DNA of 64,000 bases from Streptomyces lomondensis (GTDB taxonomy: Bacteria; Actinomycetota; Actinomycetes; Streptomycetales; Streptomycetaceae), in contig NZ_BMWC01000012.1 in the NCBI RefSeq assembly GCF_014651035.1, positions 62,001 to 126,000 of the forward strand, given 5' to 3'. The position numbers and the translations under genes were made by a program. The first letter of the stretch is position 1, and every line of letters begins with the position of its first letter. Below the pieces are notes generated by a model. That model was not told where the DNA came from. It saw only the letters and a program-made list of their open reading frames with translations, and did no database searches. Below, piece by piece: positions 1 through 64,000 of this stretch.

Positions 1-1
1 G

Positions 2-1102
2 GCCAACATCTCCACCATGGTCGGCCACCTCTACGACGGGCCGGACGACCCGCGCCGTGACGGCGGCTTCACGATCTTCTACATGGGCATCAACATGGGC
101 GCCTTCTTCGCGCCGCTGATCATCGGCACCGTCGGCCAGCAGGTGAGCTGGCACCTCGGCTTCGGCCTGGCCGCGGTCGGCATGGGCATCGGTCTCGCCG
201 CGTTCCTCATCGGCACCCGGAACCTGAGCCCGCAGAGCAACCTCGTGCCCAAGCCGCTGGCGGCCGAGGAGCGCACGTCCTGGCTGCGCAAGGGCCTGCT
301 GTGGCTGATCGTCGCGGCCGTCTTCTACGGCGTCGTCGGCTTCACCGGCCACTTCACCCTCAACTGGGCGATGATCCCGCTCACCGTGATCGGGCTGATC
401 ATCCCGGCCGGCGTGCTGATCCGCATCAAGCGGGACAAGGAGCTCAGCGACGTCGAGCAGTCGAAGATGACCGGCTACATCTGGTTCTTCGTCGCGGCCG
501 CCGTGTTCTGGATGATCTACGACCAGGGCGGTTCCACGGTCCAGGCGTTCGGTGAGACGAAGGCCTCCGGCTCGCTGCTCGGCTTCGACTTCCCGTCCTC
601 CTGGTACCAGTCGCTGAACCCGGTGTTCATCATGGCGCTGGCCCCGGTCTTCGCCTGGTTCTGGCTGTGGCTGAACCGCAAGGGCAAGGAGCCGAGCACG
701 GTCGCCAAGTTCGCCGCCGCGCTGTTCTTCATCGGCGTCTCGTTCTTCTTCTTCCTGCTGCCGCTGGGCATGGCCGACGGCGACACGCTGGTCAGCCCGA
801 TGTGGCTGGTGGGCATCTACCTGATCCAGACCGTCGGTGAGCTGTGCCTGTCGCCGGTCGGCCTGTCGGTGACGACGAAGATGGCCCCGGCCAAGTACGC
901 CAGCCAGATGATGGGCGTCTGGTTCCTCGCGGTCACGGCGGGCGACTCGGTGACGGGTCTGCTCTCCAACCCGGCCGTCGGTGGCGTGGACCTGAGCGGC
1001 ACCGGGGCGGTCGCCGTGGAAGCGGTGCTCGCCGCCCTCGCGGGTATCGCGGTGTACATGTACCGCCGGAAGGTCAAGTCCCTGATGGGCGACGTCCACT
1101 GA
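2..1102 (+). CDS. POT/PTR2 family peptide:proton symporter, 3' part
   Basis: The gene is cut by the left edge of the window: the frame is open from base 2, and residues before the first ATG (ANIST) already fit the family, so the true start lies outside. The early FYMGINMGAF segment matches the POT/PTR2 signature (FYxxINxG). About eight to ten hydrophobic segments follow, with a short charged loop around RIKRDKELSD. Family members import di- and tripeptides using the proton gradient across the cytoplasmic membrane. The C-terminus ends in a charged tail (RRKVKSLMGDVH). A strong hairpin follows directly, so this is the last gene of its transcript. I am confident of the family; substrate range cannot be read from the sequence. 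Confidence 0.9.
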   Translation, partial: ANISTMVGHLYDGPDDPRRDGGFTIFYMGINMGAFFAPLIIGTVGQQVSWHLGFGLAAVGMGIGLAAFLIGTRNLSPQSNLVPKPLAAEERTSWLRKGLLWLIVAAVFYGVVGFTGHFTLNWAMIPLTVIGLIIPAGVLIRIKRDKELSDVEQSKMTGYIWFFVAAAVFWMIYDQGGSTVQAFGETKASGSLLGFDFPSSWYQSLNPVFIMALAPVFAWFWLWLNRKGKEPSTVAKFAAALFFIGVSFFFFLLPLGMADGDTLVSPMWLVGIYLIQTVGELCLSPVGLSVTTKMAPAKYASQMMGVWFLAVTAGDSVTGLLSNPAVGGVDLSGTGAVAVEAVLAALAGIAVYMYRRKVKSLMGDVH

Positions 1103-1120
1103 CGCGCTCACCGGACCGGG

Positions 1121-1160
1121 AAGGGCCGTTGCACCTCGGGTGCGGCGGCCCTTCTTCCTT
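1121..1160 (+). terminator. Rho-independent-type terminator after the POT transporter
   Basis: A 15-base arm at 1121-1135 pairs with 1139-1153 across a 3-base loop (two G-T pairs), followed by a pyrimidine run (cttcctt). It lies between convergent genes and may serve both strands. Confidence 0.75.
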
Positions 1161-1175
1161 CATGCCTATCTCCTT

Positions 1176-2177
1176 TCATGTCTTTCCCGGTCCTGGCGGG
1201 TCGGCGTCCGGGGCGAACCAAGGCAGGTCCGAAGGCCGGCGGGCGGCGGGCAGCCGCAGCCGGCGGGCCGGGCGGGCCGCGTGGCCGGGGTGGCGTGGCC
1301 GTACGTGGTCGACCACGGCCAGGCCCGCGCGGAACAGCCCCGCCGGTACGACCAGCAGGACCAGGGCCCAGAACAGCGTCACCCCCCAGGGGCGGCCCAC
1401 GCCCCAGGGGTGCTCGGCGAGGACCTTGCCGCCGTACTTGAGGGACACCGTGTAGTCGCCGTGCGCCCCGCCCGCGAGTTCCACGGGCAGCTCGATGCGC
1501 GCCTTCCCGCCGGGCGGGACGGTGCCGCGCCAGCGCTGGTCCTGCCACTGCGGGGCGAACACGCCGTGCGAGGTGCCGACCTGGAAGACGGGGTTCTTCA
1601 CGGGGGACGTGCCGGCGTTGCCGACGGTGACCACCAGGGTCCGGGTGGGCGGGGAGCCGAACCAGGTCAGCAGCCCGCCGGAGCCGCGCAGCCGGGTGTC
1701 CGCGAGCAGGGTCAGCCGCCCTCCGGCCCGTTCCGCGGGCAGTGGCTCGACCGCGTGCCCGGCGACCTGGAGGGCCGCGTCTGCCTCTGCCTTCGCCCCG
1801 GTCACCGTCGCCACGTGCACCACGCAGGGGCAGGGCACCGGCGGCTCGACGACGGGCAGTTCCCGGCGGAAGCGCCCCTCGGCGTCGGTGGTGACGGCCC
1901 GGCCGTCGGCGTTGGCACAGGAGTTGGTGCCGCCGGTCACGCCCCGGTCCGGCTCGGCCTGCCCGCAGACCAGCAGCGTCAGCAGGGCGCGCGGCCGCCA
2001 GCCGCTGCCGGTGACGGTGACCGAGCCACCCGCCCCGGCCTCGGCCTCGGACAGCTCGACGACGGGCCGGTCCACCGCCCCGACGGGCCCGGCGCCCGCC
2101 AGGGCCAGCAGGAACGCCAGCAGGACCGCCAGCAGGACCGGCAGTGACAGGCGGGAAAGGCGGCCGGGGTACGGCAT
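1176..2177 (-). CDS. secreted, membrane-anchored protein with neocarzinostatin-like domain
   Basis: A 333-residue protein. The start is the ATG at 2177, preceded by GCAGGAG; the frame stays open further upstream only through a GC-rich repeat tract. Residues 1-35 form a signal peptide (SLPVLLAVLLAFLLALAGAG). The next ~110 residues (VTVTGSGW, a Cys pair in NSCAN, DAEGRF, CPCVV) resemble the Ig-like fold of neocarzinostatin/macromomycin apoproteins, with Cys in matching places. A second beta-rich region with TVGNAGTSPV and PPGGKARIELPV looks like a CARDB/NEW-type domain. One transmembrane segment (TLFWALVLLVVPAGLF) and a basic cytoplasmic tail close the protein. Function is unknown; the domain suggests an extracellular small-ligand or wall-binding role. 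The neighbouring leftward gene is also a surface protein. Confidence 0.75.
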   Translation of the reverse strand: MPYPGRLSRLSLPVLLAVLLAFLLALAGAGPVGAVDRPVVELSEAEAGAGGSVTVTGSGWRPRALLTLLVCGQAEPDRGVTGGTNSCANADGRAVTTDAEGRFRRELPVVEPPVPCPCVVHVATVTGAKAEADAALQVAGHAVEPLPAERAGGRLTLLADTRLRGSGGLLTWFGSPPTRTLVVTVGNAGTSPVKNPVFQVGTSHGVFAPQWQDQRWRGTVPPGGKARIELPVELAGGAHGDYTVSLKYGGKVLAEHPWGVGRPWGVTLFWALVLLVVPAGLFRAGLAVVDHVRPRHPGHAARPARRLRLPAARRPSDLPWFAPDADPPGPGKT

Positions 2178-2220
2178 CGGGGGCTCCTGCGGGCGTGCGG
2201 GCGGGCAGGGGGTCGGCCGG

Positions 2221-2370
2221 GGAGTTCGGCTTCGGGGTGGGTGTGGCTTCGGGGTGGACGCGGGTTCGGCGTGGACGCGGGTTCGGCGTGGACGCGGGTT
2301 CGGCGGACGCCGGCTTTCTCGTGCGCCCGGCTTCGGCGTGCGTGCGGCTTCGGCGTGGACCCGGCCTCGG
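2221..2370. repeat. 17-bp tandem repeats upstream of the secreted protein gene
   Basis: Three perfect tandem copies of a 17-base unit (gtggacgcgggttcggc) lie at 2254-2270, 2271-2287 and 2288-2304, flanked by degenerate copies (cttcggcgtg-type) to about 2370. They sit between two leftward genes, about 80 bp upstream of the start at 2177. Confidence 0.85.
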
Positions 2371-2427
2371 ACCGGCCGACCGGGCGGGCGGGCGTACGAC
2401 CGCGTGTTCACTGGTGCGGGCGTACGC

Positions 2428-3132
2428 TCAACGCCCCGCCCGCACCCCCTGGTGACGTCGCGTCAGCCAGAGCGCGCCCGCCGCGCCGGCGAGCAGCACC
2501 GTGCCACCGAGGGTGCCGAGGGCGACGGCCGAGTCCTCGGGCCCGGTCTGCGGCAGTTCGGCACCGGAGCCGGAACCGGAACCGGAGCCGCCGCCCTGGG
2601 CGGAGCCGGTGCCGCCGCCGCTCGCGGCCGTGACGTCGAGGGTCAGGGACGGGCCCGGGTCGTTCGTCGGGGTGCAGGTGGTCGTCGTGCCGAGTGCCTT
2701 GATGGTGAGCACGCCGGCCGTGAAGGTCACCTCGCCGCTCTTCTTCGGCGTGTACGTACCGCTCAGGTCGTTGATCTTGATGGGCGTGTTGGCCGGGATG
2801 GCGGCCCCATTGGCGGGGCCGGTCACCGTCAGGGTGCCGCTGTCGGCGCCGCCCAGGGCGATGGTCGCGCTCGGCGTCATCGCGCCCTTGCCGAGTTCGA
2901 CCGGGCTGGAGGAGACGCCCTTCTGCCAGGACATGGTGATCCGGTAGCCGCTGCCGCTCCTGGCGCCCTCGATGTCGATGGGCGAGACGGCGCTCTTGTC
3001 GCCGATCGGCGTCTTGCACTGGTAGTTGACGTCGACGACCTCGGCCCGGGCCACGGGGGCGGCCATCCACACCGCCGAGCCGGCCAGGGCCGCGGCGGAC
3101 GCGAGCGCGGCGGTTCGTTTCCGGTACGACAC
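2428..3132 (-). CDS. LPXTG-type cell-wall-anchored surface protein
   Basis: A 234-residue exported protein with a GTG start at 3132 preceded by GGAAGGGGAG. A signal peptide occupies about residues 1-30 (ALASAAALAGSAVWMAAPVARA). The mature part (to ~165) is beta-rich and Thr/Ser-rich with two Cys (NYQCK and TTCTP) likely to form a disulphide. A Gly/Ser/Ala linker (SGSGSGSGAE) leads to a sortase signal: LPQTG, a hydrophobic stretch (VALGTLGGTVLLAGAAGALWL) and a basic tail (TRRHQGVRAGR). Sortase should therefore link it to peptidoglycan. No domain of known function is evident. The neighbour at 1176-2177 is also a surface protein, but no shared operon is clear because a repeat-rich gap separates them. 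Confidence 0.85.
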   Translation of the reverse strand: MSYRKRTAALASAAALAGSAVWMAAPVARAEVVDVNYQCKTPIGDKSAVSPIDIEGARSGSGYRITMSWQKGVSSSPVELGKGAMTPSATIALGGADSGTLTVTGPANGAAIPANTPIKINDLSGTYTPKKSGEVTFTAGVLTIKALGTTTTCTPTNDPGPSLTLDVTAASGGGTGSAQGGGSGSGSGSGAELPQTGPEDSAVALGTLGGTVLLAGAAGALWLTRRHQGVRAGR

Positions 3133-3299
3133 GGTGCCGCTCCCCTTCCTGTTCCTGACGGCGTATCAGATCGGGCCGTCAAGGTACGCCCGGGGAGTTG
3201 AGGAAGGAAGACACGGAGCACACCGGATCTGTGGCGATCCGGCGTGCGGTGAGTGACGTATGAGGGGATGCGCGGAGGAGGAGCCGTGGGGCTCCCGGG

Positions 3300-3854
3300 T
3301 CAGGCCGGTGCGCCCAGTTCGGCCCAGACCGTCTTCCCGGCGACCCCCGGGCTGCGCACGACGCCCCAGTCCAGGCACAGCCGCTGGACGATGAACATGC
3401 CGTGCCCGCCCGGGCGCCCCGCCCGGTGGGGCGTGCGCGGGGCGGGCTGGCCGGTGCCCCGGTCGGAGACCTCTATGCGGATCACCTTGTTGTCGCAGGT
3501 GATCCGGAGCTGGTCCGGCCCCTCGGCGTGCAGGCAGGCGTTGGTGACCAGCTCGGAGACGACGAGCAGCACATCCTCGGCGGCGGCCCGCTGGTCGGCG
3601 GAGGCCGCCGGCAGCCAGCCCCACGCGTACAGCGCCTGACGGGTGAAGTCGCGAGCGAGCGGGACCACGCCGCTCTCGCCGCCGAAGCTCAGCCGGCGCA
3701 CCTGCCGGCCCCCCGGCGGCGCCGCAGCTCCGGACGGCGCCGCCATGCCCTCGCCGGACGCACCGGCCTCCGCCACGCCACCCTCGGACGCCCCGGAAGC
3801 GCCGCTGGGCTCCGGCCCGCGGTCGCCCGGCGAGTAAGGCCGGGTGGTGCTCAT
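3300..3854 (-). CDS. prsI: anti-sigma factor, RsbW/SpoIIAB-type HATPase (PrsI-like)
   Basis: A 184-residue protein with an ATG start at 3854 behind GAGGTGA. The first ~50 residues are a low-complexity Gly/Ala/Ser/Pro tail. The rest is a HATPase_c_2 (GHKL) kinase domain: N-box SELVTNACLHAE (~100-111), G1 box SDRGTG, and G2 region GGHGMFIV. Proteins of this type bind a SigB-family sigma factor and phosphorylate a serine on an anti-anti-sigma partner. Both partners lie next door: the STAS protein at 4098-4475 on the same strand and the sigma factor at 4726-5640, divergent. In S. coelicolor the equivalent trio is ArsI/PrsI/SigI, which from memory is a demonstrated partner-switching system. The symbol rests on that arrangement. 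Confidence 0.85.
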   Translation of the reverse strand: MSTTRPYSPGDRGPEPSGASGASEGGVAEAGASGEGMAAPSGAAAPPGGRQVRRLSFGGESGVVPLARDFTRQALYAWGWLPAASADQRAAAEDVLLVVSELVTNACLHAEGPDQLRITCDNKVIRIEVSDRGTGQPAPRTPHRAGRPGGHGMFIVQRLCLDWGVVRSPGVAGKTVWAELGAPA

Positions 3855-4097
3855 CAGCGCTTCACCTCACCGATTCACCAGTTCACGATTCAAAAAATTC
3901 AGTGCACAGTCAGTCACGCAGTGCGCGGCACGTCGGTTGCGCGGCGCTCCCACCACCCTGGTGGCCGACATGTTCAGGATGTCTCCTGCCCTGGCGGACC
4001 GGCAGAACACCCCCCTCTTCGGCACGAAAGGCGTGACAGGGATAGGACGCCGGTCACAGAGGGACGGCCGGGTCACGGCGCGCCGACGCACCGCCGG
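3855..4097. other. 243-bp gap between anti-sigma and anti-anti-sigma genes
   Basis: I find no supported gene here. There is a short perfect hairpin (CCACCA-CCC-TGGTGG, 3950-3964) and an unusually AT-rich patch at 3885-3905. The gap is wide for two genes of one module, so a separate promoter or an attenuating hairpin for the anti-sigma gene is possible. Confidence 0.4.
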
Positions 4098-4475
4098 TCA
4101 GCCCGACTCGTCGGCCAGTGCCGCCTGGAGGGTGTCATGGACGCTGAAGACCGCGTCCGCCCCCGTGATTTCGAACACGCGTGCTACTACCGGCTGCATC
4201 CCGACCAGCGCCACACCGCCGCCGGCGGCCTCCGCCTTCAGTCGTGCGCCGAGGAGCACGTTCAGCCCCGTGGAGTCGCAGAACTCCAGGCGCGCGCAGT
4301 CGATGACCAGGCGCTTGAATCCCTTGGCGAGGCAGTCGTCGAGCGGCTCACGCAACAGATCGGCGGTGTGGTGATCCAACTCACCCGCCGGGGTCACGAC
4401 GGCACTAGAGCCCTCTTCCCGCACCTCCACCAGAAGCCGGCCAGACTGTGCGCTGCCGACCGTCCCGCGGTCCAT
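4098..4475 (-). CDS. arsI: anti-anti-sigma factor, STAS domain (ArsI-like)
   Basis: A 125-residue single-domain STAS protein starting at ATG 4475 with a GGGAGAG ribosome binding site. The phosphoacceptor motif is clear: CDSTG at residues 66-70, so Ser68 is the likely target of the neighbouring HATPase kinase. TPAGELDHHTA near residue 28 and LVGMQPVVARVFEITG at ~92 fit the SpoIIAA/RsbV fold. Unphosphorylated protein would trap the anti-sigma factor and release the sigma factor. It is divergent from that sigma gene. A SigB-like promoter pattern lies upstream (4547-4570), which would make the pair dependent on the sigma factor it controls. Confidence 0.88.
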   Translation of the reverse strand: MDRGTVGSAQSGRLLVEVREEGSSAVVTPAGELDHHTADLLREPLDDCLAKGFKRLVIDCARLEFCDSTGLNVLLGARLKAEAAGGGVALVGMQPVVARVFEITGADAVFSVHDTLQAALADESG

Positions 4476-4546
4476 GCCGTCTCTCTCTCCCGACGTCGTG
4501 ACTGTTGCTGACGCCCTCGAACACTACGCCTTCCCGCCACACTCCG

Positions 4547-4570
4547 ACACCCGAACAAGCGCACACAAAC
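4547..4570 (-). promoter_or_regulatory. candidate SigB/SigF-type promoter of arsI-prsI
   Basis: Read leftward, GTTT (4567-4570), a 14-base spacer and GGGTGT (4547-4552) match the GTTT-N13-16-GGGTAT pattern of SigB-family promoters with one mismatch. It would give a leader of about 65 nt to the ATG at 4475. Confidence 0.4.
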
Positions 4571-4725
4571 GGACATATGCCCACAGAACGCACTTGCGGT
4601 GGGCTCGGGAAAGCGGGTAGGCCTAGTAAGGACACGTAACCGACACGGCCGGCTTTGGAGGCGCCGCACACCGCAGTGCACGTACTGGCTCCGGCAGCCA
4701 TATGCCGAGAACGATGGAGGACATC

Positions 4726-5640
4726 ATGTCACCCCGGCTCGACGCATCGCGTACCCAGAAAGCGACGTCGACACCCCCTCCGGAACATCTGGATCCCATC
4801 GAGCAGGATGAGACGCTCGTCACACAGGACGACCTCCTCTCCGGACTTCCGGACATCCCCCCGTACGAGGAAGTCGACGCGGTCGACGCACGGGCCCTGT
4901 CCAAGACCCTCTTCGAGCGCCTCGAGTCGCTGGAGGAAGGCACCCGTGAGTACTCGTACGTCCGCAACACACTCGTCGAACTGAACCTCGCGCTGGTCAA
5001 GTTCGCCGCCTCCCGGTTCCGCTCCCGCAGCGAGCCGATGGAGGACATCATCCAGGTCGGCACCATCGGCCTGATCAAGGCGATCGACCGCTTCGAGCTG
5101 TCTCGGGGTGTCGAGTTCCCCACGTTCGCCATGCCGACCATCGTCGGCGAGATCAAGCGCTTCTTCCGCGACACCTCGTGGTCCGTGCGCGTTCCGCGGC
5201 GGCTCCAGGAGCTCCGGCTCGACCTGGCCAAGGCCGGTGACGAGCTGGCCCAGAAGCTGGACCGCGCCCCGACGGTGGCCGAACTGGCCGAGCGGCTCGG
5301 CATCTCCAACGACGAGGTCGTCGAGGGCATGGCCGCGTCGAACGCCTACACCGCCTCCTCGCTGGACGCCCAGCCGGAGGAGGACGACTCCGAGGGCGCG
5401 CTCGCGGACCGCATCGGCTACGAGGACCACGGACTCGAAGGCATCGAGTACGTCGAGTCGTTGAAGCCGCTGATAGCGGAACTCCCGCCGCGCGACCGGA
5501 AGATCCTGTCCCTGCGGTTCGTCGCCGGCCTGACCCAGTCGGAGATCGGCGAGGAGCTGGGCATCTCCCAGATGCACGTCTCGCGTCTGCTGTCGCGGAC
5601 GCTGGTACGGCTGCGCAAGGGGCTGACGGTCGAGGAGTGA
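4726..5640 (+). CDS. sigI: SigB/SigF/SigG-family RNA polymerase sigma factor (SigI-like)
   Basis: A 304-residue sigma-70 protein. The ATG at 4726 is preferred because GGAGG ends five bases before it; ATGs at 4702 and 4714 are in frame but lack a good site. Region 2 is obvious (RSRSEPMEDIIQVGTIGLIK, then AIDRFELSRG and FPTFAMPTIVGEIKRFFRD), region 3 contains RVPRRLQELRLDLAKA, and region 4 ends in a helix-turn-helix (GLTQSEIGEELGISQMHVSR, then LLSRTLVRLRKGL). An acidic N-terminal extension of about 60 residues precedes region 1.2. It heads a transcript opposite the arsI/prsI genes, which should control its release. SigB-type factors in Streptomyces serve stress responses and development; the stimulus here cannot be inferred. 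Confidence 0.92.
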   Translation: MSPRLDASRTQKATSTPPPEHLDPIEQDETLVTQDDLLSGLPDIPPYEEVDAVDARALSKTLFERLESLEEGTREYSYVRNTLVELNLALVKFAASRFRSRSEPMEDIIQVGTIGLIKAIDRFELSRGVEFPTFAMPTIVGEIKRFFRDTSWSVRVPRRLQELRLDLAKAGDELAQKLDRAPTVAELAERLGISNDEVVEGMAASNAYTASSLDAQPEEDDSEGALADRIGYEDHGLEGIEYVESLKPLIAELPPRDRKILSLRFVAGLTQSEIGEELGISQMHVSRLLSRTLVRLRKGLTVEE

Positions 5641-5664
5641 TCCTCACGGGGTGACGCTGTCCCA

Positions 5665-5696
5665 GGGGGCGGACCAAACGGTCCGCCCTCCCCTTG
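5665..5696. terminator. terminator after sigI
   Basis: GGGCGGACC (5667-5675) and GGTCCGCCC (5680-5688) form a perfect 9-bp stem with an AAAC loop, followed by a pyrimidine run. It lies between convergent genes and can serve both. Confidence 0.75.
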
Positions 5697-5706
5697 TGTT
5701 CCCTCC

Positions 5707-6012
5707 TCACGGTGAGTAGAGGATGAGCCCCGTGGTCGGCACGAAGGTGGCCAGCGCGCTGAGCGGCCAGTAGGTGCGCGGTGTGAGCGAACTGCGGCGC
5801 GCGAGGGAACGGTTCACGGCCGACCAGAGCATGACGTAGGGGCCGACGATGACGGCGGCGATCGGCAGCCAGAGCACCATGGGGTCGTCGTCCGTCGGTT
5901 CGGGGCCGCTCAGCCAGCTCGCCGCGAGGAAGTACAGCAGCCAGATCGGTACCACGCCCGGGATTCCGAGGAGCACGTTCGCCCCCAGGGCCACCTGCCA
6001 CCGTCCGGTCAC
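5707..6012 (-). CDS. small three-helix membrane protein at end of hut operon
   Basis: A 101-residue protein with a GTG start at 6012 behind GGAAGGGCGGGG, only 20 bases after the hutI stop, so it is probably the last gene of the hut transcript. Three hydrophobic segments are visible: ANVLLGIPGVVPIWLLYFLA, MVLWLPIAAVIVGPYVMLW and YWPLSALATFVPTTGLILY, joined by an acidic loop (PEPTDDDP) and a basic loop (NRSLARRSSLTPR). I do not recognise a family and see no transport motif. Its position, not its sequence, hints at a link with histidine catabolism. Confidence 0.65.
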   Translation of the reverse strand: MTGRWQVALGANVLLGIPGVVPIWLLYFLAASWLSGPEPTDDDPMVLWLPIAAVIVGPYVMLWSAVNRSLARRSSLTPRTYWPLSALATFVPTTGLILYSP

Positions 6013-6032
6013 CCGCCCCGCCCTTCCCTTGG

Positions 6033-7247
6033 TCAGAGCACCCTCTCACCACGCCGCCAGACCCCGGTGACCAGGGGCACGCCGGGGCGGTAGGCGAGGT
6101 GGACGTGGCTCGGGGCGTCGAGGAGCGCCAGATCCGCGTACGCGCCCGGGGTGAGGCGGCCGACGTCGGTGCGCCGGAGGGCCGCCGCGCCGCCCGCCGT
6201 GGCCGACCAGACGGCCTCGTCCGGGGTCATGCCCATGTCCCGTACGGCGAGCGCGATGCAGAACGGGACGGAGGAGGTGAAGGACGAGCCCGGGTTGCAG
6301 TCGGTGGAGAGGGCGACGGTGGCGCCCGCGTCGAGCAGGCGGCGGGCGTCCGGCCACTCGGCCCGCGTGGAGAACTCGGCGCCCGGCAGGAGGGTGGCGA
6401 CGGTGTCGCTGTTCGCGAGCGCGTCCACGTCCTCGTCGGTCAGGTGGGTGCAGTGGTCGGCGCTGGCCGCGTCGAGTTCGACCGCCAGCCGGACGCCCGG
6501 GCCGTACGACAGCTGGTTGGCGTGGATGCGCGGGTGCAGGCCCTTGGCCTTGCCCGCGGTCAGGATCGCCCGGGCCTGGTCGCCGTCGAAGGCGCCCCGC
6601 TCGCAGAAGACGTCGATCCAGCGGGCGTACGGGGCGCAGGCGTCGAGCATCTCGCCGGTGACGAGGGCGACGTACGACGCCGGGTCCTCGGCGTGGTCCG
6701 GCGACACGATGTGGGCGCCGAGGTAGGTGACCTCGTCGGTGTGGGCGGCGGCGATGCGCAGGGCCCGGGCCTCGTCCTCGACGGTCAGGCCATAGCCGGA
6801 CTTGGTCTCCAGGGTGGTGGTGCCCTGGCGGAGGGCCTCGCGCAGGTAACGGGTGAGGTTGGCCTCCAGTTCCTCGTCGCTCGCGGCCCGGGTGGCGGCG
6901 ACGGTCGTGCGGATGCCGCCGGCGCTGTACGGCCGCCCCGACATGCGGGCGTTGAACTCCTGCGTCCGGTCGCCCGCGAAGACCAGGTGGGAGTGGGAGT
7001 CGACGAAGCCGGGGACGACCGCCCGGCCGCCCGCGTCGACCCGATTGTCAGTGGCGGGTGCTTTGCTTTGATCACCGGTCCACGCGATGCGGTCGCCTTC
7101 GATGACGACGGCCGCGTCCTGGACCAGTCCGAGGGGGGAATTGTCACCGAGGGAGGGGTCGTTGGTGACCAGGCTGGCGATGTTGGTGATGAGCGTGCTT
7201 GCGGTGCTCGCGGAGTGGGCGGGGCTGACGGTCGTCGCGTTGCTCAT
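6033..7247 (-). CDS. hutI: imidazolonepropionase
   Basis: A 404-residue amidohydrolase that opens imidazolone-propionate to N-formimino-L-glutamate, the third step of histidine degradation. Metal-binding motifs are in place: [13 protein letters not shown] near residue 80, [23 protein letters not shown], and STDCNPGS. The ATG at 7247 has AAGGA seven bases upstream and gives normal family length. An in-frame ATG at 7322 overlaps the hutF stop (ATGA) but has no ribosome binding site and would add a Pro-rich tail. The protein starts with a Ser/Thr/Asn-rich stretch of about 30 residues before the beta-sandwich domain. Fourth gene of the leftward hut operon, so probably cotranscribed from the hutU promoter. 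Confidence 0.92.
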
Positions 7248-7318
7248 GGCGTCCTTGGTGGCCTGGTCGGCGGTGGGGTCGGGTCCGGAGGCGGGCCGCG
7301 GTGGCGGGCGGCCCGGGG

Positions 7319-8659
7319 TCATCCGCGCAGGGCTGCGACGGCGTCCGCGAGGGCTTTCGGCACATCGGGTACGAGGCGGTGGACCCCGTCCCGTACGACG
7401 TGCCGGCCTCCCACGACCGTATGCGACACGTCTGCTGCCGACGCGGCGAATACGGCCGACTCGGCCCCGAGCCGCGGAAGCGGCCCTGCCGTCCTGACCG
7501 AGTCGAGGGCGATCGTCGTGAAGTCGGCGAGCGCGCCGGGCTCCAGGGTGCCCGCCTCGTCCCAGCCGAGGGCCGCGTGGCCGTCGGCCGAGGCGGCCCG
7601 CAGCAGGGCGGCCGCCGTCCAGTGACCCCGGGTGCGGGTGCGCAGCCGCTCGTTCAGCTCCATCGCCCGCGCCTCTTCGAGCAGGTCGATCACGGCGTGG
7701 CTGTCGGAGCCGAGGCAGAGCCGGGAGCCTTCGTTCTGGAGGGCGACCGCGGGTCCGATGCCGTCGGCCAGGTCCCGCTCGGTCGTCGGGCACATGCAGG
7801 TGCCGGTGCCGCTGGAGCCGATGAGGGAGATGTCCTCGGCGGTGAGGTGGGTGTTGTGGACGCCGGTGGTGCGCGGCCCGAGCACGCCGTGCAGGGCGAG
7901 GAGCTGGGCCGGGGTGCAGCCGTGGGCTTCCCGGCAGGCGTCGTTCTCGGCGGTCTGCTCGGACAGGTGCACATGGAGCGGGGCCCGCCGCTCCTCGGCC
8001 CACCGTGCCACGGTCTCCAACTGGTCGGCGGGCACGGCCCGTACGGAGTGGATCGCCGCTCCGATCCGCGCGTGATCCCGGTCCTTGAGAACTGAACAGC
8101 GTTCGGCCCAGGCGTCCGCCGTGCCGTCGGAGAAGCGGAGCTGGTGGGTGGTGGGCGGCTGTCCGAAGCCGGAGGAGAGGTAGGCGGTGTCGAGGAGGGT
8201 GATGCGGATCCCGGCTTCGGCGGCGGCCGCGACGAGGGCCTCGCCCATCGCGTTGGGGTCGGCGTAGGGGGTGCCGCCGGGGGCGTGGTGGACGTAGTGG
8301 AACTCGCCGACCGCCGTGATGCCGGCCAGGGCCATCTCGGCGTACACGGCGCGGGCCAGGGCGTGGTAGGTGTCCGGGGTGAGCCGGGCGGCCGTGGCGT
8401 ACATGACCTCGCGCCAGGTCCAGAAGGTGCCGGAGCCGACCTGGGCGGTGCCGCGCAGGGCGCGGTGGAAGGCGTGGCTGTGGGCGTTGGCCAGGCCGGG
8501 CAGGGTGAGTCCGCGGAGGATCTCGGCGCCGGGGGGCGGGGTGGTGACCTCGGACCGGACGGCGGTGATGCGACCGTCCGCCGTGTCCACGGCCACGCCG
8601 GGCTCGACGTGGGTGTCGAGCCAGGCGTGCTCCAGCCAGTACGTCTGTGTCACGTGCAC
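7319..8659 (-). CDS. hutF: formimidoylglutamate deiminase
   Basis: An amidohydrolase of about 446 residues converting N-formimino-L-glutamate to N-formyl-L-glutamate plus ammonia. Family features: [13 protein letters not shown] (first metal His pair), [39 protein letters not shown] and [10 protein letters not shown]. Two GTG starts compete: 8659 sits five bases after AAGGA, while 8653 overlaps the upstream stop as GTGA. I give 8659, but either fits. Its presence shows that this organism uses the two-step route (HutF, then a deformylase) and not direct formiminoglutamase. It lies between the M20 amidohydrolase and hutI in the operon. Confidence 0.9.
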
Positions 8660-9867
8660 GCCAGTCCTTCCAGTACGTCGGCGAGTGCGAGCACCCCGGC
8701 CACGCAGTCGTCCTCGGTCGCCGACTCGGCCGGCGAGTGGGAGACGCCGGTGGGGTTGCGCACGAACAGCATGGCGGTCGGGATGCTCCCGGAGAGGATC
8801 CCGGCGTCGTGTCCGGCGCCGGTGCCGAGGACGGGGACCTTGAGGTCGGCGTCCGTGCCGAGGATGCGGGCGAGTTCGTCGCGCAGGGCGTGGTCGAACT
8901 CGACGACGGGGGTGAACGACTCGCGGACGACGGCGAGATCGACGCCGTGTTCCTGTGCGTACGCGCGGGCCGCCTTCTCGATGCCGCCGATCACGGTGTC
9001 GAGGGTGTGCTGCTCGGGCGCGCGCGAGTCGAGCCAGCCGCGCACCAGGGAGGGGATGGCGTTGACGCCGTTCGGCTCGACGGCGATCTTGCCGAAGGTG
9101 GCGACGGCACCGGCGAGTTCGGCCTCGCGGCGGGCGGCGAGGACGGTCTCGGCGTAGGACAGCATGGGGTCGCGCCGGTCGGCGAGGCGGGTGGTGCCGG
9201 CGTGGTTGGCCTCGCCCCGGAAGTCGAACCGCCAGCGGCCGTGCGGCCAGATGGCACTGGCGATGCCGACCCGGTCGCCGGACAGGTCCAGGGCCCGGCC
9301 CTGCTCGACGTGCAGTTCGACGAAGGCGCCGATGCGGGCGAGCCGCTCGGGGTCGGGCCCGATGGCGTCCGGGTCGTATCCGGCGGCCTCCATGGCGCGG
9401 GGCAGGGTGGTCCCGTCCCCGTCGGTCAGCCGGTGGGCGTCCTCGACGGTGAGCTGCCCCGCCGTGAGCCGGGAGCCGACGCAGGCGAGCCCGAACCGGG
9501 CGCCCTCCTCGTCGCCGAAGTTGACGATGCCGAGCGGCCTGGTGAGCTCCGCTCCCCTGCCCCGCAGCTCGTCGAGCGCCGCGAAGGACGACACGACGCC
9601 CAGGGGCCCGTCGAAGGCGCCCCCGTCGGGCACGGAGTCGAGATGCGACCCGGTGACGACGGCGTCGCCCCGGGCGGGGTCCCCGAGCCAGGCCCACTGG
9701 TTGCCATTGCGGTCGGCCTCGTACGTCAGCCCGCGCGCCTCGGCCTGCTGCCTGAACCAGGCCCGGCAGTCGAGGTCGGCGCCGGTCCAGGCGAAGCGGC
9801 GGTAGCCGCCGGAGGCGGAGCTGCGGCCGACCGGCAGCAGCTCCGCCCACATGCTGTGGAAGGTCAC
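8650..9867 (-). CDS. M20-family amidohydrolase (allantoate/N-carbamoyl amino acid hydrolase type), probable N-formylglutamate deformylase
   Basis: A 405-residue dinuclear-zinc amidohydrolase. Zinc ligands are visible in [16 protein letters not shown] (His, Asp), FGDEEGARF (Glu pair), ELHVEQG (His) and GTGAGHDAG (His); the dimerisation-domain Arg/His/Asn set shows in [13 protein letters not shown] and NGVNAIPS. Families: allantoate amidohydrolase, N-carbamoyl-L-amino acid hydrolase, ureidoglycolate hydrolase. The GTG start (9867) overlaps the hutU stop as GTGA, and its own stop overlaps the next gene. It lies exactly between hutU and hutF, and there is no HutG-type deformylase in the operon. 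I infer that it releases formate from N-formyl-glutamate; the sequence alone does not prove this substrate. Confidence 0.8.
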
Positions 9868-11528
9868 GCCTGGTCACCCTCACGCATCGGCACCCGCACG
9901 CCCCGCTCCCCCGCCACCGACTCCGCGATGTCGTACCCGGCGTCGACATGCCGGATCACGCCCATGCCCGGGTCGTTGGTGAGGACCCGGCGGATCTTCT
10001 CGCCGGCGAGCCGCGTGCCGTCGGCCACGGTGACCTGCCCGGCGTGGATCGACCTGCCCATGCCGACCCCGCCGCCGTGGTGGATGGAGACCCAGGACGC
10101 CCCGGACGCCACGTTCACCATCGCGTTGAGCAGCGGCCAGTCGGCGATCGCGTCGGAGCCGTCGAGCATGGCCTCGGTCTCCCGGTAGGGGGAGGCGACG
10201 GAGCCGCAGTCGAGATGGTCGCGGCCGATGACGACCGGGGCCGCCAGCTCCCCGCTCGCGACCATGTCGTTGAACCGCTCGCCGGCCTTGTCCCGCTCGC
10301 CGTAGCCGAGCCAGCAGATGCGGGCGGGCAGGCCCTGGAAGTGGACCCGTTCCCCGGCCATCTTGATCCAGCGGGCCAGGGACTCGTTCTCCGGGAAGAG
10401 GTCGAGGATCGCCTTGTCGGTCTTGGCGATGTCGGAGGCCTCGCCGGACAGGGCGGCCCAGCGGAAGGGGCCCTTGCCCTCGCAGAACAGCGGGCGGATG
10501 TAGGCGGGGACGAAGCCGGGGAAGGCGAAGGCCCGGTCGTAACCGGCGAGCCGGGCCTCGCCGCGGATGGAGTTGCCGTAGTCGAAGACCTCCGCGCCGG
10601 CGTCCAGGAAGCCGACCATGGCCTCGACATGGCGGGCCATGGACTCGCGGGCCCGGGTGGTGAAGCCGGCCGGGTCCTTGGCGGCGTAGGAGGCCATCTC
10701 GTCGAAGTCCACGCCCAGCGGCAGGTAGGACAGCGGGTCGTGCGCCGAGGTCTGGTCGGTCACGATGTCGATGGGGGCGCCCATGGCGAGGAGCTGCGGC
10801 ACGAGTTCGGCGGCGTTGCCGAGGACGCCGATGGACAGGGGCCGGCGGGCGTCGCGGGCCTCGGTCGCCAGCTGGAGCGCGTGGTCGAGGCTGTCGGCCT
10901 TCACGTCCAGGTACCGGTGCTCGATGCGCCGCTCGATCGCGCGCGGGTCGCAGTCGACGCAGATCGCCACACCGTCGTTCATCGTGACGGCGAGCGGCTG
11001 GGCGCCGCCCATGCCGCCGAGACCGGCGGTCAGCGTGATCGTGCCCGCCAGGGAGCCGCCGAACTTCTTCGCGGCGACGGCGGCGAAGGTCTCGTAGGTG
11101 CCCTGGAGGATGCCCTGGGTGCCGATGTAGATCCAGGAGCCGGCGGTCATCTGGCCGTACATGGTCAGGCCCAGCTGTTCGAGGCGGCGGAACTCCTCCC
11201 AGGTGGCCCAGTCGCCGACGAGGTTGGAGTTGGCGATGAGGACGCGCGGGGCCCACTCGTGGGTCTGCATGACACCGACCGGGCGGCCGGACTGGACCAG
11301 CATGGTCTCGTCCTGCTTCAGGCCCTTCAGCGTCCGCACCATCGCGTCGAAGGAGCGCCAGTCGCGCGCCGCCTTGCCCGTGCCGCCGTAGACGACGAGC
11401 TTGTCGGGGTGCTCGGCGACCTCCGGGTCGAGGTTGTTCTGCAGCATCCGCAGCGCGGCTTCCTGCTGCCATCCCAGGGCGCTCGGTTCCGTGCCGCGCG
11501 GCGCTCGGACGGTGCGGGGTCCTGACAT
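9864..11528 (-). CDS. hutU: urocanate hydratase
   Basis: A 554-residue urocanase, which hydrates urocanate to imidazolone-propionate using tightly bound NAD+ as electrophile. It begins at ATG 11528 after AGGAGGCAGCCC. Family landmarks: [11 protein letters not shown] near residue 48, [40 protein letters not shown] (NAD+ site), and the C-terminal [18 protein letters not shown]. Length equals the family norm. It is the first gene of the leftward hut operon; a promoter and a possible RpiR-type element lie at 11587-11615. No histidase (hutH) is present in the window, so the first step is encoded elsewhere. Confidence 0.95.
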
Positions 11529-11586
11529 GGGCTGCCTCCTGGTGGGTGCGTGGTGCTCCCGGCGGGTTGTTGCTGCGGTTATTCAC

Positions 11587-11615
11587 ATCCTGACCGCCTG
11601 AATAGGGCTAGTCAA
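11587..11615 (-). promoter_or_regulatory. hutU promoter with embedded CTGAATAGG element
   Basis: Read leftward: TTGACT (11610-11615), 17-base spacer, CAGGAT (11587-11592), a good housekeeping-type Streptomyces promoter. Inside the spacer is CCTATTCAG (11598-11606), whose complement CTGAATAGG recurs in the leader of the rpiR gene at 14692-14700. Confidence 0.55.
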
Positions 11616-11705
11616 TACGCCGGGGGGTCGGCGCGGCGGGGCCGTGGATGTTTGGCTGGATGCATGGGCGCACAGGGCGAGGCAGAAGAGGCGGCGGGGA
11701 GCGGC

Positions 11706-13049
11706 ATGGGCGGCGACGGTCAGGAGGGCGGCTCCGGCGCCGGGCGGGCGGCCCGGCGGGACGAGGCGGTACGGGCGGCGGTGGAGCAGGGGCTGCTGGG
11801 TCCCGCCAGCCCCATCGTCGGGCTGCTGGACGTCACCGGCATCCGGGAGTCGGCGGCGGAGCTGCGGGCGGCGTTCGACGCGGTGGTGGCGCCGGGCACG
11901 CCCGTGCTGCACGCCTTCGCGGTGAAGGCGACCCCGCTGGTGCCGGTGCTGCGGCTGCTGCGCGAGGAGGGTGTCGGCGCGGAGGTGGCGAGCCCGGGTG
12001 AGCTGGCGCTGGCCCGGGCGGCGGGGCTGCCGCCGGCCATGACGGTGCTCGACTCGCCCGCGAAGACGCCGGCCGAGCTGCGCGAGGCGCTGTCCCTGGG
12101 CATCGCCGTCAACGCGGACAACCCGCAGGAGCTGGCGCGCATCGACGCGCTGATGCTGTCGGGGACCAGCCGCTCGCCCCTGGGGATCCGGGTGAACCCG
12201 CAGGTCGGCGGGGGTTCCATCGAGGCGTTGTCGACGGCGACGGCCACCTCGAAGTTCGGGGTGGCGCTGCGCGACGAGGGCGCCCGGGAGTGGGTCGTAC
12301 GGGCGTATCTGGACCGGCCGTGGCTGACCCGGCTGCACGCGCACACGGGGTCCCAGGGGATCCCGCTGTCGCTGATGGTGAAGGGCGTGGCGGAGACGTA
12401 CGGGCTCGCGGAGGAGATCAACCGGCGGGCCGGGCGGCACCAGGTCGACACGCTCGACATCGGCGGCGGGCTGCCGGTGAACTTCGCGTCGGACGCGACG
12501 ACGCCGACGTACGCGCAGTACGCGCGGATGCTGGCGGAGGCGGTGCCGGGGCTGTTCGACGGGCGGTACGGGCTGGTCACCGAGTTCGGGCGGTCACTGC
12601 TGGCGAAGCACGGGACGGTGGTGGCGCGGGTCGAGTACGCGAAGGCCTCCGGCGGGCGGGCGGTCGCGGTGACGCACGCGGGTGTGCAGGTTGCGGCGCG
12701 GACCGTCTACGCGCCGGGGAGCTGGCCGTTGCGGATCGCCGCGTATGACGCGAAGGGGCGGGTGAAGGACGGGCCCGTCGTGGTCCAGGACGTCGCGGGG
12801 CCGGCCTGCTTTGCCGGGGATCTGCTGGCGGAAGGGCGGTCCATGCCGCTGCTGGAGCAGGGGGACTACGCGGCGGCGCTGGACACGGGGGCGTACTACT
12901 TCGCGCATCATTACGCGTACAACTCGCTGGTCCGGCCCGCCGTGTACGGGTTCTGGCCGGAGGGGCGCTTCGCGGTGGTGCGGCGGGCGCAGAGCGTGGA
13001 GGAGATCGTGGCCGAGTCCGGTGGGGCGCAGGTGGATGCGTTGACGTAG
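11706..13049 (+). CDS. PLP-dependent fold-type III decarboxylase, LysA-like
   Basis: A 447-residue protein with the alanine-racemase-like TIM barrel and C-terminal beta domain of the diaminopimelate/ornithine decarboxylase family. The PLP lysine is in FAVKATP, the phosphate-binding glycines are in LDIGGGLPVNF, and TEFGRSLLAKHG matches the family GRxLxAxxG region. The usual CESGD active-site motif reads CFAGD, and the closing Tyr region reads GAYYFAHHYAYNSL, so it is a divergent paralogue and not a clear housekeeping LysA. I chose ATG 11706 (GGGGAG four bases before); ATG 11664 is in frame but poorly supported. It is divergent from hutU. Substrate not identifiable; another amino or diamino acid is plausible. 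Confidence 0.8.
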   Translation: MGGDGQEGGSGAGRAARRDEAVRAAVEQGLLGPASPIVGLLDVTGIRESAAELRAAFDAVVAPGTPVLHAFAVKATPLVPVLRLLREEGVGAEVASPGELALARAAGLPPAMTVLDSPAKTPAELREALSLGIAVNADNPQELARIDALMLSGTSRSPLGIRVNPQVGGGSIEALSTATATSKFGVALRDEGAREWVVRAYLDRPWLTRLHAHTGSQGIPLSLMVKGVAETYGLAEEINRRAGRHQVDTLDIGGGLPVNFASDATTPTYAQYARMLAEAVPGLFDGRYGLVTEFGRSLLAKHGTVVARVEYAKASGGRAVAVTHAGVQVAARTVYAPGSWPLRIAAYDAKGRVKDGPVVVQDVAGPACFAGDLLAEGRSMPLLEQGDYAAALDTGAYYFAHHYAYNSLVRPAVYGFWPEGRFAVVRRAQSVEEIVAESGGAQVDALT

Positions 13050-13077
13050 GCGCCGTGGGTGGCTGGTGCCGTCCCCG

Positions 13078-13122
13078 GGCTGCCGGTGCGTTGTGGCTTG
13101 TCGCGCAGTTCCCCGCGCCCCT
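13078..13122 (-). repeat. interspersed 45-bp repeat, copy 1
   Basis: Read leftward from 13122 this matches 25408-25452 (AGGGGCGCGGGGAACTGCGC core, then a similar tail ending in GCAGCC) at about 90% identity. Both copies lie just after a gene's stop codon; here it sits between two convergent genes. Confidence 0.7.
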
Positions 13123-13133
13123 GGAACCCCAGG

Positions 13134-13718
13134 TCAGACCAGCGCCGGGGTCTTCCTCCGCGCTCCGCCCGGGGCCGCGTCGCCCGCTGCGATGCCCGTG
13201 CTGCGGTAGGCCTTGACCCGCTTGCCCGCGGGGTGGGCCACGCCGCCGCGCAGCCAGTCCACCCGGACCCACAGCAGGGCCTCGCCGGCCCGCTCGCGGC
13301 GGCCCAGCCAGGCCGCCTTCAGCCACAGGCCCGCTCCGCAGCCGGCCAGCAGCATGCCCCCGGCCGCCGGCACCGCGAAGGCGCTGCCCAGGGCGGCGAG
13401 GAAGGCGAGCAGAAGCCACCAGCGGTGGTGGCGGCGCCAGTTGCGTGCCGTCACCGCGCGGTCCTGGAGTACGTCGTGCTTGCCGGCGCGGGCCGCGGCG
13501 GCGGCCAGCGTGACGTAGCGCTTGCGTCGCCCCAAGGCCACCACGGCCGCCGCCAGGACGAACAGCGCCGCCCCGGCCAGGACGCCGATGCGGCGTCCGG
13601 TCAGGCCCGGTGCCGCCAGGCCGATACCGGCCGCGAAAACGCCCAGCCACCACAGCGGGGCGGCCCCCGCCCGTACGACGACGGCCACCCGAGCCAGCCC
13701 CTGTCCTCCGCGCGTCAC
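13134..13718 (-). CDS. membrane protein of unknown function
   Basis: A 194-residue protein. The GTG at 13718 is preferred because GGAGG lies seven bases upstream; longer versions add residues with no ribosome binding site. Two pairs of hydrophobic segments are seen: PLWWLGVFAAGIGLAAPGL and IGVLAGAALFVLAAAVVAL, then WWLLLAFLAALGSAFAVPAA and GMLLAGCGAGLWLKAAWLG. The loop between the pairs (RAGKHDVLQDRAVTARNWRR) is basic and likely cytoplasmic, as is the tail (RVKAYRSTGIAAGD). No family recognised. It stands alone, convergent with the decarboxylase gene and downstream of rpiR on the same strand. Confidence 0.7.
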   Translation of the reverse strand: MTRGGQGLARVAVVVRAGAAPLWWLGVFAAGIGLAAPGLTGRRIGVLAGAALFVLAAAVVALGRRKRYVTLAAAAARAGKHDVLQDRAVTARNWRRHHRWWLLLAFLAALGSAFAVPAAGGMLLAGCGAGLWLKAAWLGRRERAGEALLWVRVDWLRGGVAHPAGKRVKAYRSTGIAAGDAAPGGARRKTPALV

Positions 13719-13832
13719 GTTCAGCCTCCGTCCGGATCCGAAGTGTCTGAAGGGTGTTTCTGAAGGGAGTTGTAGAAGACACACGTTAGCGACGCAACGT
13801 GAGATGAGTCTGAGAATCCGGAGCGCGCGCCG

Positions 13833-14675
13833 TCAGTCGACGAACAGGCCCCGTGCCGCCGCCCTCGCGTCGAACTCCTCCAGGCGGGACTGGGCCTCGG
13901 GCAGGTCGTCGCACATCGCCTCCAGCAGGACCCGGCCGAGCAGCATCGGGGCGCAGGCCGTGTCGAAGGCGAGGCCGGTGCCGACGGCGGCGGGCAGCAG
14001 CAGGTCGGACACCTTGGCGACGGGCGCGAAGGCGGAGTCGGCGACCGTGACGACGGTCAGCCCGGCCTCCTTGGCGTAGGCGAGGGTGTCGACGACCTCG
14101 CGGGGGTGCCGGGGCAGCGCGAAGCACAGCAGTGCGGTCGCGCCGGCCCGGACGGCGGCGTCGATGCGGTCGTGGAGCACCGTGCCGCCCTCGTTGAGGA
14201 GCCGCACGTCGGGGTGGACCTTGGCGGCGAAGTAGGCGAAGCCGTGCGCCTGGGCGGCCGCCGCCCGCAGCCCGAGGACCGGCAGCGGCCGGGAGGCCGC
14301 GAGGAGGCGCCCGGCCCGCTGCACCGGACCCGGGTCGGCCAGCGCCTCCGCCAGGTGCCGCAGGTTGTCGATCTCGGCCTCGACGGCCTGCTGGTACTCG
14401 TTGGCGGACCCCGCCTCCGCCGCGGGTTCGGCCGGGGCGACCTCGCGCAGGTGGCGGCGCAGGTCCGGGTAGCCGTCGAAGCCGAGGGCCACGGCGAAGC
14501 GGGTCACGGAGGGCTGGCTGACCCCGGCCAGCTCGGCGAGCTCCACGCTCGACAGGAACGGCACGTCGGCGGCGCGCCGCACCATGCTGTGCGCGATGCG
14601 CCGCTGGGTCGGCGTCAGCCGGTGCCCCTCGAAGAGCGCCTGGAGCCGCGCGGCAGGGCTGTCGGTCCCGCTCAT
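13833..14675 (-). CDS. MurR/RpiR family transcriptional regulator (HTH + SIS)
   Basis: A 280-residue regulator starting at ATG 14675 behind GAGGGGGAG. The N-terminal HTH (LTPTQRRIAHSMV, then VELAELAGVSQPSVTRFAVA) is typical of RpiR, and a SIS domain follows (~120-260), where phosphosugars usually bind (VLGLRAAAAQAHGFAYF, GTGLAFDTACAP). Ligand-binding serines of classical SIS domains are weak here, so the effector may not be a sugar phosphate. It lies 2.3 kb from hutU, and its leader carries CTGAATAGG, also found in the hutU promoter. Control of the hut operon plus autoregulation is therefore an attractive inference; no other target is visible next to it. Confidence 0.88.
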   Translation of the reverse strand: MSGTDSPAARLQALFEGHRLTPTQRRIAHSMVRRAADVPFLSSVELAELAGVSQPSVTRFAVALGFDGYPDLRRHLREVAPAEPAAEAGSANEYQQAVEAEIDNLRHLAEALADPGPVQRAGRLLAASRPLPVLGLRAAAAQAHGFAYFAAKVHPDVRLLNEGGTVLHDRIDAAVRAGATALLCFALPRHPREVVDTLAYAKEAGLTVVTVADSAFAPVAKVSDLLLPAAVGTGLAFDTACAPMLLGRVLLEAMCDDLPEAQSRLEEFDARAAARGLFVD

Positions 14676-14691
14676 GACGTGCTCCCCCTCG

Positions 14692-14730
14692 CCTATTCAG
14701 TAGCTGAGGATTCTGCATGAGCATATGCAG
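14692..14730 (-). promoter_or_regulatory. rpiR leader with CTGAATAGG and inverted repeats
   Basis: Contains CTGAATAGG on the minus strand (14692-14700), a TCAG-TAG-CTGA inverted repeat (14697-14707) and CTGCAT-N6-ATGCAG (14713-14730). These are plausible operator sites just upstream of the start at 14675. Confidence 0.45.
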
Positions 14731-14778
14731 CCCGGCAAGCGGCGGCAGGGCGGTCCCCAGTCCGATGAGAGCGGCAGG

Positions 14779-14810
14779 TCAAAATGAGAGTGTCCCTCAA
14801 AATGAGAGTG
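14779..14810. repeat. 18-bp-period direct repeats, transposon-end-like
   Basis: TCAAAATGAGAGTG occurs at 14779-14792 and 14797-14810, perfect copies separated by four bases. The spacing and the TGTCCCTCAAAATGAG pattern resemble repeated transposase-binding sites at ends of Tn7/Tn5053-like elements. A TniQ-like remnant begins 14 bases further on. Confidence 0.6.
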
Positions 14811-14823
14811 CACTTTAGCGCTG

Positions 14824-15131
14824 GTCACAGCCCCACTCGCGGATGATGCCTTCGAATCGTGGGTGGACCGGATGGCGCGAGCGAACAGGTGCCCACCGGC
14901 CGAGATCCCCGACCTCATGGGACTGCGCCTTCGAGGGGTTCTTCGGACGTCCGGCCGCAGACCGTGTATGCGGCGACGGGTGTTCCCGGCGACCTGGTGG
15001 ACGGGATGCATCTGTCCGTTTTCGAGGGCGGACCGTTGAGCGTGGCGGCGGTGCTCTCGGCAGGCAAGGCGCGTCGGCCATGGACAGGGCGGGAGTGGGC
15101 GACGGTCTACGGCAGCCGCGCCTGTCCGTAG
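14824..15131 (+). pseudogene. TniQ-like transposition protein remnant
   Basis: Two reading frames together resemble the N-terminal part of TniQ/TnsD proteins. One frame, from 14824, reads ADDAFESWVDRMARANRC then PPAEIPDLMGL, like the usual ESLxSWxxRLAxxxGxxPxEL start. A second frame then reads PQTVYAATGVPGDLVDGM, like the TniQ AxATGVPxxxLxxM segment, and stops at 15131. The frame change falls near 14930-14945. No start codon or ribosome binding site is convincing and the C-terminal half is missing. A complete TniQ has about 300-700 residues and works with a DDE transposase and an AAA ATPase, neither present here. Moderate confidence, based on pattern only. Confidence 0.4.
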
Positions 15132-15155
15132 AGTGGTTCGCGCGCGTGTGCGATC

Positions 15156-15933
15156 TTGGTGCGACTGGGGCTGCCGAGGGTCTTGAGGCGTCTGCCGGAT
15201 GTGCCTGACTGGTGCAGCCCGGTTCTGCTGGAGGAACGCTTCGATCGTGGGATGCACCGGAGCCGGTTCGCGTGGGGGCCGGCGTCGGCCGAGGCCGCGG
15301 CGGCGTTCCTCACGGTGGTGATGCCTCTGCCGGCGGCGGCCGACGTGCGGGAGTTGTCGCGGCGGCTGGCACCACTGGTGCGGACGGCTGCATACAACTC
15401 CGACTACCGCAAGTGCAACTACGTCGCGGGCGACTGCACCAACCTCATCAGCCAGGCGCTGCGGGCAAACGGGCGGGCGGGCGGCTGGAAGAACGACTCC
15501 GACTGGTACAAGAGCTACAAGAACTGGTGGTACAACTCCTCGAGACGACGTCTTGGATCAACGTCAACCACTGGGCGTCCTTTGCGCTGCACAGCGATCG
15601 GGCCTACAACCTGGACAACGTGTACAAGCTGGGTCTCGGGGACATCCTCCAGATGGACTTCAGCGGCAACAGGTCCAAGACCACTCCATGATCACCACGT
15701 ACAAGAGCGGCGGGGTGCCCTACCTGACCTACCACTCGACCAACACCTACCGGAAGTCGGTGAAGAGCCTTGTGGCGCAGTACCCGCGCGCGACGTATCA
15801 CGCCTTCCGCACCTGGCGGGAGCGGACACCGCCCGTGGCAGCGTCGCGCCGGGCTGCTCATGGCCGTCCTCTGTGCGGTACTGCTCACGGCGTGCGGCGG
15901 CGGAGACGGGTCCGACAGAGCGAAGTCTCCTGA
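15156..15933 (+). pseudogene. amidase_6 domain protein, frameshifted
   Basis: Three successive frames make one conserved domain of the secreted 'putative amidase' type: frame one gives YNSDYRKCNYVAGDCTNLIS and WKNDSDWYKSYKNWWYNSS; frame two gives SWINVNHWASFALHSDRAYN and YKLGLGDILQMDFSGNRSK; frame three gives HSMITTYKSGGVPYLTYHST and VAQYPRATYHAFRT. Restoring one G near 15543 and one G near 15680 would join them. The Cys in GDCTN (catalytic) and the HSM histidine survive. Intact homologues carry a signal peptide and a longer N-terminal region; the sequence before about 15370 looks unrelated, so the 5' part is probably lost too. A sequencing error is possible but would have to occur twice. Confidence 0.75.
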
Positions 15934-16276
15934 CCTTGCCGACCAGGACCGCTTCCTGCGGGACTACGTACAATTCCTCAACGCCTCGGACCAGGAGGGG
16001 CTGGGCCGGTTGCTCGACGCCCACCCCCAGGGTTCGCGGGACGCCCGCGCCCGGATCAAGGCGTACGGCGGACAGGACTGGGACGTCCGGTGGATCCGCA
16101 CCTCGGAGTTCGCGGGCGTGTGGACAGTGAACGTGACCGGCACCGCGCGTGCCGAGCGCAAACCTGTCCGGGTCACCGAGACGATCACCTGGGAGGACGC
16201 GCACTGGGTGATGGCCCCACTGCCGGGCGTCGTGCCGACGCCGTCGAACGCGGCGGGGACGGAACCTCCGGGGTGA
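15770..16276 (+). CDS. putative lipoprotein
   Basis: A 168-residue product with a lipobox (LLMAVLCAVLLTAC, then GGG) preceded by arginines (HRPWQRRAG). The only upstream start in frame is TTG at 15770, inside the 3' end of the frameshifted amidase gene; ATG 15860 would leave too short a signal. The mature part contains DQDRFLRDYVQFLNASDQEG and ARIKAYGGQDWDVRWIRTSE, a compact alpha/beta domain of the DUF4878/SnoaL-like type. It probably sat downstream of the amidase gene in one transcript. Start uncertain; function unknown. Confidence 0.55.
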   Translation: MWRSTRARRITPSAPGGSGHRPWQRRAGLLMAVLCAVLLTACGGGDGSDRAKSPDLADQDRFLRDYVQFLNASDQEGLGRLLDAHPQGSRDARARIKAYGGQDWDVRWIRTSEFAGVWTVNVTGTARAERKPVRVTETITWEDAHWVMAPLPGVVPTPSNAAGTEPPG

Positions 16277-16599
16277 GCGCGGCGCCACCAGGCGCGTGAG
16301 GACGAAGGACGAGAGGTCCGCGCCATGGCTTCCAGGGCGCGGACCTGCTTCCGCGAAGATCGCCACGTACGCGCCACGACGAGCCGCGTGCCATGCCCCA
16401 GCACGAGGCCGAGTTGCCCATCGCCTCTGTGGAGGGGTGGAGCAAGCCACTGCACCGGACCAGTGTGTGGATGACGCACCCGCTGGACCGCGCGGGTGCC
16501 CCGCCAGACGCGCCGCCCCTGCCAGTACGTCTCATGCCTCCTCGGCGGTGCCCCGGCGTTCGGCCACTAGCGCATCGGCATCGACTGCTGCCCGGCCAG

Positions 16600-16858
16600 G
16601 TTGGTGCCGCAACGTCGTGGGTCCGGGCCTGCCGGCCCGTTTGTCGGACAACGGACGCCCCGTCAAGACCGTGTCCGCTACGGGCGGCACCATCACACGC
16701 GTCTTCGACAAGCTGGGCCGGCAACTCTCGTACCGCGACGCGGACGGCGGCGTGACGCCTCTTCCACGGCGAGCGCGGCGGGCGAGAGCGCGGCGTTGAA
16801 GGCGTTCTGGTCCGGTGTTCCCCCGGGCAAGATCGGCTACTCCTGCATGGCCAAGTAA
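16600..16858 (+). pseudogene. Rhs/YD-repeat protein scrap
   Basis: One frame reads VKTVSATGGTITRVFDKLGR then QLSYRDADGGVT, a single YD-repeat of the Rhs type (DxLGRxxxYxDxxG). A second frame continues to SAALKAFWSGVPPGKIGYSC and stops at 16858. There is no start and no second repeat. Between 16277 and 16600 I see no coding signal. This looks like the 3' remnant of a large Rhs-type gene, mostly deleted. Confidence 0.45.
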
Positions 16859-16864
16859 TCCGGC

Positions 16865-16906
16865 GTGCGGGGCGGCCGACTCGCATGGGCGTCGGCCGCC
16901 CCGCAC
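16865..16906. terminator. strong hairpin after the degenerate island
   Basis: A perfect 16-bp stem (16865-16880 with 16891-16906) and a 10-base loop. No T-run follows, as is common in Streptomyces. Confidence 0.65.
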
Positions 16907-17013
16907 GTGAACTGACTCAGAAGTGTGGCTGGCGCACCATCCAGGCGCGCCACGTCCACAGCTCGACGCGTCGACAGCAGGGCCGATCCGAGGAACGAGG
17001 AAGCAAGAGGAAC

Positions 17014-17628
17014 ATGAGAGAGCCGATGGCCGATATCGCCGCAACAGCCCTCCGGCTGGGGCGCCCACCAACCGTCCGCGCGGAAGCAGGCCACTTGGCC
17101 GTGCCCGCCGGCTCCGTCGTCGTCGCCGACGTGTGGGTCAGCGGCGACCTCGGGTTCGTCCTGCTGTTGCACCGCAGGGACGACGGTCTCATCGCTGAAG
17201 AGTTGTACTACTCCGTGCGGCGCATGGACGGTACCTGGGAGCGCCCCGACCATCTCAGTGGGGGCGTCATCGGTACGCAGGTATGCGCCCCGGCCGCGGT
17301 CGAGGAAGCGCTCACCGGGGCATCCATGTCCGTCGTCGCCGAATCCGAGTCCCTTGTCCACACCGGGCGTGGCTCAGACGGTGACGAAGGAGAACTCGTG
17401 CATATCTGGGAACTTCTGGTGAGCGGTAACGCGGACCTCATCGAGATCGAGCGCTTCTCACCGGCCTCCCCCGGGGCACCGGAACTCTCCACACGAGATG
17501 TGACAGGCCCCTTGATACTCCTCGTCCTGCTACCCGGTGAACGGGCGTGTGTTTCCGCCATGCGCAGAGAGAACTCATCGCTCACCCGGCTCGGCGACGC
17601 GCTTGACCTGCACAACCCGGAGCAGTGA
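17014..17628 (+). CDS. hypothetical protein
   Basis: A 204-residue soluble protein starting at ATG 17014 behind AAGAGGAAC; a longer reading to 16885 runs through the preceding terminator hairpin and is rejected. No signal peptide or transmembrane segment. Recognisable stretches (PAGSVVVADVWVSGDLGFVL, EELYYSVRRMDGTWERPDHL, DLIEIERF) suggest an alpha/beta domain with a C-terminal charged helix. I do not recognise the family. It follows a degenerate island and has no evident partner, so it may be an accessory gene. Confidence 0.6.
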   Translation: MREPMADIAATALRLGRPPTVRAEAGHLAVPAGSVVVADVWVSGDLGFVLLLHRRDDGLIAEELYYSVRRMDGTWERPDHLSGGVIGTQVCAPAAVEEALTGASMSVVAESESLVHTGRGSDGDEGELVHIWELLVSGNADLIEIERFSPASPGAPELSTRDVTGPLILLVLLPGERACVSAMRRENSSLTRLGDALDLHNPEQ

Positions 17629-17834
17629 CCGCGCCGACTCCGTCAACGTGATGTGGCTGTGGGATCCACCCGTGGGGCAGACTCCGGCACGCTGGTGCAC
17701 CCAACGCGCGTCCGCTGCACCCTGCTGTCCTGGAGGCGGAACCTTGTCAACTCTCAATTTCGGCGGCGTCCCCCAGTCCGACAGGGGGGCTAACCCCAGT
17801 GCGGCCGGCGTCGGCGCTTTCTACGGTGGGTGAC
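17629..17834. other. 206-bp intergenic region
   Basis: No gene, repeat or convincing hairpin seen; presumably holds the promoter of the membrane protein gene at 17835. Confidence 0.4.
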
Positions 17835-18266
17835 ATGACCGGAATGGACGCGCGGGACACCGAGCTGAAGAAGGAACTCGACGCCACCCTGCACGCGCGC
17901 AGGGAGCTGGGCGAGGAGTACGAGTCCGCGCTGGTCGACTCGTTCCTGGAGAAGGTCGACCAGCGGATCGACGGCGCCGTGGACCGGCGGGTGCGCCGGC
18001 AGCTCGCCGAGCAGCAGATGCAGACGGCCCGGGACTCCCGGTCGCCGAGGGCCACGGACTCCTGGGGCGAGCGCTTCGGCTTCGGGATCGTCTCGCTCGT
18101 CCTCGCGGTGCCGCTGTCCGCGATCGGCGGGGCCGTGGCCGATCTGCCCGGCCTGCTCGTCGCGTGGGCGGGCATCGTCGGCGTCAACGTCGTCCAGGCC
18201 GCCCGCACCAACCCGGGACTGTTCGGCCGCCGCAGGTCCTCCCAGGACGGCGACTGGGAGGACTGA
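17835..18266 (+). CDS. membrane protein with coiled-coil N-terminus
   Basis: A 143-residue protein; the ATG at 17835 is chosen as the first in frame with a purine-rich site (GGTGGGTGAC). Residues 1-70 are highly charged and helical (ELKKELDATLHARRELGEEY, then SFLEKVDQRIDGAVDRRVRR), probably coiled coil. Two hydrophobic segments follow (FGIVSLVLAVPLSAIGGAVA and LPGLLVAWAGIVGVNVVQAA), then a basic tail (NPGLFGRRRSSQDGDWED). This build, charged helix plus hairpin of membrane helices, is common in uncharacterised Streptomyces proteins. Convergent with the SDR gene, 13 bases apart. Confidence 0.75.
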   Translation: MTGMDARDTELKKELDATLHARRELGEEYESALVDSFLEKVDQRIDGAVDRRVRRQLAEQQMQTARDSRSPRATDSWGERFGFGIVSLVLAVPLSAIGGAVADLPGLLVAWAGIVGVNVVQAARTNPGLFGRRRSSQDGDWED

Positions 18267-18279
18267 GCGCGCGGGCCGT

Positions 18280-19041
18280 TCAGACCTGCCGCGTCGGCAG
18301 CGCCACGATCTGGCGCAGATTGACCCGCCGGGGCCGGCTCGTCACAAAGGCCACCAGGTCGGCCAGTTCCTCGGCGGACAGCGCGCCCACCTCGTCCAGC
18401 ATGCCCTCCACCTGCCGGGACAGCTCCGCGTCACCGATGTGGGTGCGCAGCTCGCTCTCGACGAACCCGGGCTCGATGTTGGTGACCCGGACGTCCCGCG
18501 GCCCGAACTCCCCGCGCAGGGACTGCGACAGCGAGGTGACGGCCGCCTTGGTCGCCCCGTACACCGCGTAGTTCGGGAAGCTGACGTGCGCGGCGATGGA
18601 CGAGATGTTCACGAGGTCGGCGGTACGGCCGTCCGCGGCCGCGCCGACCAGGTCGGCGGTGAACGCGCCGGTGATCCGCAGCACTCCGGCGACGTTGGTG
18701 TCGAGCATCCGCTGCCACTCGTCGGCGCGCCGGGCGTCGACGGGGTGCGGCAGCATGACGCCGGCGGAGTTCACGACCAGGTCGACGGGTCCGTACTCCG
18801 CGTGGATCCGGTCGACGGCGTCCGCCACGGACGTCTCGTCGGTGACGTCCGCGACGACGGGCAGGGCCTGTCCGCCGTCGGCCCGGATCTTCCCGGCGAG
18901 CGCCGTCAGGCGTTCCTCGCGCCGGGCCAGCAGCGCCACCCGTGCGCCCCGGGCGGCCAGCAGCACGGCGACGGCCTCGCCGATCCCGCTCGCGGCCCCG
19001 GTGACGACGGCGGTGCGGCCGGCCAGGTTCTCGTACGGCAT
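18280..19041 (-). CDS. short-chain dehydrogenase/reductase
   Basis: A 253-residue classical SDR. ATG 19041 follows GAGGGAG and gives normal length. Cofactor motif TGAASGIGEA near residue 15, NSAG at ~88, catalytic Ser in NISSIAAHV, and YxxxK in YGATKAA. ARREERLTAL after the second strand favours NADP(H). The tail (RPRRVNLRQIVALPTRQV) fits the subgroup close to serine/3-hydroxy acid dehydrogenases. It is divergent from an MmyB-type regulator at 19187, a common Streptomyces pairing in which the regulator controls the oxidoreductase. Substrate unknown. Confidence 0.88.
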   Translation of the reverse strand: MPYENLAGRTAVVTGAASGIGEAVAVLLAARGARVALLARREERLTALAGKIRADGGQALPVVADVTDETSVADAVDRIHAEYGPVDLVVNSAGVMLPHPVDARRADEWQRMLDTNVAGVLRITGAFTADLVGAAADGRTADLVNISSIAAHVSFPNYAVYGATKAAVTSLSQSLRGEFGPRDVRVTNIEPGFVESELRTHIGDAELSRQVEGMLDEVGALSAEELADLVAFVTSRPRRVNLRQIVALPTRQV

Positions 19042-19186
19042 GGGGTACTCCCTCGGTGGCGGCCGGGGCGTCTTCCCCGGCTCGCCCACCACCCTCGGCG
19101 GTGCGCGCCGCCGTACCCAGGGCGGCGCTTTTCCTGGGACTGCCAGTACCAGGTTCGCGGGCGCCGGGCCGCCTAGGCTCGGCCCC

Positions 19187-20017
19187 ATGGACGGAGAACT
19201 GGGAGACTTCCTGCGCTCGCGCCGCGCCCGTATCCGGCCGGAGGAGAGGGGGCTGCCCTCCTACGGCCGCCGCCGCGTCCCGGGACTGCGCCGTGAGGAG
19301 GTGGCGCAGCTGGCCGGGGTGAGCGTCGACTACTACGTTCGGCTGGAGCAGGGCAGGGGCCCGAGCGTCTCGGACGCTGTACTGGACGCCATCGCGCGGG
19401 TGCTGCGGCTGGACGGGGCGGAGCGTGAGTACCTGCGGGCGGTGGCCCGGCCGCGTCGGCGGGGCGAGGACGGCCCGGCCGCGGCCCGGGTGCGCCCGGG
19501 GGTGCAACTGCTCCTGGACGGCATGGACCGCAACCCGGCCTACGTCCTGGACCACCGCATGGACGTCCTCGCCTGGAACGCCCTCGCCGACGCCCTGCTC
19601 GGTCTCGACGGCAGCGGCCCCGGCGACCGGAGCCTCCCCCGCCGCCTCTTCCTCGATCCCGCCGCCCGGGACCTCTACCCGGACTGGGCGGCGGTCGCCG
19701 CGCAGACGGTCGCCCACCTGCGCCTGAAGGCGGGCCACCACCCCGGCGACCCGGCCATGGGGGAACTCGTCGCCGAACTCTCCCGGGCGAGCGCGGAGTT
19801 CCGCCGACTGTGGGCCGACCACCTGGTCAAGCCCTGCGACCACGGCGTGAAACACCTCCGGCACCCGGTCGCGGGCCTGCTGACCCTCCCGTACGAGACC
19901 CTCACGGTCCCGGGGGCTCCGGACCGGACGATCGTCGCCTACACACCCGACCCGGGCTCGGAGACGGCGGAGCGCCTGGCGCTGCTGGGGAGCTGGGCGA
20001 CGAGCCACACGGGCTGA
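19187..20017 (+). CDS. XRE-family regulator with MmyB-like ligand-binding domain
   Basis: A 276-residue protein. The N-terminal HTH (GLRREEVAQLAGVSVDYYVR, LEQGRGPSVSDAVLDAIARV) carries the REEVAxLAGVSxxYYxRLEQGR signature of this group. The C-terminal domain (~110-276: PAYVLDHRMDVLAWNALADA, HPVAGLLTLPYETLTVPG, YTPDPGSETAERLALL) is the MmyB-like ligand-binding PAS-type fold. ATG 19187. The 145-bp divergent promoter region with the SDR gene is the likely target. In many homologues an SDR or other reductase is the regulated neighbour, so local control is probable. Confidence 0.9.
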   Translation: MDGELGDFLRSRRARIRPEERGLPSYGRRRVPGLRREEVAQLAGVSVDYYVRLEQGRGPSVSDAVLDAIARVLRLDGAEREYLRAVARPRRRGEDGPAAARVRPGVQLLLDGMDRNPAYVLDHRMDVLAWNALADALLGLDGSGPGDRSLPRRLFLDPAARDLYPDWAAVAAQTVAHLRLKAGHHPGDPAMGELVAELSRASAEFRRLWADHLVKPCDHGVKHLRHPVAGLLTLPYETLTVPGAPDRTIVAYTPDPGSETAERLALLGSWATSHTG

Positions 20018-20040
20018 CCGGCCCGAGAGGCCGAATGCCG

Positions 20041-20066
20041 GAGGAAAGATGCCGAGGAAAGATGCC
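20041..20066. repeat. 13-bp tandem repeat
   Basis: GAGGAAAGATGCC occurs twice in tandem, immediately before a compound hairpin. Confidence 0.8.
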
Positions 20067-20081
20067 AGGGAAAAAGAAATG

Positions 20082-20136
20082 CGCGGGGACCGCCGCACCC
20101 CCGTGAACGGGGGGCGGGACGACGGCGGTCCCCGCG
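20082..20136. terminator. two-tier hairpin after the MmyB regulator
   Basis: An outer 14-bp stem (20082-20095 with 20123-20136) encloses an inner 6-bp stem (CCCCCG 20098-20103, CGGGGG 20108-20113, TGAA loop). Likely terminator. From 20137 to 20400 I see no gene, only short gttcac repeats near 20362-20390. Confidence 0.65.
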
Positions 20137-20400
20137 AAGGACGCGGGCCTGGTCAGGCCGGGCCCCCGCGTCCGTGGCGTCGGTGGAGGTCCGGGAGCCG
20201 CTCCGGAGGTCCTTGACGCCTACGGCGCCGGCCGGGGCGGGGAGCCGCTCCCGCCCTGCCGACACCCACTAATGTGCAGGACTCGTGTTAAGCGGGTGCT
20301 GCGCGAACGTGACACGCTCGTACCACTTCCGCGAAGTCGACGAAGATCGCGGACGCCGCAAGTTCACCCGGTTCACGGGCGGTTCACCGGAGATTCGCCG

Positions 20401-21789
20401 TCACTTCGCCGTCCGGGCGAGGAAGGACAGCAGGTCCTGCCGGCTGACCACACCGGTCGGCTTGCCCTCGACGAGGACGATCGCCGCGTCCGCCTTGCCG
20501 AGGACGGCCATCAGATCGCCGACGGGTTCACCGGAGCCGACCTGGGGCAGCGGGGCGGACATGTGCTTCTCCAGCGGGTCGTCGAGCGAGGCGCTCTTGC
20601 TGAACAGCGCGTCCAGCAGCTCGCGTTCCACCACCGAGCCGACGACCTCGGCGGCCATCACGTCGGGGTGACCCGCGCCCGGCTTGACGACCGGCATCTG
20701 CGAGACGCCGTACTCGCGCAGCACGTCGATGGCCTGGCCGACCGTCTCGTCCGGGTGCATGTGGACGAGGGAGGGCATGCGGTCGCCCTCCTTGTCGTTC
20801 AGGACGTCGCCGACCCGGGCGCTCGGGCCCGCGTCCTCCAGGAAGCCGTAGTCGGCCATCCACTCGTCGTTGAAGATCTTGCTGAGGTAGCCGCGCCCGC
20901 TGTCCGGCAGCAGCACCACCACGACGTCGTCCTCGCCGAGCCGCGCGGCGACCTCCAGCGCGGCCACGACCGCCATGCCGCAGGAGCCGCCCACCAGCAG
21001 GCCCTCCTCCTTGGCCAGGCGGCGGGTCATCTGGAAGGAGTCCTTGTCGGACACGGCGACGATCTCGTCCGCGACGGTCCGGTCGTAGGCGGTGGGCCAG
21101 AAGTCCTCACCGACGCCCTCGACGAGGTACGGCCGCCCGGAGCCGCCGGAGTAGACGGAGCCCTCGGGGTCGGCGCCGATGACCTTCACCTTGCCGTCGC
21201 TGACCTCCTTCAGGTAGCGCCCGGTGCCGGAGATGGTCCCGCCGGTGCCCACGCCCGCCACGAAGTGGGTGATCTTCCCCTCCGTCTGCTCCCACAGCTC
21301 GGGGCCGGTCGAGTGGTAGTGGGAGAGCGGGTTGTTCGGGTTGGAGTACTGGTCCGGCTTCCAGGCCCCGGGCGTCTCGCGGACCAGCCGGTCGGAGACG
21401 TTGTAGTAGGAGTCCGGGTGCTCGGGGTCCACGGCGGTCGGGCACACGACGACCTCGGCGCCGTACGCCCGCAGCACGTTGATCTTGTCGGTGCTCACCT
21501 TGTCGGGGCACACGAAGATGCACTTGTACCCCTTCTGCTGCGCCACGATGGCGAGCCCCACACCGGTGTTACCGCTGGTCGGCTCGACGATCGTGCCGCC
21601 GGGCTTGAGCGCGCCGCTCTCCTCCGCCGCCTCGATCATGCGCAGGGCGATGCGGTCCTTCACGGAGCCGCCGGGGTTGAAGTACTCCACCTTGGCCAGG
21701 ACGGTCGCCCTGATGCCCTTGGTCACGCTGTTGAGCCTCACCAGCGGGGTGTTGCCGACGAGGCTGATCATCGAGTCGTGGAACTGCAC
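20401..21789 (-). CDS. cystathionine beta-synthase with C-terminal CBS domain pair
   Basis: A 462-residue PLP enzyme of the cysteine synthase superfamily, condensing serine with homocysteine in transsulphuration. PLP lysine in GGSVKDRIA, the TSGNTG loop, and GVGTGGTISGTGRY bind the cofactor; GGSCGMA closes the active site. Residues ~335-460 form two CBS motifs (SLVHMHPDETVGQAIDVLRE, and MSAPLPQVGSGEPVGDLMAV), absent from cysteine synthases, so cystathionine beta-synthase is preferred over CysK. GTG start at 21789 with CGGAGA upstream. It is divergent from the SGNH hydrolase gene. No haem-binding N-terminal Cys/His segment of the animal enzyme is present. Confidence 0.9.
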   Translation of the reverse strand: MQFHDSMISLVGNTPLVRLNSVTKGIRATVLAKVEYFNPGGSVKDRIALRMIEAAEESGALKPGGTIVEPTSGNTGVGLAIVAQQKGYKCIFVCPDKVSTDKINVLRAYGAEVVVCPTAVDPEHPDSYYNVSDRLVRETPGAWKPDQYSNPNNPLSHYHSTGPELWEQTEGKITHFVAGVGTGGTISGTGRYLKEVSDGKVKVIGADPEGSVYSGGSGRPYLVEGVGEDFWPTAYDRTVADEIVAVSDKDSFQMTRRLAKEEGLLVGGSCGMAVVAALEVAARLGEDDVVVVLLPDSGRGYLSKIFNDEWMADYGFLEDAGPSARVGDVLNDKEGDRMPSLVHMHPDETVGQAIDVLREYGVSQMPVVKPGAGHPDVMAAEVVGSVVERELLDALFSKSASLDDPLEKHMSAPLPQVGSGEPVGDLMAVLGKADAAIVLVEGKPTGVVSRQDLLSFLARTAK

Positions 21790-21949
21790 CGTTGTCTCCG
21801 GATGCCGCAGAAGTGGTTGGTCTTAGTGGTGCCGCCAGCCTATGGCCTCGCCGTGGTCCGTGACGGTCGTTCACTCCCCGTTGAGATTGGGCGACGGTCT
21901 GTACGGGGCAAGCACTGGGTGTACGGGTTCGAGGAGGTGGCGGCGACGC

Positions 21950-22975
21950 ATGTCGAGCATGTCGAGGGCGAGGGTGGCCCGGCGGATCGCGGCCGGCGCT
22001 GCGTACGGCGGCGGCGGGATCGGTCTGGCCGGGGCGGCCACCGTGGGGCTGGTGCTGGCGGAGGTGCAGCTGGCGCGGCGCCGGGTGGGCAACGGCACGT
22101 CGCCGCATGTGCCGAACGCGGACGGGCTGTACGGCCGTACGTACGCCGGTTCCGGTCAGGCGCCGCTGCGGCTGACGATGCTGGGCGACTCCACGGCCGC
22201 CGGCCAGGGCGTGCACCGCGCCGGGCAGACCCCGGGCGCGCTGCTGGCCTCGGGCGTGGCGGCCCTGGCGGAACGCCCGGTGGTGCTGCGCACGGTGGCG
22301 ACCCCCGGGGCCCGTTCGGACGACCTGGACCGCCAGGTGGCCCTGGTGCTGGCCGACCCCGATCCGGTGCCCGACATCTGCGTGATCATGGTCGGCGCGA
22401 ACGACGTCACCCACCGTATGCCCCCGACCCGCTCGGTCCGCTGCCTGTCCTCGGCGGTACGGCGGCTGCGCACGGCCGGTGCCGAGGTCGTGGTCGGCAC
22501 CTGCCCGGACCTGGGCACGATCGAGCCGGTCCAGCAGCCGTTGCGCTGGCTGGCCAGACGGGCCTCCCGCCAGCTGGCGGCCGCCCAGACGATCGGAGTC
22601 GTCGAGCAGGGCGGCCGCACCGTGTCCCTGGGCGACCTGCTGGGCCCCGAGTTCGCCGCCAACCCGCGCGAGCTGTTCGGCCCGGACAACTACCACCCGT
22701 CCGCCGAGGGCTACGCGACGGCGGCGATGGCGGTCCTGCCGACCGTCTGCGCCTCGCTCGGCCTCTGGCCGGCCGAGGAGGAGCGCCCGGACGCCTCCCG
22801 CCGCGAGGGCTTCCTGCCGGTGGCACGGGCGGCGGCGGAGGCCGCCTCGGAGGCGGGCACGGAGGTCGCGGCGGCCATGCCGACCGGCCCGCGGGGGCCG
22901 TGGGCCCTGCTGAAGCGCCGCCGGCGCCGGCGGCTGCCCGAGCAGGAACCGGCCCCGGCCACGCCGTCGAACTAG
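21950..22975 (+). CDS. SGNH/GDSL hydrolase, membrane-associated
   Basis: A 341-residue protein. An N-terminal hydrophobic segment (AAYGGGGIGLAGAATVGLVL) suggests export or anchoring. The SGNH blocks are clear: LGDSTAAGQG (Ser), ANDVTH (Asn; GAND block III), and DNYHPSAEGY (Asp-His). After ~290 comes an Ala/Glu-rich region and a basic tail (KRRRRRRLPEQE). ATG 21950 lies ten bases after GGAGG; ATG 21959 is an alternative. Family members are esterases, lipases or carbohydrate deacetylases; the substrate here is not deducible. Divergent from the cystathionine beta-synthase gene. Confidence 0.87.
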   Translation: MSSMSRARVARRIAAGAAYGGGGIGLAGAATVGLVLAEVQLARRRVGNGTSPHVPNADGLYGRTYAGSGQAPLRLTMLGDSTAAGQGVHRAGQTPGALLASGVAALAERPVVLRTVATPGARSDDLDRQVALVLADPDPVPDICVIMVGANDVTHRMPPTRSVRCLSSAVRRLRTAGAEVVVGTCPDLGTIEPVQQPLRWLARRASRQLAAAQTIGVVEQGGRTVSLGDLLGPEFAANPRELFGPDNYHPSAEGYATAAMAVLPTVCASLGLWPAEEERPDASRREGFLPVARAAAEAASEAGTEVAAAMPTGPRGPWALLKRRRRRRLPEQEPAPATPSN

Positions 22976-22998
22976 AGAGGACCCGGCACGGAAAAAGC

Positions 22999-23006
22999 AA
23001 GCGCTT
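22999..23006. promoter_or_regulatory. AAGCGCTT palindrome upstream of thiolase
   Basis: An 8-bp perfect palindrome about 110 bp before the thiolase start, in an A-rich patch unusual for the region. Possible operator for a fatty-acid-responsive TetR regulator; low confidence. Confidence 0.25.
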
Positions 23007-23114
23007 AGAAAACTGCGGCCAGGGTCACACCGCGACACCCGTGACCCAGCCCATACGTACGGGTAACTTCCCAGACAGCCCAGCCAGACCACCCGGTACG
23101 TCAATGGAGCCGTG

Positions 23115-24332
23115 ATGCCCGAAGCCGTGATCGTCTCAGCCGCCCGCTCCCCCATCGGCCGCGCCGTCAAGGGCTCCCTCAAGGACCTCCGTCCGGACGA
23201 CCTCACCGCGACGATCGTCCAGGCCGCCCTGGCCAAGGTCCCCGAGCTGGACCCGAAGGACATCGACGACCTGATGCTCGGCTGCGGCCTGCCCGGCGGC
23301 GAGCAGGGCCACAACCTCGGCCGCATCGTCGCCGTACAGATGGGCATGGACCACCTGCCGGGCTGCACCATCACCCGGTACTGCTCCTCCTCCCTGCAGA
23401 CCTCCCGCATGGCCCTGCACGCCATCAAGGCGGGCGAGGGCGACGTCTTCATCTCGGCCGGCGTCGAGATGGTCTCCCGGTACGCCAACGGCAGCTCGGA
23501 CATGCCCGGCACGCACAACCCCCTCTTCGCCGACGCCGAGGCCCGCACCGCCGAGACCGCCCAGTCCGAGGGCTCCACCTGGCACGACCCGCGCGAGGAC
23601 GGCCTGCTGCCCGACCCGTACATCGCGATGGGCCAGACCGCCGAGAACCTGGCCCGCGCCAAGGGCGTCACCCGCCAGGACATGGACGAGTTCGGCGTCC
23701 GCTCGCAGAACCTCGCCGAGGAGGCCATCAAGAACGGCTTCTGGGAGCGCGAGATCACCCCGGTGACCCTCCCCGACGGCACGGTCGTGTCCAAGGACGA
23801 CGGCCCCCGGGCCGGCGTCACGATGGAGGGCGTGGCGGGCCTCAAGCCGGTCTTCCGCCCGGACGGCCTGGTCACCGCCGGCAATTGCTGCCCGCTGAAC
23901 GACGGCGCCGCCGCGCTCGTGATCATGTCCGACACCAAGGCCCGCGAGCTGGGCCTCACCCCGCTCGCCCGGATCGTCTCGACCGGCGTCTCCGGCCTCT
24001 CGCCCGAGATCATGGGCCTCGGCCCGGTGGAGGCGAGCAAGCAGGCCCTGCGGCGGGCCGGGCTGACCATCGACGACATCGACCTGGTGGAGATCAACGA
24101 GGCGTTCGCCGCCCAGGTGATCCCCTCCTACCGCGACCTCGGCATCCCGCTGGAGAAGCTGAACGTCAACGGCGGTGCCATCGCCGTCGGCCACCCCTTC
24201 GGCATGACCGGCGCCCGCATCACCACCACGCTCATCAACTCCCTCCAGTTCCACGACAAGCAGTTCGGCCTGGAGACCATGTGCGTCGGTGGCGGCCAGG
24301 GCATGGCCATGGTCATCGAGCGCCTCAGCTGA
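23115..24332 (+). CDS. acetyl-CoA C-acyltransferase (thiolase)
   Basis: A 405-residue thiolase catalysing the last, CoA-dependent cleavage step of beta-oxidation or the reverse condensation. Nucleophile Cys in [10 protein letters not shown] (~residue 90; the common CxSG reads CSSS), the second motif [26 protein letters not shown] with the catalytic His, and the closing Cys in [14 protein letters not shown] are all present. ATG 23115 has GGAG five bases before; GTG 23112 is an alternative. It is monocistronic: a canonical terminator follows. No hydroxyacyl-CoA dehydrogenase lies beside it, so pathway assignment stays general. Confidence 0.93.
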
Positions 24333-24374
24333 GCGCCGCACGGTAGTCGCCATAGCACCCGCTGTGAGGCTTGG

Positions 24375-24414
24375 GCCCGGAACCCCGGAAACACCGAGGT
24401 TCCGGGCCTTTTTG
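24375..24414 (+). terminator. Rho-independent terminator after thiolase
   Basis: GCCCGGAACC (24375-24384) pairs perfectly with GGTTCCGGGC (24398-24407), followed by CTTTTTG: a rare textbook U-tract for this genome. Confidence 0.9.
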
Positions 24415-24605
24415 TGATCCAATCTCCCCCAGGATGTGACCTATCTCCCTCGGTACGGGGAGAAGCGCAGGTCACAGTAGTCACACCCCCTCCCCCGAGA
24501 CCGAAGCCCTGTCCGTTTCGTGACGTTACGCACTGACAGCTGGTTAGTCCGCCCTTCAAGCTGATGTAGGAAGTCGGGGGTCGACTTTGAACCGGGAGTA
24601 CGTCA

Positions 24606-25409
24606 GTGAGCGCCATGCCGATCGCGTTGCTGGTCACCACGGCCGCCACGGGCGCCGTGGGCGTCGCCGTCCTGCGCACCCTCGTGCTGCTGCGTCGACA
24701 GGTCGCGGCCCTGCACACCGAGCTGGCCGAGAACCGTGCCGCCACCACCCGTGCGCTGGTGCCCGCCGCCCGTACCACCGCCGACACCGACGAGATACGT
24801 GCCGCCGTGGCCGCGGCGCTCGCCGAGGAGCGGGAGCGGGAGCTCGCCGAGGCACGGGCGTTCTGGGCCGCCCAGGAGGCCCGTGACGCCTCCGACGCGC
24901 CGCCCCTGCTGGGTCTGCCCGACAGCGATCTGTTCCTGCCCCGGCAGGCCGATTTCGCGGGCCTGGAGCCGCTGTCCGAACCCGGCGCGGACGCCGACGA
25001 GCCGAGGGACCTCGTGCGGGACACGCCCTCCGAGTCCGCCGAGCTGGCCGCGGCCCGCCGCCGGCACCCCTCCCACCCGGACTTCGTGCCGACGCCGTCG
25101 CCGGTGGTGAACGACCACGAGCGCACGGTCGCGACCCTGGAGGAGCTGGCCGCCTCCCGCGTGGAACTGACGGACGTCCGCCCGGGCCCGCTGGGCACCC
25201 TGGACGTCTACGTCTTCGCCGACGGCACGACCCTGTGCATGACCCCGGGCCACCGCGAGACGGCGGAGCGCCTGGCCGCGGCTCTGCGGGCGGGCGAGAC
25301 CCCGACCCTGCTGGGCGGCTCGGGCGTCTCGGGCGCCTACACCCTCACGTTCGAGTGCGGCAAGGAGAACGTGTACATCCTGGCGGACCGGGTGATCGCG
25401 TCCCTCTAG
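24606..25409 (+). CDS. hypothetical protein, N-terminally membrane-anchored
   Basis: A 267-residue protein; GTG 24606 has GGGAG seven bases upstream. Residues 3-30 ([25 protein letters not shown] region) form one membrane segment, followed by a helical, probably coiled-coil stretch ([20 protein letters not shown]). A Pro/Asp-rich linker leads to a compact C-terminal domain (~170-267: [40 protein letters not shown]). I do not recognise the family. The 270-bp gap upstream holds the thiolase terminator and an inverted repeat TCTCCC-N8-GGGAGA (24444-24463). Confidence 0.7.
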
Positions 25410-25452
25410 GGGCGCGGGGAACTGCGCGAGCAACCACGACGCACCCGCAGCC
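25408..25452 (+). repeat. interspersed 45-bp repeat, copy 2
   Basis: Begins inside the stop codon of the preceding gene (TAGGGGCGCGGGGAACTGCG) and matches the complement of 13078-13122 at about 90%. Confidence 0.7.
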
Positions 25453-25466
25453 GCCGGCGAAACAGG

Positions 25467-25772
25467 TCACACCCCCGCCCGCTTCTGCGCCTCCTCAACC
25501 AACCGCACCGCGTCATCGACATCGGCATCACCGGCAATCACCACCGCCAGATCATGCGCCGCAACGGTGATCTGATCTGCCGCCGCAAACATCCCCGCAT
25601 CCGGCATCACCCGAGGCTCCACGCCCTCGAGAACCTGCGCCCTGCGGGCCAACTCCCGGGCCAGCCCGAGAGCCTCAGCGGCAGCGCCCCGCTGCAACCG
25701 GCTCTGGGGCGCAGCCCTCAAACGATCGGCGAAATGATCCACCGCACGGGTCAGAGGCGTCGTATCAACCAC
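25467..25772 (-). CDS. small conserved hypothetical protein
   Basis: A 101-residue, mainly helical protein. GTG 25772 (reading VVDTTPLTRAVDHFADRLR) is chosen as the family-like N-terminus; the frame is open to 25820 but nothing there looks coding, and neither start has a strong ribosome binding site. Recognisable segments are QRGAAAEALGLARELARRAQ and MPDAGMFAAADQITVAAHDL. The residues suggest a four-helix bundle without transmembrane segments. Function unknown. Confidence 0.6.
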   Translation of the reverse strand: MVDTTPLTRAVDHFADRLRAAPQSRLQRGAAAEALGLARELARRAQVLEGVEPRVMPDAGMFAAADQITVAAHDLAVVIAGDADVDDAVRLVEEAQKRAGV

Positions 25773-25874
25773 GCCGCGAGCGTACGCGTCGCACCGGGAC
25801 TGTTGCCAACGGGCGAACACTCAGGCACGGTGACCTGAAGGACCGGCTTACATCCCATGCGTCCGGAGGCGCCG

Positions 25875-26105
25875 ATGTCCCAAGTCTTCTCCGAAGAGAC
25901 CCACCGCAACATGCTCGCCCGCATCCCCCACTGCACCGGTCGTGAGATCTCCGACTGGCTTCGCACCGTCGAAGAAGGCCCGGCACTCTTCCGCTTCGAG
26001 GAAAAGGTCAGCTGGCTCCGGCACGAACACAACCTGGCGTACGGCCACGCCAAGGCGATCATCCACGAGTACGACCTGAGGAGGGCCGCGCGCAAACTGC
26101 TCTAG
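25875..26105 (+). CDS. DUF4287 domain small protein
   Basis: A 76-residue protein starting at ATG 25875, five bases after GGAGG. Sequence: SEETHRNMLARIPHCTGREI, SDWLRTVEEGPALFRFEEKV and SWLRHEHNLAYGHAKAIIHE, the last being the typical DUF4287 H-N-L-xx-G-HA-xAI-xHE motif. In larger homologues this domain sits next to DUF5655; here it stands alone. Likely cytoplasmic and small, function unknown. Confidence 0.8.
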   Translation: MSQVFSEETHRNMLARIPHCTGREISDWLRTVEEGPALFRFEEKVSWLRHEHNLAYGHAKAIIHEYDLRRAARKLL

Positions 26106-26116
26106 GCGCGCACCGC

Positions 26117-26170
26117 TCCAGGCGCGTACGCCTGGACGACGAAGGGCCCCGGCCGGAGCCGGGGCCCTTC
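26117..26170. terminator. double hairpin between convergent genes
   Basis: TCCAGGCG-CGTA-CGCCTGGA (26117-26136) followed by a perfect 13-bp stem with a CGGA loop (26141-26170). Serves the DUF4287 gene and the convergent BI-1 gene. Confidence 0.8.
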
Positions 26171-26189
26171 GCGCACGACCGAGTCAGAG

Positions 26190-27101
26190 CTAGTCGTTGC
26201 TGTTGAGGATCGAGATGAGCCTCAGGAACTCCAGGTAGATCCACACCAGCGTCAGCGTGAGGCCGAAGGCCGCGAACCACGCCTCCTCGCGCGGGGCGCC
26301 GTAGGCGATGCCGTCCTCGACCTGCTTGAAGTCCAGGGCGAGGAAGCAGGCGCCGAGGATGATGCCGATGATGCCGAAGACGACACCGAGGGCACCGCTG
26401 CGGAAGCCGAGGCCGTCACCGCCGCCGAACACCGCGAACAGCAGGTTCACGGTCATCAGCAGGATGAAGCCGAGCGCGGCCGCCATCACGAAGCCGTAGA
26501 AGCGGCGGTTGACGCGGATCCAGCCGGCCTTGTAGGCGATCAGCACACCGGCGAAGACCGCCATGGTGCCGAGCACGGCCTGCATGGCCGCGCCGTCGGC
26601 GATGCGGTTGTCGACGATGTTGGACACGACGCCGAGGAAGACACCCTCGAACGCGGCGTACGTCAGGATCAGCGCGGGCGAGGCCTTGCGCTTGAAGGAC
26701 TGCACGAACGCCAGGACCATGCCGATCAGCGCGGCGCCGATACCGATGCCGTAGCTACGGCTGATGTTGGCGTCGTCGACGGGCAGCAGGGCCCAGGAGA
26801 GCGCGGCGGTGAGGATGAGCACACCGAGCGTGCTCGCCGTGCGCATGACGACGTCGTCGATGGTCATCCGGCCGGTGGTGGCCGGGGCCTGCGGCGGCGC
26901 GCCGTACTGCTGCACGTCCTGCTGGGCGTAAGGGTTCTGCGCGTACGGGTTCTGCGCGTACGGGTTGCCCGTCGGCTGCGCGTACGGGTTGCCCTGGGTG
27001 GCGACAGCGGGACCCCCGGCCTGCGGCGCGGTGTTGAAGCCCGCGTAGCCGTTGTCGCGGCTGAACCCCCGTCGCGAGAAGACCGGGTTTCTGCTCCTCA
27101 T
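26190..27101 (-). CDS. Bax inhibitor-1/YccA family membrane protein
   Basis: A 303-residue protein from ATG 27101 behind GGAGGAG. The cytosolic N-terminal ~75 residues hold four NPYAQ repeats, then TTGRMTIDDVVMRTASTLGV leads into seven membrane segments. The C-terminal part (ACFLALDFKQVEDGIAYGAP, REEAWFAAFGLTLTLVWIYL) has the BI-1 acidic residues and closing helix. Bacterial BI-1/YccA proteins act as pH-sensitive ion leak channels or modulate FtsH; no role is shown for Streptomyces members as far as I know. Monocistronic, with its own 214-bp upstream region. Confidence 0.9.
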   Translation of the reverse strand: MRSRNPVFSRRGFSRDNGYAGFNTAPQAGGPAVATQGNPYAQPTGNPYAQNPYAQNPYAQQDVQQYGAPPQAPATTGRMTIDDVVMRTASTLGVLILTAALSWALLPVDDANISRSYGIGIGAALIGMVLAFVQSFKRKASPALILTYAAFEGVFLGVVSNIVDNRIADGAAMQAVLGTMAVFAGVLIAYKAGWIRVNRRFYGFVMAAALGFILLMTVNLLFAVFGGGDGLGFRSGALGVVFGIIGIILGACFLALDFKQVEDGIAYGAPREEAWFAAFGLTLTLVWIYLEFLRLISILNSND

Positions 27102-27231
27102 TTCACTCCTCCATGGCCAACACTGCGTGACCTTGGCTCAAGAGTAATAGGTAGGCAAAGGAATGACCCTACTGCTTGGGGAGGATCTTTCCCTCGTCGT
27201 GGTGCGCAACACGCTACGCCGCTTCGTGATT

Positions 27232-27247
27232 CCCCTCATCGGAGGGG
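27232..27247 (-). terminator. short hairpin downstream of pobA
   Basis: CCCCTC-ATCG-GAGGGG, perfect 6-bp stem, 69 bases after the pobA stop. Weak terminator candidate; the rest of 27102-27315 shows no gene. Confidence 0.4.
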
Positions 27248-27315
27248 CTCATTCATCACCGAGCCGGTACACGTCCGGGACCGGCCGGAGACCACTCGCT
27301 GACGCCGCCCTTACC

Positions 27316-28491
27316 TCACCCGAACGGAAAGCCCGTGTACCCCTCGGCCAGGTCGGTCTCGGCGGCCCGGGAGGAGGCGATCCGCTCCAGCCGGGCGAGC
27401 TGGAGCCGGTCGTCGAAGGGCGTCGCGTCGGGGGTGCGGTGCAGCAGGGTCGTCATGTCGTAGGAGAATCGCTCGGCCTGCCAGACCCGGCGCAGGCAGG
27501 TCCGCGAGTAGGCGTCCAGCAGCTCCGGTGAGCCGGTCTCCTTGCGGTGCGTCAGGGCCCGCGCGAAGGTCACGACGTCGCCGACGGCGAGATTCAGCCC
27601 CTTGGCCCCGGTCGGGGGCACGATGTGCGCGGCGTCACCGGCGAGGAAGAGGCGGCCGTGGCGCATGGGCTCGTGGACGTAGGAGCGCATGGGCGTGACC
27701 GACTTCTGGGTGATCGGGCCGCGCTCCAGGCGCCAGTCGTCGGCGGTCTCGAAGCGGCGCTCCAGCTCGTCCCAGATCTCCTCGTCGGACCACGCCTCGG
27801 CGTCGGTGCCGTCGGGCACCTGGAGGTAGAGGCGGGAGACGGCCGGGGAGCGCATGGAGAGCAGGGCGAAGCCGCGGTCGTGGCGGGCGTAGACGAGCTC
27901 GTCGTGCGAGGGCGGTACGTCGGCGAGGATGCCGAGCCAGCCGAAGGGGTACGTGCGTTCGAAGACCCGGGTCAGTCCGGCGGGGATCGCCTTGCGGGCC
28001 ACGCCCCAGAAGCCGTCGCAGCCGACGATGTACTCGCACTCCAGGACGTCCTCGCGGCCCTCGTGCCGGAAGCGGACGCGCGGGGCGTCGGTGCCGGCGT
28101 CCTCCACGGCCAGGGCCTCCGCCTCGAACAGCAGCGGGCCCCCCTCGGCGAGCTGGAGGGCGATGAGGTCCTTGCAGACCTCCGTCTGGGCGTACACCAT
28201 CACGGACCGGCCGCCGGTCAGCGCGGGGAAGTCGACGCGGTGGCGGCGGCGGTCGAAGCGCAGCTCTATGCCGTCGTGGCGCAGTCCCTCGCGGTCCATG
28301 CGCTCCCCGGCGCCGGCCGCGCGCAGCACGTCCACCGTGCCCTGCTCCAGGATCCCGGCCCGCTGCCGCCGCTCGACGTAGGCGCGGTCCCGGCTCTCCA
28401 GGACGACCGAGTCGATGCCGGCGTTGTGCAGCAGCCGGGCGAGGAGGAGGCCGGCGGGCCCGGCTCCGATGATGCCGACGGTGGTGCGCAT
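27316..28491 (-). CDS. pobA: 4-hydroxybenzoate 3-monooxygenase
   Basis: A 391-residue class A flavoprotein monooxygenase that hydroxylates 4-hydroxybenzoate to protocatechuate with NAD(P)H and O2. FAD motifs: IIGAGPAGLLLARLL at residue 6, CDGFWGVAR (DG motif), and GDAAHIVPPTGAKGLNLAVG. The substrate-site pattern RQRAGILEQGTVDVL is typical of PobA. ATG 28491 after AGAGGGCG; length equals the family norm. Protocatechuate (pca) genes are not nearby. An inverted repeat GTGAA-N6-TTCAC 30 bp upstream is a likely operator, though no regulator gene is adjacent. Confidence 0.93.
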   Translation of the reverse strand: MRTTVGIIGAGPAGLLLARLLHNAGIDSVVLESRDRAYVERRQRAGILEQGTVDVLRAAGAGERMDREGLRHDGIELRFDRRRHRVDFPALTGGRSVMVYAQTEVCKDLIALQLAEGGPLLFEAEALAVEDAGTDAPRVRFRHEGREDVLECEYIVGCDGFWGVARKAIPAGLTRVFERTYPFGWLGILADVPPSHDELVYARHDRGFALLSMRSPAVSRLYLQVPDGTDAEAWSDEEIWDELERRFETADDWRLERGPITQKSVTPMRSYVHEPMRHGRLFLAGDAAHIVPPTGAKGLNLAVGDVVTFARALTHRKETGSPELLDAYSRTCLRRVWQAERFSYDMTTLLHRTPDATPFDDRLQLARLERIASSRAAETDLAEGYTGFPFG

Positions 28492-28520
28492 CGGACGCCC
28501 TCTTCTCGTCTGTTCGTGTG

Positions 28521-28536
28521 GTGAAATTTTCTTCAC
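28521..28536. promoter_or_regulatory. inverted repeat GTGAA-N6-TTCAC in pobA promoter region
   Basis: A perfect 5-bp arm inverted repeat in an AT-rich patch, ending 30 bases before the pobA start. Operator candidate. Confidence 0.5.
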
Positions 28537-28648
28537 TCTTACCCGAATGCGAGTCTCCGACGGCATGCGACCGCTGTCAACGGGTACGCCGCGAACTGCC
28601 CTCGAACGGCCACACAGGACACCCGCCTCCGGGAGGCGGGCCGGCGGT

Positions 28649-28725
28649 TGGTGCCCGGGGTGGGAGTCGAACCCACACTCGACCGCGTTTAAGGCGGTTG
28701 CGTCTGCCAGTTGCGCGACCCGGGC
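28649..28725 (-). tRNA. tRNA with UAA anticodon but short variable loop (class I)
   Basis: Read leftward: acceptor GCCCGGG/CCCGGGC, D arm (GCG..CGC), anticodon stem ACCGC/GCGGT with loop CTTAAAC, a 5-base variable loop CGAGT, T arm GTGGG-TTCGACT-CCCAC, discriminator A, and an encoded CCA. All stems are perfect. Anticodon bases 34-36 are UAA, which would read UUA (Leu), yet leucine tRNAs normally have a long variable arm. It may be a functional noncanonical tRNA, an aberrant leucine tRNA or a preserved pseudogene. It lies 0.95 kb from bldA on the same strand, with an identical anticodon loop. Confidence 0.8.
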
Positions 28726-28957
28726 CAGAACTCACACGGAGACCTGTGGCACAGGCCCCGGGTAACACTGCGTTGTGGAGACGCCCACGGTCGAGACTAC
28801 CGAGATCAGGTGACGGCCACTCACATAGGCCTCGACAAGGCCGGATTGGTCACCACGGTATGTCTCCCCCAAGACGTGCGTTCCTCGTTCCCCCGAGCCG
28901 CGAGGCCCGACGGTAATACCCTCTCGCACGAGAGCCGCTGACACAGGAGCGAAATTG

Positions 28958-28971
28958 GTCAACAGGTTGAC
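28958..28971. promoter_or_regulatory. GTCAAC-AG-GTTGAC palindrome
   Basis: A perfect 6-bp inverted repeat in the 300-bp stretch between the class I tRNA and the decayed AraC gene; GntR-like in shape. No intact gene follows, so it may be a leftover operator. Confidence 0.3.
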
Positions 28972-29019
28972 GCAAATGAGGACGCCCCTCGTGGATGGGG
29001 CGGAGGTCAGCTGACGGTA

Positions 29020-29340
29020 GTGCGTCCCCCGTCGGGCGGCTTCCCGCGGCACAGCCACGACGAGTATGTGAGGTCCGGCGCGCCGCGGCTGGCCGAGCTC
29101 GCCGACGAGGCCGGGATGTCCCGGGGAGCATCTGATCCGGACGTTCACCCGCGCCACCGGTACCCCGCCCTACGCCTGGCACCTGTCGGCCCGGTTGGCC
29201 GAGGCGCGGCGACGGCTGCGCAAGGGTGAGCCCGTCGCTGATGTCGCGCACATGCTCGGCTTCGCCGACCAGGCGCATTTCCACCGCCACTTCGCCGCGG
29301 CCTACGCCATCACACCGGGCCGGTGGCTCGCTGGTGGGCG
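29020..29340 (+). pseudogene. AraC-family regulator remnant
   Basis: The first frame gives SGGFPRHSHDEYV (end of the cupin-like sensor domain) and RLAELADEAGMSRG; a second frame continues with EHLIRTFTRATGTPPYAWHL and LGFADQAHFHRHFAAAYAIT PGRW, the two HTHs of AraC. One surplus G near 29121 separates the frames. Most of the sensor domain is missing. The gene runs out of frame into a LysE-like fragment. Clearly non-functional as written. Confidence 0.75.
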
Positions 29341-29577
29341 ACGCCGTCTGGGCGGTGCTCGGCCTGGCGGGGGTGGGGGCGCTGTTCGCGGTGCCGGCCC
29401 TGCGCGTGCCGCTCACCGTGGCCGGGTGCTTGTTGCCGGCCTGGTCGGGGGTGTCGGGCCTGCGCGACGCGCTCGCGCCGCAGGGCGCTGCCGCCACTGG
29501 CCGTACGCGTACTCGAAGCCTGCTGCGGTCTCTCGCTCCTGGTCTTCGCGATTCTCCAGCTGGGCCGAGTCATATGA
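29326..29577 (+). pseudogene. LysE/RhtB-family exporter remnant
   Basis: One frame reads SLVGDAVWAVLGLAGVGALF and VPLTVAGCLLPAWSGVSGLR; a shifted frame near 29480 continues LPPLAVRVLEACCGLSLLVF AILQLG and stops at 29577. These match middle and C-terminal membrane helices of LysE/RhtB amino acid exporters; the N-terminal third is lost. AraC-type and LysE genes are often neighbours, so a deletion has fused the remains of such a pair. Confidence 0.55.
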
Positions 29578-29677
29578 CGAAGATCTCCGCATTGAGGACC
29601 TGAGCGCGGGCTTCCGCCGCCGTTGACAGGGTCTCGGGCATTCATTTTCGTCAGATCAGACCGTATGCGCATGAAGT

Positions 29678-29761
29678 GCCCGGAGCCGGACTCGAACCGG
29701 CACGCCCGCGAAGGGGCAGCGAGGTTTAAGCTCGCCGTGTCTGCATTCCACCATCCGGGCA
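29678..29761 (-). tRNA. bldA: tRNA-Leu(UAA), bldA
   Basis: Read leftward from 29761: acceptor GCCCGGA/TCCGGGC, D arm GTG..CAC with AATGCAGA loop, anticodon stem GCGAG/CTCGC with loop CTTAAAC (anticodon UAA), a long variable arm (TGCCCCTTCGCGGGCGT), and T arm GCCGG-TTCGAGT-CCGGC. The CCA end is not encoded. In Streptomyces this tRNA translates the rare UUA codon and its loss blocks sporulation and antibiotic production, so it acts as a developmental switch. An inverted repeat (GTCCCGA..TCGGGAC, 29784-29802) and an AT-rich tract (29835-29850) lie upstream. Confidence 0.93.
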
Positions 29762-29783
29762 GGCCATGGGCTCCGCGTCGAGG

Positions 29784-29860
29784 TCCCGAGACTATCGGGA
29801 CGGGTCCCCCGAACAGCGGAAGGGCGGACCCATGTTGTCTTATTTTATTGACGCCTGAGG
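29784..29860 (-). promoter_or_regulatory. bldA upstream region
   Basis: Contains a 7-bp inverted repeat 23 bases before the tRNA 5' end and, further up, an AT-rich tract (TTATTTTATTGAC region) that stands out in this GC-rich DNA. The promoter probably lies here; exact -10/-35 boxes are not certain. Confidence 0.35.
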
Positions 29861-30176
29861 GTGCATCAGCCCACGGAACACGCCATCAGCACTTGCCAAT
29901 AGCCTTGCGTGCGACCGTCGGCCGCGTATGCGGAATGACGGAATTTCACCTCCCGAACAAGGGCACTCCACCTGTTCTCGACACCGAGCACACGCGGTCT
30001 CCGGCACCGGGACGCCTCAGGGCCGTTCGTCATCCCCAGGTATGACACTGCCCCGCGCAGTCCGACCGCAGTCGGTCCCCGGAACCGGAACAGCGGGTGA
30101 CTACATGACGGTGTGGGACCCGGAGGATGGAACACGTCCTTCCCCAACACCGTCCTCCCGACAGGAGTGCCATCCC

Positions 30177-30947
30177 GTGACCACCGCATCCCTCACCGAC
30201 CGGGCCACCACCGTGGCCGCGCGCGCCACGGATCTGTCGAAGATCTACGGGCAGGGTGAGACCCAGGTGGTCGCCCTGGACCGGGTCTCCATCGACTTCC
30301 GGCAGGCCGAGTTCACCGCGATCATGGGCCCCTCCGGCTCCGGCAAGTCGACCCTGATGCACTGCGTGGCCGGTCTCGACACCTTCTCCTCCGGGTCGGT
30401 GCGCATCGGCGAGACCGAGCTGGGCTCCCTGAAGGACAAGCAGCTGACCAAGCTGCGCCGGGACAAGATCGGTTTCATCTTCCAGGCGTTCAACCTGCTG
30501 CCGACCCTGACGGCCCTGGAGAACATCACCCTCCCGATGGACATCGCGGGCCGCAAGCCGGACCGGCAGTGGCTGGACTCCGTCATCGGGATGGTCGGTC
30601 TGGCGGACCGGCTCGGCCACCGGCCCTCCCAGCTCTCCGGCGGCCAGCAGCAGCGCGTCGCCGTGGCCCGGGCGCTGGCCTCCCGGCCCGAGATCATCTT
30701 CGGTGACGAGCCCACCGGAAACCTCGACTCCCGCTCCGGCGCCGAGGTGCTGGGCTTCCTGCGCAACTCCGTGCGCGAACTGGGCCAGACGGTGGTGATG
30801 GTGACCCACGACCCGGTGGCCGCGGCCTACGCGGACCGGGTCGTCTTCCTGGCGGACGGCCGGATCGTCGACGAGATGCACGGGCCCACGGCCGACTCCG
30901 TCCTGGACCGCATGAAGGCGTTCGACGCCAAGGGCCGCACCAGCTGA
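30177..30947 (+). CDS. ABC transporter ATP-binding protein (LolD/MacB-type), pair 1
   Basis: A 256-residue ATPase. Walker A GPSGSGKSTLMH, Q-loop FIFQAFNLLPTL, signature LSGGQQQRVAVARALA, Walker B EIIFGDEPTGNLDS, and H-loop VMVTHDP are all intact. GTG 30177 follows AGGAG by nine bases. It precedes an FtsX-type permease by 38 bp, forming an exporter of the MacB/LolCDE/BceAB class, which moves lipoproteins, peptides or antibiotics out of the membrane. A closely similar pair lies at 60183-63547 in opposite orientation. Substrate unknown. Confidence 0.93.
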   Translation: MTTASLTDRATTVAARATDLSKIYGQGETQVVALDRVSIDFRQAEFTAIMGPSGSGKSTLMHCVAGLDTFSSGSVRIGETELGSLKDKQLTKLRRDKIGFIFQAFNLLPTLTALENITLPMDIAGRKPDRQWLDSVIGMVGLADRLGHRPSQLSGGQQQRVAVARALASRPEIIFGDEPTGNLDSRSGAEVLGFLRNSVRELGQTVVMVTHDPVAAAYADRVVFLADGRIVDEMHGPTADSVLDRMKAFDAKGRTS

Positions 30948-30985
30948 TCCCCCGTCAGGACCGACAGGACTGAGAAGAAGAACCC

Positions 30986-33514
30986 ATGTTCCGTACCGCC
31001 TTGCGCAATGTGCTCGCGCACAAGGCCCGGCTCCTGATGACCGTCCTCGCCGTGATGCTCGGCGTGGCCTTCGTGTCGGGGACCCTGGTCTTCACCAACA
31101 CCATCTCCGACGCCTACCAGAAGAGTTCCGCCAAGGGCTTCGACCAGGTCGACGTCGCCCTGACGGCGGAGTACCAGGACGCCAAGGGCGACCAGGTCGG
31201 CAAACTCCACGAACTGAACCAGGCCGTGCTCGACAAGAGTGAGCGGGTGCCCGGTGCCGCCTCCGCCATCGGGGTCGTGCAGGACTTCACGGCCATCGCC
31301 GGCAAGGACGGCAAGCTGATCGGTGAGGGCTTCCAGTCGCAGGGCGGCAACTACTGGGGCACCAAGGACCCCCGCTACCCGCTCGTCAGCGGCCACGCCC
31401 CCAAGGGCCGGGGCGAGATCCTCATCGACTCCGAGACGGCGAAGCGCGCCGGCTACAAGGTCGGCGACACCGTGCGGATGTCGGTCGACGGACCGGTCCT
31501 CACCCCGAGGATCACCGGCATCTTCACCACCGACGACGGCAACGTCGCGGCCGGCGGCAGCCTCACCCTGTTCGACACGGCGACCGCCCAGCAGCTGTTC
31601 GGCAAGGCGGGCCTGTACGACCAGATCGACGTCAAGGCCAAGCCGGGTGTCACGCAGGCCGCGCTGAAGGCGGAGCTGGACAAGGCGCTGCCGAAGGGCA
31701 CCGTCTCGACCACCACCGGCAAGCAGCTCGCCGACGAGCAGGCCGAGGCGATCTCCCGGTCGATGAGCGGCATGCAGACGGCCCTGCTGGTCTTCGCCGG
31801 CATCGCCCTGTTCGTCGGCACGTTCATCATCGCCAACACCTTCACCATGCTGGTCGCCCAGCGCACCAAGGAGCTGGCGCTGATGCGGGCGGTCGGCGCC
31901 TCCCGCCGGCAGGTGACGCGGTCGGTGCTCATCGAGGCGTTCGTGGTCGGCGCGGTCGCCGCCGTGACCGGGCTGGTCGCGGGCATCGGCATCGGAGCCG
32001 GACTGCGCTCCCTGATGGGCTCGTTCGACGCGACCGTCCCGGACGGGCCGCTGATCGTCAAGCCCGCCACGATCGTCACCGCGCTCGCGGTCGGCATCCT
32101 GGTGACCATGCTGGCGGCGTGGCTGCCGGGCCGCCGGGCCGCGAAGATCCCGCCGGTGGCGGCCATGAACAGCGTGCACGCCAAGGCCACGACCAAGTCG
32201 TTGGTGCTGCGCAACACGCTGGGCGCCCTGGTCTCGGCCGCGGGCATCGCGGTGGTCCTGGCGGCCTCGACGATGGACGGCTCGGACGGCCAGGTGCCCA
32301 TGGGCTTCGGCGCCGCACTGCTGATCATCGGCGTGTTCATCCTGACCCCGCTGCTGTCCCGCCCGCTGATCGCCGCCGCGGCACCGGTGCTGCGCGTCTT
32401 CGGGGTCTCCGGCAAGCTGGCCCGTCAGAACTCGGTGCGCAACCCGCGCCGTACGGCCGCCACCGCCTCCGCGCTGATGATCGGCCTGACCCTGATCACC
32501 GGTATGACGGTGATGGCGGGCAGCCTCCAGCAGGCCATCGAGAAGATGGCGTCGGCATCGGTCAAGGCCGACTACGTGGTGTCCATGGCGAACGGCAACC
32601 CGCTGTCGCCGGACGTCGAGAAGAAGCTGAAGCAGACCGACGGCGTCACCGCCACCAGCCCGATGGTCAACGGGGAGTCCCGGATCGACGGCGAGTCCCA
32701 CTACCTGACCGGCGTCAACGGCGCCGCGATCGGCGACCTGGTCGGCCCCGAGGTCGACGAAGGCTCCTTCAAGGTCGGCGGCACCGACATCGTCGTCGAC
32801 AGCGAGACCGCCAAGTCCTACGGCTGGAAGCCCGGTTCCGCCTTCACCGCCGCCTTCGAGGACGGCGAGAAGCAGCGGCTGACGGTCGCCGGGACCTACG
32901 AGAGCAACGACTTCCTGCGCGGCATCCTGGTCGACGAGAAGGTCCTCGCCCCGCACCTGGTGGACCCGTACAACATGAAGGTCATGGTCAAGACCGCCGA
33001 CGGCACGTCCGGCGCGACGCAGGACAGGCTGGAGAAGGCCCTCGGCACCAACCCCGCGATCAAGGTTCAGGACAAGCAGGACATCTCCAACGAGATCGCG
33101 CAGATGTTCACGCTGATGCTGAACATGGTCTACGGCCTGCTCGCCATGGCGGTGATCGTGGCGGTCCTCGGTGTCATCAACACCCTGGCCATGTCGGTCT
33201 TCGAACGCTCCCAGGAGATCGGCATGCTCCGCGCGATCGGCCTGGACCGCAAGGGCATCAAGCGGATGGTCCGCCTGGAGTCCCTGGTGATCTCCCTGTT
33301 CGGCGCGGTGCTGGGCATCGGCCTTGGCGTGTTCTTCGGCTGGGCGGCGGGTGAGCTGCTGGCCACCAGGCTCCCGACGTACGAGCTGGTCCTGCCCTGG
33401 GCCCGGATCGGGATCTTCCTCCTTCTGGCCGCCACCGTGGGCGTCCTCGCGGCGCTGTGGCCGGCCCGGCGGGCGGCCCGGCTGAACATGCTGGAGGCGA
33501 TCAAGGCCGAGTAG
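30986..33514 (+). CDS. FtsX-like ABC permease, pair 1
   Basis: An 842-residue permease with two FtsX domains. The N-terminal helix (ARLLMTVLAVMLGVAFVSGT), a large extracellular MacB-type periplasmic domain (~50-250), then three helices containing ELALMRAVGASRRQVTRSV; a second set follows with AFEDGEKQRLTVAG in the outer domain and EIGMLRAIGLDRKGIKRMVR near the end. ATG 30986 with a GAGAAGAAG purine site. It works with the ATPase just upstream as one transcript. A strong hairpin (33527-33559) follows. Confidence 0.93.
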   Translation: MFRTALRNVLAHKARLLMTVLAVMLGVAFVSGTLVFTNTISDAYQKSSAKGFDQVDVALTAEYQDAKGDQVGKLHELNQAVLDKSERVPGAASAIGVVQDFTAIAGKDGKLIGEGFQSQGGNYWGTKDPRYPLVSGHAPKGRGEILIDSETAKRAGYKVGDTVRMSVDGPVLTPRITGIFTTDDGNVAAGGSLTLFDTATAQQLFGKAGLYDQIDVKAKPGVTQAALKAELDKALPKGTVSTTTGKQLADEQAEAISRSMSGMQTALLVFAGIALFVGTFIIANTFTMLVAQRTKELALMRAVGASRRQVTRSVLIEAFVVGAVAAVTGLVAGIGIGAGLRSLMGSFDATVPDGPLIVKPATIVTALAVGILVTMLAAWLPGRRAAKIPPVAAMNSVHAKATTKSLVLRNTLGALVSAAGIAVVLAASTMDGSDGQVPMGFGAALLIIGVFILTPLLSRPLIAAAAPVLRVFGVSGKLARQNSVRNPRRTAATASALMIGLTLITGMTVMAGSLQQAIEKMASASVKADYVVSMANGNPLSPDVEKKLKQTDGVTATSPMVNGESRIDGESHYLTGVNGAAIGDLVGPEVDEGSFKVGGTDIVVDSETAKSYGWKPGSAFTAAFEDGEKQRLTVAGTYESNDFLRGILVDEKVLAPHLVDPYNMKVMVKTADGTSGATQDRLEKALGTNPAIKVQDKQDISNEIAQMFTLMLNMVYGLLAMAVIVAVLGVINTLAMSVFERSQEIGMLRAIGLDRKGIKRMVRLESLVISLFGAVLGIGLGVFFGWAAGELLATRLPTYELVLPWARIGIFLLLAATVGVLAALWPARRAARLNMLEAIKAE

Positions 33515-33526
33515 CGGGGATGCGCG

Positions 33527-33559
33527 AGGGCCCCTCTCCCAGCCGGGGAAAGGGGCCCT
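33527..33559. terminator. terminator between convergent genes
   Basis: AGGGCCCC (33527-33534) pairs with GGGGCCCT (33552-33559) with further internal pairing; serves the permease gene and the convergent fatty acid synthase gene. Confidence 0.7.
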
Positions 33560-33568
33560 TCGCCGTTC

Positions 33569-34861
33569 TCAGTTCCAGGTGCGGGCCCGCAGCGGCAGGC
33601 CCGACTCCCCCGACTCGGGGGTGCGCACGGCGAGGATCTGGTTCACGCCGATGCGGTTGCGTTCGAAGGCCAGCGCGGAGGCGGCCATGTACAGGCGCCA
33701 GACCCGGGCGCGGCCCGGGCTGGTGAGCTGGACGGCACGCTTCCAGTCGGCCTCCAGGCGGGCGACCCACTGGCGCAGGGTGAGGCCGTAGTGCTCGCGG
33801 ATCGACTCCACGTCGCGCACCTCGAAGCCGGCGCGTTCCAGCTGGGTGACGGTGATGCCGACGGGCTGGAGTTCGCCGTCGGGGAAGACGTAGGAGTCGA
33901 TGAAGGCGTCGACGCTGTACTCGGTCTCCTTCCGCTGCGGGCGGCGGGCGATCTGGTGGTTCAGGAGCCGCCCGCCGGGCTTGAGCAGGTCGTACAGGTC
34001 GGCGGCGTACTCCAGGTAGCGCTCGGCGCCGACGTGCTCGGCCATGCCGATGGAGGAGACGGCGTCGTACGGCCCGTCGCGCACGTCGCGGTAGTCCTGG
34101 ACGCGGATCTCCACCTTGTCGGTGAGGCCCTGGTCGGCGACGCGCTTGCGGGCGTAGGCGGCCTGCTCCTGGGAGAGCGTGACGCCGACGACGCTCACGC
34201 CGTGCTCGCGGGCGGCGTGGACGGCCATGGAGCCCCAGCCGCAGCCGACGTCGAGCAGCCGCTGACCGGGGTTCAGGCCGAGCTTGCGGCAGACGAGTTC
34301 GAGCTTGTCGTGCTGGGCCTGTTCGAGGGTGCTGTCCGGGGTGGGCCAGTAGGCGCAGGAGTACACCATGGACGGGCCGAGGACGATCTCGTAGAAGTCG
34401 TTGCCGACGTCGTAGTGGTGGCTGATGGCGCGTCTGTCCGTGCGCTTGGTGTGCAGGTGGCGGCGGGGCCTGCGGGCCTCCTCGCGGGGCGGGGCGGGCG
34501 GCAGCGGGGCCCCGGCCAGCTTGACGAGTCCGCGGACGGCGGCGCGGGCCTCGGGGTCGCGCAGGACCTCGGCGAGGGTGCGGGCGTCCTCGCCGCGCTC
34601 CCAGATGAGACCGGCGAGCAGGTCGAGGGTGGCGTACAGGTCGCCCTCGATGTCGAGGTCGCCCGCCACCCAGGCGCGGGCCAGCCCCAGTTCGCCCGGC
34701 TTCCACAGCAGGCGGCGCAGGGCGCGGCGGTTGCGTACGACCAGGATCGGCGCGCCCGGCGGGCCCGCCTGCGAACCGTCCCAGGCGCGGATACGCACGG
34801 GGAGCGGTGCGCCCAGCAACTGTGCGAACAGGCCCTGGAGCCGCAGCGCGGCGTCTGCCAT
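33569..34861 (-). CDS. cyclopropane-fatty-acyl-phospholipid synthase family methyltransferase
   Basis: A 430-residue protein that transfers a methylene from S-adenosylmethionine to the double bond of membrane lipid acyl chains. N-terminal Cfa extension (PVRIRAWDGSQAGPPGAPIL, GDLDIEGDLY), then HYDVGNDFYEIVLGPSMVYS CAYW (family signature), SAM motif LLDVGCGWGSMAVHAA, and SIGMAEHVG. C-terminal SYVFPDGELQP and HYGLTLRQWVARLEADW complete the fold. ATG 34861 after GGAGGTG. Stands alone, leftward; from 34862 to 35036 I see only its promoter region. Confidence 0.92.
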   Translation of the reverse strand: MADAALRLQGLFAQLLGAPLPVRIRAWDGSQAGPPGAPILVVRNRRALRRLLWKPGELGLARAWVAGDLDIEGDLYATLDLLAGLIWERGEDARTLAEVLRDPEARAAVRGLVKLAGAPLPPAPPREEARRPRRHLHTKRTDRRAISHHYDVGNDFYEIVLGPSMVYSCAYWPTPDSTLEQAQHDKLELVCRKLGLNPGQRLLDVGCGWGSMAVHAAREHGVSVVGVTLSQEQAAYARKRVADQGLTDKVEIRVQDYRDVRDGPYDAVSSIGMAEHVGAERYLEYAADLYDLLKPGGRLLNHQIARRPQRKETEYSVDAFIDSYVFPDGELQPVGITVTQLERAGFEVRDVESIREHYGLTLRQWVARLEADWKRAVQLTSPGRARVWRLYMAASALAFERNRIGVNQILAVRTPESGESGLPLRARTWN

Positions 34862-35036
34862 GGTGTACACCTCCGTGACGGGGAATCCCGGAATGTCCGA
34901 CACCACGTAAACACCTGCGGGGCTTCGGCGCAGTCCCCGGCACGCGTCATCTCCGTGCAAAACCGGCCGCCGTTCGCCCTTTGGCCCACCGGAACCCGGG
35001 CACGTATCCCGGCCGGACCGCCCGCCCCACACGCCG

Positions 35037-35074
35037 AAGGGCCTCCCGCACCACGGACGGCGGGAGGCCCTTCG
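35037..35074 (-). terminator. terminator after ndh
   Basis: A perfect 14-bp stem (35037-35050 with 35061-35074), 10-base loop. Confidence 0.75.
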
Positions 35075-35096
35075 GCAGGGCGGTGGGGACCGGAGG

Positions 35097-36485
35097 TCAG
35101 GAGGCCTTGGCCTTCTCCTCGGTCTTCTCCTTCGGCGCGGAGGCGACCGGGGCCGGCTTGGCGGCCTCGTAGAACTCCTCGCGCGGCGTCTCGATGGCGC
35201 CGAGCGAGACGACCTCGCGCTTGAGGAACATGCCCAGGGTCCAGTCGGCGAAGACGCGGATCTTGCGGTTCCAGGTCGGCATCGCCAGGCCGTGGTAGCC
35301 ACGGTGCATGTACCAGGCGAGACGGCCCTTGAGCTTGATCTTCATCTTGCCCATGACGATCATCGCGACGCCCTTGTGGAGGCCGAGACCGGCCACCGCG
35401 CCCTTGTTGGCGTGCGAGTAGTCCTTCTGCGGGAAGCCCCGCATGCCGGACAGCACGTTGTCGCCGAGGACCCGCGCCTGGCGCAGCGCGTGCTGGGCGT
35501 TCGGCGGGCACCAGGCGTTCTCGTTGCCCGCCTTGCGGCCGACGAGGTCCGGGACCTGGGCGTTGTCGCCGGCGGCCCAGATGTAGTCGGTGCCCTTGAC
35601 CTGGAGCGTCGGCTCGCAGTCCACGTGGCCGCGGGGGCCGAGGGGCAGGCCGTAGCGGGAGAGGACCGGGTTGGGCTTGACGCCGGCGGTCCAGACGATG
35701 GTGTTGGAGTCGACCTCGAGGCCGTTCTTCAGCACCACGTGGCCGTCGACGCAGGAGTCCATGGAGGTGGACAGGTAGACCTCGACACCGCGGCCCTCGA
35801 GGTGCTCCTTGCCGTACTTGCCGAGCTTGGGGCCGACCTCGGGGAGGATCTTGTCGGCGGCGTCGACGAGGATGAAGCGCATGTCCTCACGGGACACGTT
35901 CTTGTAGTACTTCGCCGCGTCGCGGGCCATGTCCTCGACCTCGCCGATGGTCTCCGCACCGGCGAACCCGCCGCCCACGAAGACGAAGGTGAGCGCCTTG
36001 CGGCGGATCTCCTCGTCGGTGGTGGAGTCGGCCTTGTCGAGCTGCTCGAGGACGTGGTTGCGCAGGCCGATGGCCTCCTCGATGCCCTTCATGCCGATGC
36101 CCTGCTCGGCGAGGCCGGGGATCGGGAAGGTGCGGGATACCGCGCCGAGCGCGACGACCAGGTAGTCGAAGGGCAGCTCGTAGGCCTCGCCGACCAGCGG
36201 GGAGACCGTGGCGACCTTGCGGTCCTGGTCGATGGTGGTGACCCGGCCGGTGAGGACCTCCGCCTTGGGCAGCACGCGTCGCAGCGGGACGACGACATGG
36301 CGAGGGGAGATGTTGCCGGCGGCGGCTTCGGGGAGGAAGGGCTGGTAGGTCATGTACGACCGGGGGTCGACGACCGTGACGGTCGCCTCTCCGTAACGCA
36401 TCTTCTTCAGAATGCGTCGAGCTGCGTACAGGCCTACGTACCCACCGCCTACTACGAGGATCCTGGGACGCTCCGTGGTGCTCAT
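35097..36485 (-). CDS. ndh: type II NADH dehydrogenase
   Basis: A 462-residue single-subunit, non-proton-pumping NADH:menaquinone oxidoreductase. FAD motif VVGGGYVGLYAARR, NADH motif FVFVGGGFAGAETIGEVED, AAGDNAQVPD before the FAD ribityl site, and a C-terminal amphipathic membrane-binding region (GKMKIKLKGRLAWYMHRGYH, RVFADWTLGMFLKREVVSLG). The last 40 residues are a charged Ala/Lys/Glu tail. A TTGTGAA-N4-TTCACGAA sequence at 36805-36823 resembles a Rex operator, which would repress ndh at high NAD+/NADH balance. The leader between that site and the ATG is long (about 320 bp). Confidence 0.93.
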   Translation of the reverse strand: MSTTERPRILVVGGGYVGLYAARRILKKMRYGEATVTVVDPRSYMTYQPFLPEAAAGNISPRHVVVPLRRVLPKAEVLTGRVTTIDQDRKVATVSPLVGEAYELPFDYLVVALGAVSRTFPIPGLAEQGIGMKGIEEAIGLRNHVLEQLDKADSTTDEEIRRKALTFVFVGGGFAGAETIGEVEDMARDAAKYYKNVSREDMRFILVDAADKILPEVGPKLGKYGKEHLEGRGVEVYLSTSMDSCVDGHVVLKNGLEVDSNTIVWTAGVKPNPVLSRYGLPLGPRGHVDCEPTLQVKGTDYIWAAGDNAQVPDLVGRKAGNENAWCPPNAQHALRQARVLGDNVLSGMRGFPQKDYSHANKGAVAGLGLHKGVAMIVMGKMKIKLKGRLAWYMHRGYHGLAMPTWNRKIRVFADWTLGMFLKREVVSLGAIETPREEFYEAAKPAPVASAPKEKTEEKAKAS

Positions 36486-36804
36486 GCCATCGAGTATCCA
36501 CCCGCCTCAGGGGGGTGGCTCGTGCGCCCCTTCACAAGCTTCGGCAGGGGGTGTGTTATCCTCCGCGGCTCGCGTGATCCATGTCATGGTGACAACGGGG
36601 CTCCTTTGTGCACCCCGGACCGTTGTCAATGCCGCGTGAGCTGCCTCTCTGGGTCGGACGACCCCCTGTGAGGGCCTCCCGGAGTCCCGCTCCGGGCTCT
36701 TTCCCCAGCCCCTCCATACCATGCTTCTGAACATGTTCAAAGGCCTGTTGGGCCCCTGGATGGGTCAACCTGGCCCGTCTCGTCGCTCGGGAGGGCCGAA
36801 TTCC
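36486..36804. other. long ndh leader / intergenic region
   Basis: No gene supported. A hairpin CCCGGAG-TCCCG-CTCCGGG lies at 36678-36696. The length suggests an ndh 5' leader or an unannotated small RNA. Confidence 0.4.
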
Positions 36805-36823
36805 TTGTGAAGAACTTCACGAA
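36805..36823. promoter_or_regulatory. candidate Rex (redox) operator
   Basis: TTGTGAAGAACTTCACGAA: both half-sites of the Rex consensus TTGTGAA-N4-TTCACAA are present, one base off at the right end. Confidence 0.55.
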
Positions 36824-36905
36824 CTTTTCCGACGGGCTGTCGCCGAGGGGCCCGCGCGAGCCCCCGGACCCGCTCATCCGTGATCCATGCCTGCTCAGAA
36901 GCGGG

Positions 36906-37847
36906 CTACGCCACCGACCACGCGATGCCGTCGAGGATGTCGTGCTCGCTGACGACGACCTCCTCCGCGCCGATGCGCTCCATGATCGACAGGAGGACGA
37001 GGGCCCCCGCCCCGATCACGTCGACCCGGCCGGGATGCATGGACGGCACGGCCGCCCGCTCGGCGTGTGTGGAGCGCAGCAGCCAGTCGGTGATCTCGCG
37101 GACCTTGTCGTGGGAGACCCGGGAGTGGTGGATGGCGGCCGAGTCGTACTCGGGCAGCTCCTGGGCGATCGCCGACACGGTCGTCACCGAGCCGGCCAGG
37201 CCGACCAGCGTGCGGGCCTCGCGCAGCGGGACCGTCTCCTCGGCGAGGTCGAGCGCGGCCTCGATGTCGGCCCGCATCGCGGCGATCTGCTCCTCGGACG
37301 GCGGGTCGCTCACCGCGCCCTCCCGGACCAGGTGCCGCTCGGTCATGCGGACGCAGCCGATGTCCACCGAGCGGGCCGCCCGGACCCGGTCGTCGCCGAC
37401 GACGAACTCGGTCGAGCCGCCGCCGATGTCCACCACGAGGTAGGGCTTCGCCAGGTGGTCGCGCCCGGCGAGCTCCTTGGTGGCGCCGGTGAAGGAGAAC
37501 TCGGCCTCCTGGTCCCCGGAGATCACCTCCGGCTCCACGCCGAGGATGTCCAGCACGCCGCGCACGAACTCGTCCCGGTTCTCGGCGTCCCGGGAGGCGG
37601 AGGTCGCCACGAAGCGGAGGCGTTCCGCGCCGTGCTCCTTGATGATCCGCGCGTACTCCCGGCACGCGGCGAAGGTCCGCTCCAGCGCCTCGGGGGCCAG
37701 CCGGCCGGTGCGGTCGACGCCCTGCCCGAGGCGGACGATCGTCATCCGGCGGTCCAGGTCGACCAGCTCGCCGGTCACCGGGTCGGCGTCGGCGACCAGC
37801 AGGCGGATGGAGTTCGTACCGCAGTCCACGGCGGCGACACGGGTCAC
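36906..37847 (-). CDS. Ppx/GppA family exopolyphosphatase
   Basis: A 313-residue phosphatase acting on polyphosphate and/or pppGpp. Actin-like fold motifs: VAAVDCGTNSIRLLVAD at the N-terminus, VATSASRDAENRDEF, VVDIGGGSTEFVVGDD (phosphate loop) and LAGSVTTVSAI. It lacks the C-terminal HD-type extension of E. coli Ppx, as usual in actinobacteria. GTG 37847 overlaps the stop of the DUF501 gene (GTGA), so the two are translationally coupled. Last gene of the eno operon. Confidence 0.92.
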   Translation of the reverse strand: MTRVAAVDCGTNSIRLLVADADPVTGELVDLDRRMTIVRLGQGVDRTGRLAPEALERTFAACREYARIIKEHGAERLRFVATSASRDAENRDEFVRGVLDILGVEPEVISGDQEAEFSFTGATKELAGRDHLAKPYLVVDIGGGSTEFVVGDDRVRAARSVDIGCVRMTERHLVREGAVSDPPSEEQIAAMRADIEAALDLAEETVPLREARTLVGLAGSVTTVSAIAQELPEYDSAAIHHSRVSHDKVREITDWLLRSTHAERAAVPSMHPGRVDVIGAGALVLLSIMERIGAEEVVVSEHDILDGIAWSVA

Positions 37848-38374
37848 TGGGCGTCCTCCTCGGCGGTCGTCACACAGGCGCCCTTGCGCCACCACTCCGG
37901 CAGCATGGCCAGCGCCTCGTCGCCCAGCGGGTTCACCCCGGGACCCGCGGCCAGCGAGTGCGCCACCAGCACGTGCAGGCACTTCACCCGGTCCGGCATT
38001 CCGCCCGCGCTCGGGAAGTTCTTCAGCTCCTCGATCTCGTCACGGCGCCGGATGTAGTCCTCGTGCGCCGCCCGGTAGGAGGCCGCCAGCTCCGGGTCCG
38101 AGGCCAGCCGCTCGGTCATCTCCTTCATCACGCCGTTCGCCTCCAGCGTGCCGATCGCCGAGTTCGCCTTCGGGCACGTCAGGTAGTACAGCGTCGGGAA
38201 CGGCGTCCCGTCGGGCAGCCGCGGGGCCGTCTCGACGACGTCGGGCTGCCCGCAGGGGCAGCGGTGCGCGATGGCCCGCAGGCCGCGCGGGGGCCGACCG
38301 AGCTGCTGCTTGAAGGCCTCGACGTCCGCGTCGGTGGGCTCGGTGCGCGGGGTGGTCGGCGGGGGCGTTTCCAT
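37844..38374 (-). CDS. DUF501 domain protein
   Basis: A 176-residue protein from ATG 38374 (weak GAAG site; an upstream GTG reading VKVTPEKDSLKTVM is possible). Core: FKQQLGRPPRGLRAIAHRCP CGQPDVVETAPRL and TPFPTLYYLTCP, followed by SAIGTLEANGVMKEMTERLA and AAHEDYIRRRDEIEE. The cysteines in CPCG and LTCP suggest a metal site. The family is conserved in actinobacteria, always between a DivIC-like gene and ppx, as here; its biochemical role is not established as far as I know. Confidence 0.88.
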   Translation of the reverse strand: METPPPTTPRTEPTDADVEAFKQQLGRPPRGLRAIAHRCPCGQPDVVETAPRLPDGTPFPTLYYLTCPKANSAIGTLEANGVMKEMTERLASDPELAASYRAAHEDYIRRRDEIEELKNFPSAGGMPDRVKCLHVLVAHSLAAGPGVNPLGDEALAMLPEWWRKGACVTTAEEDAQ

Positions 38375-38409
38375 GACTGTCTTCAGGCTGTCTTTCTCTG
38401 GGGTCACTT

Positions 38410-38886
38410 TTACTGGTCGGAGGCGTCGGACTTGTCGACCCCGTCCCAGATGTTCGAGTACCAGGGGCGGTCGGCCGCCCCGAGGTCGGCGCGCGACTGC
38501 TTCGCCGCGTGCGGGTCGACGACGATGAACCCCGTCTCCCCCGGCATGACGTAGTGCAACCGCTGCCGGATCTGCTGTTCGGCGTAGGCGTCGTCCTGCC
38601 AGCGCGCCTTCATGTCGCGCAGCCGTTCGACGCGCTGGCGGGCCTGCTGCTGTTCGCGCTGGAGCTCGTCGATCTCGGCGCGCTGGGAGACGTACTCCCG
38701 CATCGGGTAGGCCAGGGCGACGATCAGCGAGCACATCACCAGCGCGAGCAGCGCGGCCCGGCCGGTCAGCCGGGAGCGGCGGGCCTGGCGCCGGGTCTGG
38801 GAGCGGTAGACCCGGGCCGCGGTCTGCTCGCCGAGCAACCGGATCCTGGTCGCGGTGGAGAACCGGTCCCGGTCCTTCACAGCCAT
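38410..38886 (-). CDS. FtsB/DivIC-family septum formation protein
   Basis: A 158-residue bitopic membrane protein. The ATG at 38886 has GGGAGG eight bases upstream. A basic cytoplasmic N-terminus (VYRSQTRRQARRSRLTGR) precedes one membrane helix (AALLALVMCSLIVALAY) and an extracellular coiled coil (QRAEIDELQREQQQARQRVE RLRDMKARW), then the family motif AYAEQQIRQRLHYVMPGETG. FtsB/DivIC proteins pair with FtsL in the divisome. Streptomyces needs division proteins for sporulation septa. Position after eno and before DUF501 is the standard actinobacterial order. Confidence 0.9.
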   Translation of the reverse strand: MAVKDRDRFSTATRIRLLGEQTAARVYRSQTRRQARRSRLTGRAALLALVMCSLIVALAYPMREYVSQRAEIDELQREQQQARQRVERLRDMKARWQDDAYAEQQIRQRLHYVMPGETGFIVVDPHAAKQSRADLGAADRPWYSNIWDGVDKSDASDQ

Positions 38887-38997
38887 GTCGTCCGCCTCCC
38901 GCTCCGCCGTCATACGCGCGTACGTCCCCGACACGGTACGGGACCGGGTACGGGGACGTACGTACGACGCTGCCTCTTACGGGTCGGGCCTTCCGGA

Positions 38998-40362
<1,365 letters not shown>

Positions 40363-40461
40363 CTAACCGGCTCCGGCCGATCGGCCACCGGGTCGCCCAT
40401 CCCATGGACAGAACCGAGAGTAAATTGTTTCCGAACGGAACAAAGACGGTGGCGGAAATGA

Positions 40462-40503
40462 CCCCGCCCCGGTGCGTACGGGGGATCACGCACCGGGGCG
40501 GGG
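40462..40503 (-). terminator. terminator after rpfA
   Basis: A perfect 16-bp stem (40462-40477 with 40488-40503) and a 10-base loop, 30 bases after the rpfA stop. Confidence 0.8.
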
Positions 40504-40532
40504 AGCCCGTGGGGACGGGGACGGGCCGCTGC

Positions 40533-41222
<690 letters not shown>

Positions 41223-41228
41223 TCACCG

Positions 41229-41372
41229 ACGCCTGCGAGGTGAGCTGTCGGGTTCGGGCCGGTTGAGTTGCCCGGCCGCGCCCCTCCCGGGACGCGGCTT
41301 CACCCCAAGCCCTTCCGGCACAACTGTCCGGTCGGGCGCCTACCTTGGGTCCCCCGCTCCTGCCTACGGCGC
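41229..41372 (-). ncRNA. ydaO-yuaA (c-di-AMP) riboswitch of rpfA
   Basis: Read leftward, the leader contains the conserved blocks GGGGGACCCA, TTGGGGTGAAGCC and CCCGAACCCGACAGCTCACC then TCGCAGGCGT. The first and last parts close a P1 stem (GCGCC with GGCGT). The boundaries given are the P1 ends. The ribosome binding site (GAGGGG) follows within about 10 bases, so control may involve the start region or an attenuator. c-di-AMP normally turns such genes off. Confidence 0.88.
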
Positions 41373-41609
41373 TTGACGCGACGACTGTTCCCGGACGGCC
41401 GCTGGCAGGATTCGGCGTTGCGGCAGCCGGGGCTCGCGGTGACGAGCGGTCATGACCGTAGACACGCGATCCGCGGAATTTCAAAGACGATCAGGGCTTC
41501 TGAGATCTATCTCTCACCACGCTTATACGGGACATTCAGCCCGAAACATGACGCGAACTCGCGCGGTTTCGGGGCGACTTCCGCCGCCGTTTCCGCTCTG
41601 CCCCACCGG
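41373..41609 (-). promoter_or_regulatory. rpfA promoter region
   Basis: The 240 bp between the rpfB-like stop and the riboswitch hold no gene. An AT-richer section (about 41480-41560, with TATAAG on the minus strand near 41525) is the likely promoter. Confidence 0.35.
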
Positions 41610-42569
41610 CTACTTCTCGTCCGCTTCGACCTCTACCGTGAGCCTCTGACCGGGGCGGATGAGGTTCGGGTCGGTGCCGACGGCCTGCTGGTTGCCGGCG
41701 TAGAGCGCGCGCCATCCGCCGCTGACATCAAGGGAGTCGGCGATGGACCAGAGGCTGTCGCCGGGGCGGACGACGTAGGAGCCGTCCGCCACACCCCGAG
41801 AGGCGTCGCCGCCGCGCGAGGCGTGCCGGCCCGAGGACTCGTCCGTACGGCCGTCCACGGCGGCGGTGTCCTCGTCGGCGCTGGGGCCGCGGTGGCGGCC
41901 GGAGCCGGTGTCGGTCAGCGCCGAAGAGGTGCCGTCCTGCTGCGAGTTGTCGGGCTTGTCACTCTCGGAGCCGGCCGAGTCGGAGCTGTCGGGCTCCTGA
42001 CCCTGCGCCGTGGAGTCGGCGGAATCGGACGACTTGTCGGAGTTGGCCGGTTCGCCCTCCGGCGTCGACGGTGCGTCAGGAGACGGGGACGACGACGGGG
42101 TCGATGACGAGGGGGTCGACTCGGAGGAGTCGAGCAGTCCCGGCGAGTCGGTCGGCTCGGAGGAGTCGGACGAATCGGATGTGCCCGACTGCGAGTCCTG
42201 CTGGAGACCGGAGAGCAGGCCGCAGGTGCGCCACGCGCCGACCCCTTGGTCGGCGAGGATTCTCTCGGCCACGGCTATCTGCTGGGAGCGGCTGGCCAGG
42301 TCGGCGCTCGCGGCGTAGTCGAGGCCGCCGTACTTCTCCCAGTCCTCCTGGGACAGCGCGAGGCCGCCGAAGTAGCCGTTGCCGCTGTTCTGGCTCCACG
42401 CGCCGCCGGTCTCGCAGTCCGCCACCCGGTCCCAGGTCGTGCCGTCGGCCGCGCTGGCACCGGAGGCCCCGAGGAGCGGGATCGCGATGGCGGAGCCGGT
42501 CACTCCGGCCGCGACGAGGAGAGCCGGAGCCTGGCGGGGGCGACGGTGCCGACCGTTCCCGGAGAGCAT
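41610..42569 (-). CDS. rpfB: Rpf-like transglycosylase with LysM domain (RpfB-like)
   Basis: A 319-residue secreted protein. Signal peptide to ~38 (LVAAGVTGSAIAIPLLGASG), Rpf domain (WDRVADCETGGAWSQNSGNG, YFGGLALSQEDWEKYGG; catalytic Glu in CETGG), a long acidic Ser/Asp/Pro linker of about 130 residues, and a C-terminal LysM (YVVRPGDSLWSIADSLDVSG, DPNLIRPGQRLTVEV). ATG 42569 after AAAGG. It lacks the riboswitch seen before rpfA. The linker suggests spanning or display across the wall. The symbol follows the S. coelicolor naming of the gene beside rpfA, from memory. Confidence 0.85.
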   Translation of the reverse strand: MLSGNGRHRRPRQAPALLVAAGVTGSAIAIPLLGASGASAADGTTWDRVADCETGGAWSQNSGNGYFGGLALSQEDWEKYGGLDYAASADLASRSQQIAVAERILADQGVGAWRTCGLLSGLQQDSQSGTSDSSDSSEPTDSPGLLDSSESTPSSSTPSSSPSPDAPSTPEGEPANSDKSSDSADSTAQGQEPDSSDSAGSESDKPDNSQQDGTSSALTDTGSGRHRGPSADEDTAAVDGRTDESSGRHASRGGDASRGVADGSYVVRPGDSLWSIADSLDVSGGWRALYAGNQQAVGTDPNLIRPGQRLTVEVEADEK

Positions 42570-42748
42570 ACGGAGACCTTTCGCGAGACAGCAGTGACCG
42601 GCGCGACACAGGGGCCCGGCCGCGCTGATGGGTGAACGTATCGGCAGACGATCAGTTGTCACAAGTTCATGCCGCGTAGATCACGTGAAGATCACAGGCC
42701 TGATGGCGTGTCATGTTTAACGGGCCGTCGCGCTGGTGATGGCGGCTC

Positions 42749-44008
42749 TCACGCCGGCGTGAACTCCACCGGCAGCGTGCGCAGCCCGCGCATGATGAGG
42801 CCGCCGCGCCACCTCAGCTCGGCCGGATCCGCCGCGAGCCGGAGGTCGGGCAGGCGGTTGAGGAGGGTGGCGAGCGCGGTCTGGCCCTCCAGACGGGCGA
42901 GCGGGGCGCCGAGGCAGTAGTGGATGCCGTGGCCGTATCCGAGGTGCTGGTTGTCGCGGCGGGAGAGGTCGAGCACGTCCGGGTCGGCGAACCGCTCCGG
43001 GTCCCGGTCCGCGGCGGCCAGGACGACCAGGACGGGGTCACCGGCCGCGATGTGCTGCCCGCCGAGGGTGAGGGGCTGCGTGGCGAACCGCCAGGTGGCG
43101 AGTTCCACGGGGCCGTCGTAGCGCAGGAGTTCCTCGACGCCGGTCTCCAGGAGGCCGGTCTCCCCGGCGGCGAGGGAGGCCTGGAGCCGTGCGCGCTGCT
43201 CGGGGTGGGTGAGCAGGGCGTAGGTGCCGTTGCCGATGAGGTTGACGGTGGTCTCGAACCCGGCGAACAGCAGGATGAACGCCATGGCCGCCGCCTCGTT
43301 CTCGGTGAGGTGCTCACCGTGGTCGGAGGCGCGGATGAGGCCGGAGATGAGGTCCTCGCCGGGGGCGGGTTCGGCGGGCAGGGCCTCCCGCTTGCGGTGG
43401 ATGAGGTCGGCGAGGTAGCCGCGCATCTTCTTCACGGACCGCGCCACGCCGCCCCTCGGCCCGCCCTGGTGGCGGATCATCATGCCCGCCCAGTCGCGGA
43501 AGTCGTCCTGGTCCTCGCCGGGCACGCCGAGCAGGTCGCAGATGGCGTAGATGGGGAGCGGGAAGGCGAACTCGTGGATCAGGTCGGCGGATCCCTTCGC
43601 CGCGAACCCGTCGATGAGGCCGTCGGTGAGTTCCTGCACCCGCGGTGCGAACTCGGCGACCCGGCGGGGCGTGAACGCCTTGGACACGAGCCGCCGCAGC
43701 CGGGTGTGATCCGGCGGGTCGATGTTGAGCAGATGCGTCATCAACTCGGCCTTGCGCTCCCCGGGGATCCCCGTCTTGCCCTTGGCGTGCGCGGGTTCGT
43801 CGTGATGCGCCGGGTTCTTGGAGAGCCGGTGGTCGGCGAGGGTCTGCTTGGCATCGGCGTACCGCGTGACCAGCCAGGCCTCCACCCCGCTGGGCAACCG
43901 CGTCCGGTGCACGGGGGCGTGCTCGCGGAGCCAGGCGTAGGCGGGGTAGGGGTCGCTCGCGAACTCCCAGGTGAACAGTTCGGGCGCCCCTGGCACGTCA
44001 TGCTGCAT
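42749..44008 (-). CDS. cytochrome P450, CYP107-like
   Basis: A 419-residue P450. I-helix AGFETTVN, K-helix ExxR in VEELLRYDGP, and haem-binding GYGHGIHYCLGAPLARLEG with the axial Cys. N-terminal motif FASDPYPAYAWLREHAPVHR and HLLNIDPPDHTRLRRLVSKA are typical of CYP105/107. ATG 44008. No ferredoxin or biosynthetic gene adjoins, so electrons must come from a general ferredoxin. From memory the P450 at this place in S. coelicolor (CYP107U1) has been tied to sporulation and antibiotic production; orthology is likely by position but not proven here. Confidence 0.92.
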   Translation of the reverse strand: MQHDVPGAPELFTWEFASDPYPAYAWLREHAPVHRTRLPSGVEAWLVTRYADAKQTLADHRLSKNPAHHDEPAHAKGKTGIPGERKAELMTHLLNIDPPDHTRLRRLVSKAFTPRRVAEFAPRVQELTDGLIDGFAAKGSADLIHEFAFPLPIYAICDLLGVPGEDQDDFRDWAGMMIRHQGGPRGGVARSVKKMRGYLADLIHRKREALPAEPAPGEDLISGLIRASDHGEHLTENEAAAMAFILLFAGFETTVNLIGNGTYALLTHPEQRARLQASLAAGETGLLETGVEELLRYDGPVELATWRFATQPLTLGGQHIAAGDPVLVVLAAADRDPERFADPDVLDLSRRDNQHLGYGHGIHYCLGAPLARLEGQTALATLLNRLPDLRLAADPAELRWRGGLIMRGLRTLPVEFTPA

Positions 44009-44100
44009 GCCACGACCCTACGCAGCGCCCGGGGCAGCACCGGCCACCGCTGTCACAGGCCCCCGCTACGCTCACCGCGTCGAGACCGAGGAGGGCCGGG

Positions 44101-44484
44101 ATGCTGGAAGGCGTGCTGATCGCGGAGAGCCTGCGGGTGGGGGCCGAGTTGGCAGGCGTTCCGCTGCGTCTCACCAGGGTCACGAGGGTGGAGGTGGAGG
44201 ACGCGGCGGCCGGGCAGCCCCGGCAGTGGACCCTTCTGGACTTCGCCGCCGAGGAGGCCGACGCCGAGGCACTGGCCGAACGGCTTGCCGCCTGCCTGGC
44301 CCCGACCGGGGGCTGGTACGTCAACTACAACACCGCCGCGGAGGCGTTTGTGGTCTTCGCCGGCAGGGTCTTCCGCTATCCGCGCGGGCAGGATCCACGC
44401 GGGCGGGCGGAAGGGCGCCGGCAGGCGCAGGCCCACGCGCGCGCTCTCGGGATCCCGGAAGGGCAGCTGGACTGGCAGGACTGA
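44101..44484 (+). CDS. conserved hypothetical protein
   Basis: A 127-residue soluble protein; ATG 44101 after GAGGGCCGGG. The centre (WTLLDFAAEEADAEALAERL, GGWYVNYNTAAEAFVVFAGR, VFRYPRGQDPRGRAEGRRQA) is well conserved among Streptomyces as I recall, with a WYVNYN motif and a basic C-terminus (GIPEGQLDWQD end). No family name known to me. It lies alone between the divergent P450 and convergent mazG genes. Confidence 0.75.
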   Translation: MLEGVLIAESLRVGAELAGVPLRLTRVTRVEVEDAAAGQPRQWTLLDFAAEEADAEALAERLAACLAPTGGWYVNYNTAAEAFVVFAGRVFRYPRGQDPRGRAEGRRQAQAHARALGIPEGQLDWQD

Positions 44485-44512
44485 GTCAGGACCGACCTGC
44501 CGGGCCCTCGCG

Positions 44513-45535
44513 TCACGGCCGTCGGTCCTGGCTCTCGGCCTCCCTGATCGCGTCCCGGTACGCGCGGGCCGCTGCTCTCAGGGCCGCCTCCGGGTCGACG
44601 CCCTGCGACTCCGCGCGGACCGCGAGGGCCAGGAGGTCGTAGCCGATGCCTTCGACGGGTGGGAGGGGTATGTCGAGGCCGGCGGTGCGGGCCCGGGACG
44701 CGAGCTTGGCGGCGAGGGCGAGGCCGGGCTGGCCGAGGGGGATGCCCTCGGTGATCGAGGAGCGCTGCTTCTCGACCGCCTTGGTGCGCAGCCAGTGTTC
44801 CTTGACCTCCTCGGGGGTGGTGGCCGTGGCGTCTGCGAAGACATGCGGGTGGCGGTGGATCAGCTTGGTGACGATGCCGCCGGCCACGTCGTCGATGGAG
44901 AAGGGAGCGTCCAGGTCCTCTTCGGCGATGCGGGCGTGGAAGACGACCTGGAGCAGGACGTCACCCAGCTCCTCGCGCAGTTCGTCGCGGTCGCCCTCCT
45001 CTATCGCCTCGACGAGTTCGTACGCCTCTTCGATGCCGTACTTGGCCAGGCCCTTGTGCGTCTGCTGGGACGACCACGGGCACTCGGCGCGGATGCGGTC
45101 CATGACCTGGACGAGGTCGAGGAGGCGGGCGCCCGGCAGGTCGTAGGAGGCGGGGAGCAGCTCCAGCTCGGGCATGGCGACGCGGCCGGTGCCGGCGAGG
45201 CGGGCCAGGCCGTCCGTCAGGGCCGGCTCGCCCTCGCCCGTCGCCACGACCACCACCGTGCGGCCGCCGGCGCAGGCGCCGACCAGCTCCTGGGCGGTCG
45301 GGGACGCCTGGTCGACCGTGATCCCGGCCTCGCGCAGATACGGCAGCTGCGGGTGCGCGCCGTCCGCGCACAGCACCTGGTCGGCCGCGTGCAGGGCCTG
45401 CCAGGCGGGCCAGGACAGCAGGCCGGGGGCGACGCGGTGGCTGGTGGTGAGCAGGACGATACGGCCGGGGGCGGCGGCCGCGGCGGAGGCGGCCTGCTCG
45501 GGGCCCGGGGTGGCTGCGGAGCTGTTGGCGTTCAC
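44513..45535 (-). CDS. mazG: nucleoside triphosphate pyrophosphohydrolase MazG
   Basis: A 340-residue protein. The C-terminal MazG domain (~135-340) has the metal-binding EEAYELVEAIEEGD and REELGDVLLQVVFHARIAEE (ExxExxD helices) and CPWSSQQTHKGLAKYGIEE. The N-terminal ~130 residues (IVLLTTSHRVAPGLLSWPAW, DQVLCADGA, VVVVATGEGEP) look like a degenerate tetrapyrrole-methylase domain, as in other actinobacterial MazG and B. subtilis YabN. It hydrolyses noncanonical or oxidised NTPs. GTG 45535. Downstream of the lipoprotein and kinase genes on the same strand; the 71-bp gap allows a shared transcript. Confidence 0.92.
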   Translation of the reverse strand: MNANSSAATPGPEQAASAAAAAPGRIVLLTTSHRVAPGLLSWPAWQALHAADQVLCADGAHPQLPYLREAGITVDQASPTAQELVGACAGGRTVVVVATGEGEPALTDGLARLAGTGRVAMPELELLPASYDLPGARLLDLVQVMDRIRAECPWSSQQTHKGLAKYGIEEAYELVEAIEEGDRDELREELGDVLLQVVFHARIAEEDLDAPFSIDDVAGGIVTKLIHRHPHVFADATATTPEEVKEHWLRTKAVEKQRSSITEGIPLGQPGLALAAKLASRARTAGLDIPLPPVEGIGYDLLALAVRAESQGVDPEAALRAAARAYRDAIREAESQDRRP

Positions 45536-45606
45536 GATTCGAAGCTATCCCACGCCGCCGACAGTCCCGGAAGTTATCCACAGGCAGGCCCCGCGGGGCG
45601 GGTGTC

Positions 45607-46254
45607 CTACATGGGCTGCTGCGTCTGCGCCGCCGTCACGTCCCGCAGCCACGGCGTCTTGGCGTCGGCGCGGCTGCTCTTCTGGACGTCCCAGGTGCCG
45701 TAGCGCGGGTTGAGGTCGACGTTCAGGTCCTTGGAGGCCTCGGACAGGGCCTTCCAGAACTCGGGGCGGTCGGTGGCGGTGCCGAGTTTCTCGGCGAGCT
45801 TCTGGGCCTCGATCTGGAGGCGGAGGTTCTCGTCGATGCGCTGGGGCGGGATGCCGTACTGCTGGAGCCAGGTCGTCTCCACCGCCTCGGGGCCGCCGGG
45901 CTGGTCCTCCAGTTCGGACCGCATCTTCTGGATCTCCCGGCGGGTGACGGTCACACCGGCGTCCTGGGCGGCGCGGTGCAGCACCCGGTCGAGGACCATG
46001 GTGTGCAGGGTGTCGCGGGTGAGGGTGCCGGTCCTGGCGATGACCTGCTGGTACTGGGCGTCGTTCTGCACGGCCGCCCGCTGGGCCGCGCGGACCTCGC
46101 CGACCCGCTCCTCCAGCTGGGAGAGGGTGATCCGCTGCCCGCCGACCACGGCCGCGGCGCCAGGGTGTGCGTCGTTTCCGCAGGCGGTGAGCAGGGGCGC
46201 CGCGGCGGCGATCGCGGCGGTGAGGACGAGCGCGGGGCGACGGCGGCGGTGCAA
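45607..46254 (-). CDS. SurA N-terminal domain lipoprotein
   Basis: A 215-residue lipoprotein whose start is TTG 46254, five bases after GGAGG; no ATG or GTG fits. Basic n-region (HRRRRP), hydrophobic core, and lipobox LLTAC. The mature part is the SurA/PrsA-type chaperone domain (VVGGQRITLSQLEERVGEVR, DTLHTMVLDRVLHRAAQDAG, VTVTRREIQKMRSELED), without a peptidyl-prolyl isomerase domain. It probably helps folding of exported proteins outside the membrane. Sits between the kinase gene and mazG on the same strand. Confidence 0.87.
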   Translation of the reverse strand: MHRRRRPALVLTAAIAAAAPLLTACGNDAHPGAAAVVGGQRITLSQLEERVGEVRAAQRAAVQNDAQYQQVIARTGTLTRDTLHTMVLDRVLHRAAQDAGVTVTRREIQKMRSELEDQPGGPEAVETTWLQQYGIPPQRIDENLRLQIEAQKLAEKLGTATDRPEFWKALSEASKDLNVDLNPRYGTWDVQKSSRADAKTPWLRDVTAAQTQQPM

Positions 46255-46393
46255 GGGGACCTCCCGAGGAGATTGTGCGACGGTGCACAAAGTCTTGCGG
46301 TGATCGATGGTAGGCAGTGGCCAGGCTCTGGCCAACCCATTCGACCAACGATTCACCAGGACTTCCGGCATCGCCGCGCGGCCGGGGCGGCCG

Positions 46394-47935
46394 TCAGCCG
46401 CGTACTTGCCCCAGCCACTGGAGCGTCCGGCGGATCTCCGCGCCGAGCGGGTGGCCGTGCCCGTGGGTGCGCTCCACGTCGTGCAGCAGCCGGGCGAGGG
46501 TGTCGTGGGCGGCGCCGCGGTCGCCGAGGGCGAGCAGGAGGTGGCCGATGCGGCGGCGGATGTCGTGCGCGAGCTCGGGGCCGCCGGCGGCGACGTACTG
46601 GTTCTCGTAGTACGGCAGCACGGCCCGGTACTCCGCGAGCGCCGCGGCCGGTTCGCCCAGCTGTTCGAGGCACTGGGCGGCCTCGTAGCGGAAGCGCAGG
46701 GACTGCGGGTCGGCCTGCCCGGCCTCGGCGGCGCGTTCGTCGGCGAGCCGGCGCAGCTCGGGCAGGGCGCGCCGGTACTGGCCGTCGTCCAGGAGCGTAG
46801 CGGCGTACTGCTTGCGCAGGGTGCGCACGACCGGGGAGTGCTCGCCGTGCTGTTCGGCGGCGGCGGGCAGGATCGCGCCGAGGATGTCGACGGCCTGGGT
46901 GATGCGGCCCTCGCCGAGGAGCCGCTTGACCTCGTCGACGGCGCGGGCGATGTCCGTCTTCCCCGTTGTGTCCGTGACGGGTGTGGCGGGCGGCGCGGGC
47001 TGGGGCGCGGGGGTGCGCGCACGGTCCGGCCAGGGGGCGTGCGGGCGCAGGAACGGGCGGGTGGGGTCGAGGGCCGCTCCGGTGGGTGTGCCGCGCGCGG
47101 GCAGGAGCAGTTCCAGGTGCTCGTACACCTCCTGCGCGGAGGCGGGGCGGTGCTGCGGGTCCTTGGCGAGCAGCCGCAGGACGAGGGCCTCCAGGGCCTC
47201 CGGGAGCTCGGGGCGGATACGGCGTACGGGCAGCGGGGGCTCGTAGAGGTGCCGGTGCAGTACGCCGAGGGCCGTGGAGCCGGAGAAGGGCACGTCGCCG
47301 CTGAGCAGTTCGTGCAGGAGGACGCCGAGGGCGTACAGGTCGGTGTACGGGCCGACCGCGCCGCCCATCGCCTGTTCCGGGGCCATGTAGGCGGGCGAGC
47401 CGATGGGGGTGCCGGTGTGGGTGAGGCGGGTGGTGTCGGCGTCCATGACGGAGGCGATGCCGAGGTCGAGGACGGTGACCGTGCCGTCCTGCTTCACCAT
47501 CACGTTGCGCGGCTTGAGGTCGCGGTGGACGATCGGCACGGCGTGCACGGCGCTCAGTACGGCGCACAGTTGCGCGGCGACCGCGACCGCCCACTGCCAG
47601 GGGTACGGGTCGTGCTCGGCGAGATGGCCGGCGAGGTCGGCGCCGTCGATGTACTGCATGACGAGGAACAGCTCCTCGCCCTCGCTGCCCGCGTCGTGCA
47701 CCGTGACCAGGCCCGGATGGTCGACCTGCGCGGTCACCCGGCACTCGCGCACGAAGCGGCGGCGCAGTTCCTCCGCGTCCTGGCCGGCCACCTTGTCGGG
47801 GCGCAGCAGCTTCACCGCCACCCGCCGGTCGAGCCGCTGGTCGTACGCCGTCCAGACCTGTCCCATGCCGCCCTGCCCGAGGAGCGTGGACAGTTCGTAG
47901 CGGCCGGCGACGACACGTCCCGCCGTCACGGTCAC
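46394..47935 (-). CDS. Ser/Thr protein kinase with TPR-like C-terminus
   Basis: A 513-residue Hanks-type kinase. P-loop GQGGMGQVW, Lys in VAVKLLR, catalytic loop VHRDLKPRNVMV, activation segment starting LDLGIAS (DLG in place of DFG), GSPAYMAPEQ. After the kinase domain (~275) comes a Pro-rich linker and ~200 residues of helical repeats (AVDEVKRLLGEGRITQAVDI, LRRLADERAAEAGQADPQSL), TPR-like. I see no transmembrane helix, so it is likely cytosolic. GTG 47935 overlaps the stop of the membrane protein gene (GTGA), implying coupled synthesis of the two. Confidence 0.9.
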   Translation of the reverse strand: MTVTAGRVVAGRYELSTLLGQGGMGQVWTAYDQRLDRRVAVKLLRPDKVAGQDAEELRRRFVRECRVTAQVDHPGLVTVHDAGSEGEELFLVMQYIDGADLAGHLAEHDPYPWQWAVAVAAQLCAVLSAVHAVPIVHRDLKPRNVMVKQDGTVTVLDLGIASVMDADTTRLTHTGTPIGSPAYMAPEQAMGGAVGPYTDLYALGVLLHELLSGDVPFSGSTALGVLHRHLYEPPLPVRRIRPELPEALEALVLRLLAKDPQHRPASAQEVYEHLELLLPARGTPTGAALDPTRPFLRPHAPWPDRARTPAPQPAPPATPVTDTTGKTDIARAVDEVKRLLGEGRITQAVDILGAILPAAAEQHGEHSPVVRTLRKQYAATLLDDGQYRRALPELRRLADERAAEAGQADPQSLRFRYEAAQCLEQLGEPAAALAEYRAVLPYYENQYVAAGGPELAHDIRRRIGHLLLALGDRGAAHDTLARLLHDVERTHGHGHPLGAEIRRTLQWLGQVRG

Positions 47936-48561
47936 CTGCCGCTCTCGTGGGTGCCGTCCCGGTGGCCTTCGCCCTCGTGCCGGCGCAGGTAGTCGCTGAG
48001 TTCGTCGAGTTCGGCGCGTACCCGGTCGATGCGGGCGGGCGCGGGGCGCTGCGGGGACGGGGGCGGCTGCACCGGGCCGGGGCCCTGGGGCGTGGCGTCC
48101 CGGGGGACGGGTGTGTGCGGTGCGGGGGGCTGCGGGGTGGGCGTGGCCGTGGGGCCGTAGGGCGGCGCGGGGTGCGGATAGCCGTACGGGGAGTGGGCGG
48201 TCGGCGCGTGGGGCGGCGCGTAGCCGGCGAACTGCCGCTGTCCGCTGTGGTGGCTGATGTCCACGACGAGGAAGTGGATGGTGGCGCCCATGCCGACCAG
48301 GAGGACCAGGGCCAGCGCGATGTCGGTCCGGGCGTCTCCCTCCGGCAGGACGCCGATCACCGCGAAACACGCGAGGGACACGGGCAGGCTCACCCAGGCC
48401 AGCACCCAGTCGAGGACCCGACCGCGCAGGACGGCCACCCGGAACAGCGGTGCGCAGGCCAGCAGCCCGCACGTGAGGAAACCGGCTGCGGCGAACAGCA
48501 CGCGCAGGGAGATGACCGTTGCCGCGCTGCGGGGAGGCGGCGCCGCGCCGTGGCCGTACAT
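47932..48561 (-). CDS. membrane protein coupled to kinase gene
   Basis: A 209-residue protein; ATG 48561 after AGGAG. Three membrane segments: ISLRVLFAAAGFLTCGLLAC, VLAWVSLPVSLACFAVIGVL and IALALVLLVGMGATIHFLVV. The C-terminal ~90 residues are Pro/Ala-rich (PYGYPHPAPPYGPTATPTPQ) ending in a charged helix (RIDRVRAELDELSDYLRRHE). Its stop overlaps the kinase start, so it may be the membrane anchor or a substrate of the kinase. No named family. Confidence 0.78.
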   Translation of the reverse strand: MYGHGAAPPPRSAATVISLRVLFAAAGFLTCGLLACAPLFRVAVLRGRVLDWVLAWVSLPVSLACFAVIGVLPEGDARTDIALALVLLVGMGATIHFLVVDISHHSGQRQFAGYAPPHAPTAHSPYGYPHPAPPYGPTATPTPQPPAPHTPVPRDATPQGPGPVQPPPSPQRPAPARIDRVRAELDELSDYLRRHEGEGHRDGTHESGR

Positions 48562-48743
48562 GACTGCTCCTGGACCGGTGTAGCCGATGGGACGAACGTG
48601 CGAGTGACAGAACCCGGTGGGAAGTCCGAGCGTATAGCCCGACACGGACAACCGGTCACGGGTTGTACCGAACCGTTGTCGCGCTGATCACTTCCTGCGC
48701 ACGGTCCGTCCCGCGCGGTCGCGGCCGTACCGTCCGTCACGCC

Positions 48744-49487
48744 TCACACGGGATGCCGCATCCACACGTTGGGTTCGACGTACACGGCGTACCCGCGCGC
48801 CGGCTCACAGCGCACCGGCACCAGGCCGCCGGGCACCTCGATGTCGCCCTCGGTGTCGAAGGGCAGGCCTGTCCAGCGGCGCCAGTCCGCCAGCGGGGCG
48901 GCCACCGTCATGGACGCCGGGGCCACGGAGTCGATGGTGGCTCCGGCCCGGGCGTGCACCCGCAGCCACGGGTCGTGGGGCAGGCCGTCGGGCCGGACCC
49001 GGTGGGCGTACTCCTCGATGGGCGTGTGCGGTTCCAGGTGCTTGGCGTTGGGCCTGACCGGGGCGACGACCTCGCTGAAGCCGAGGGCCCGGGCGTTGTC
49101 GCGCATGGCCGAGAGCATCACGGCGGACAGGCCGCGGCCCTGGGCGTGCGGGGCGACCGAGACCGAGATCGCGCTGACGGTGTCGGGGCGGACCCCGCGG
49201 CGCAGGTCCGAGAAGGCCCACACGAGTACGGTGTCCCAGCCGTTGCCCGGCAGGTGGCCACGGCCCTTGGCGCCGAGCGCGAAGGGCACGCTGTAGGCGC
49301 TCGCGACGACCTCGCCCTGCCCGTCCTCGGCGAACAGGACGTACTCCGGGAATTCGCTGGCGATCCGCGGGTAGTGCGCGGCGCCCACGAGGTCCTGGAT
49401 GACGAACTCCGGCCAGCTGTCCGCCATCCCGACGACCCGCTCCAGCATGTCCGGGCGGTCGGCGAGTCTCGATATCTTCGGCTGCAT
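48744..49487 (-). CDS. GNAT-type N-acetyltransferase
   Basis: A 247-residue protein with the acetyl-CoA loop VAPHAQGRGLSAVMLSAMRD and neighbouring strands (VVASAYSVPFALGAKGRGHL, VSAISVSVAP). The rest (HTPIEEYAHRVRPDGLPHDP WLRVHARAGA) is typical of a small actinobacterial GNAT subgroup. ATG 49487 has only a weak site (GGTGACC). Substrate unknown; alone, leftward. The 175-bp region upstream to the AlkD-like gene contains homopolymer-rich C/G tracts and no gene. Confidence 0.8.
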   Translation of the reverse strand: MQPKISRLADRPDMLERVVGMADSWPEFVIQDLVGAAHYPRIASEFPEYVLFAEDGQGEVVASAYSVPFALGAKGRGHLPGNGWDTVLVWAFSDLRRGVRPDTVSAISVSVAPHAQGRGLSAVMLSAMRDNARALGFSEVVAPVRPNAKHLEPHTPIEEYAHRVRPDGLPHDPWLRVHARAGATIDSVAPASMTVAAPLADWRRWTGLPFDTEGDIEVPGGLVPVRCEPARGYAVYVEPNVWMRHPV

Positions 49488-49662
49488 GCGGTCACCGTAG
49501 GTGCGGGAGCGGAAGACCCGGAACCGAATTAGCGGGCGGGGAAGCGGGTCTGCGGGGGGGCGGGGCCTGGCTCGGTGCGGGCGCGAGGTGGGTGTCGGGT
49601 CCGCCTTTGGCGGCGCGCCGAGTGCGAACGCCGCTCCTACCCCGCCCCCTCCCCCCTCCCCC

Positions 49663-50367
49663 CTACCGCGCCCTCACGAACCGTGCCCGCTCGCCCGGCG
49701 GGAGCCGCTCCGTCGCGTAGCGCACGGTGATGCGCGGCAGTTCGGCGAGATGCCGCTCCAGGAACGCCACCAGCAGCGGCCCGTCCCGGCGGCCGATCTC
49801 GCGCAGCATCCAGCCGAGCGCCTTGTGGATCAGCGGTTCCGGGTCCCGGCACAACCCGCGCGCCAGGCGGAACGTCGGCTCGAATCGTCCCTCGCGGATC
49901 AGCGCCAGCGTGGCGACCACGGCGATCCTGCGGTCCCACAGCGAGGGCGACGCGGCCAGTTCGTCCAGGATGTCCAGGGCGTCCTCGGGCCCGTCCACGA
50001 GCCAGGGCCCGAGCACGACATGGGCGGAGCCGTCCACCAGGTCCCAGTTGTCCACACAGCCGGTCCGCTCCAGGTAGAAGCCGACCAGATCCGCGCGCTC
50101 GGCACCGCGCGCCGTCCGCATCCGCTCGGCGAGGACGAGGAGCCCGGCCAACCGCTCCTCGTGGACGCGGCTGCGCAGCAGCACCTCCACGTCCGCAAGC
50201 GCCAGATCCCGGTACTCGCGAGCCAGCAGGCGTACCACGGGCACGCGCACGCCGAGCAGTTCGTCGTCCTCCGGGGGACGCAGCACCCGGGCCTGCTGGA
50301 CCCTGATGTCCGGCTGCGCCCTGTCCCGCAGCTCGGTCCGCAGGGCCTCCAGCGAAGGGGTCGTCAT
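49663..50367 (-). CDS. DNA alkylation repair enzyme, AlkD-like
   Basis: A 234-residue all-helical protein of HEAT-like repeats. VRVPVVRLLAREYRD, NWDLVDGSAHVVLGPWLVDG (family motif VDNWDLVD), WDRRIAVVATLALIREGRFE and DPEPLIHKALGWMLREIGRR are typical of AlkD/AlkC. Such enzymes excise N3- and N7-alkylated purines. ATG 50367 with a weak upstream site. Leftward, single gene. Confidence 0.88.
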   Translation of the reverse strand: MTTPSLEALRTELRDRAQPDIRVQQARVLRPPEDDELLGVRVPVVRLLAREYRDLALADVEVLLRSRVHEERLAGLLVLAERMRTARGAERADLVGFYLERTGCVDNWDLVDGSAHVVLGPWLVDGPEDALDILDELAASPSLWDRRIAVVATLALIREGRFEPTFRLARGLCRDPEPLIHKALGWMLREIGRRDGPLLVAFLERHLAELPRITVRYATERLPPGERARFVRAR

Positions 50368-50443
50368 GACGCCGGACGGTAGCGCAGGACGCCGCTGCCC
50401 GAGCGGCCCGACGCCGCGTCACCCCCCGCGCTGCCGCAGGGCC

Positions 50444-51220
50444 TCACCCACCGCACTGCCGCAGCATCATCCGCTTGTCGGCGGCCGTCACGGGCAGGTC
50501 GTACTTGAGCGACACCTGGGCGAAGCGCACCGAGTAGGCGCAGCGGATCCGCTTGTTCGGCGGCAGCCAGGACGCCGGACCGGAGTCTCCCTTCGCGCTG
50601 TTGGTCGGTCCGTCCACCGGGACGAGGTTGAGCGGGTCGTTGGCGATGGCCTCCCGCTTGTCCTTCGTCCAGCGGGACGCGCCCATCTGCCAGTCGTACG
50701 ACAGCGGCATGACGTGGTCTATCTGGACCTTCGTCGCACGGGACTTGGTCCACTCGATGACCTTCCCGGTGTACGGGTCGTGCAGCGTCAGCGAGATGGC
50801 GACGCAGTCCGAGCCCGTCCGGAAACGGAGGTCCTCGCCGTCCCTCTTCAGCAGGTCGTTCCGCGTGTCACAGCCGTTGCGGGCGTAGGGGACGTCGCCG
50901 GGCGCCGAATCCATCCAGGCGTAGCCGAACTTGTCCCGCTCGTATCCCGTCCTGGGGCCGCGCCCCTTCGTCGCCACCTTCTCGATCAGGGCCCGCGCCC
51001 TCGCCTGGTCCGCGGCGGACGTGATCGCCGCCAGCCCCGGCTTGGTGCCGTCCGGGTTGTCCAGCGGGCTCACGGCCCGGCCGTTGCCGTCGGCCGGGGC
51101 GCCGGTCCCGGAGGGTCCGCCGCCGTCCGCCGGCGGGGCCAGCCCCTCGCAGCCGGCCAGCGTCGCACCGGCGAACACCATCGCGACAGCCACTGCCGCC
51201 CCGCCCCTCAGACGCGTCAC
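50444..51220 (-). CDS. secreted lipoprotein HNH nuclease (DUF1524/GmrSD C-terminal type)
   Basis: A 258-residue exported protein; GTG 51220 after GGGAGGGG. Signal peptide with lipobox (VFAGATLAGC). The catalytic region has QIDHVMPLSYDWQMGASRW (His of HNH), then ANDPLNLVPVDGPTNSAKGD (Asn/second metal) and SWLPPNKRIRCAYSVRFAQV, as in extracellular DUF1524 nucleases. Cys residues in GCDTRN, SDCVAI and RIRCAY suggest disulphides. Probable extracellular DNA/RNA degradation for nutrition. Confidence 0.87.
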   Translation of the reverse strand: MTRLRGGAAVAVAMVFAGATLAGCEGLAPPADGGGPSGTGAPADGNGRAVSPLDNPDGTKPGLAAITSAADQARARALIEKVATKGRGPRTGYERDKFGYAWMDSAPGDVPYARNGCDTRNDLLKRDGEDLRFRTGSDCVAISLTLHDPYTGKVIEWTKSRATKVQIDHVMPLSYDWQMGASRWTKDKREAIANDPLNLVPVDGPTNSAKGDSGPASWLPPNKRIRCAYSVRFAQVSLKYDLPVTAADKRMMLRQCGG

Positions 51221-51383
51221 CGTGCGCCCCTCCCCTGTTTGCCTGTTCCGCCCCGGCTCGGGCGGCCTGTGCCTGGTCCCACGGTAGCGAGGGAGAGGTA
51301 CAGACCACAGTGGGCCCAAATGGGCATACCTCGCATGTCACGCGTATCGTCGGTTCTGAGTCACCCCCGGAAGGAGTCTTCGC

Positions 51384-51575
51384 ATGGGCATCTTCGACAA
51401 GTTCAAGAGCCAGGCGCGGAACAGGGGCAAGCAAGGCTCCGACACCGCGGAACAGAAGATCAACGAGAAGACCGGCGGCAAGTACGAGGACCAGGTCGAC
51501 ACCGGGCAGCAGCGGGCCGAGGGCACGCTCGGCATGGACCGCGACCGCGACCGCGACCGGCCCGAACAGCCGTAA
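51384..51575 (+). CDS. small antitoxin-like protein (MT0933/Rv0909 family)
   Basis: A 63-residue, charged protein beginning at ATG 51384 after AAGGAG. MGIFDKFKSQARNRGKQ and AEQKINEKTGGKYEDQVDTG match the MT0933 antitoxin family, which is annotated for short actinobacterial proteins; no toxin gene adjoins, so a toxin-antitoxin role is doubtful. The tail has DRDRDRDR from a 6-bp repeat. Tandem 18-bp repeats begin at the stop codon. Confidence 0.75.
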   Translation: MGIFDKFKSQARNRGKQGSDTAEQKINEKTGGKYEDQVDTGQQRAEGTLGMDRDRDRDRPEQP

Positions 51576-51624
51576 GGCCTCCACCAGCCGTAAGGCCTCC
51601 ACCAGCAGTTAGGCCTCCACCAGC
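51571..51624. repeat. 18-bp tandem repeats, three copies
   Basis: Unit cgtaaggcctccaccagc at 51571-51588 and 51589-51606 (identical) and a third copy at 51607-51624 with three changes. The first copy includes the stop codon of the small antitoxin-like gene. Between 51625 and 51781 I see no gene. Confidence 0.85.
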
Positions 51625-51781
51625 AGGGGCCGTCCGCGGGGACGCACCTTGGGCGTCGGCGTCAGTTCCAGTTCCTACGTTCAGATGCGACGCCAGTTCC
51701 GACGTCGATCCGACGTCAGCGCCTGCGGGCGGCTTCCCATGTCCGGGGCGGACTGAGCACCTCGCGACGCCCGGCTTCCCC

Positions 51782-52723
51782 TCAGACCTTGCCTATGCCC
51801 AACGTCGTCTCCGAGGGCAGCAGGCCCGTCGCCAGGACCGCGACCCAGTAGTGGCCGAGCAGTCCGGCGAGGCGGTCGACGCCGTCCGGGCCGAGGAACC
51901 GCCAGGGGGCGGAGGCCAGTTGGTCGGTCCGGCGCTCCACGCGGTGGCGCAGGGCGCGGCCCTCCTCGGTGGCCGTACCGTCCGCGTCGACCAGGCCCCT
52001 GGTGACGAGGCGGTCGCGCGCTGCCGCCCATTCCCCTGGGCTCCAGCCCCGGCTTTCGAAGCGCTCCACCGACGCGGCGCCTATCGCGGCGAAAGAGACG
52101 AGCGACTCCACCGGATCCAGGCCCGCCATGAGCAGGGCCGCGAGATGGCCGTCGCCGCGGTGCTCGCGCAGGATCGTCGCGGCGTGCCACAACTGGAGGT
52201 GCGGGGCCTGCGGCCAGGGCAGCGCGGCGTTGGCGGCGGCGAGCGGGCGGGCGGCTGTGTCCGCCGCCTCCGCCGCACGCCGGGCGAGCGCGGCGGCCTC
52301 CGCCAGCTCAGGGCTGTCCACCTGGTCGCCGAGGAGGGCGCGGTAGGCCCGGTCGACCGCCCGCGTCCTCGCCGCCAGCACGGCGTCCGGGTTCGCGACG
52401 CGCCAGGCCGGCTCGACATGCTCGGCGACCATGCGCGGACTGAAGCTGTAGAAGGCCGAGGCAACCCGCTCCGGGCCGGCCTCCCCCAACGGGGCGGCGC
52501 GGTACGGGAAGTAGCTCGGCCAGCGCGCCTGCGTGTCGTACCCGAGGGCGGCCGCCTCCTCGAAAGCCTCCGGCGCGTAGTACAGCACCGCGTGCAGCGG
52601 CTCCAGCAGGTGCCACATCTGCCGGACGCGGGCCGGCTCCACGCCGCCGCCCTGCCCCACCGCAGCCTCGTCGATTTCCTCGATCTCGTCGATCTCGTCG
52701 ATCTCGCCCACATGCTCCGGCAT
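51782..52723 (-). CDS. SalK/SCO6745-like helical protein
   Basis: A 313-residue, largely helical protein; ATG 52723 after GGAGG. An acidic N-terminal stretch EIDEIDEIEEIDE stems from a 9-bp microsatellite. The body (RQMWHLLEPLHAVLYYAPEA, ASAFYSFSPRMVAEHVEPAW, LQLWHAATILREHRGDGHLA ALLMAGLDPVES, WSPGEWAAARDRLVTRGLVD) matches the SalK/SCO6745 family, with a winged-helix-like end. Ligand unknown. Divergent from a tetR gene with two operator-like boxes between them, so TetR probably controls it. Confidence 0.8.
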   Translation of the reverse strand: MPEHVGEIDEIDEIEEIDEAAVGQGGGVEPARVRQMWHLLEPLHAVLYYAPEAFEEAAALGYDTQARWPSYFPYRAAPLGEAGPERVASAFYSFSPRMVAEHVEPAWRVANPDAVLAARTRAVDRAYRALLGDQVDSPELAEAAALARRAAEAADTAARPLAAANAALPWPQAPHLQLWHAATILREHRGDGHLAALLMAGLDPVESLVSFAAIGAASVERFESRGWSPGEWAAARDRLVTRGLVDADGTATEEGRALRHRVERRTDQLASAPWRFLGPDGVDRLAGLLGHYWVAVLATGLLPSETTLGIGKV

Positions 52724-52787
52724 GTCATGCCTCCACCCGCGTCCGTCCCTCAGCGCGCGATCCCGCCCACCACCCGATCCCGCGCAA

Positions 52788-52837
52788 CTTGACACTGACA
52801 AGATTGCCCCACACTCCCCGAACTTGTCAATGACTAG
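52788..52837. promoter_or_regulatory. two TetR operator-like boxes between divergent genes
   Basis: CTTGACACTGACAAG (52788-52802) and CTTGTCAATGACTAG (52823-52837). The complement of the first (CTTGTCAGTGTCAAG) matches the second at 12 of 15 positions; each is a near-palindrome. A third partial copy lies at 53487. Confidence 0.6.
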
Positions 52838-52858
52838 ATTCGGCGTACGCTCCTGACC

Positions 52859-53461
52859 ATGAGCTCCAGCAAGGCATCAGCGAACGAAAAGGGCCCCACC
52901 GGCCGCCGGTACCACCACGGCGACCTGCGCCGGGCCATCCTCACCGCCGCCCTCGACGCGATCGCGGCGGACGGTCCGTCCGGGCTGAGCCTGCGTGACC
53001 TCGCCCGCCGCGCGGGCGTCTCGCACGCCGCGCCCGCCCACCACTTCAAGGACCGCGCCGGGCTGCTCACGGCGATCGCCGCCGAGGGCTTCGGGCTGCT
53101 CGCGACCGCGCTCAGGGAGGCGGCGGACCTGAAGGAGGCCGGTGTGCGCTACGTACGTTTCGCGCGTGAGCATCCGGCGCACTTCCAGGTGATGTTCGCG
53201 CCCGACCTGCTGCGCACCGGCGACCTGGAACTGACCACGGCCCGCGCCCTCGCCGGTGACGCCCTGCGCGAGGCCGTCACCGCCGTTCCCCCTGAGGGCC
53301 GGGGCGCCGACGCCCGCCTCGCCGGTGTCGCCGCCTGGTCCCTGGCCCACGGCTTCGCCACGCTGCTGCTCGGTCACAACCTGGACGGCCCGGTGGGCGA
53401 CCAGGATCCCGAGGAGGTGTTCCGCGAGCTGGCGGCGATGCTGTTCCGCCACGCCGGGTAG
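52859..53461 (+). CDS. TetR family transcriptional regulator
   Basis: A 200-residue regulator with the HTH LSLRDLARRAGVSHAAPAHH FKDRAGLLTAIAAEG preceded by YHHGDLRRAILTAALDAIAA, the form common in the TetR_C_33/WHG subgroup. The C-terminal domain (TDLELT region; LAGVAAWSLAHGFATLLLGH) is the ligand-binding and dimerisation part. ATG 52859 is close to the second operator box, so autoregulation is likely. The SDR gene 59 bp downstream is probably in the same regulon or transcript. Confidence 0.9.
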   Translation: MSSSKASANEKGPTGRRYHHGDLRRAILTAALDAIAADGPSGLSLRDLARRAGVSHAAPAHHFKDRAGLLTAIAAEGFGLLATALREAADLKEAGVRYVRFAREHPAHFQVMFAPDLLRTGDLELTTARALAGDALREAVTAVPPEGRGADARLAGVAAWSLAHGFATLLLGHNLDGPVGDQDPEEVFRELAAMLFRHAG

Positions 53462-53483
53462 CGGCTGCCGGGCCGACGCGCTT

Positions 53484-53500
53484 GACCTTGACACTGACGG
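53484..53500. promoter_or_regulatory. third TetR-box-like sequence before the SDR gene
   Basis: CTTGACACTGACGG at 53487-53500 repeats 12 bases of the first box (52788), 21 bases before the SDR start. Confidence 0.5.
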
Positions 53501-53520
53501 CAGGGTCCGAGCATCCCGGC

Positions 53521-54312
53521 ATGGCATTCCCGCAACCGCAACCGCAGAACCAGCGACAGACCTCCCCGGCAACCCCGCGCACCGTGCTCGTCACCGGTGC
53601 CGGTACCGGCATAGGCCGGGCCACCGCCCGCGCCTTCGCCGACGAGGGCGCACACGTCGTGGCCGTGGGCCGGCGCGAGGGGCCCCTCGCCGAGACCGCC
53701 GCCCACGACCCGTCCTGCATCAGCCCGCTCGTCGCCGACATCACGGCCGCCGACGGCCCCGAGACCGTCGTCCGTACGGCGCTCGACCGGCACGGCCGGA
53801 TCGATGTCCTCGTCAACAACGCCGGGATCGTCACCACCGAGTCCCTGCGCACGTACACCCGCGCGGCCGTCGAGCCGCTGCTCGCGACGAACCTCCTCGC
53901 TCCCGTCCTGGTCACGCAGGCCGCGCTCCCGGCGCTGGAGGAGAGCCGCGGTGTGATCGTGAACGTGACGACGTCGGTGGGGCAGCGGGGCTGGCCCGGC
54001 AACTCCCTGTACGCGGCCGGAAAGGCGGCCCTGGAGGTGCTCACGCGCAGTTGGGCGGTGGAGCTCGCGCCGCTCGGGATCCGGGTCGCCGCCGTGGCGC
54101 CGGGGGCGATCGACACACCCATCGGCGAACACGCGGGGCACACCCCCGAGCAGCAGGCCGCGATCCGCGCGTGGCAGCTCGGCCACACGCCGCTCGGCCG
54201 GATCGGCCGTCCCGAGGAGGTGGCCTGGGCGATCGCCCGACTCGCCTCGCCGCGGGCCTCGTTCCTCACCGGCGTCGTGCTTCCGGTGGACGGCGGCGCG
54301 GTCGTCGCCTGA
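53521..54312 (+). CDS. short-chain dehydrogenase/reductase
   Basis: A 263-residue SDR. ATG 53521 begins a Gln/Pro-rich leader, then TGAGTGIGRA (cofactor), VNNAG, Ser in NVTTSVGQRG, YAAGKAA (YxxxK), and a C-terminal PVDGGAVVA. GRREGPLAE after strand two points to NADP(H). It follows tetR and has a TetR-box-like sequence before it. The last nine codons and stop are the first unit of a 29-bp tandem repeat, so duplications have occurred right at its 3' end. Confidence 0.9.
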   Translation: MAFPQPQPQNQRQTSPATPRTVLVTGAGTGIGRATARAFADEGAHVVAVGRREGPLAETAAHDPSCISPLVADITAADGPETVVRTALDRHGRIDVLVNNAGIVTTESLRTYTRAAVEPLLATNLLAPVLVTQAALPALEESRGVIVNVTTSVGQRGWPGNSLYAAGKAALEVLTRSWAVELAPLGIRVAAVAPGAIDTPIGEHAGHTPEQQAAIRAWQLGHTPLGRIGRPEEVAWAIARLASPRASFLTGVVLPVDGGAVVA

Positions 54313-54430
54313 GGGTGGACGGCGGCGCGCTCGTCGCCTGAGAGTGGACGGCGGCACGGTCGTCACCTGGGCGTGGACGGCGGCACGGTCGTCCCCTGCA
54401 AGTGGACGGCAGCACGGTCGTAACCTGAGA
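54286..54430. repeat. 29-bp tandem repeats, five copies
   Basis: Units start at 54286, 54315, 54344, 54373 and 54402 (gtggacggcggcacggtcgt type). Copy one is the 3' end of the SDR gene; later copies diverge by a few bases. Copies run to ten bases before the merR start. Confidence 0.9.
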
Positions 54431-54439
54431 CTGGCGCGC

Positions 54440-54829
54440 ATGGCAGCACCACCTCGTATGCGGATCGGCGAACTCGCCGAGGCGACCGGCACGACAGCGC
54501 GCGCCCTGCGCCACTACGAGCAGGCGGGGCTCATCGCCTCCGAGCGGGCCGCGAACGGCTACCGCCTGTACGACGCCGGTGCGGCCGTCCGCGTCCGCAA
54601 CATCCGCAGTCTGCTGGACGTCGGTCTGACCCTCGACGACGTACGGGTGTTCCTGCCGTGTCTGGACGGCGACGTCACGGCCGGGCCCGCCTCGGACCGG
54701 GCCCTGCGGGTCGCCGCCGACCGGCTCGCGGTGCTGGACGCGCGGATCGCCGCGCAGCTCGCGGTCCGCGAACGGCTGGCCGCGGCTCTGCGTCAGGCCA
54801 CCGGCGAACGCGTACGACCGGTGGCCTGA
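54440..54829 (+). CDS. MerR family transcriptional regulator
   Basis: A 129-residue MerR protein. N-terminal HTH MRIGELAEATGTTARALRHY EQAGLIASERAANGYRLYD, followed by RNIRSLLDVGLTLDDVRVFL and a dimerisation helix (AADRLAVLDARIAAQLAVRE). No metal-binding Cys pair at the end, so it is a small organic-ligand or stress type. ATG 54440; the first Met of MRIGEL (54458) is an alternative. Ribosome binding site is weak. It may regulate the SDR gene upstream. Confidence 0.88.
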   Translation: MAAPPRMRIGELAEATGTTARALRHYEQAGLIASERAANGYRLYDAGAAVRVRNIRSLLDVGLTLDDVRVFLPCLDGDVTAGPASDRALRVAADRLAVLDARIAAQLAVRERLAAALRQATGERVRPVA

Positions 54830-54854
54830 CGGAGCTTCGGCGAATCGGGGGCCG

Positions 54855-57800
54855 TCAGGACCCCAGCACCGACGTCAGGAACTCCCCGACCCACGCCAGC
54901 AGATCCCGCCCGACCAGCGGCTTCCCGCCCACCTTCGCGGTCTTCGGGCGCGGCACCAGCACCTGGTGCACCGCCGGCTTGATGACGACCCCGGGGTACA
55001 GCCGCTTGAGCCGCAGCTCCTGCGACTCGCGCAACTCCACGGGCGCGAACCGGATGTTGGTGCCCTGGAGCACGATCTCGCCGACGCCGCACGCCCGCGC
55101 GAGCATGCGCAGGCCGGCGACGAGCAGCAGGTTCTCCACGGGTTCGGGCAGCTTGCCGTAGCGGTCGACGAGTTCCTCGCGGACGGCCTTGATGTCCTCC
55201 TCCGTGTTGGCGGAGGCGATGGCGCGGTACGCCTGGAGCCTGAGGCGCTCGCCCGGCGCGTAGTCGTGCGGGACGTGCGCGTCGACGGGCAGCTCGATCT
55301 TGACCTCGAGCGGCGGCTCCTCCTCGATCTCGCCGGTCTCCAGCTGGCGCCGGTAGTCCGCGACGGCCTCGCCGACCATCCGCACGTACAGGTCGAAGCC
55401 GACGCCCGCGATGTGGCCGGACTGCTCGCCGCCGAGCAGGTTGCCCGCGCCCCGGATCTCCAGGTCCTTCATCGCCACGTACATGCCGGCGCCCATCTCC
55501 GTGTGCTGCGCGATGGTCGCGAGCCGCTCGTGCGCGGTCTCCGTCAGCGGCTTCTCCGGCGGGTAGAGGAAGTAGGCGTATCCGCGCTCGCGGCCTCGGC
55601 CCACCCGGCCGCGCAGCTGGTGCAGCTGCGACAGGCCGAAGGTGTCGCCGCGCTCCACGATCAGGGTGTTGGCGTTGGAGATGTCGATGCCGGACTCCAC
55701 GATGGTCGTGGACACCAGCACGTCGAACTTCTTCTCCCAGAAGTCGACGACGACCTGCTCCAGCGCCGACTCCGACATCTGCCCGTGCGCGGTGGCGATA
55801 CGGGCCTCGGGGACGATCTCCCGCAGGCGGGCCGCCGCCCGGTCGATCGACTCCACCCGGTTGTGGATGTAGAAGACCTGGCCCTCGCGCAGCAGTTCAC
55901 GGCGGATGGCCGCGCCGATCTGCTTCTCCTCGTACGGACCCACGAAGGTCAGGACCGGGTGCCGCTCCTCCGGCGGCGTGGTGATCGTCGACATCTCGCG
56001 GATGCCGGTCACCGCCATCTCCAGGGTCCTGGGGATGGGTGTGGCGGACATGGTCAGCACGTCGACGTTGGCCCGGAGCTTCTTCAGCTGCTCCTTGTGC
56101 TCGACGCCGAAGCGCTGCTCCTCGTCGACGATGACCAGTCCCAGGTCCTTGAACTTGGTCTCGGAGGAGAACAGCCGGTGCGTGCCGATGACGATGTCGA
56201 CCGAGCCCTCGCGCAGGCCCTCCAGGACGGCCTTGGCCTCGGTGTCGGTCTGGAAGCGGGACAGTGCCTTCACGCTCACCGGGAACTGCGCGTACCGCTC
56301 GCTGAACGTCCCGAAGTGCTGCTGCACCAGCAGTGTCGTGGGCACCAGGACGGCCACCTGCTTGCCGTCCTGGACGGCCTTGAAGGCGGCCCGGACCGCG
56401 ATCTCCGTCTTGCCGTAGCCGACGTCGCCGCAGATCAGGCGGTCCATGGGGACCGACTTCTCCATGTCGTCCTTGACCTCGGCGATGGTGGTGAGCTGGT
56501 CGGGCGTCTCCGCGTACGGGAAGGCGTCCTCCAGCTCGCGCTGCCAGGGGGTGTCGGTGCCGAAGGCGTGCCCGGGGGCCGCCATGCGCGCGCTGTACAG
56601 CTTGATGAGGTCGGCGGCGATCTCCTTGACGGCCTTCTTGGCGCGGGCCTTCGTCTTCGTCCAGTCGGCGCCGCCCAGGCGGTGCAGGGTGGGGGCCTCG
56701 CCGCCGACGTACTTGGTGATCTGCTCCAGCTGGTCGGTGGGGATGTAGAGGCGGTCGCCGGGCTGGCCGCGCTTGGCGGGCGCGTACTCGACAACCAGGT
56801 ACTCGCGGGTCGCGCCCTGCACGGTGCGCTGCACCATCTCGATGTAGCGGCCCACGCCGTGCTGCTCGTGGACGATGTAGTCGCCCGCCTCCAGGGTGAG
56901 CGGGTCGATGGTCTTGCGGCGGCGGGCCGGCATCCGGGCGCCCTCGCGGCCGGACGCCTTCTGGCCGGACAGGTCCGTCTCGGTCAGGACGGCGAGTCTG
57001 AGCGCCGCGTCCACGAAGCCGTGCTCGATCGAGCCGCACGCCACGTGCACGACCGACGGGGAGATCTCGGCGAGGTCGGCGTCCAGGCGGGCCGCGATGC
57101 CCTCGCCGCCCAGGACCTCGACCGTACGGGCGGCCGGGCCGTGAGCCTCGGTGACGAACACCGCGCGCCAGCCGTCGGCGAGCCAGCCCTTGGTGTCGGC
57201 GAGGGCCTTGGCGGTGTCGCCCCGGTAGGTCTCCGGTGCGTGCATGCCGAGCTTGAGGGTGTCCTCGTCCAGCTCCTCGTCGGCGGCGAACGGCGACACC
57301 GACCACCACATCATGTCCAGCTCGCGGGCCCGGTCCCGGACGTCCGCGATGGACCACAGGGAGGCCGCGCCGACGTCGATGGGCGCCTCGCCGCCGCCCG
57401 CGGTGGCCGCCCAGGAGGCCTGGAGGAACTCCTGGGAGGTGGCCACGAGGTCCGACGCGCGCGTGCGGACCCGCTCCGGGTCGCACACCACGGCCATGGC
57501 GCCCTTGGGCAGCACGTCGAGCAGCAGCTCCATGTCGTCGACCAGGACCGGAGCGAGGGACTCCATGCCCTCGACGGCGATCCCCTCGGCGATCTTGCCG
57601 AGCAGTTCACCGAGCTCGGGGTGCTGCTCGGCCAGGGCACGCGCCCGCGTGCGGACGTCCTCGGTGAGCAGCAGCTCGCGGCACGGCGGCGCCCACAGGC
57701 CGTGCTCGGCGACTTCGAGGGAGCGCTGGTCGGCGACCTTGAAGTAGCGGATCTCCTCGACGTCGTCGCCCCAGAACTCGATGCGCAGGGGGTGTTCCTC

Positions 57801-58388
57801 GGTGGGCGGGAACACGTCGAGGATGCCGCCGCGCACGGCGAACTCGCCGCGCTTCTCGACGAGTTCCACGCGCGCGTAGGCGGCGGCCACGAGGGCCTCC
57901 ACCACCTCGTTCAGATCGGCGCTCTGCCCGGTCCTCAGGGCGACCGGCTCCAGGTCGCCCAGGCCCTTGACCTGCGGCTGGAGCACGGACCGCACGGGCG
58001 CCACGACGACGGAGACCGGGCCGGTCTCGGGGTCGTCGGGGCGGGGGTGGGACAAGCGGCGCAGCACGGCCAGGCGGCGGCCGACGGTGTCGCTGCGGGG
58101 GCTGAGCCGCTCGTGCGGGAGCGTCTCCCACGACGGGTACTCCACGACCCCCTCGGGCGGGAGGAGGGAGCGCAGGGCTGCGGCCAGGTCCTCCGCCTCG
58201 CGGCCCGTCGCCGTCACCGCCAGCACCGGGCGGCCCGTGTCGCGGGCCAGGGCGGCGACGGCGAAGGGGCGGGCCGCAGGGGGGCCGACCAGGTCGACAT
58301 GCATGCGGTTGCCGTCTGCGGCCGCCTTGATCGCTTCCGCGAGCGCGGCGTCCTTGACTACGGCGTCGAGCAGACCGTGCAGGCTCAT
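54855..58388 (-). CDS. mfd: transcription-repair coupling factor
   Basis: A 1177-residue SF2 translocase that removes stalled RNA polymerase from lesions and recruits UvrA. Order: UvrB-like module (~1-300; LPHERLSPRSDTVGRRLAVL), RNA polymerase-interacting domain (~490-560; DYIVHEQHGVGRYIEMVQRT), RecG-like ATPase with GDVGYGKTEIA (Walker A), VIVDEEQRFGV (DEEQ box), SATPIPRTL, QLRGRVGRGRERGYAYF (motif VI), and the C-terminal TRCF domain. Start at ATG 58388; its ribosome binding site is poor, but length fits. Monocistronic as far as visible. Confidence 0.96.
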   Translation of the reverse strand: MSLHGLLDAVVKDAALAEAIKAAADGNRMHVDLVGPPAARPFAVAALARDTGRPVLAVTATGREAEDLAAALRSLLPPEGVVEYPSWETLPHERLSPRSDTVGRRLAVLRRLSHPRPDDPETGPVSVVVAPVRSVLQPQVKGLGDLEPVALRTGQSADLNEVVEALVAAAYARVELVEKRGEFAVRGGILDVFPPTEEHPLRIEFWGDDVEEIRYFKVADQRSLEVAEHGLWAPPCRELLLTEDVRTRARALAEQHPELGELLGKIAEGIAVEGMESLAPVLVDDMELLLDVLPKGAMAVVCDPERVRTRASDLVATSQEFLQASWAATAGGGEAPIDVGAASLWSIADVRDRARELDMMWWSVSPFAADEELDEDTLKLGMHAPETYRGDTAKALADTKGWLADGWRAVFVTEAHGPAARTVEVLGGEGIAARLDADLAEISPSVVHVACGSIEHGFVDAALRLAVLTETDLSGQKASGREGARMPARRRKTIDPLTLEAGDYIVHEQHGVGRYIEMVQRTVQGATREYLVVEYAPAKRGQPGDRLYIPTDQLEQITKYVGGEAPTLHRLGGADWTKTKARAKKAVKEIAADLIKLYSARMAAPGHAFGTDTPWQRELEDAFPYAETPDQLTTIAEVKDDMEKSVPMDRLICGDVGYGKTEIAVRAAFKAVQDGKQVAVLVPTTLLVQQHFGTFSERYAQFPVSVKALSRFQTDTEAKAVLEGLREGSVDIVIGTHRLFSSETKFKDLGLVIVDEEQRFGVEHKEQLKKLRANVDVLTMSATPIPRTLEMAVTGIREMSTITTPPEERHPVLTFVGPYEEKQIGAAIRRELLREGQVFYIHNRVESIDRAAARLREIVPEARIATAHGQMSESALEQVVVDFWEKKFDVLVSTTIVESGIDISNANTLIVERGDTFGLSQLHQLRGRVGRGRERGYAYFLYPPEKPLTETAHERLATIAQHTEMGAGMYVAMKDLEIRGAGNLLGGEQSGHIAGVGFDLYVRMVGEAVADYRRQLETGEIEEEPPLEVKIELPVDAHVPHDYAPGERLRLQAYRAIASANTEEDIKAVREELVDRYGKLPEPVENLLLVAGLRMLARACGVGEIVLQGTNIRFAPVELRESQELRLKRLYPGVVIKPAVHQVLVPRPKTAKVGGKPLVGRDLLAWVGEFLTSVLGS

Positions 58389-58641
58389 TCGGGGCTTTTT
58401 CCGTCCAGGGGGTGGGCAACACGACGGGCCCGACGCGCGCCGCGGGCCGGGGGTCTCCAGCGTACGACGCTGCGCGCCCGAGCGGCGGGCCTGTGGACAA
58501 CGCCCGTCCTCCCCCGGCCGTGGCCCGCCCCCGCCGGTCAAGGGGGAATGAGCCGCGCAATCTTCACAACATCACCCCCACCAGTTGTTTTCGCCACGGC
58601 ATGATCTGTCCGATTCCGCGCACCCCTCCGTAAGGCACGGC
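58389..58641. other. divergent promoter region of mfd and the DUF2079 gene
   Basis: No gene, no obvious operator or repeat; a mildly AT-richer patch at 58555-58600 may carry the rightward promoter. Confidence 0.35.
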
Positions 58642-60081
58642 ATGCCTGCCTCCACCCTCCAGGTCTCACCGCCCCGCATACCGACGCCGGTCGCCCACGC
58701 CCCGGGCGACCGGCGCCCCCTGCCCGCGCGATGGGGCCCCTGGATCCTCGCCACCGCCCTCTTCGTCGCCTACGCGACCGTCTCCGTCGGCCGTTACCGG
58801 CACCTGACCACCCTCTCCTGGGACCTGGGCATCTTCGAGCAGGCCGTACGCGCCTACGCGCATCTGCGGGCGCCGGTCGCCGACCTCAAGGGGCCGGGGT
58901 TCGACATCCTGGGCGACCACTTCAGCCCGGTGACCGCCCTGCTCGCGCCCGTGTACCGGCTGTTCCCCTCGCCGGTCACGCTGCTGGTCGCGCAGGCGGC
59001 GCTCCTCGCGCTGTCCGCCGTGCCGGTCACCCGGGCCGCCGCCCGGCTCCTGGGGCGCCACCGGGGTCTCGCGCTCGGCCTCGCGTACGGGCTGTCCTGG
59101 GGCATCCAGCGCGCCGTCGACTTCGACTTCCACGAGATCTGCTTCGCCGTCCCGCTGATCGCCTTCTCCCTGGAGGCGCTCCTCGCGCAGCGCCGGCGCG
59201 CGGCCCTGTGCTGGGCGCTTCCCCTGGTGCTGGTCAAGGAGGACCTGGGGCTGACGCTGGCGGCGATCGCGCTGGTCGTGGCCTGGCGGGCGCGCGGCCG
59301 GTCGCCCCGGGCGGTGCGGTACGCGCTCGGGGTCGCGGTGTTCGGCGTGGCGGCGTCGGTCCTCGTCCTCACCGTGGTGATCCCGTCGTTCAACACCTCG
59401 GGCGCCTACGACTACTGGACCAAGGTCAGCGACGCGGGCAGCCCCTTCGACGGCCTCGACACCAAGCTGCGCACCCTCGCCTGGCTGCTGATCCCCACCA
59501 CCGGGCTGCTCGCCCTGCGCTCCCCGCTGCTGCTGGTCGCGCTGCCGACCCTCGGCTGGCGCTTCCTGTCCGGCGACGAGCACTACTGGGGCACCGACTG
59601 GCACTACAGCGCGGTGCTGATGCCGGTCGTCTTCCTCGCTCTCGCCGACGCCCTCACGACCGCGCGCCTCAGCACGCGCGCGTGGCTGCGCTCGTACGCC
59701 GTCCATCTGCCGGCCGCCGTCGCCGCCGCGGCCCTGGCGCTGACGACCTCGCTGCCGCTGGCGCAGCTGGCGGAGGCCGGGATCTACGGCAAGCCCGCCG
59801 CGGTGTCCGGCGTCGAACGGCTGCTGGCGCGGATACCCGACGGTGCCACCGTCGAGGCCAACGTCGGCCCGATCAGCCGCCTCACCTCGCGCTGCCGGGT
59901 CTTCTGGCTCGGCAACACCCAGGGCGTCACCCCCGAGTACATCGCCCTGGAGAACGTCGGCGGCAAGTACCGCGACCCGGTGGGCTACGCCCGGCAGCTG
60001 CACCCTCGCGCCGAGTACGCCGTCGCAGGGGAGGCCAACGGGTACGTGGTCCTCCAGCGGTGGACGGCGACCACCGGCTGA
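58642..60081 (+). CDS. DUF2079 polytopic membrane protein
   Basis: A 479-residue membrane protein with about ten hydrophobic segments; ATG 58642 after TAAGG. Family motifs appear early: LSWDLGIFEQAVRAYAHLRA, FDILGDHFSPVTALLAPVYR, and DFDFHEICFAVPLIAFSLEA, resembling the GT-C glycosyltransferase fold with the first-loop acidic residues. The C-terminal ~90 residues (VEANVGPISRLTSRCRVFWL) form a small outer domain. DUF2079 proteins are thought to be polyprenol-dependent glycosyltransferases; donor and acceptor are unknown. Confidence 0.87.
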   Translation: MPASTLQVSPPRIPTPVAHAPGDRRPLPARWGPWILATALFVAYATVSVGRYRHLTTLSWDLGIFEQAVRAYAHLRAPVADLKGPGFDILGDHFSPVTALLAPVYRLFPSPVTLLVAQAALLALSAVPVTRAAARLLGRHRGLALGLAYGLSWGIQRAVDFDFHEICFAVPLIAFSLEALLAQRRRAALCWALPLVLVKEDLGLTLAAIALVVAWRARGRSPRAVRYALGVAVFGVAASVLVLTVVIPSFNTSGAYDYWTKVSDAGSPFDGLDTKLRTLAWLLIPTTGLLALRSPLLLVALPTLGWRFLSGDEHYWGTDWHYSAVLMPVVFLALADALTTARLSTRAWLRSYAVHLPAAVAAAALALTTSLPLAQLAEAGIYGKPAAVSGVERLLARIPDGATVEANVGPISRLTSRCRVFWLGNTQGVTPEYIALENVGGKYRDPVGYARQLHPRAEYAVAGEANGYVVLQRWTATTG

Positions 60082-60106
60082 CGCACCGTGCGGCAGGCAC
60101 GACGCC

Positions 60107-60145
60107 GGGCCCGCCCCGGAGGCGCCAGGCCTCCGGGGCGGGCCC
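60107..60145. terminator. bidirectional terminator
   Basis: A perfect 16-bp stem (60107-60122 with 60130-60145) and a 7-base loop between convergent genes. Confidence 0.85.
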
Positions 60146-60182
60146 ATCCCCCGCAACCCCCGTGTGCGGTGGTCCTGGGTGA

Positions 60183-62762
60183 CTACTCGGTCGCGATCGC
60201 GTTCAGGACGTTCATCCGGCCCGCCCGGAACGCCGGGATCAGTGCCGCGAACAGGCCCACGAACGCCGAGCTGATGAAGACCCCGATGATCGTCGGCCAC
60301 GGGATGTCCAGGACCATCAGGCCCTCCAGAGCCAGCAGCTGCTGTGCCGTGGCGCCCCAGCCCATGCCCAGTCCGAGGCCCAGCAGGGCGCCGAAGAGGG
60401 CGATGACCACCGACTCCATACGGATCATGCGGCGCAGCTGGCGGCGCGAGAGGCCGATCGCCCGCATCAGGCCGATCTCCCGGGTGCGCTCCACCACCGA
60501 CAGGGCCAGGGTGTTCACCACGCCCAGGATGGCGACGATGATCGCCAGGGCCAGCAGGCCGTAGATCATGTTGAGCAGCTGGCCGATCTGGTCCTTCAGG
60601 GCGTCCTTGTAGTCGGTCTGGTCGCGCACGGTGTACTGCGGGTAGTCGTGCAGCGCCGACTTCAGGGACTTGTAGGCGGCGTCCTGCTGCCCGTCCTTGG
60701 CCGAGGCGAAGACCAGCGAGTCCAGCGGCATCTTGTCGGCCGGGACGTACTTGGCCATCGTCGCGATGGACGTGTACATCGCGCCCGCGTCGATCACGAC
60801 GTCACTGCTGGTGATCGCCCGGACCGTCAGGTCGGCCGCGGAGCCGTCCTTGAAGGCCACCTTGACCTTGGAGCCGAGGCTGATGCCGTGGTCCTTGGCG
60901 AACTTCTCGTGCACCGACATCGAGTCGGGCTTGTAGGCGTCCGGGAGCTTGCCCGCGACCGTCTCGGTGCGCAGGTCGGTCGCGTACGACGGGTCCGCCG
61001 CGGTGATCGACGTGTCCTTGAGGGTCTTGCCGTCGGGGGTGGTGAAGTCGGCCTTGGTCCACTTGTACTCGGTGATCCGCTCCAGTTCCGGCGTCGACTT
61101 CATGGCCTTGACCGCCTGCGGGGTGATCAGCTGGCCGCTGTCGGACTGGACGATGAAGTCCGTGCCGACGGTCTTGTCGAGCTGGTCGGTGGCGGAGGCC
61201 ACCATGGAGGAGCCGACCACGGACAGGCACGCCACCAGCGCGAGGCCGATCATCAGCGCGGCGCCCGTGGCGCCGGTGCGGCGCGGGTTGCGCAGGGCGT
61301 TGCGCTCGGCCATGCGCCCCACGGGGCCGAACATCCGCAGCAGGACGGCGCCGAGGACGCGGACCACACCGCCGGCGAGCAGCGGGCCGATGACGACGAA
61401 GCCGATCAGCGACAGCACCACGCCGATGCCGAGCCACAGCGAGCCGTCCGTGGCCTTGTCGGCCGCCGCCGCCAGGTACAGGGCGAAGACACCGACGCCG
61501 GTGAGGACCGTGCCGATCACGCCGCGTATCCAGCCGGCCCTGGCGTCCGCGGGGGCGCCCGCGTCGCGCAGGGCGGCCATCGGGGAGATCTTGCCGGCGC
61601 GCCGGGCGGGCAGGTAGGCGGCCAGGACGGTGACGATCACGCCGAGGACGAGGCCGACCACGGGGGTCGTCCAGGCCACGGTGAGGTCACCGGTGGACAG
61701 CTCCATGCCCATCTGGCCCATGAGCTTCATCAGCCCGACCGCGAGGCCGACGCCCGCGGCGACGCCGAGCACCGATCCGACGAGGCCGAGCAGCAGGGCC
61801 TCGGCCAGCACCGAGCGGTTGACCTGCTTGCGGGAGGAGCCGATGGCCCGCATCAGGCCGATCTCCCGGGTGCGCTGGGCGACCAGCATGGAGAAGGTGT
61901 TGATGATCAGGAAGATGCCGACGAGGAAGGCGATCCCGGCGAAGCCGAGCATGGCGTACTTCATGACGTTCATGAAGCCCGCGACGTCCTTCTGGTTGGC
62001 GTCGGCGGTCTCCTTGGCGGTCTTGACCTGGTAGTCGGCGCCCAGCTCGGCCGTGACGTTCTTCTTCAGCTGCGCGTCGCTGACGCCGGAGGCCGCGGTG
62101 ACGTTGACGTTGGTGTAGACCCCGGACTCGCCGACCAGGGTCTGCTGGGCGGTCTTCGTGTCGAGGTAGAAGATCGCGGCGCCGGGGTTGGTGACGGTGA
62201 AGTCGGCGATGCCGGAGATCTTCGCCTTGTGTGTGCCGACCGCGCTGATCACGCCGATCTCGTCGCCGAGCTTCAGGTCGTGCTTGTCGGCGGTGTCGGC
62301 GTCGACCATGATCTGGTCGCCGCTCCGGGGCGCCGCACCGGAGGTGATCTTCATGGTGCGGGCCTCGTTGGCGTTCCAGCTGCCGACGATCGTCGGGGCG
62401 CCGCTGGAGGGCGACAGGTTGTCCTTGTCGGCGTCGACGACGGTCACCGACGTGGAGAACACGGTGCCCTCGGCGGACTTCACGCCGTCTGCCTTGCGCA
62501 CCTCGGCGAGCACGGAGGCCGGCATGACCGGCGGCCTGCCGTTGTCGGCGGTCGTCTCGCCGCTGTCGGAGGCGCCCTTGGCGCTCACCGTCACGTCCGA
62601 GGAGGTGGCCGCGAAGAGCTTGTCGAACGTCGTGGACATGGTGTCCGTGAAGACGAGCGTCCCGCAGACGAAGGCCACCGACAGCAGGACGGCGATCGCG
62701 GAGAGCGCCATGCGGCCCTTGTGCGCGAGGAAGTTGCGCATCGAGGTCTTCATGACGGTCAT
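60183..62762 (-). CDS. FtsX-like ABC permease, pair 2
   Basis: An 859-residue permease with two FtsX domains, paralogous to the one at 30986-33514. N-terminal helix KGRMALSAIAVLLSVAFVCG TLVF, outer domain, three helices with REIGLMRAIGSSRKQVNRSV, then a second set ending REIGLMRAIGLSRRQLRRMI. ATG 62762 overlaps the ATPase stop (ATGA), so translation is coupled. Partner of the ATPase at 62759-63547 in an exporter of the MacB class. Same-length domains and motif wording as pair 1 argue for a duplication. Confidence 0.93.
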   Translation of the reverse strand: MTVMKTSMRNFLAHKGRMALSAIAVLLSVAFVCGTLVFTDTMSTTFDKLFAATSSDVTVSAKGASDSGETTADNGRPPVMPASVLAEVRKADGVKSAEGTVFSTSVTVVDADKDNLSPSSGAPTIVGSWNANEARTMKITSGAAPRSGDQIMVDADTADKHDLKLGDEIGVISAVGTHKAKISGIADFTVTNPGAAIFYLDTKTAQQTLVGESGVYTNVNVTAASGVSDAQLKKNVTAELGADYQVKTAKETADANQKDVAGFMNVMKYAMLGFAGIAFLVGIFLIINTFSMLVAQRTREIGLMRAIGSSRKQVNRSVLAEALLLGLVGSVLGVAAGVGLAVGLMKLMGQMGMELSTGDLTVAWTTPVVGLVLGVIVTVLAAYLPARRAGKISPMAALRDAGAPADARAGWIRGVIGTVLTGVGVFALYLAAAADKATDGSLWLGIGVVLSLIGFVVIGPLLAGGVVRVLGAVLLRMFGPVGRMAERNALRNPRRTGATGAALMIGLALVACLSVVGSSMVASATDQLDKTVGTDFIVQSDSGQLITPQAVKAMKSTPELERITEYKWTKADFTTPDGKTLKDTSITAADPSYATDLRTETVAGKLPDAYKPDSMSVHEKFAKDHGISLGSKVKVAFKDGSAADLTVRAITSSDVVIDAGAMYTSIATMAKYVPADKMPLDSLVFASAKDGQQDAAYKSLKSALHDYPQYTVRDQTDYKDALKDQIGQLLNMIYGLLALAIIVAILGVVNTLALSVVERTREIGLMRAIGLSRRQLRRMIRMESVVIALFGALLGLGLGMGWGATAQQLLALEGLMVLDIPWPTIIGVFISSAFVGLFAALIPAFRAGRMNVLNAIATE

Positions 62763-63547
62763 GACGTGCGCCCCCGGGCGTCGAAGTCCTTCATGCGGTC
62801 CAGGACGGCCTCCGCGGTGGGCTTGTACATCTCGTCGACGATGCGGCCGTCGGCGAGGTACAGCACACGGTCCGCGTACGAGGCGGCCACCGGGTCGTGC
62901 GTGACCATGACGATGGTCTGCCCGAGTTCGTCCACCGAGCGGCGCAGGAAGCCCAGCACCTCGGCGCCCGCGCGCGAGTCGAGGTTTCCGGTCGGCTCGT
63001 CCCCGAAGATGATCTCGGGCCGGGCCGCGAGCGCCCGCGCGACGGCGACGCGCTGCTGCTGGCCGCCGGAGAGCTGGGTGGGCCGGTGCTTGAGCCGGTC
63101 GGCGAGCCCGACGGTCTCCACGACCCGCGTCAGCCACTGCTGGTCCGGCTTGCGGCCCGCGATGTCCATGGGCAGCGTGATGTTCTCTATGGCGTTCAGC
63201 GTCGGCAGCAGGTTGAACGCCTGGAAGATGAACCCGATCCGGTCCCGGCGCAGCTGCGTGAGCTTCTTGTCCTTCAGGCCGGTGATCTCGGTCTCGTCGA
63301 GGTAGATCTGCCCGCTGGTGACGGTGTCGAGCCCGGCGAGGCAGTGCATGAGCGTGGACTTGCCGGACCCCGAGGGGCCCATGATCGCGGTGAACTGGCC
63401 GCGTGCGATGTCCACGTCGACGTGGTCGAGGGCGACGACCCGGGTCTCACCGGACCCGTACGCCTTCACGACCTGCCGCGCCCGCGCGGCAACGGCCGTA
63501 CGCCCTCCAGTACCCCCGTGCCTGGGAATGGTCACAGCCGAAGTCAC
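62759..63547 (-). CDS. ABC transporter ATP-binding protein, pair 2
   Basis: A 262-residue ATPase with Walker A GPSGSGKSTLMH, Q-loop FIFQAFNLLPTL, LSGGQQQRVAVARALA, EIIFGDEPTGNLDS and VMVTHDP. Most of these blocks are identical to the ATPase at 30177-30947; the main differences are in the first ~25 residues. GTG 63547 after AGGAGACATACC. Its stop overlaps the permease start. Transcribed leftward from a 450-bp upstream region. Confidence 0.94.
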   Translation of the reverse strand: MTSAVTIPRHGGTGGRTAVAARARQVVKAYGSGETRVVALDHVDVDIARGQFTAIMGPSGSGKSTLMHCLAGLDTVTSGQIYLDETEITGLKDKKLTQLRRDRIGFIFQAFNLLPTLNAIENITLPMDIAGRKPDQQWLTRVVETVGLADRLKHRPTQLSGGQQQRVAVARALAARPEIIFGDEPTGNLDSRAGAEVLGFLRRSVDELGQTIVMVTHDPVAASYADRVLYLADGRIVDEMYKPTAEAVLDRMKDFDARGRTS

Positions 63548-64000
63548 GGTATGTCTCCTATATCGGTCAGCAGATGGTGAAGGCGGTCGCCCTGGTCGAC
63601 AGCCGCCGTGTGCGAAGCCGGACTACGCGATCCGTCCGACGTGTTTCAGTCTCGCGGCGGGGAGGGGTCCCGCGCCCTGGTGTTCAGCGCAGTCTTTTCC
63701 TGTGGAAAACCCCACCCCCGCCGGTGTGCAAAACCGCCCCCCGGCGGCATAAAGCCAGGTTAAGGAAGGCCCCCTGCGCGTCTCGTCCTCCGCCGGTACG
63801 AACCCTCCCCAGGTCGTAGTACGGAGGTACCCCTAGGGGCAGTCCACCGAAGGGTGGAGACCGTCTCAGGGTTCACTCCACCCGCCGGCCCAGTCAGGCT
63901 CCACCCTCCCGCCACGTCAGGGTCAAGTGGGAAGCTGTGGGACGGCAGGTAGGTGCAAGGGACAGGCACAGCCACGGCACACACTCCGCGAGCAGGGCGG
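63548..64000. other. gene-free right edge of window
   Basis: I see no supported gene. The region contains a hairpin (CCGCCGG 63718-63724 with CCGGCGG 63741-63747), a CCCCTAGGGG palindrome (63830-63839) and presumably the promoter of the leftward ABC operon. A rightward gene may begin beyond the edge. Confidence 0.4.

Follow-up and report, generated by a model that had tools for sequence, protein, structure and literature searches.

A second UAA-anticodon tRNA gene lies downstream of bldA

The window analyzed here, a 64,000-nt stretch of the Streptomyces lomondensis genome (G000), contains two tRNA-Leu(taa) genes called by ARAGORN, one at 28649-28725 (-) and the other, bldA, at 29676-29760 (-). 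The features surrounding them are as follows.

20401-24332 (strand.): cbs - GDSL lipase - thiolase block, beyond BaxI and in the same conserved surroundings (Pfam, synteny)
26190-27101 (-): Bax-inhibitor-1-like gene, downstream boundary of the slot (Pfam BaxI_1, synteny)
27316-28566 (-): pobA-like FAD-binding monooxygenase gene, next gene downstream of the tRNA (Pfam FAD_binding_3)
28622-28640 (-): G+C-rich hairpin CCCGCCTCC/GGGAGGCGGG, directly 3' of the tRNA, without a U tract (sequence)
28649-28725 (-): class I tRNA-Leu(UAA), 77 nt, encoded CCA (ARAGORN; RF00005, 56.4 bits)
28649-28652 (-): discriminator A73 and encoded CCA (sequence)
28677-28681 (-): variable loop CGAGU, five bases; U48 can pair with A15 (sequence)
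28687-28693 (-): anticodon loop CUUAAAC, as in bldA; anticodon UAA at 28689-28691 (sequence)
28719-28725 (-): 5' strand of the acceptor stem, GCCCGGG (sequence)
28726-29675 (-): spacer from bldA to the class I tRNA; its tRNA-proximal part aligns with relatives at 60-73% (flank alignment)
about 29040-29330 (+): AraC-type-regulator-like ORF fragments within the spacer (ORF list, visual reading)
29676-29760 (-): bldA, class II tRNA-Leu(UAA) (ARAGORN)
35097-36485 (-): NADH dehydrogenase-like gene (ndh), upstream boundary of the slot (Pfam Pyr_redox_2, synteny)

The first-pass annotation described the gene at 28649-28725 as a tRNA with a UAA anticodon, an encoded CCA and a five-base variable loop, lying 0.95 kb from bldA, with which it shares the strand and the seven-base anticodon loop. 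ARAGORN, Rfam and the sequence itself confirmed each of these points. The Rfam tRNA model (RF00005) matched 28652-28725 (-) with 56.4 bits, against a gathering score of 29, and bldA scored lower with the same model (50.9 bits in a whole-genome search). The gene parses as GCCCGGG-TCGCGCAACTGGCAGACGCA-ACCGC-CTTAAAC-GCGGT-CGAGT-GTGGGTTCGACTCCCAC-CCCGGGC-A-CCA. All pairs form in the acceptor (GCCCGGG/CCCGGGC), anticodon (ACCGC/GCGGT) and T (GTGGG/CCCAC) stems. The D stem consists of three pairs and a C.A at positions 13-22, so that "perfect", the word initially used for the cloverleaf, slightly overstates it. With a variable loop of 5 nt, the tRNA belongs to class I and lacks the long arm found in bldA (17 nt).

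A simple promoter/terminator scan revealed neither a sigma-70-like promoter nor a classical terminator at the tRNA; an empty promoter scan is weak evidence in Streptomyces. The hairpin immediately downstream, which the scan did not flag, is a possible terminator. ARAGORN also called a tRNA-Gly at 22078-22170 (+) and a tRNA-Arg at 42308-42409 (+) in the window, both probably false as they received no support from the Rfam tRNA model. Elsewhere in the window, a c-di-AMP riboswitch (RF00379, 65.8 bits) was found at 41215-41381 (-), just upstream of a gene at 40533-41210 (-).

The tRNA is conserved in a minority of Streptomyces

Using two search patterns that differed in strictness, we found a short-armed UAA tRNA besides bldA in 5 of 393 Streptomyces genomes (S. 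lomondensis and 4 of 392 others, about 1%). A sixth match of one pattern, in G070, was rejected as it did not look like a tRNA. Our scan of GTDB contigs revealed a further carrier, S. tibetensis (L172), beyond the 393 genomes. Across S. tibetensis and the four other Streptomyces genomes, the tRNA is 82-99% identical, the copy of G140 being the most divergent. This recurrence rules out a chance tRNA-like sequence, a view also rejected on the RF00005 score.

The gene of the window is 88-99% identical to those of S. tibetensis, G354, G009 and G177, whereas the flanks are only 60-73% (300 nt upstream) and 42-53% (120 nt downstream) identical in the same four comparisons. A tRNA that is held while its flanks drift suggests a gene under selection. 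The first-pass annotation had called for orthologues to be sought in other Streptomyces and had considered a pseudogene devoid of conservation. Orthologues are present in S. tibetensis, G354, G009 and G177, and a pseudogene is at odds with the intact stems and with an orthologue identity well above that of the flanks (42-73%), though the gene occurs in only about 1% of Streptomyces.

Between bldA and the class I tRNA on its downstream, BaxI-facing side there are 0.3-1 kb in the window, S. tibetensis and G354. The distance is 11 kb in G009, where the tRNA still adjoins pobA and BaxI. The pobA-like gene also adjoins the tRNA in G009, G177 and S. tibetensis, as detected by tblastn. We found no decayed relic of the class I gene above shuffled scores in five Streptomyces non-carriers. 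In a small species tree with weak deep supports, carriers were dispersed among non-carriers.

Short-armed leucine tRNAs for UUA and UUG are widespread in Actinomycetota

The GTDB contig scan returned at least 119 stretches, in which ARAGORN called at least 113 tRNA-Leu(taa) genes of class I length fitting the pattern; these counts outside Streptomyces are lower bounds. Among the matches listed, nearly all came from Actinomycetota, with a few from Planctomycetota, Cyanobacteriota, Myxococcota and Armatimonadota. For most of the non-Streptomyces genomes tested, no UAA tRNA other than the class I gene was found. Across 148 genomes of the class, a survey revealed a single UAA tRNA in most cases, its length being that of class I or class II depending on the family; most families had a single one of class I length. 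In Corynebacterium pelargi and Pauljensenia hongkongensis, whose sets were compiled from Rfam lists and ARAGORN runs on long tRNAs, only class I tRNAs were found for UUA and UUG, and class II tRNAs were seen for the other leucine codons.

The genome of S. lomondensis itself follows a similar division. Its single Leu(CAA) found is class I (C1:1369539-1369614; L215 9540-9615 (-)), and Leu(CAG), Leu(GAG) and Leu(TAG) are class II. The Rfam search of this genome, read together with ARAGORN, was not exhaustive, since it found no tRNA-Tyr; a second method, a search with a CAA pattern, agreed on Leu(CAA). Therefore, this strain appears to read UUG with a short-armed tRNA. The pattern search revealed a class I Leu(CAA) in ten other Streptomyces as well and a class II Leu(CAA) in G140, which is class switching within the genus. 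Short-armed tRNA-Leu for UUA and UUG are thus widespread in Actinomycetota, many of which use them as their normal readers of these codons.

Two further loci had unusual tRNA-like features. G417, a member of another Streptomycetaceae genus, carries tandem class I-type UAA tRNAs (L247 8504-8583 and 8613-8686 (+)) besides bldA, one of which has an odd 3' half. S. lomondensis also has a match of about 104 nt that resembles a tRNA-Ser but has a large insert in its anticodon arm (L222, G000:C8:196695-196825); it received no ARAGORN call.

One chromosomal slot holds UUA tRNAs of both classes

In other families, class I UAA tRNAs are embedded in the order ndh - tRNA - BaxI - thiolase - GDSL lipase - cbs, with the same orientation. 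This order is fully preserved in one Geodermatophilaceae contig (L077) and partly so in dozens of others. By synteny, the class II UAA tRNAs of other families occupy the same ndh-to-BaxI slot. The Streptomyces version of the slot contains bldA and, towards ndh, an additional ABC transporter and cfa-like gene. The window shares this synteny, and its slot also contains pobA in addition to bldA. A single slot thus houses the UUA tRNA, of class I or class II and including bldA, throughout the class. It follows that bldA and the class I tRNA occupy one ancestral UUA-tRNA locus, at which the resident tRNA has switched class more than once.

The tRNA of the window shares with bldA its anticodon, anticodon loop, A73, slot and strand, and nearly the same acceptor (GCCCGGA in bldA, GCCCGGG here). 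Unlike bldA, it lacks the long variable arm, has D arm and T arm sequences of class I type, and is restricted to about 1% of the Streptomyces sampled. It resembles the class I tRNA-Leu(UAA) family of Arthrobacter, Microbacterium, Corynebacterium, Nocardia, Pseudonocardia and others, as defined in this analysis, in shape, five-base loop, U48, A73, T arm (GTGGGTTCRANTCCCAC) and slot. It differs from this family in its acceptor (GCCCGGG rather than GCCCCC..) and D arm (TCGCGCAA..AGACGCA rather than TAGCCCAA..AGAGGCA), both of which are closer to those of class II UAA tRNAs of other families. Moreover, genomes with members of this family mostly lack a class II UAA tRNA, whereas the genome of the window has bldA.

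Outside the anticodon stem and variable loop, the tRNA of the window showed a resemblance of up to 0.90 to class II UAA tRNAs of other families and of up to 0.88 to class I ones. Since its core is slightly nearer to class II, the short arm may have arisen independently, through a possible loss of the long arm in this lineage. A tree of tRNA cores placed it on the class I side, with 69 columns that resolve little.

The tRNA is expected to be charged with leucine

The first-pass annotation took the class I shape as a reason to doubt leucine charging and suggested that the tRNA could act uncharged at UUA codons. Leucyl-tRNA synthetase of E. coli requires A73, A15-U48, G18G19 and A20a, not the long arm, and tRNAs without this arm remain active (PMC9976931). 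All the leucine identity elements taken from that source (A73, U8:A14, A15-U48, G18G19 and A20a) are present in the sequence of the window tRNA. Likewise, 108-112 of the 112 class I UAA relatives listed have U8, A14A15, the D-loop motif (G18G19, A20a), U48 and A73. In conserved proteins encoded by the fetched loci, UUA codons fell in leucine columns in 6/6 strict columns and UUG codons in 48/53. Together, the identity elements and the leucine columns support leucine charging with fair confidence. The doubt raised by the shape is further countered by the class I Leu(CAA) of the same genome and by the many Actinomycetota that have only a class I tRNA for UUA.

The class I shape, together with the hybrid tRNAs for which Streptomyces offers precedents, could be taken to mean that another amino acid is charged and inserted at UUA. 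We regard such misreading as scarcely credible. Within S. lomondensis, the nearest tRNAs are the class I Leu(CAA), followed by class II tRNA-Leu, the leucine identity elements are retained, and class I UUR tRNAs elsewhere must insert leucine. The Leu(CAA), which is the best match in the genome, shares the shape and the leucine elements but differs by its anticodon and its locus, and is identical at 54/74 positions. The idea that the tRNA of the window arose from another class I isotype of this genome through a mutated anticodon was rejected, the nearest tRNAs being leucine tRNAs.

The anticodon loop identical to that of bldA and the close linkage of the two genes would suit a tRNA that competes at UUA codons without being charged, or one that serves there as a special regulatory RNA. 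This role is very improbable, because the only tRNA found to read UUG in the genome is a Leu(CAA) of the same shape, class I tRNAs are the only UUA readers found in many Actinomycetota, and the discriminator, the CCA and the identity elements are intact.

We conclude that the tRNA of the window is probably a functional class I leucine tRNA that reads UUA. It would be transcribed from its own promoter and charged by the ordinary leucyl-tRNA synthetase, as the class I Leu(CAA) of the same cell must be, and would insert leucine at UUA alongside bldA. UUA decoding in the strain would thereby be partly or wholly independent of bldA. Against this reading stand the low number of carriers (5/393), the location of the G140 copy in a mobile element, the empty promoter/terminator scan and the fact that none of the 49 genes called mechanically in the window contains a TTA codon. 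For this last reason, a need for extra UUA reading is not evident in the window.

A prophage-like element of G140 carries a class I UAA tRNA

In G140, about 103 kb of prophage-like DNA (C1 about 6074840-6177560; L246, L280-L283, L047, L278) separate bldA from pobA/BaxI. An integrase-like ORF directly follows bldA, and a 15-nt repeat of a piece of the bldA T arm (CCGGTTCAAGTCCGG) lies at the far edge, pointing to the 3' end of bldA as the putative attachment site of this element. The element's class I UAA tRNA is situated 8.5 kb inside it, with tail and endolysin genes nearby. TTA-bearing genes are commoner in the element (10/92) than in the G140 flanks and the window combined (1/86; Fisher p about 0.01, mechanical gene calls). 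Furthermore, the phages Wakanda and Rey have short tRNA-Leu genes. These phage genes and the short-loop Leu(TAG) described in a horizontally acquired Mycobacterium cluster (PMC6582537) resemble the tRNA of the window in their short variable loop and in belonging to actinobacteria or their phages, but they have other anticodons and are clustered on mobile DNA, whereas the tRNA of the window resides in a conserved chromosomal slot.

Because the G140 copy sits on a prophage-like element at bldA, a phage origin is a live rival: the tRNA could be the passenger of an element that used the 3' end of bldA as attachment site and was later lost, leaving the tRNA silent or marginal. We consider this the less likely reading, as upstream flanks are alignable in five genomes that have the tRNA beside pobA or BaxI, the tRNA has been retained despite the divergence of its flanks, neither the window nor G009 yielded an attachment repeat, and the G140 copy is the most divergent. 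Alternatively, the tRNA could be a tandem copy that stayed in the ancestral slot and disappeared from most species; this route fits the synteny, the conservation and the scattered carriers, with the lack of relics in the five non-carriers and the weakly supported species tree as points against it. The gene is thus either a tandem copy retained in the ancestral slot or the leftover of a phage that integrated at bldA.

Implications for UUA decoding in Streptomyces

To our knowledge, bldA has long been regarded as the sole reader of the rare UUA codon in Streptomyces. A 2016 survey of six Streptomyces species found one UUA tRNA gene in each (PMC4932002). In the open-access literature, we found no paper on a class I tRNA-Leu(UUR) family, on a slot shared with bldA or on a second Streptomyces UUA tRNA. 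According to a 2023 review, every tRNA-Leu except those of animal mitochondria has a long arm (PMC9976931), a statement at odds with the repeated switching of class by tRNA-Leu(UAA) at a single locus. Exceptions are hinted at in the literature by the short-loop Leu(TAG) of Mycobacterium mentioned above (PMC6582537) and by Mycobacterium tuberculosis, in which only tRNA-Leu-2, 3 and 5 are named as long-looped, implying that the other tRNA-Leu lack long loops (PMC11541572). Annotators are also warned that short-armed leucine tRNAs should not be dropped as pseudogenes.

Our results uphold the view that a real and conserved second UAA-anticodon tRNA, with a bearing on the UUA switch, lies beside bldA. 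Since the strain carries this second, intact and probably UUA-reading leucine tRNA, UUA reading may not rest on bldA alone. More tentatively, and with some doubt, we propose that some Streptomyces, a minority, use two different leucine tRNAs for UUA, of which one has a short arm and lies beyond known bldA control, which would make the switch leaky or rewired, and that phages integrating at bldA may evade the UUA gate of their host in the same way.

The bldA model rests on a single UUA reader, and species with two readers are natural tests of it. In strains with a second reader, TTA-containing antibiotic genes might work without bldA. The timing of expression of the tRNA of the window, whether early, late or never, would determine if it bypasses the bldA switch, backs it up or leaves it unaffected. 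This tRNA therefore represents a testable exception to the bldA-only rule.
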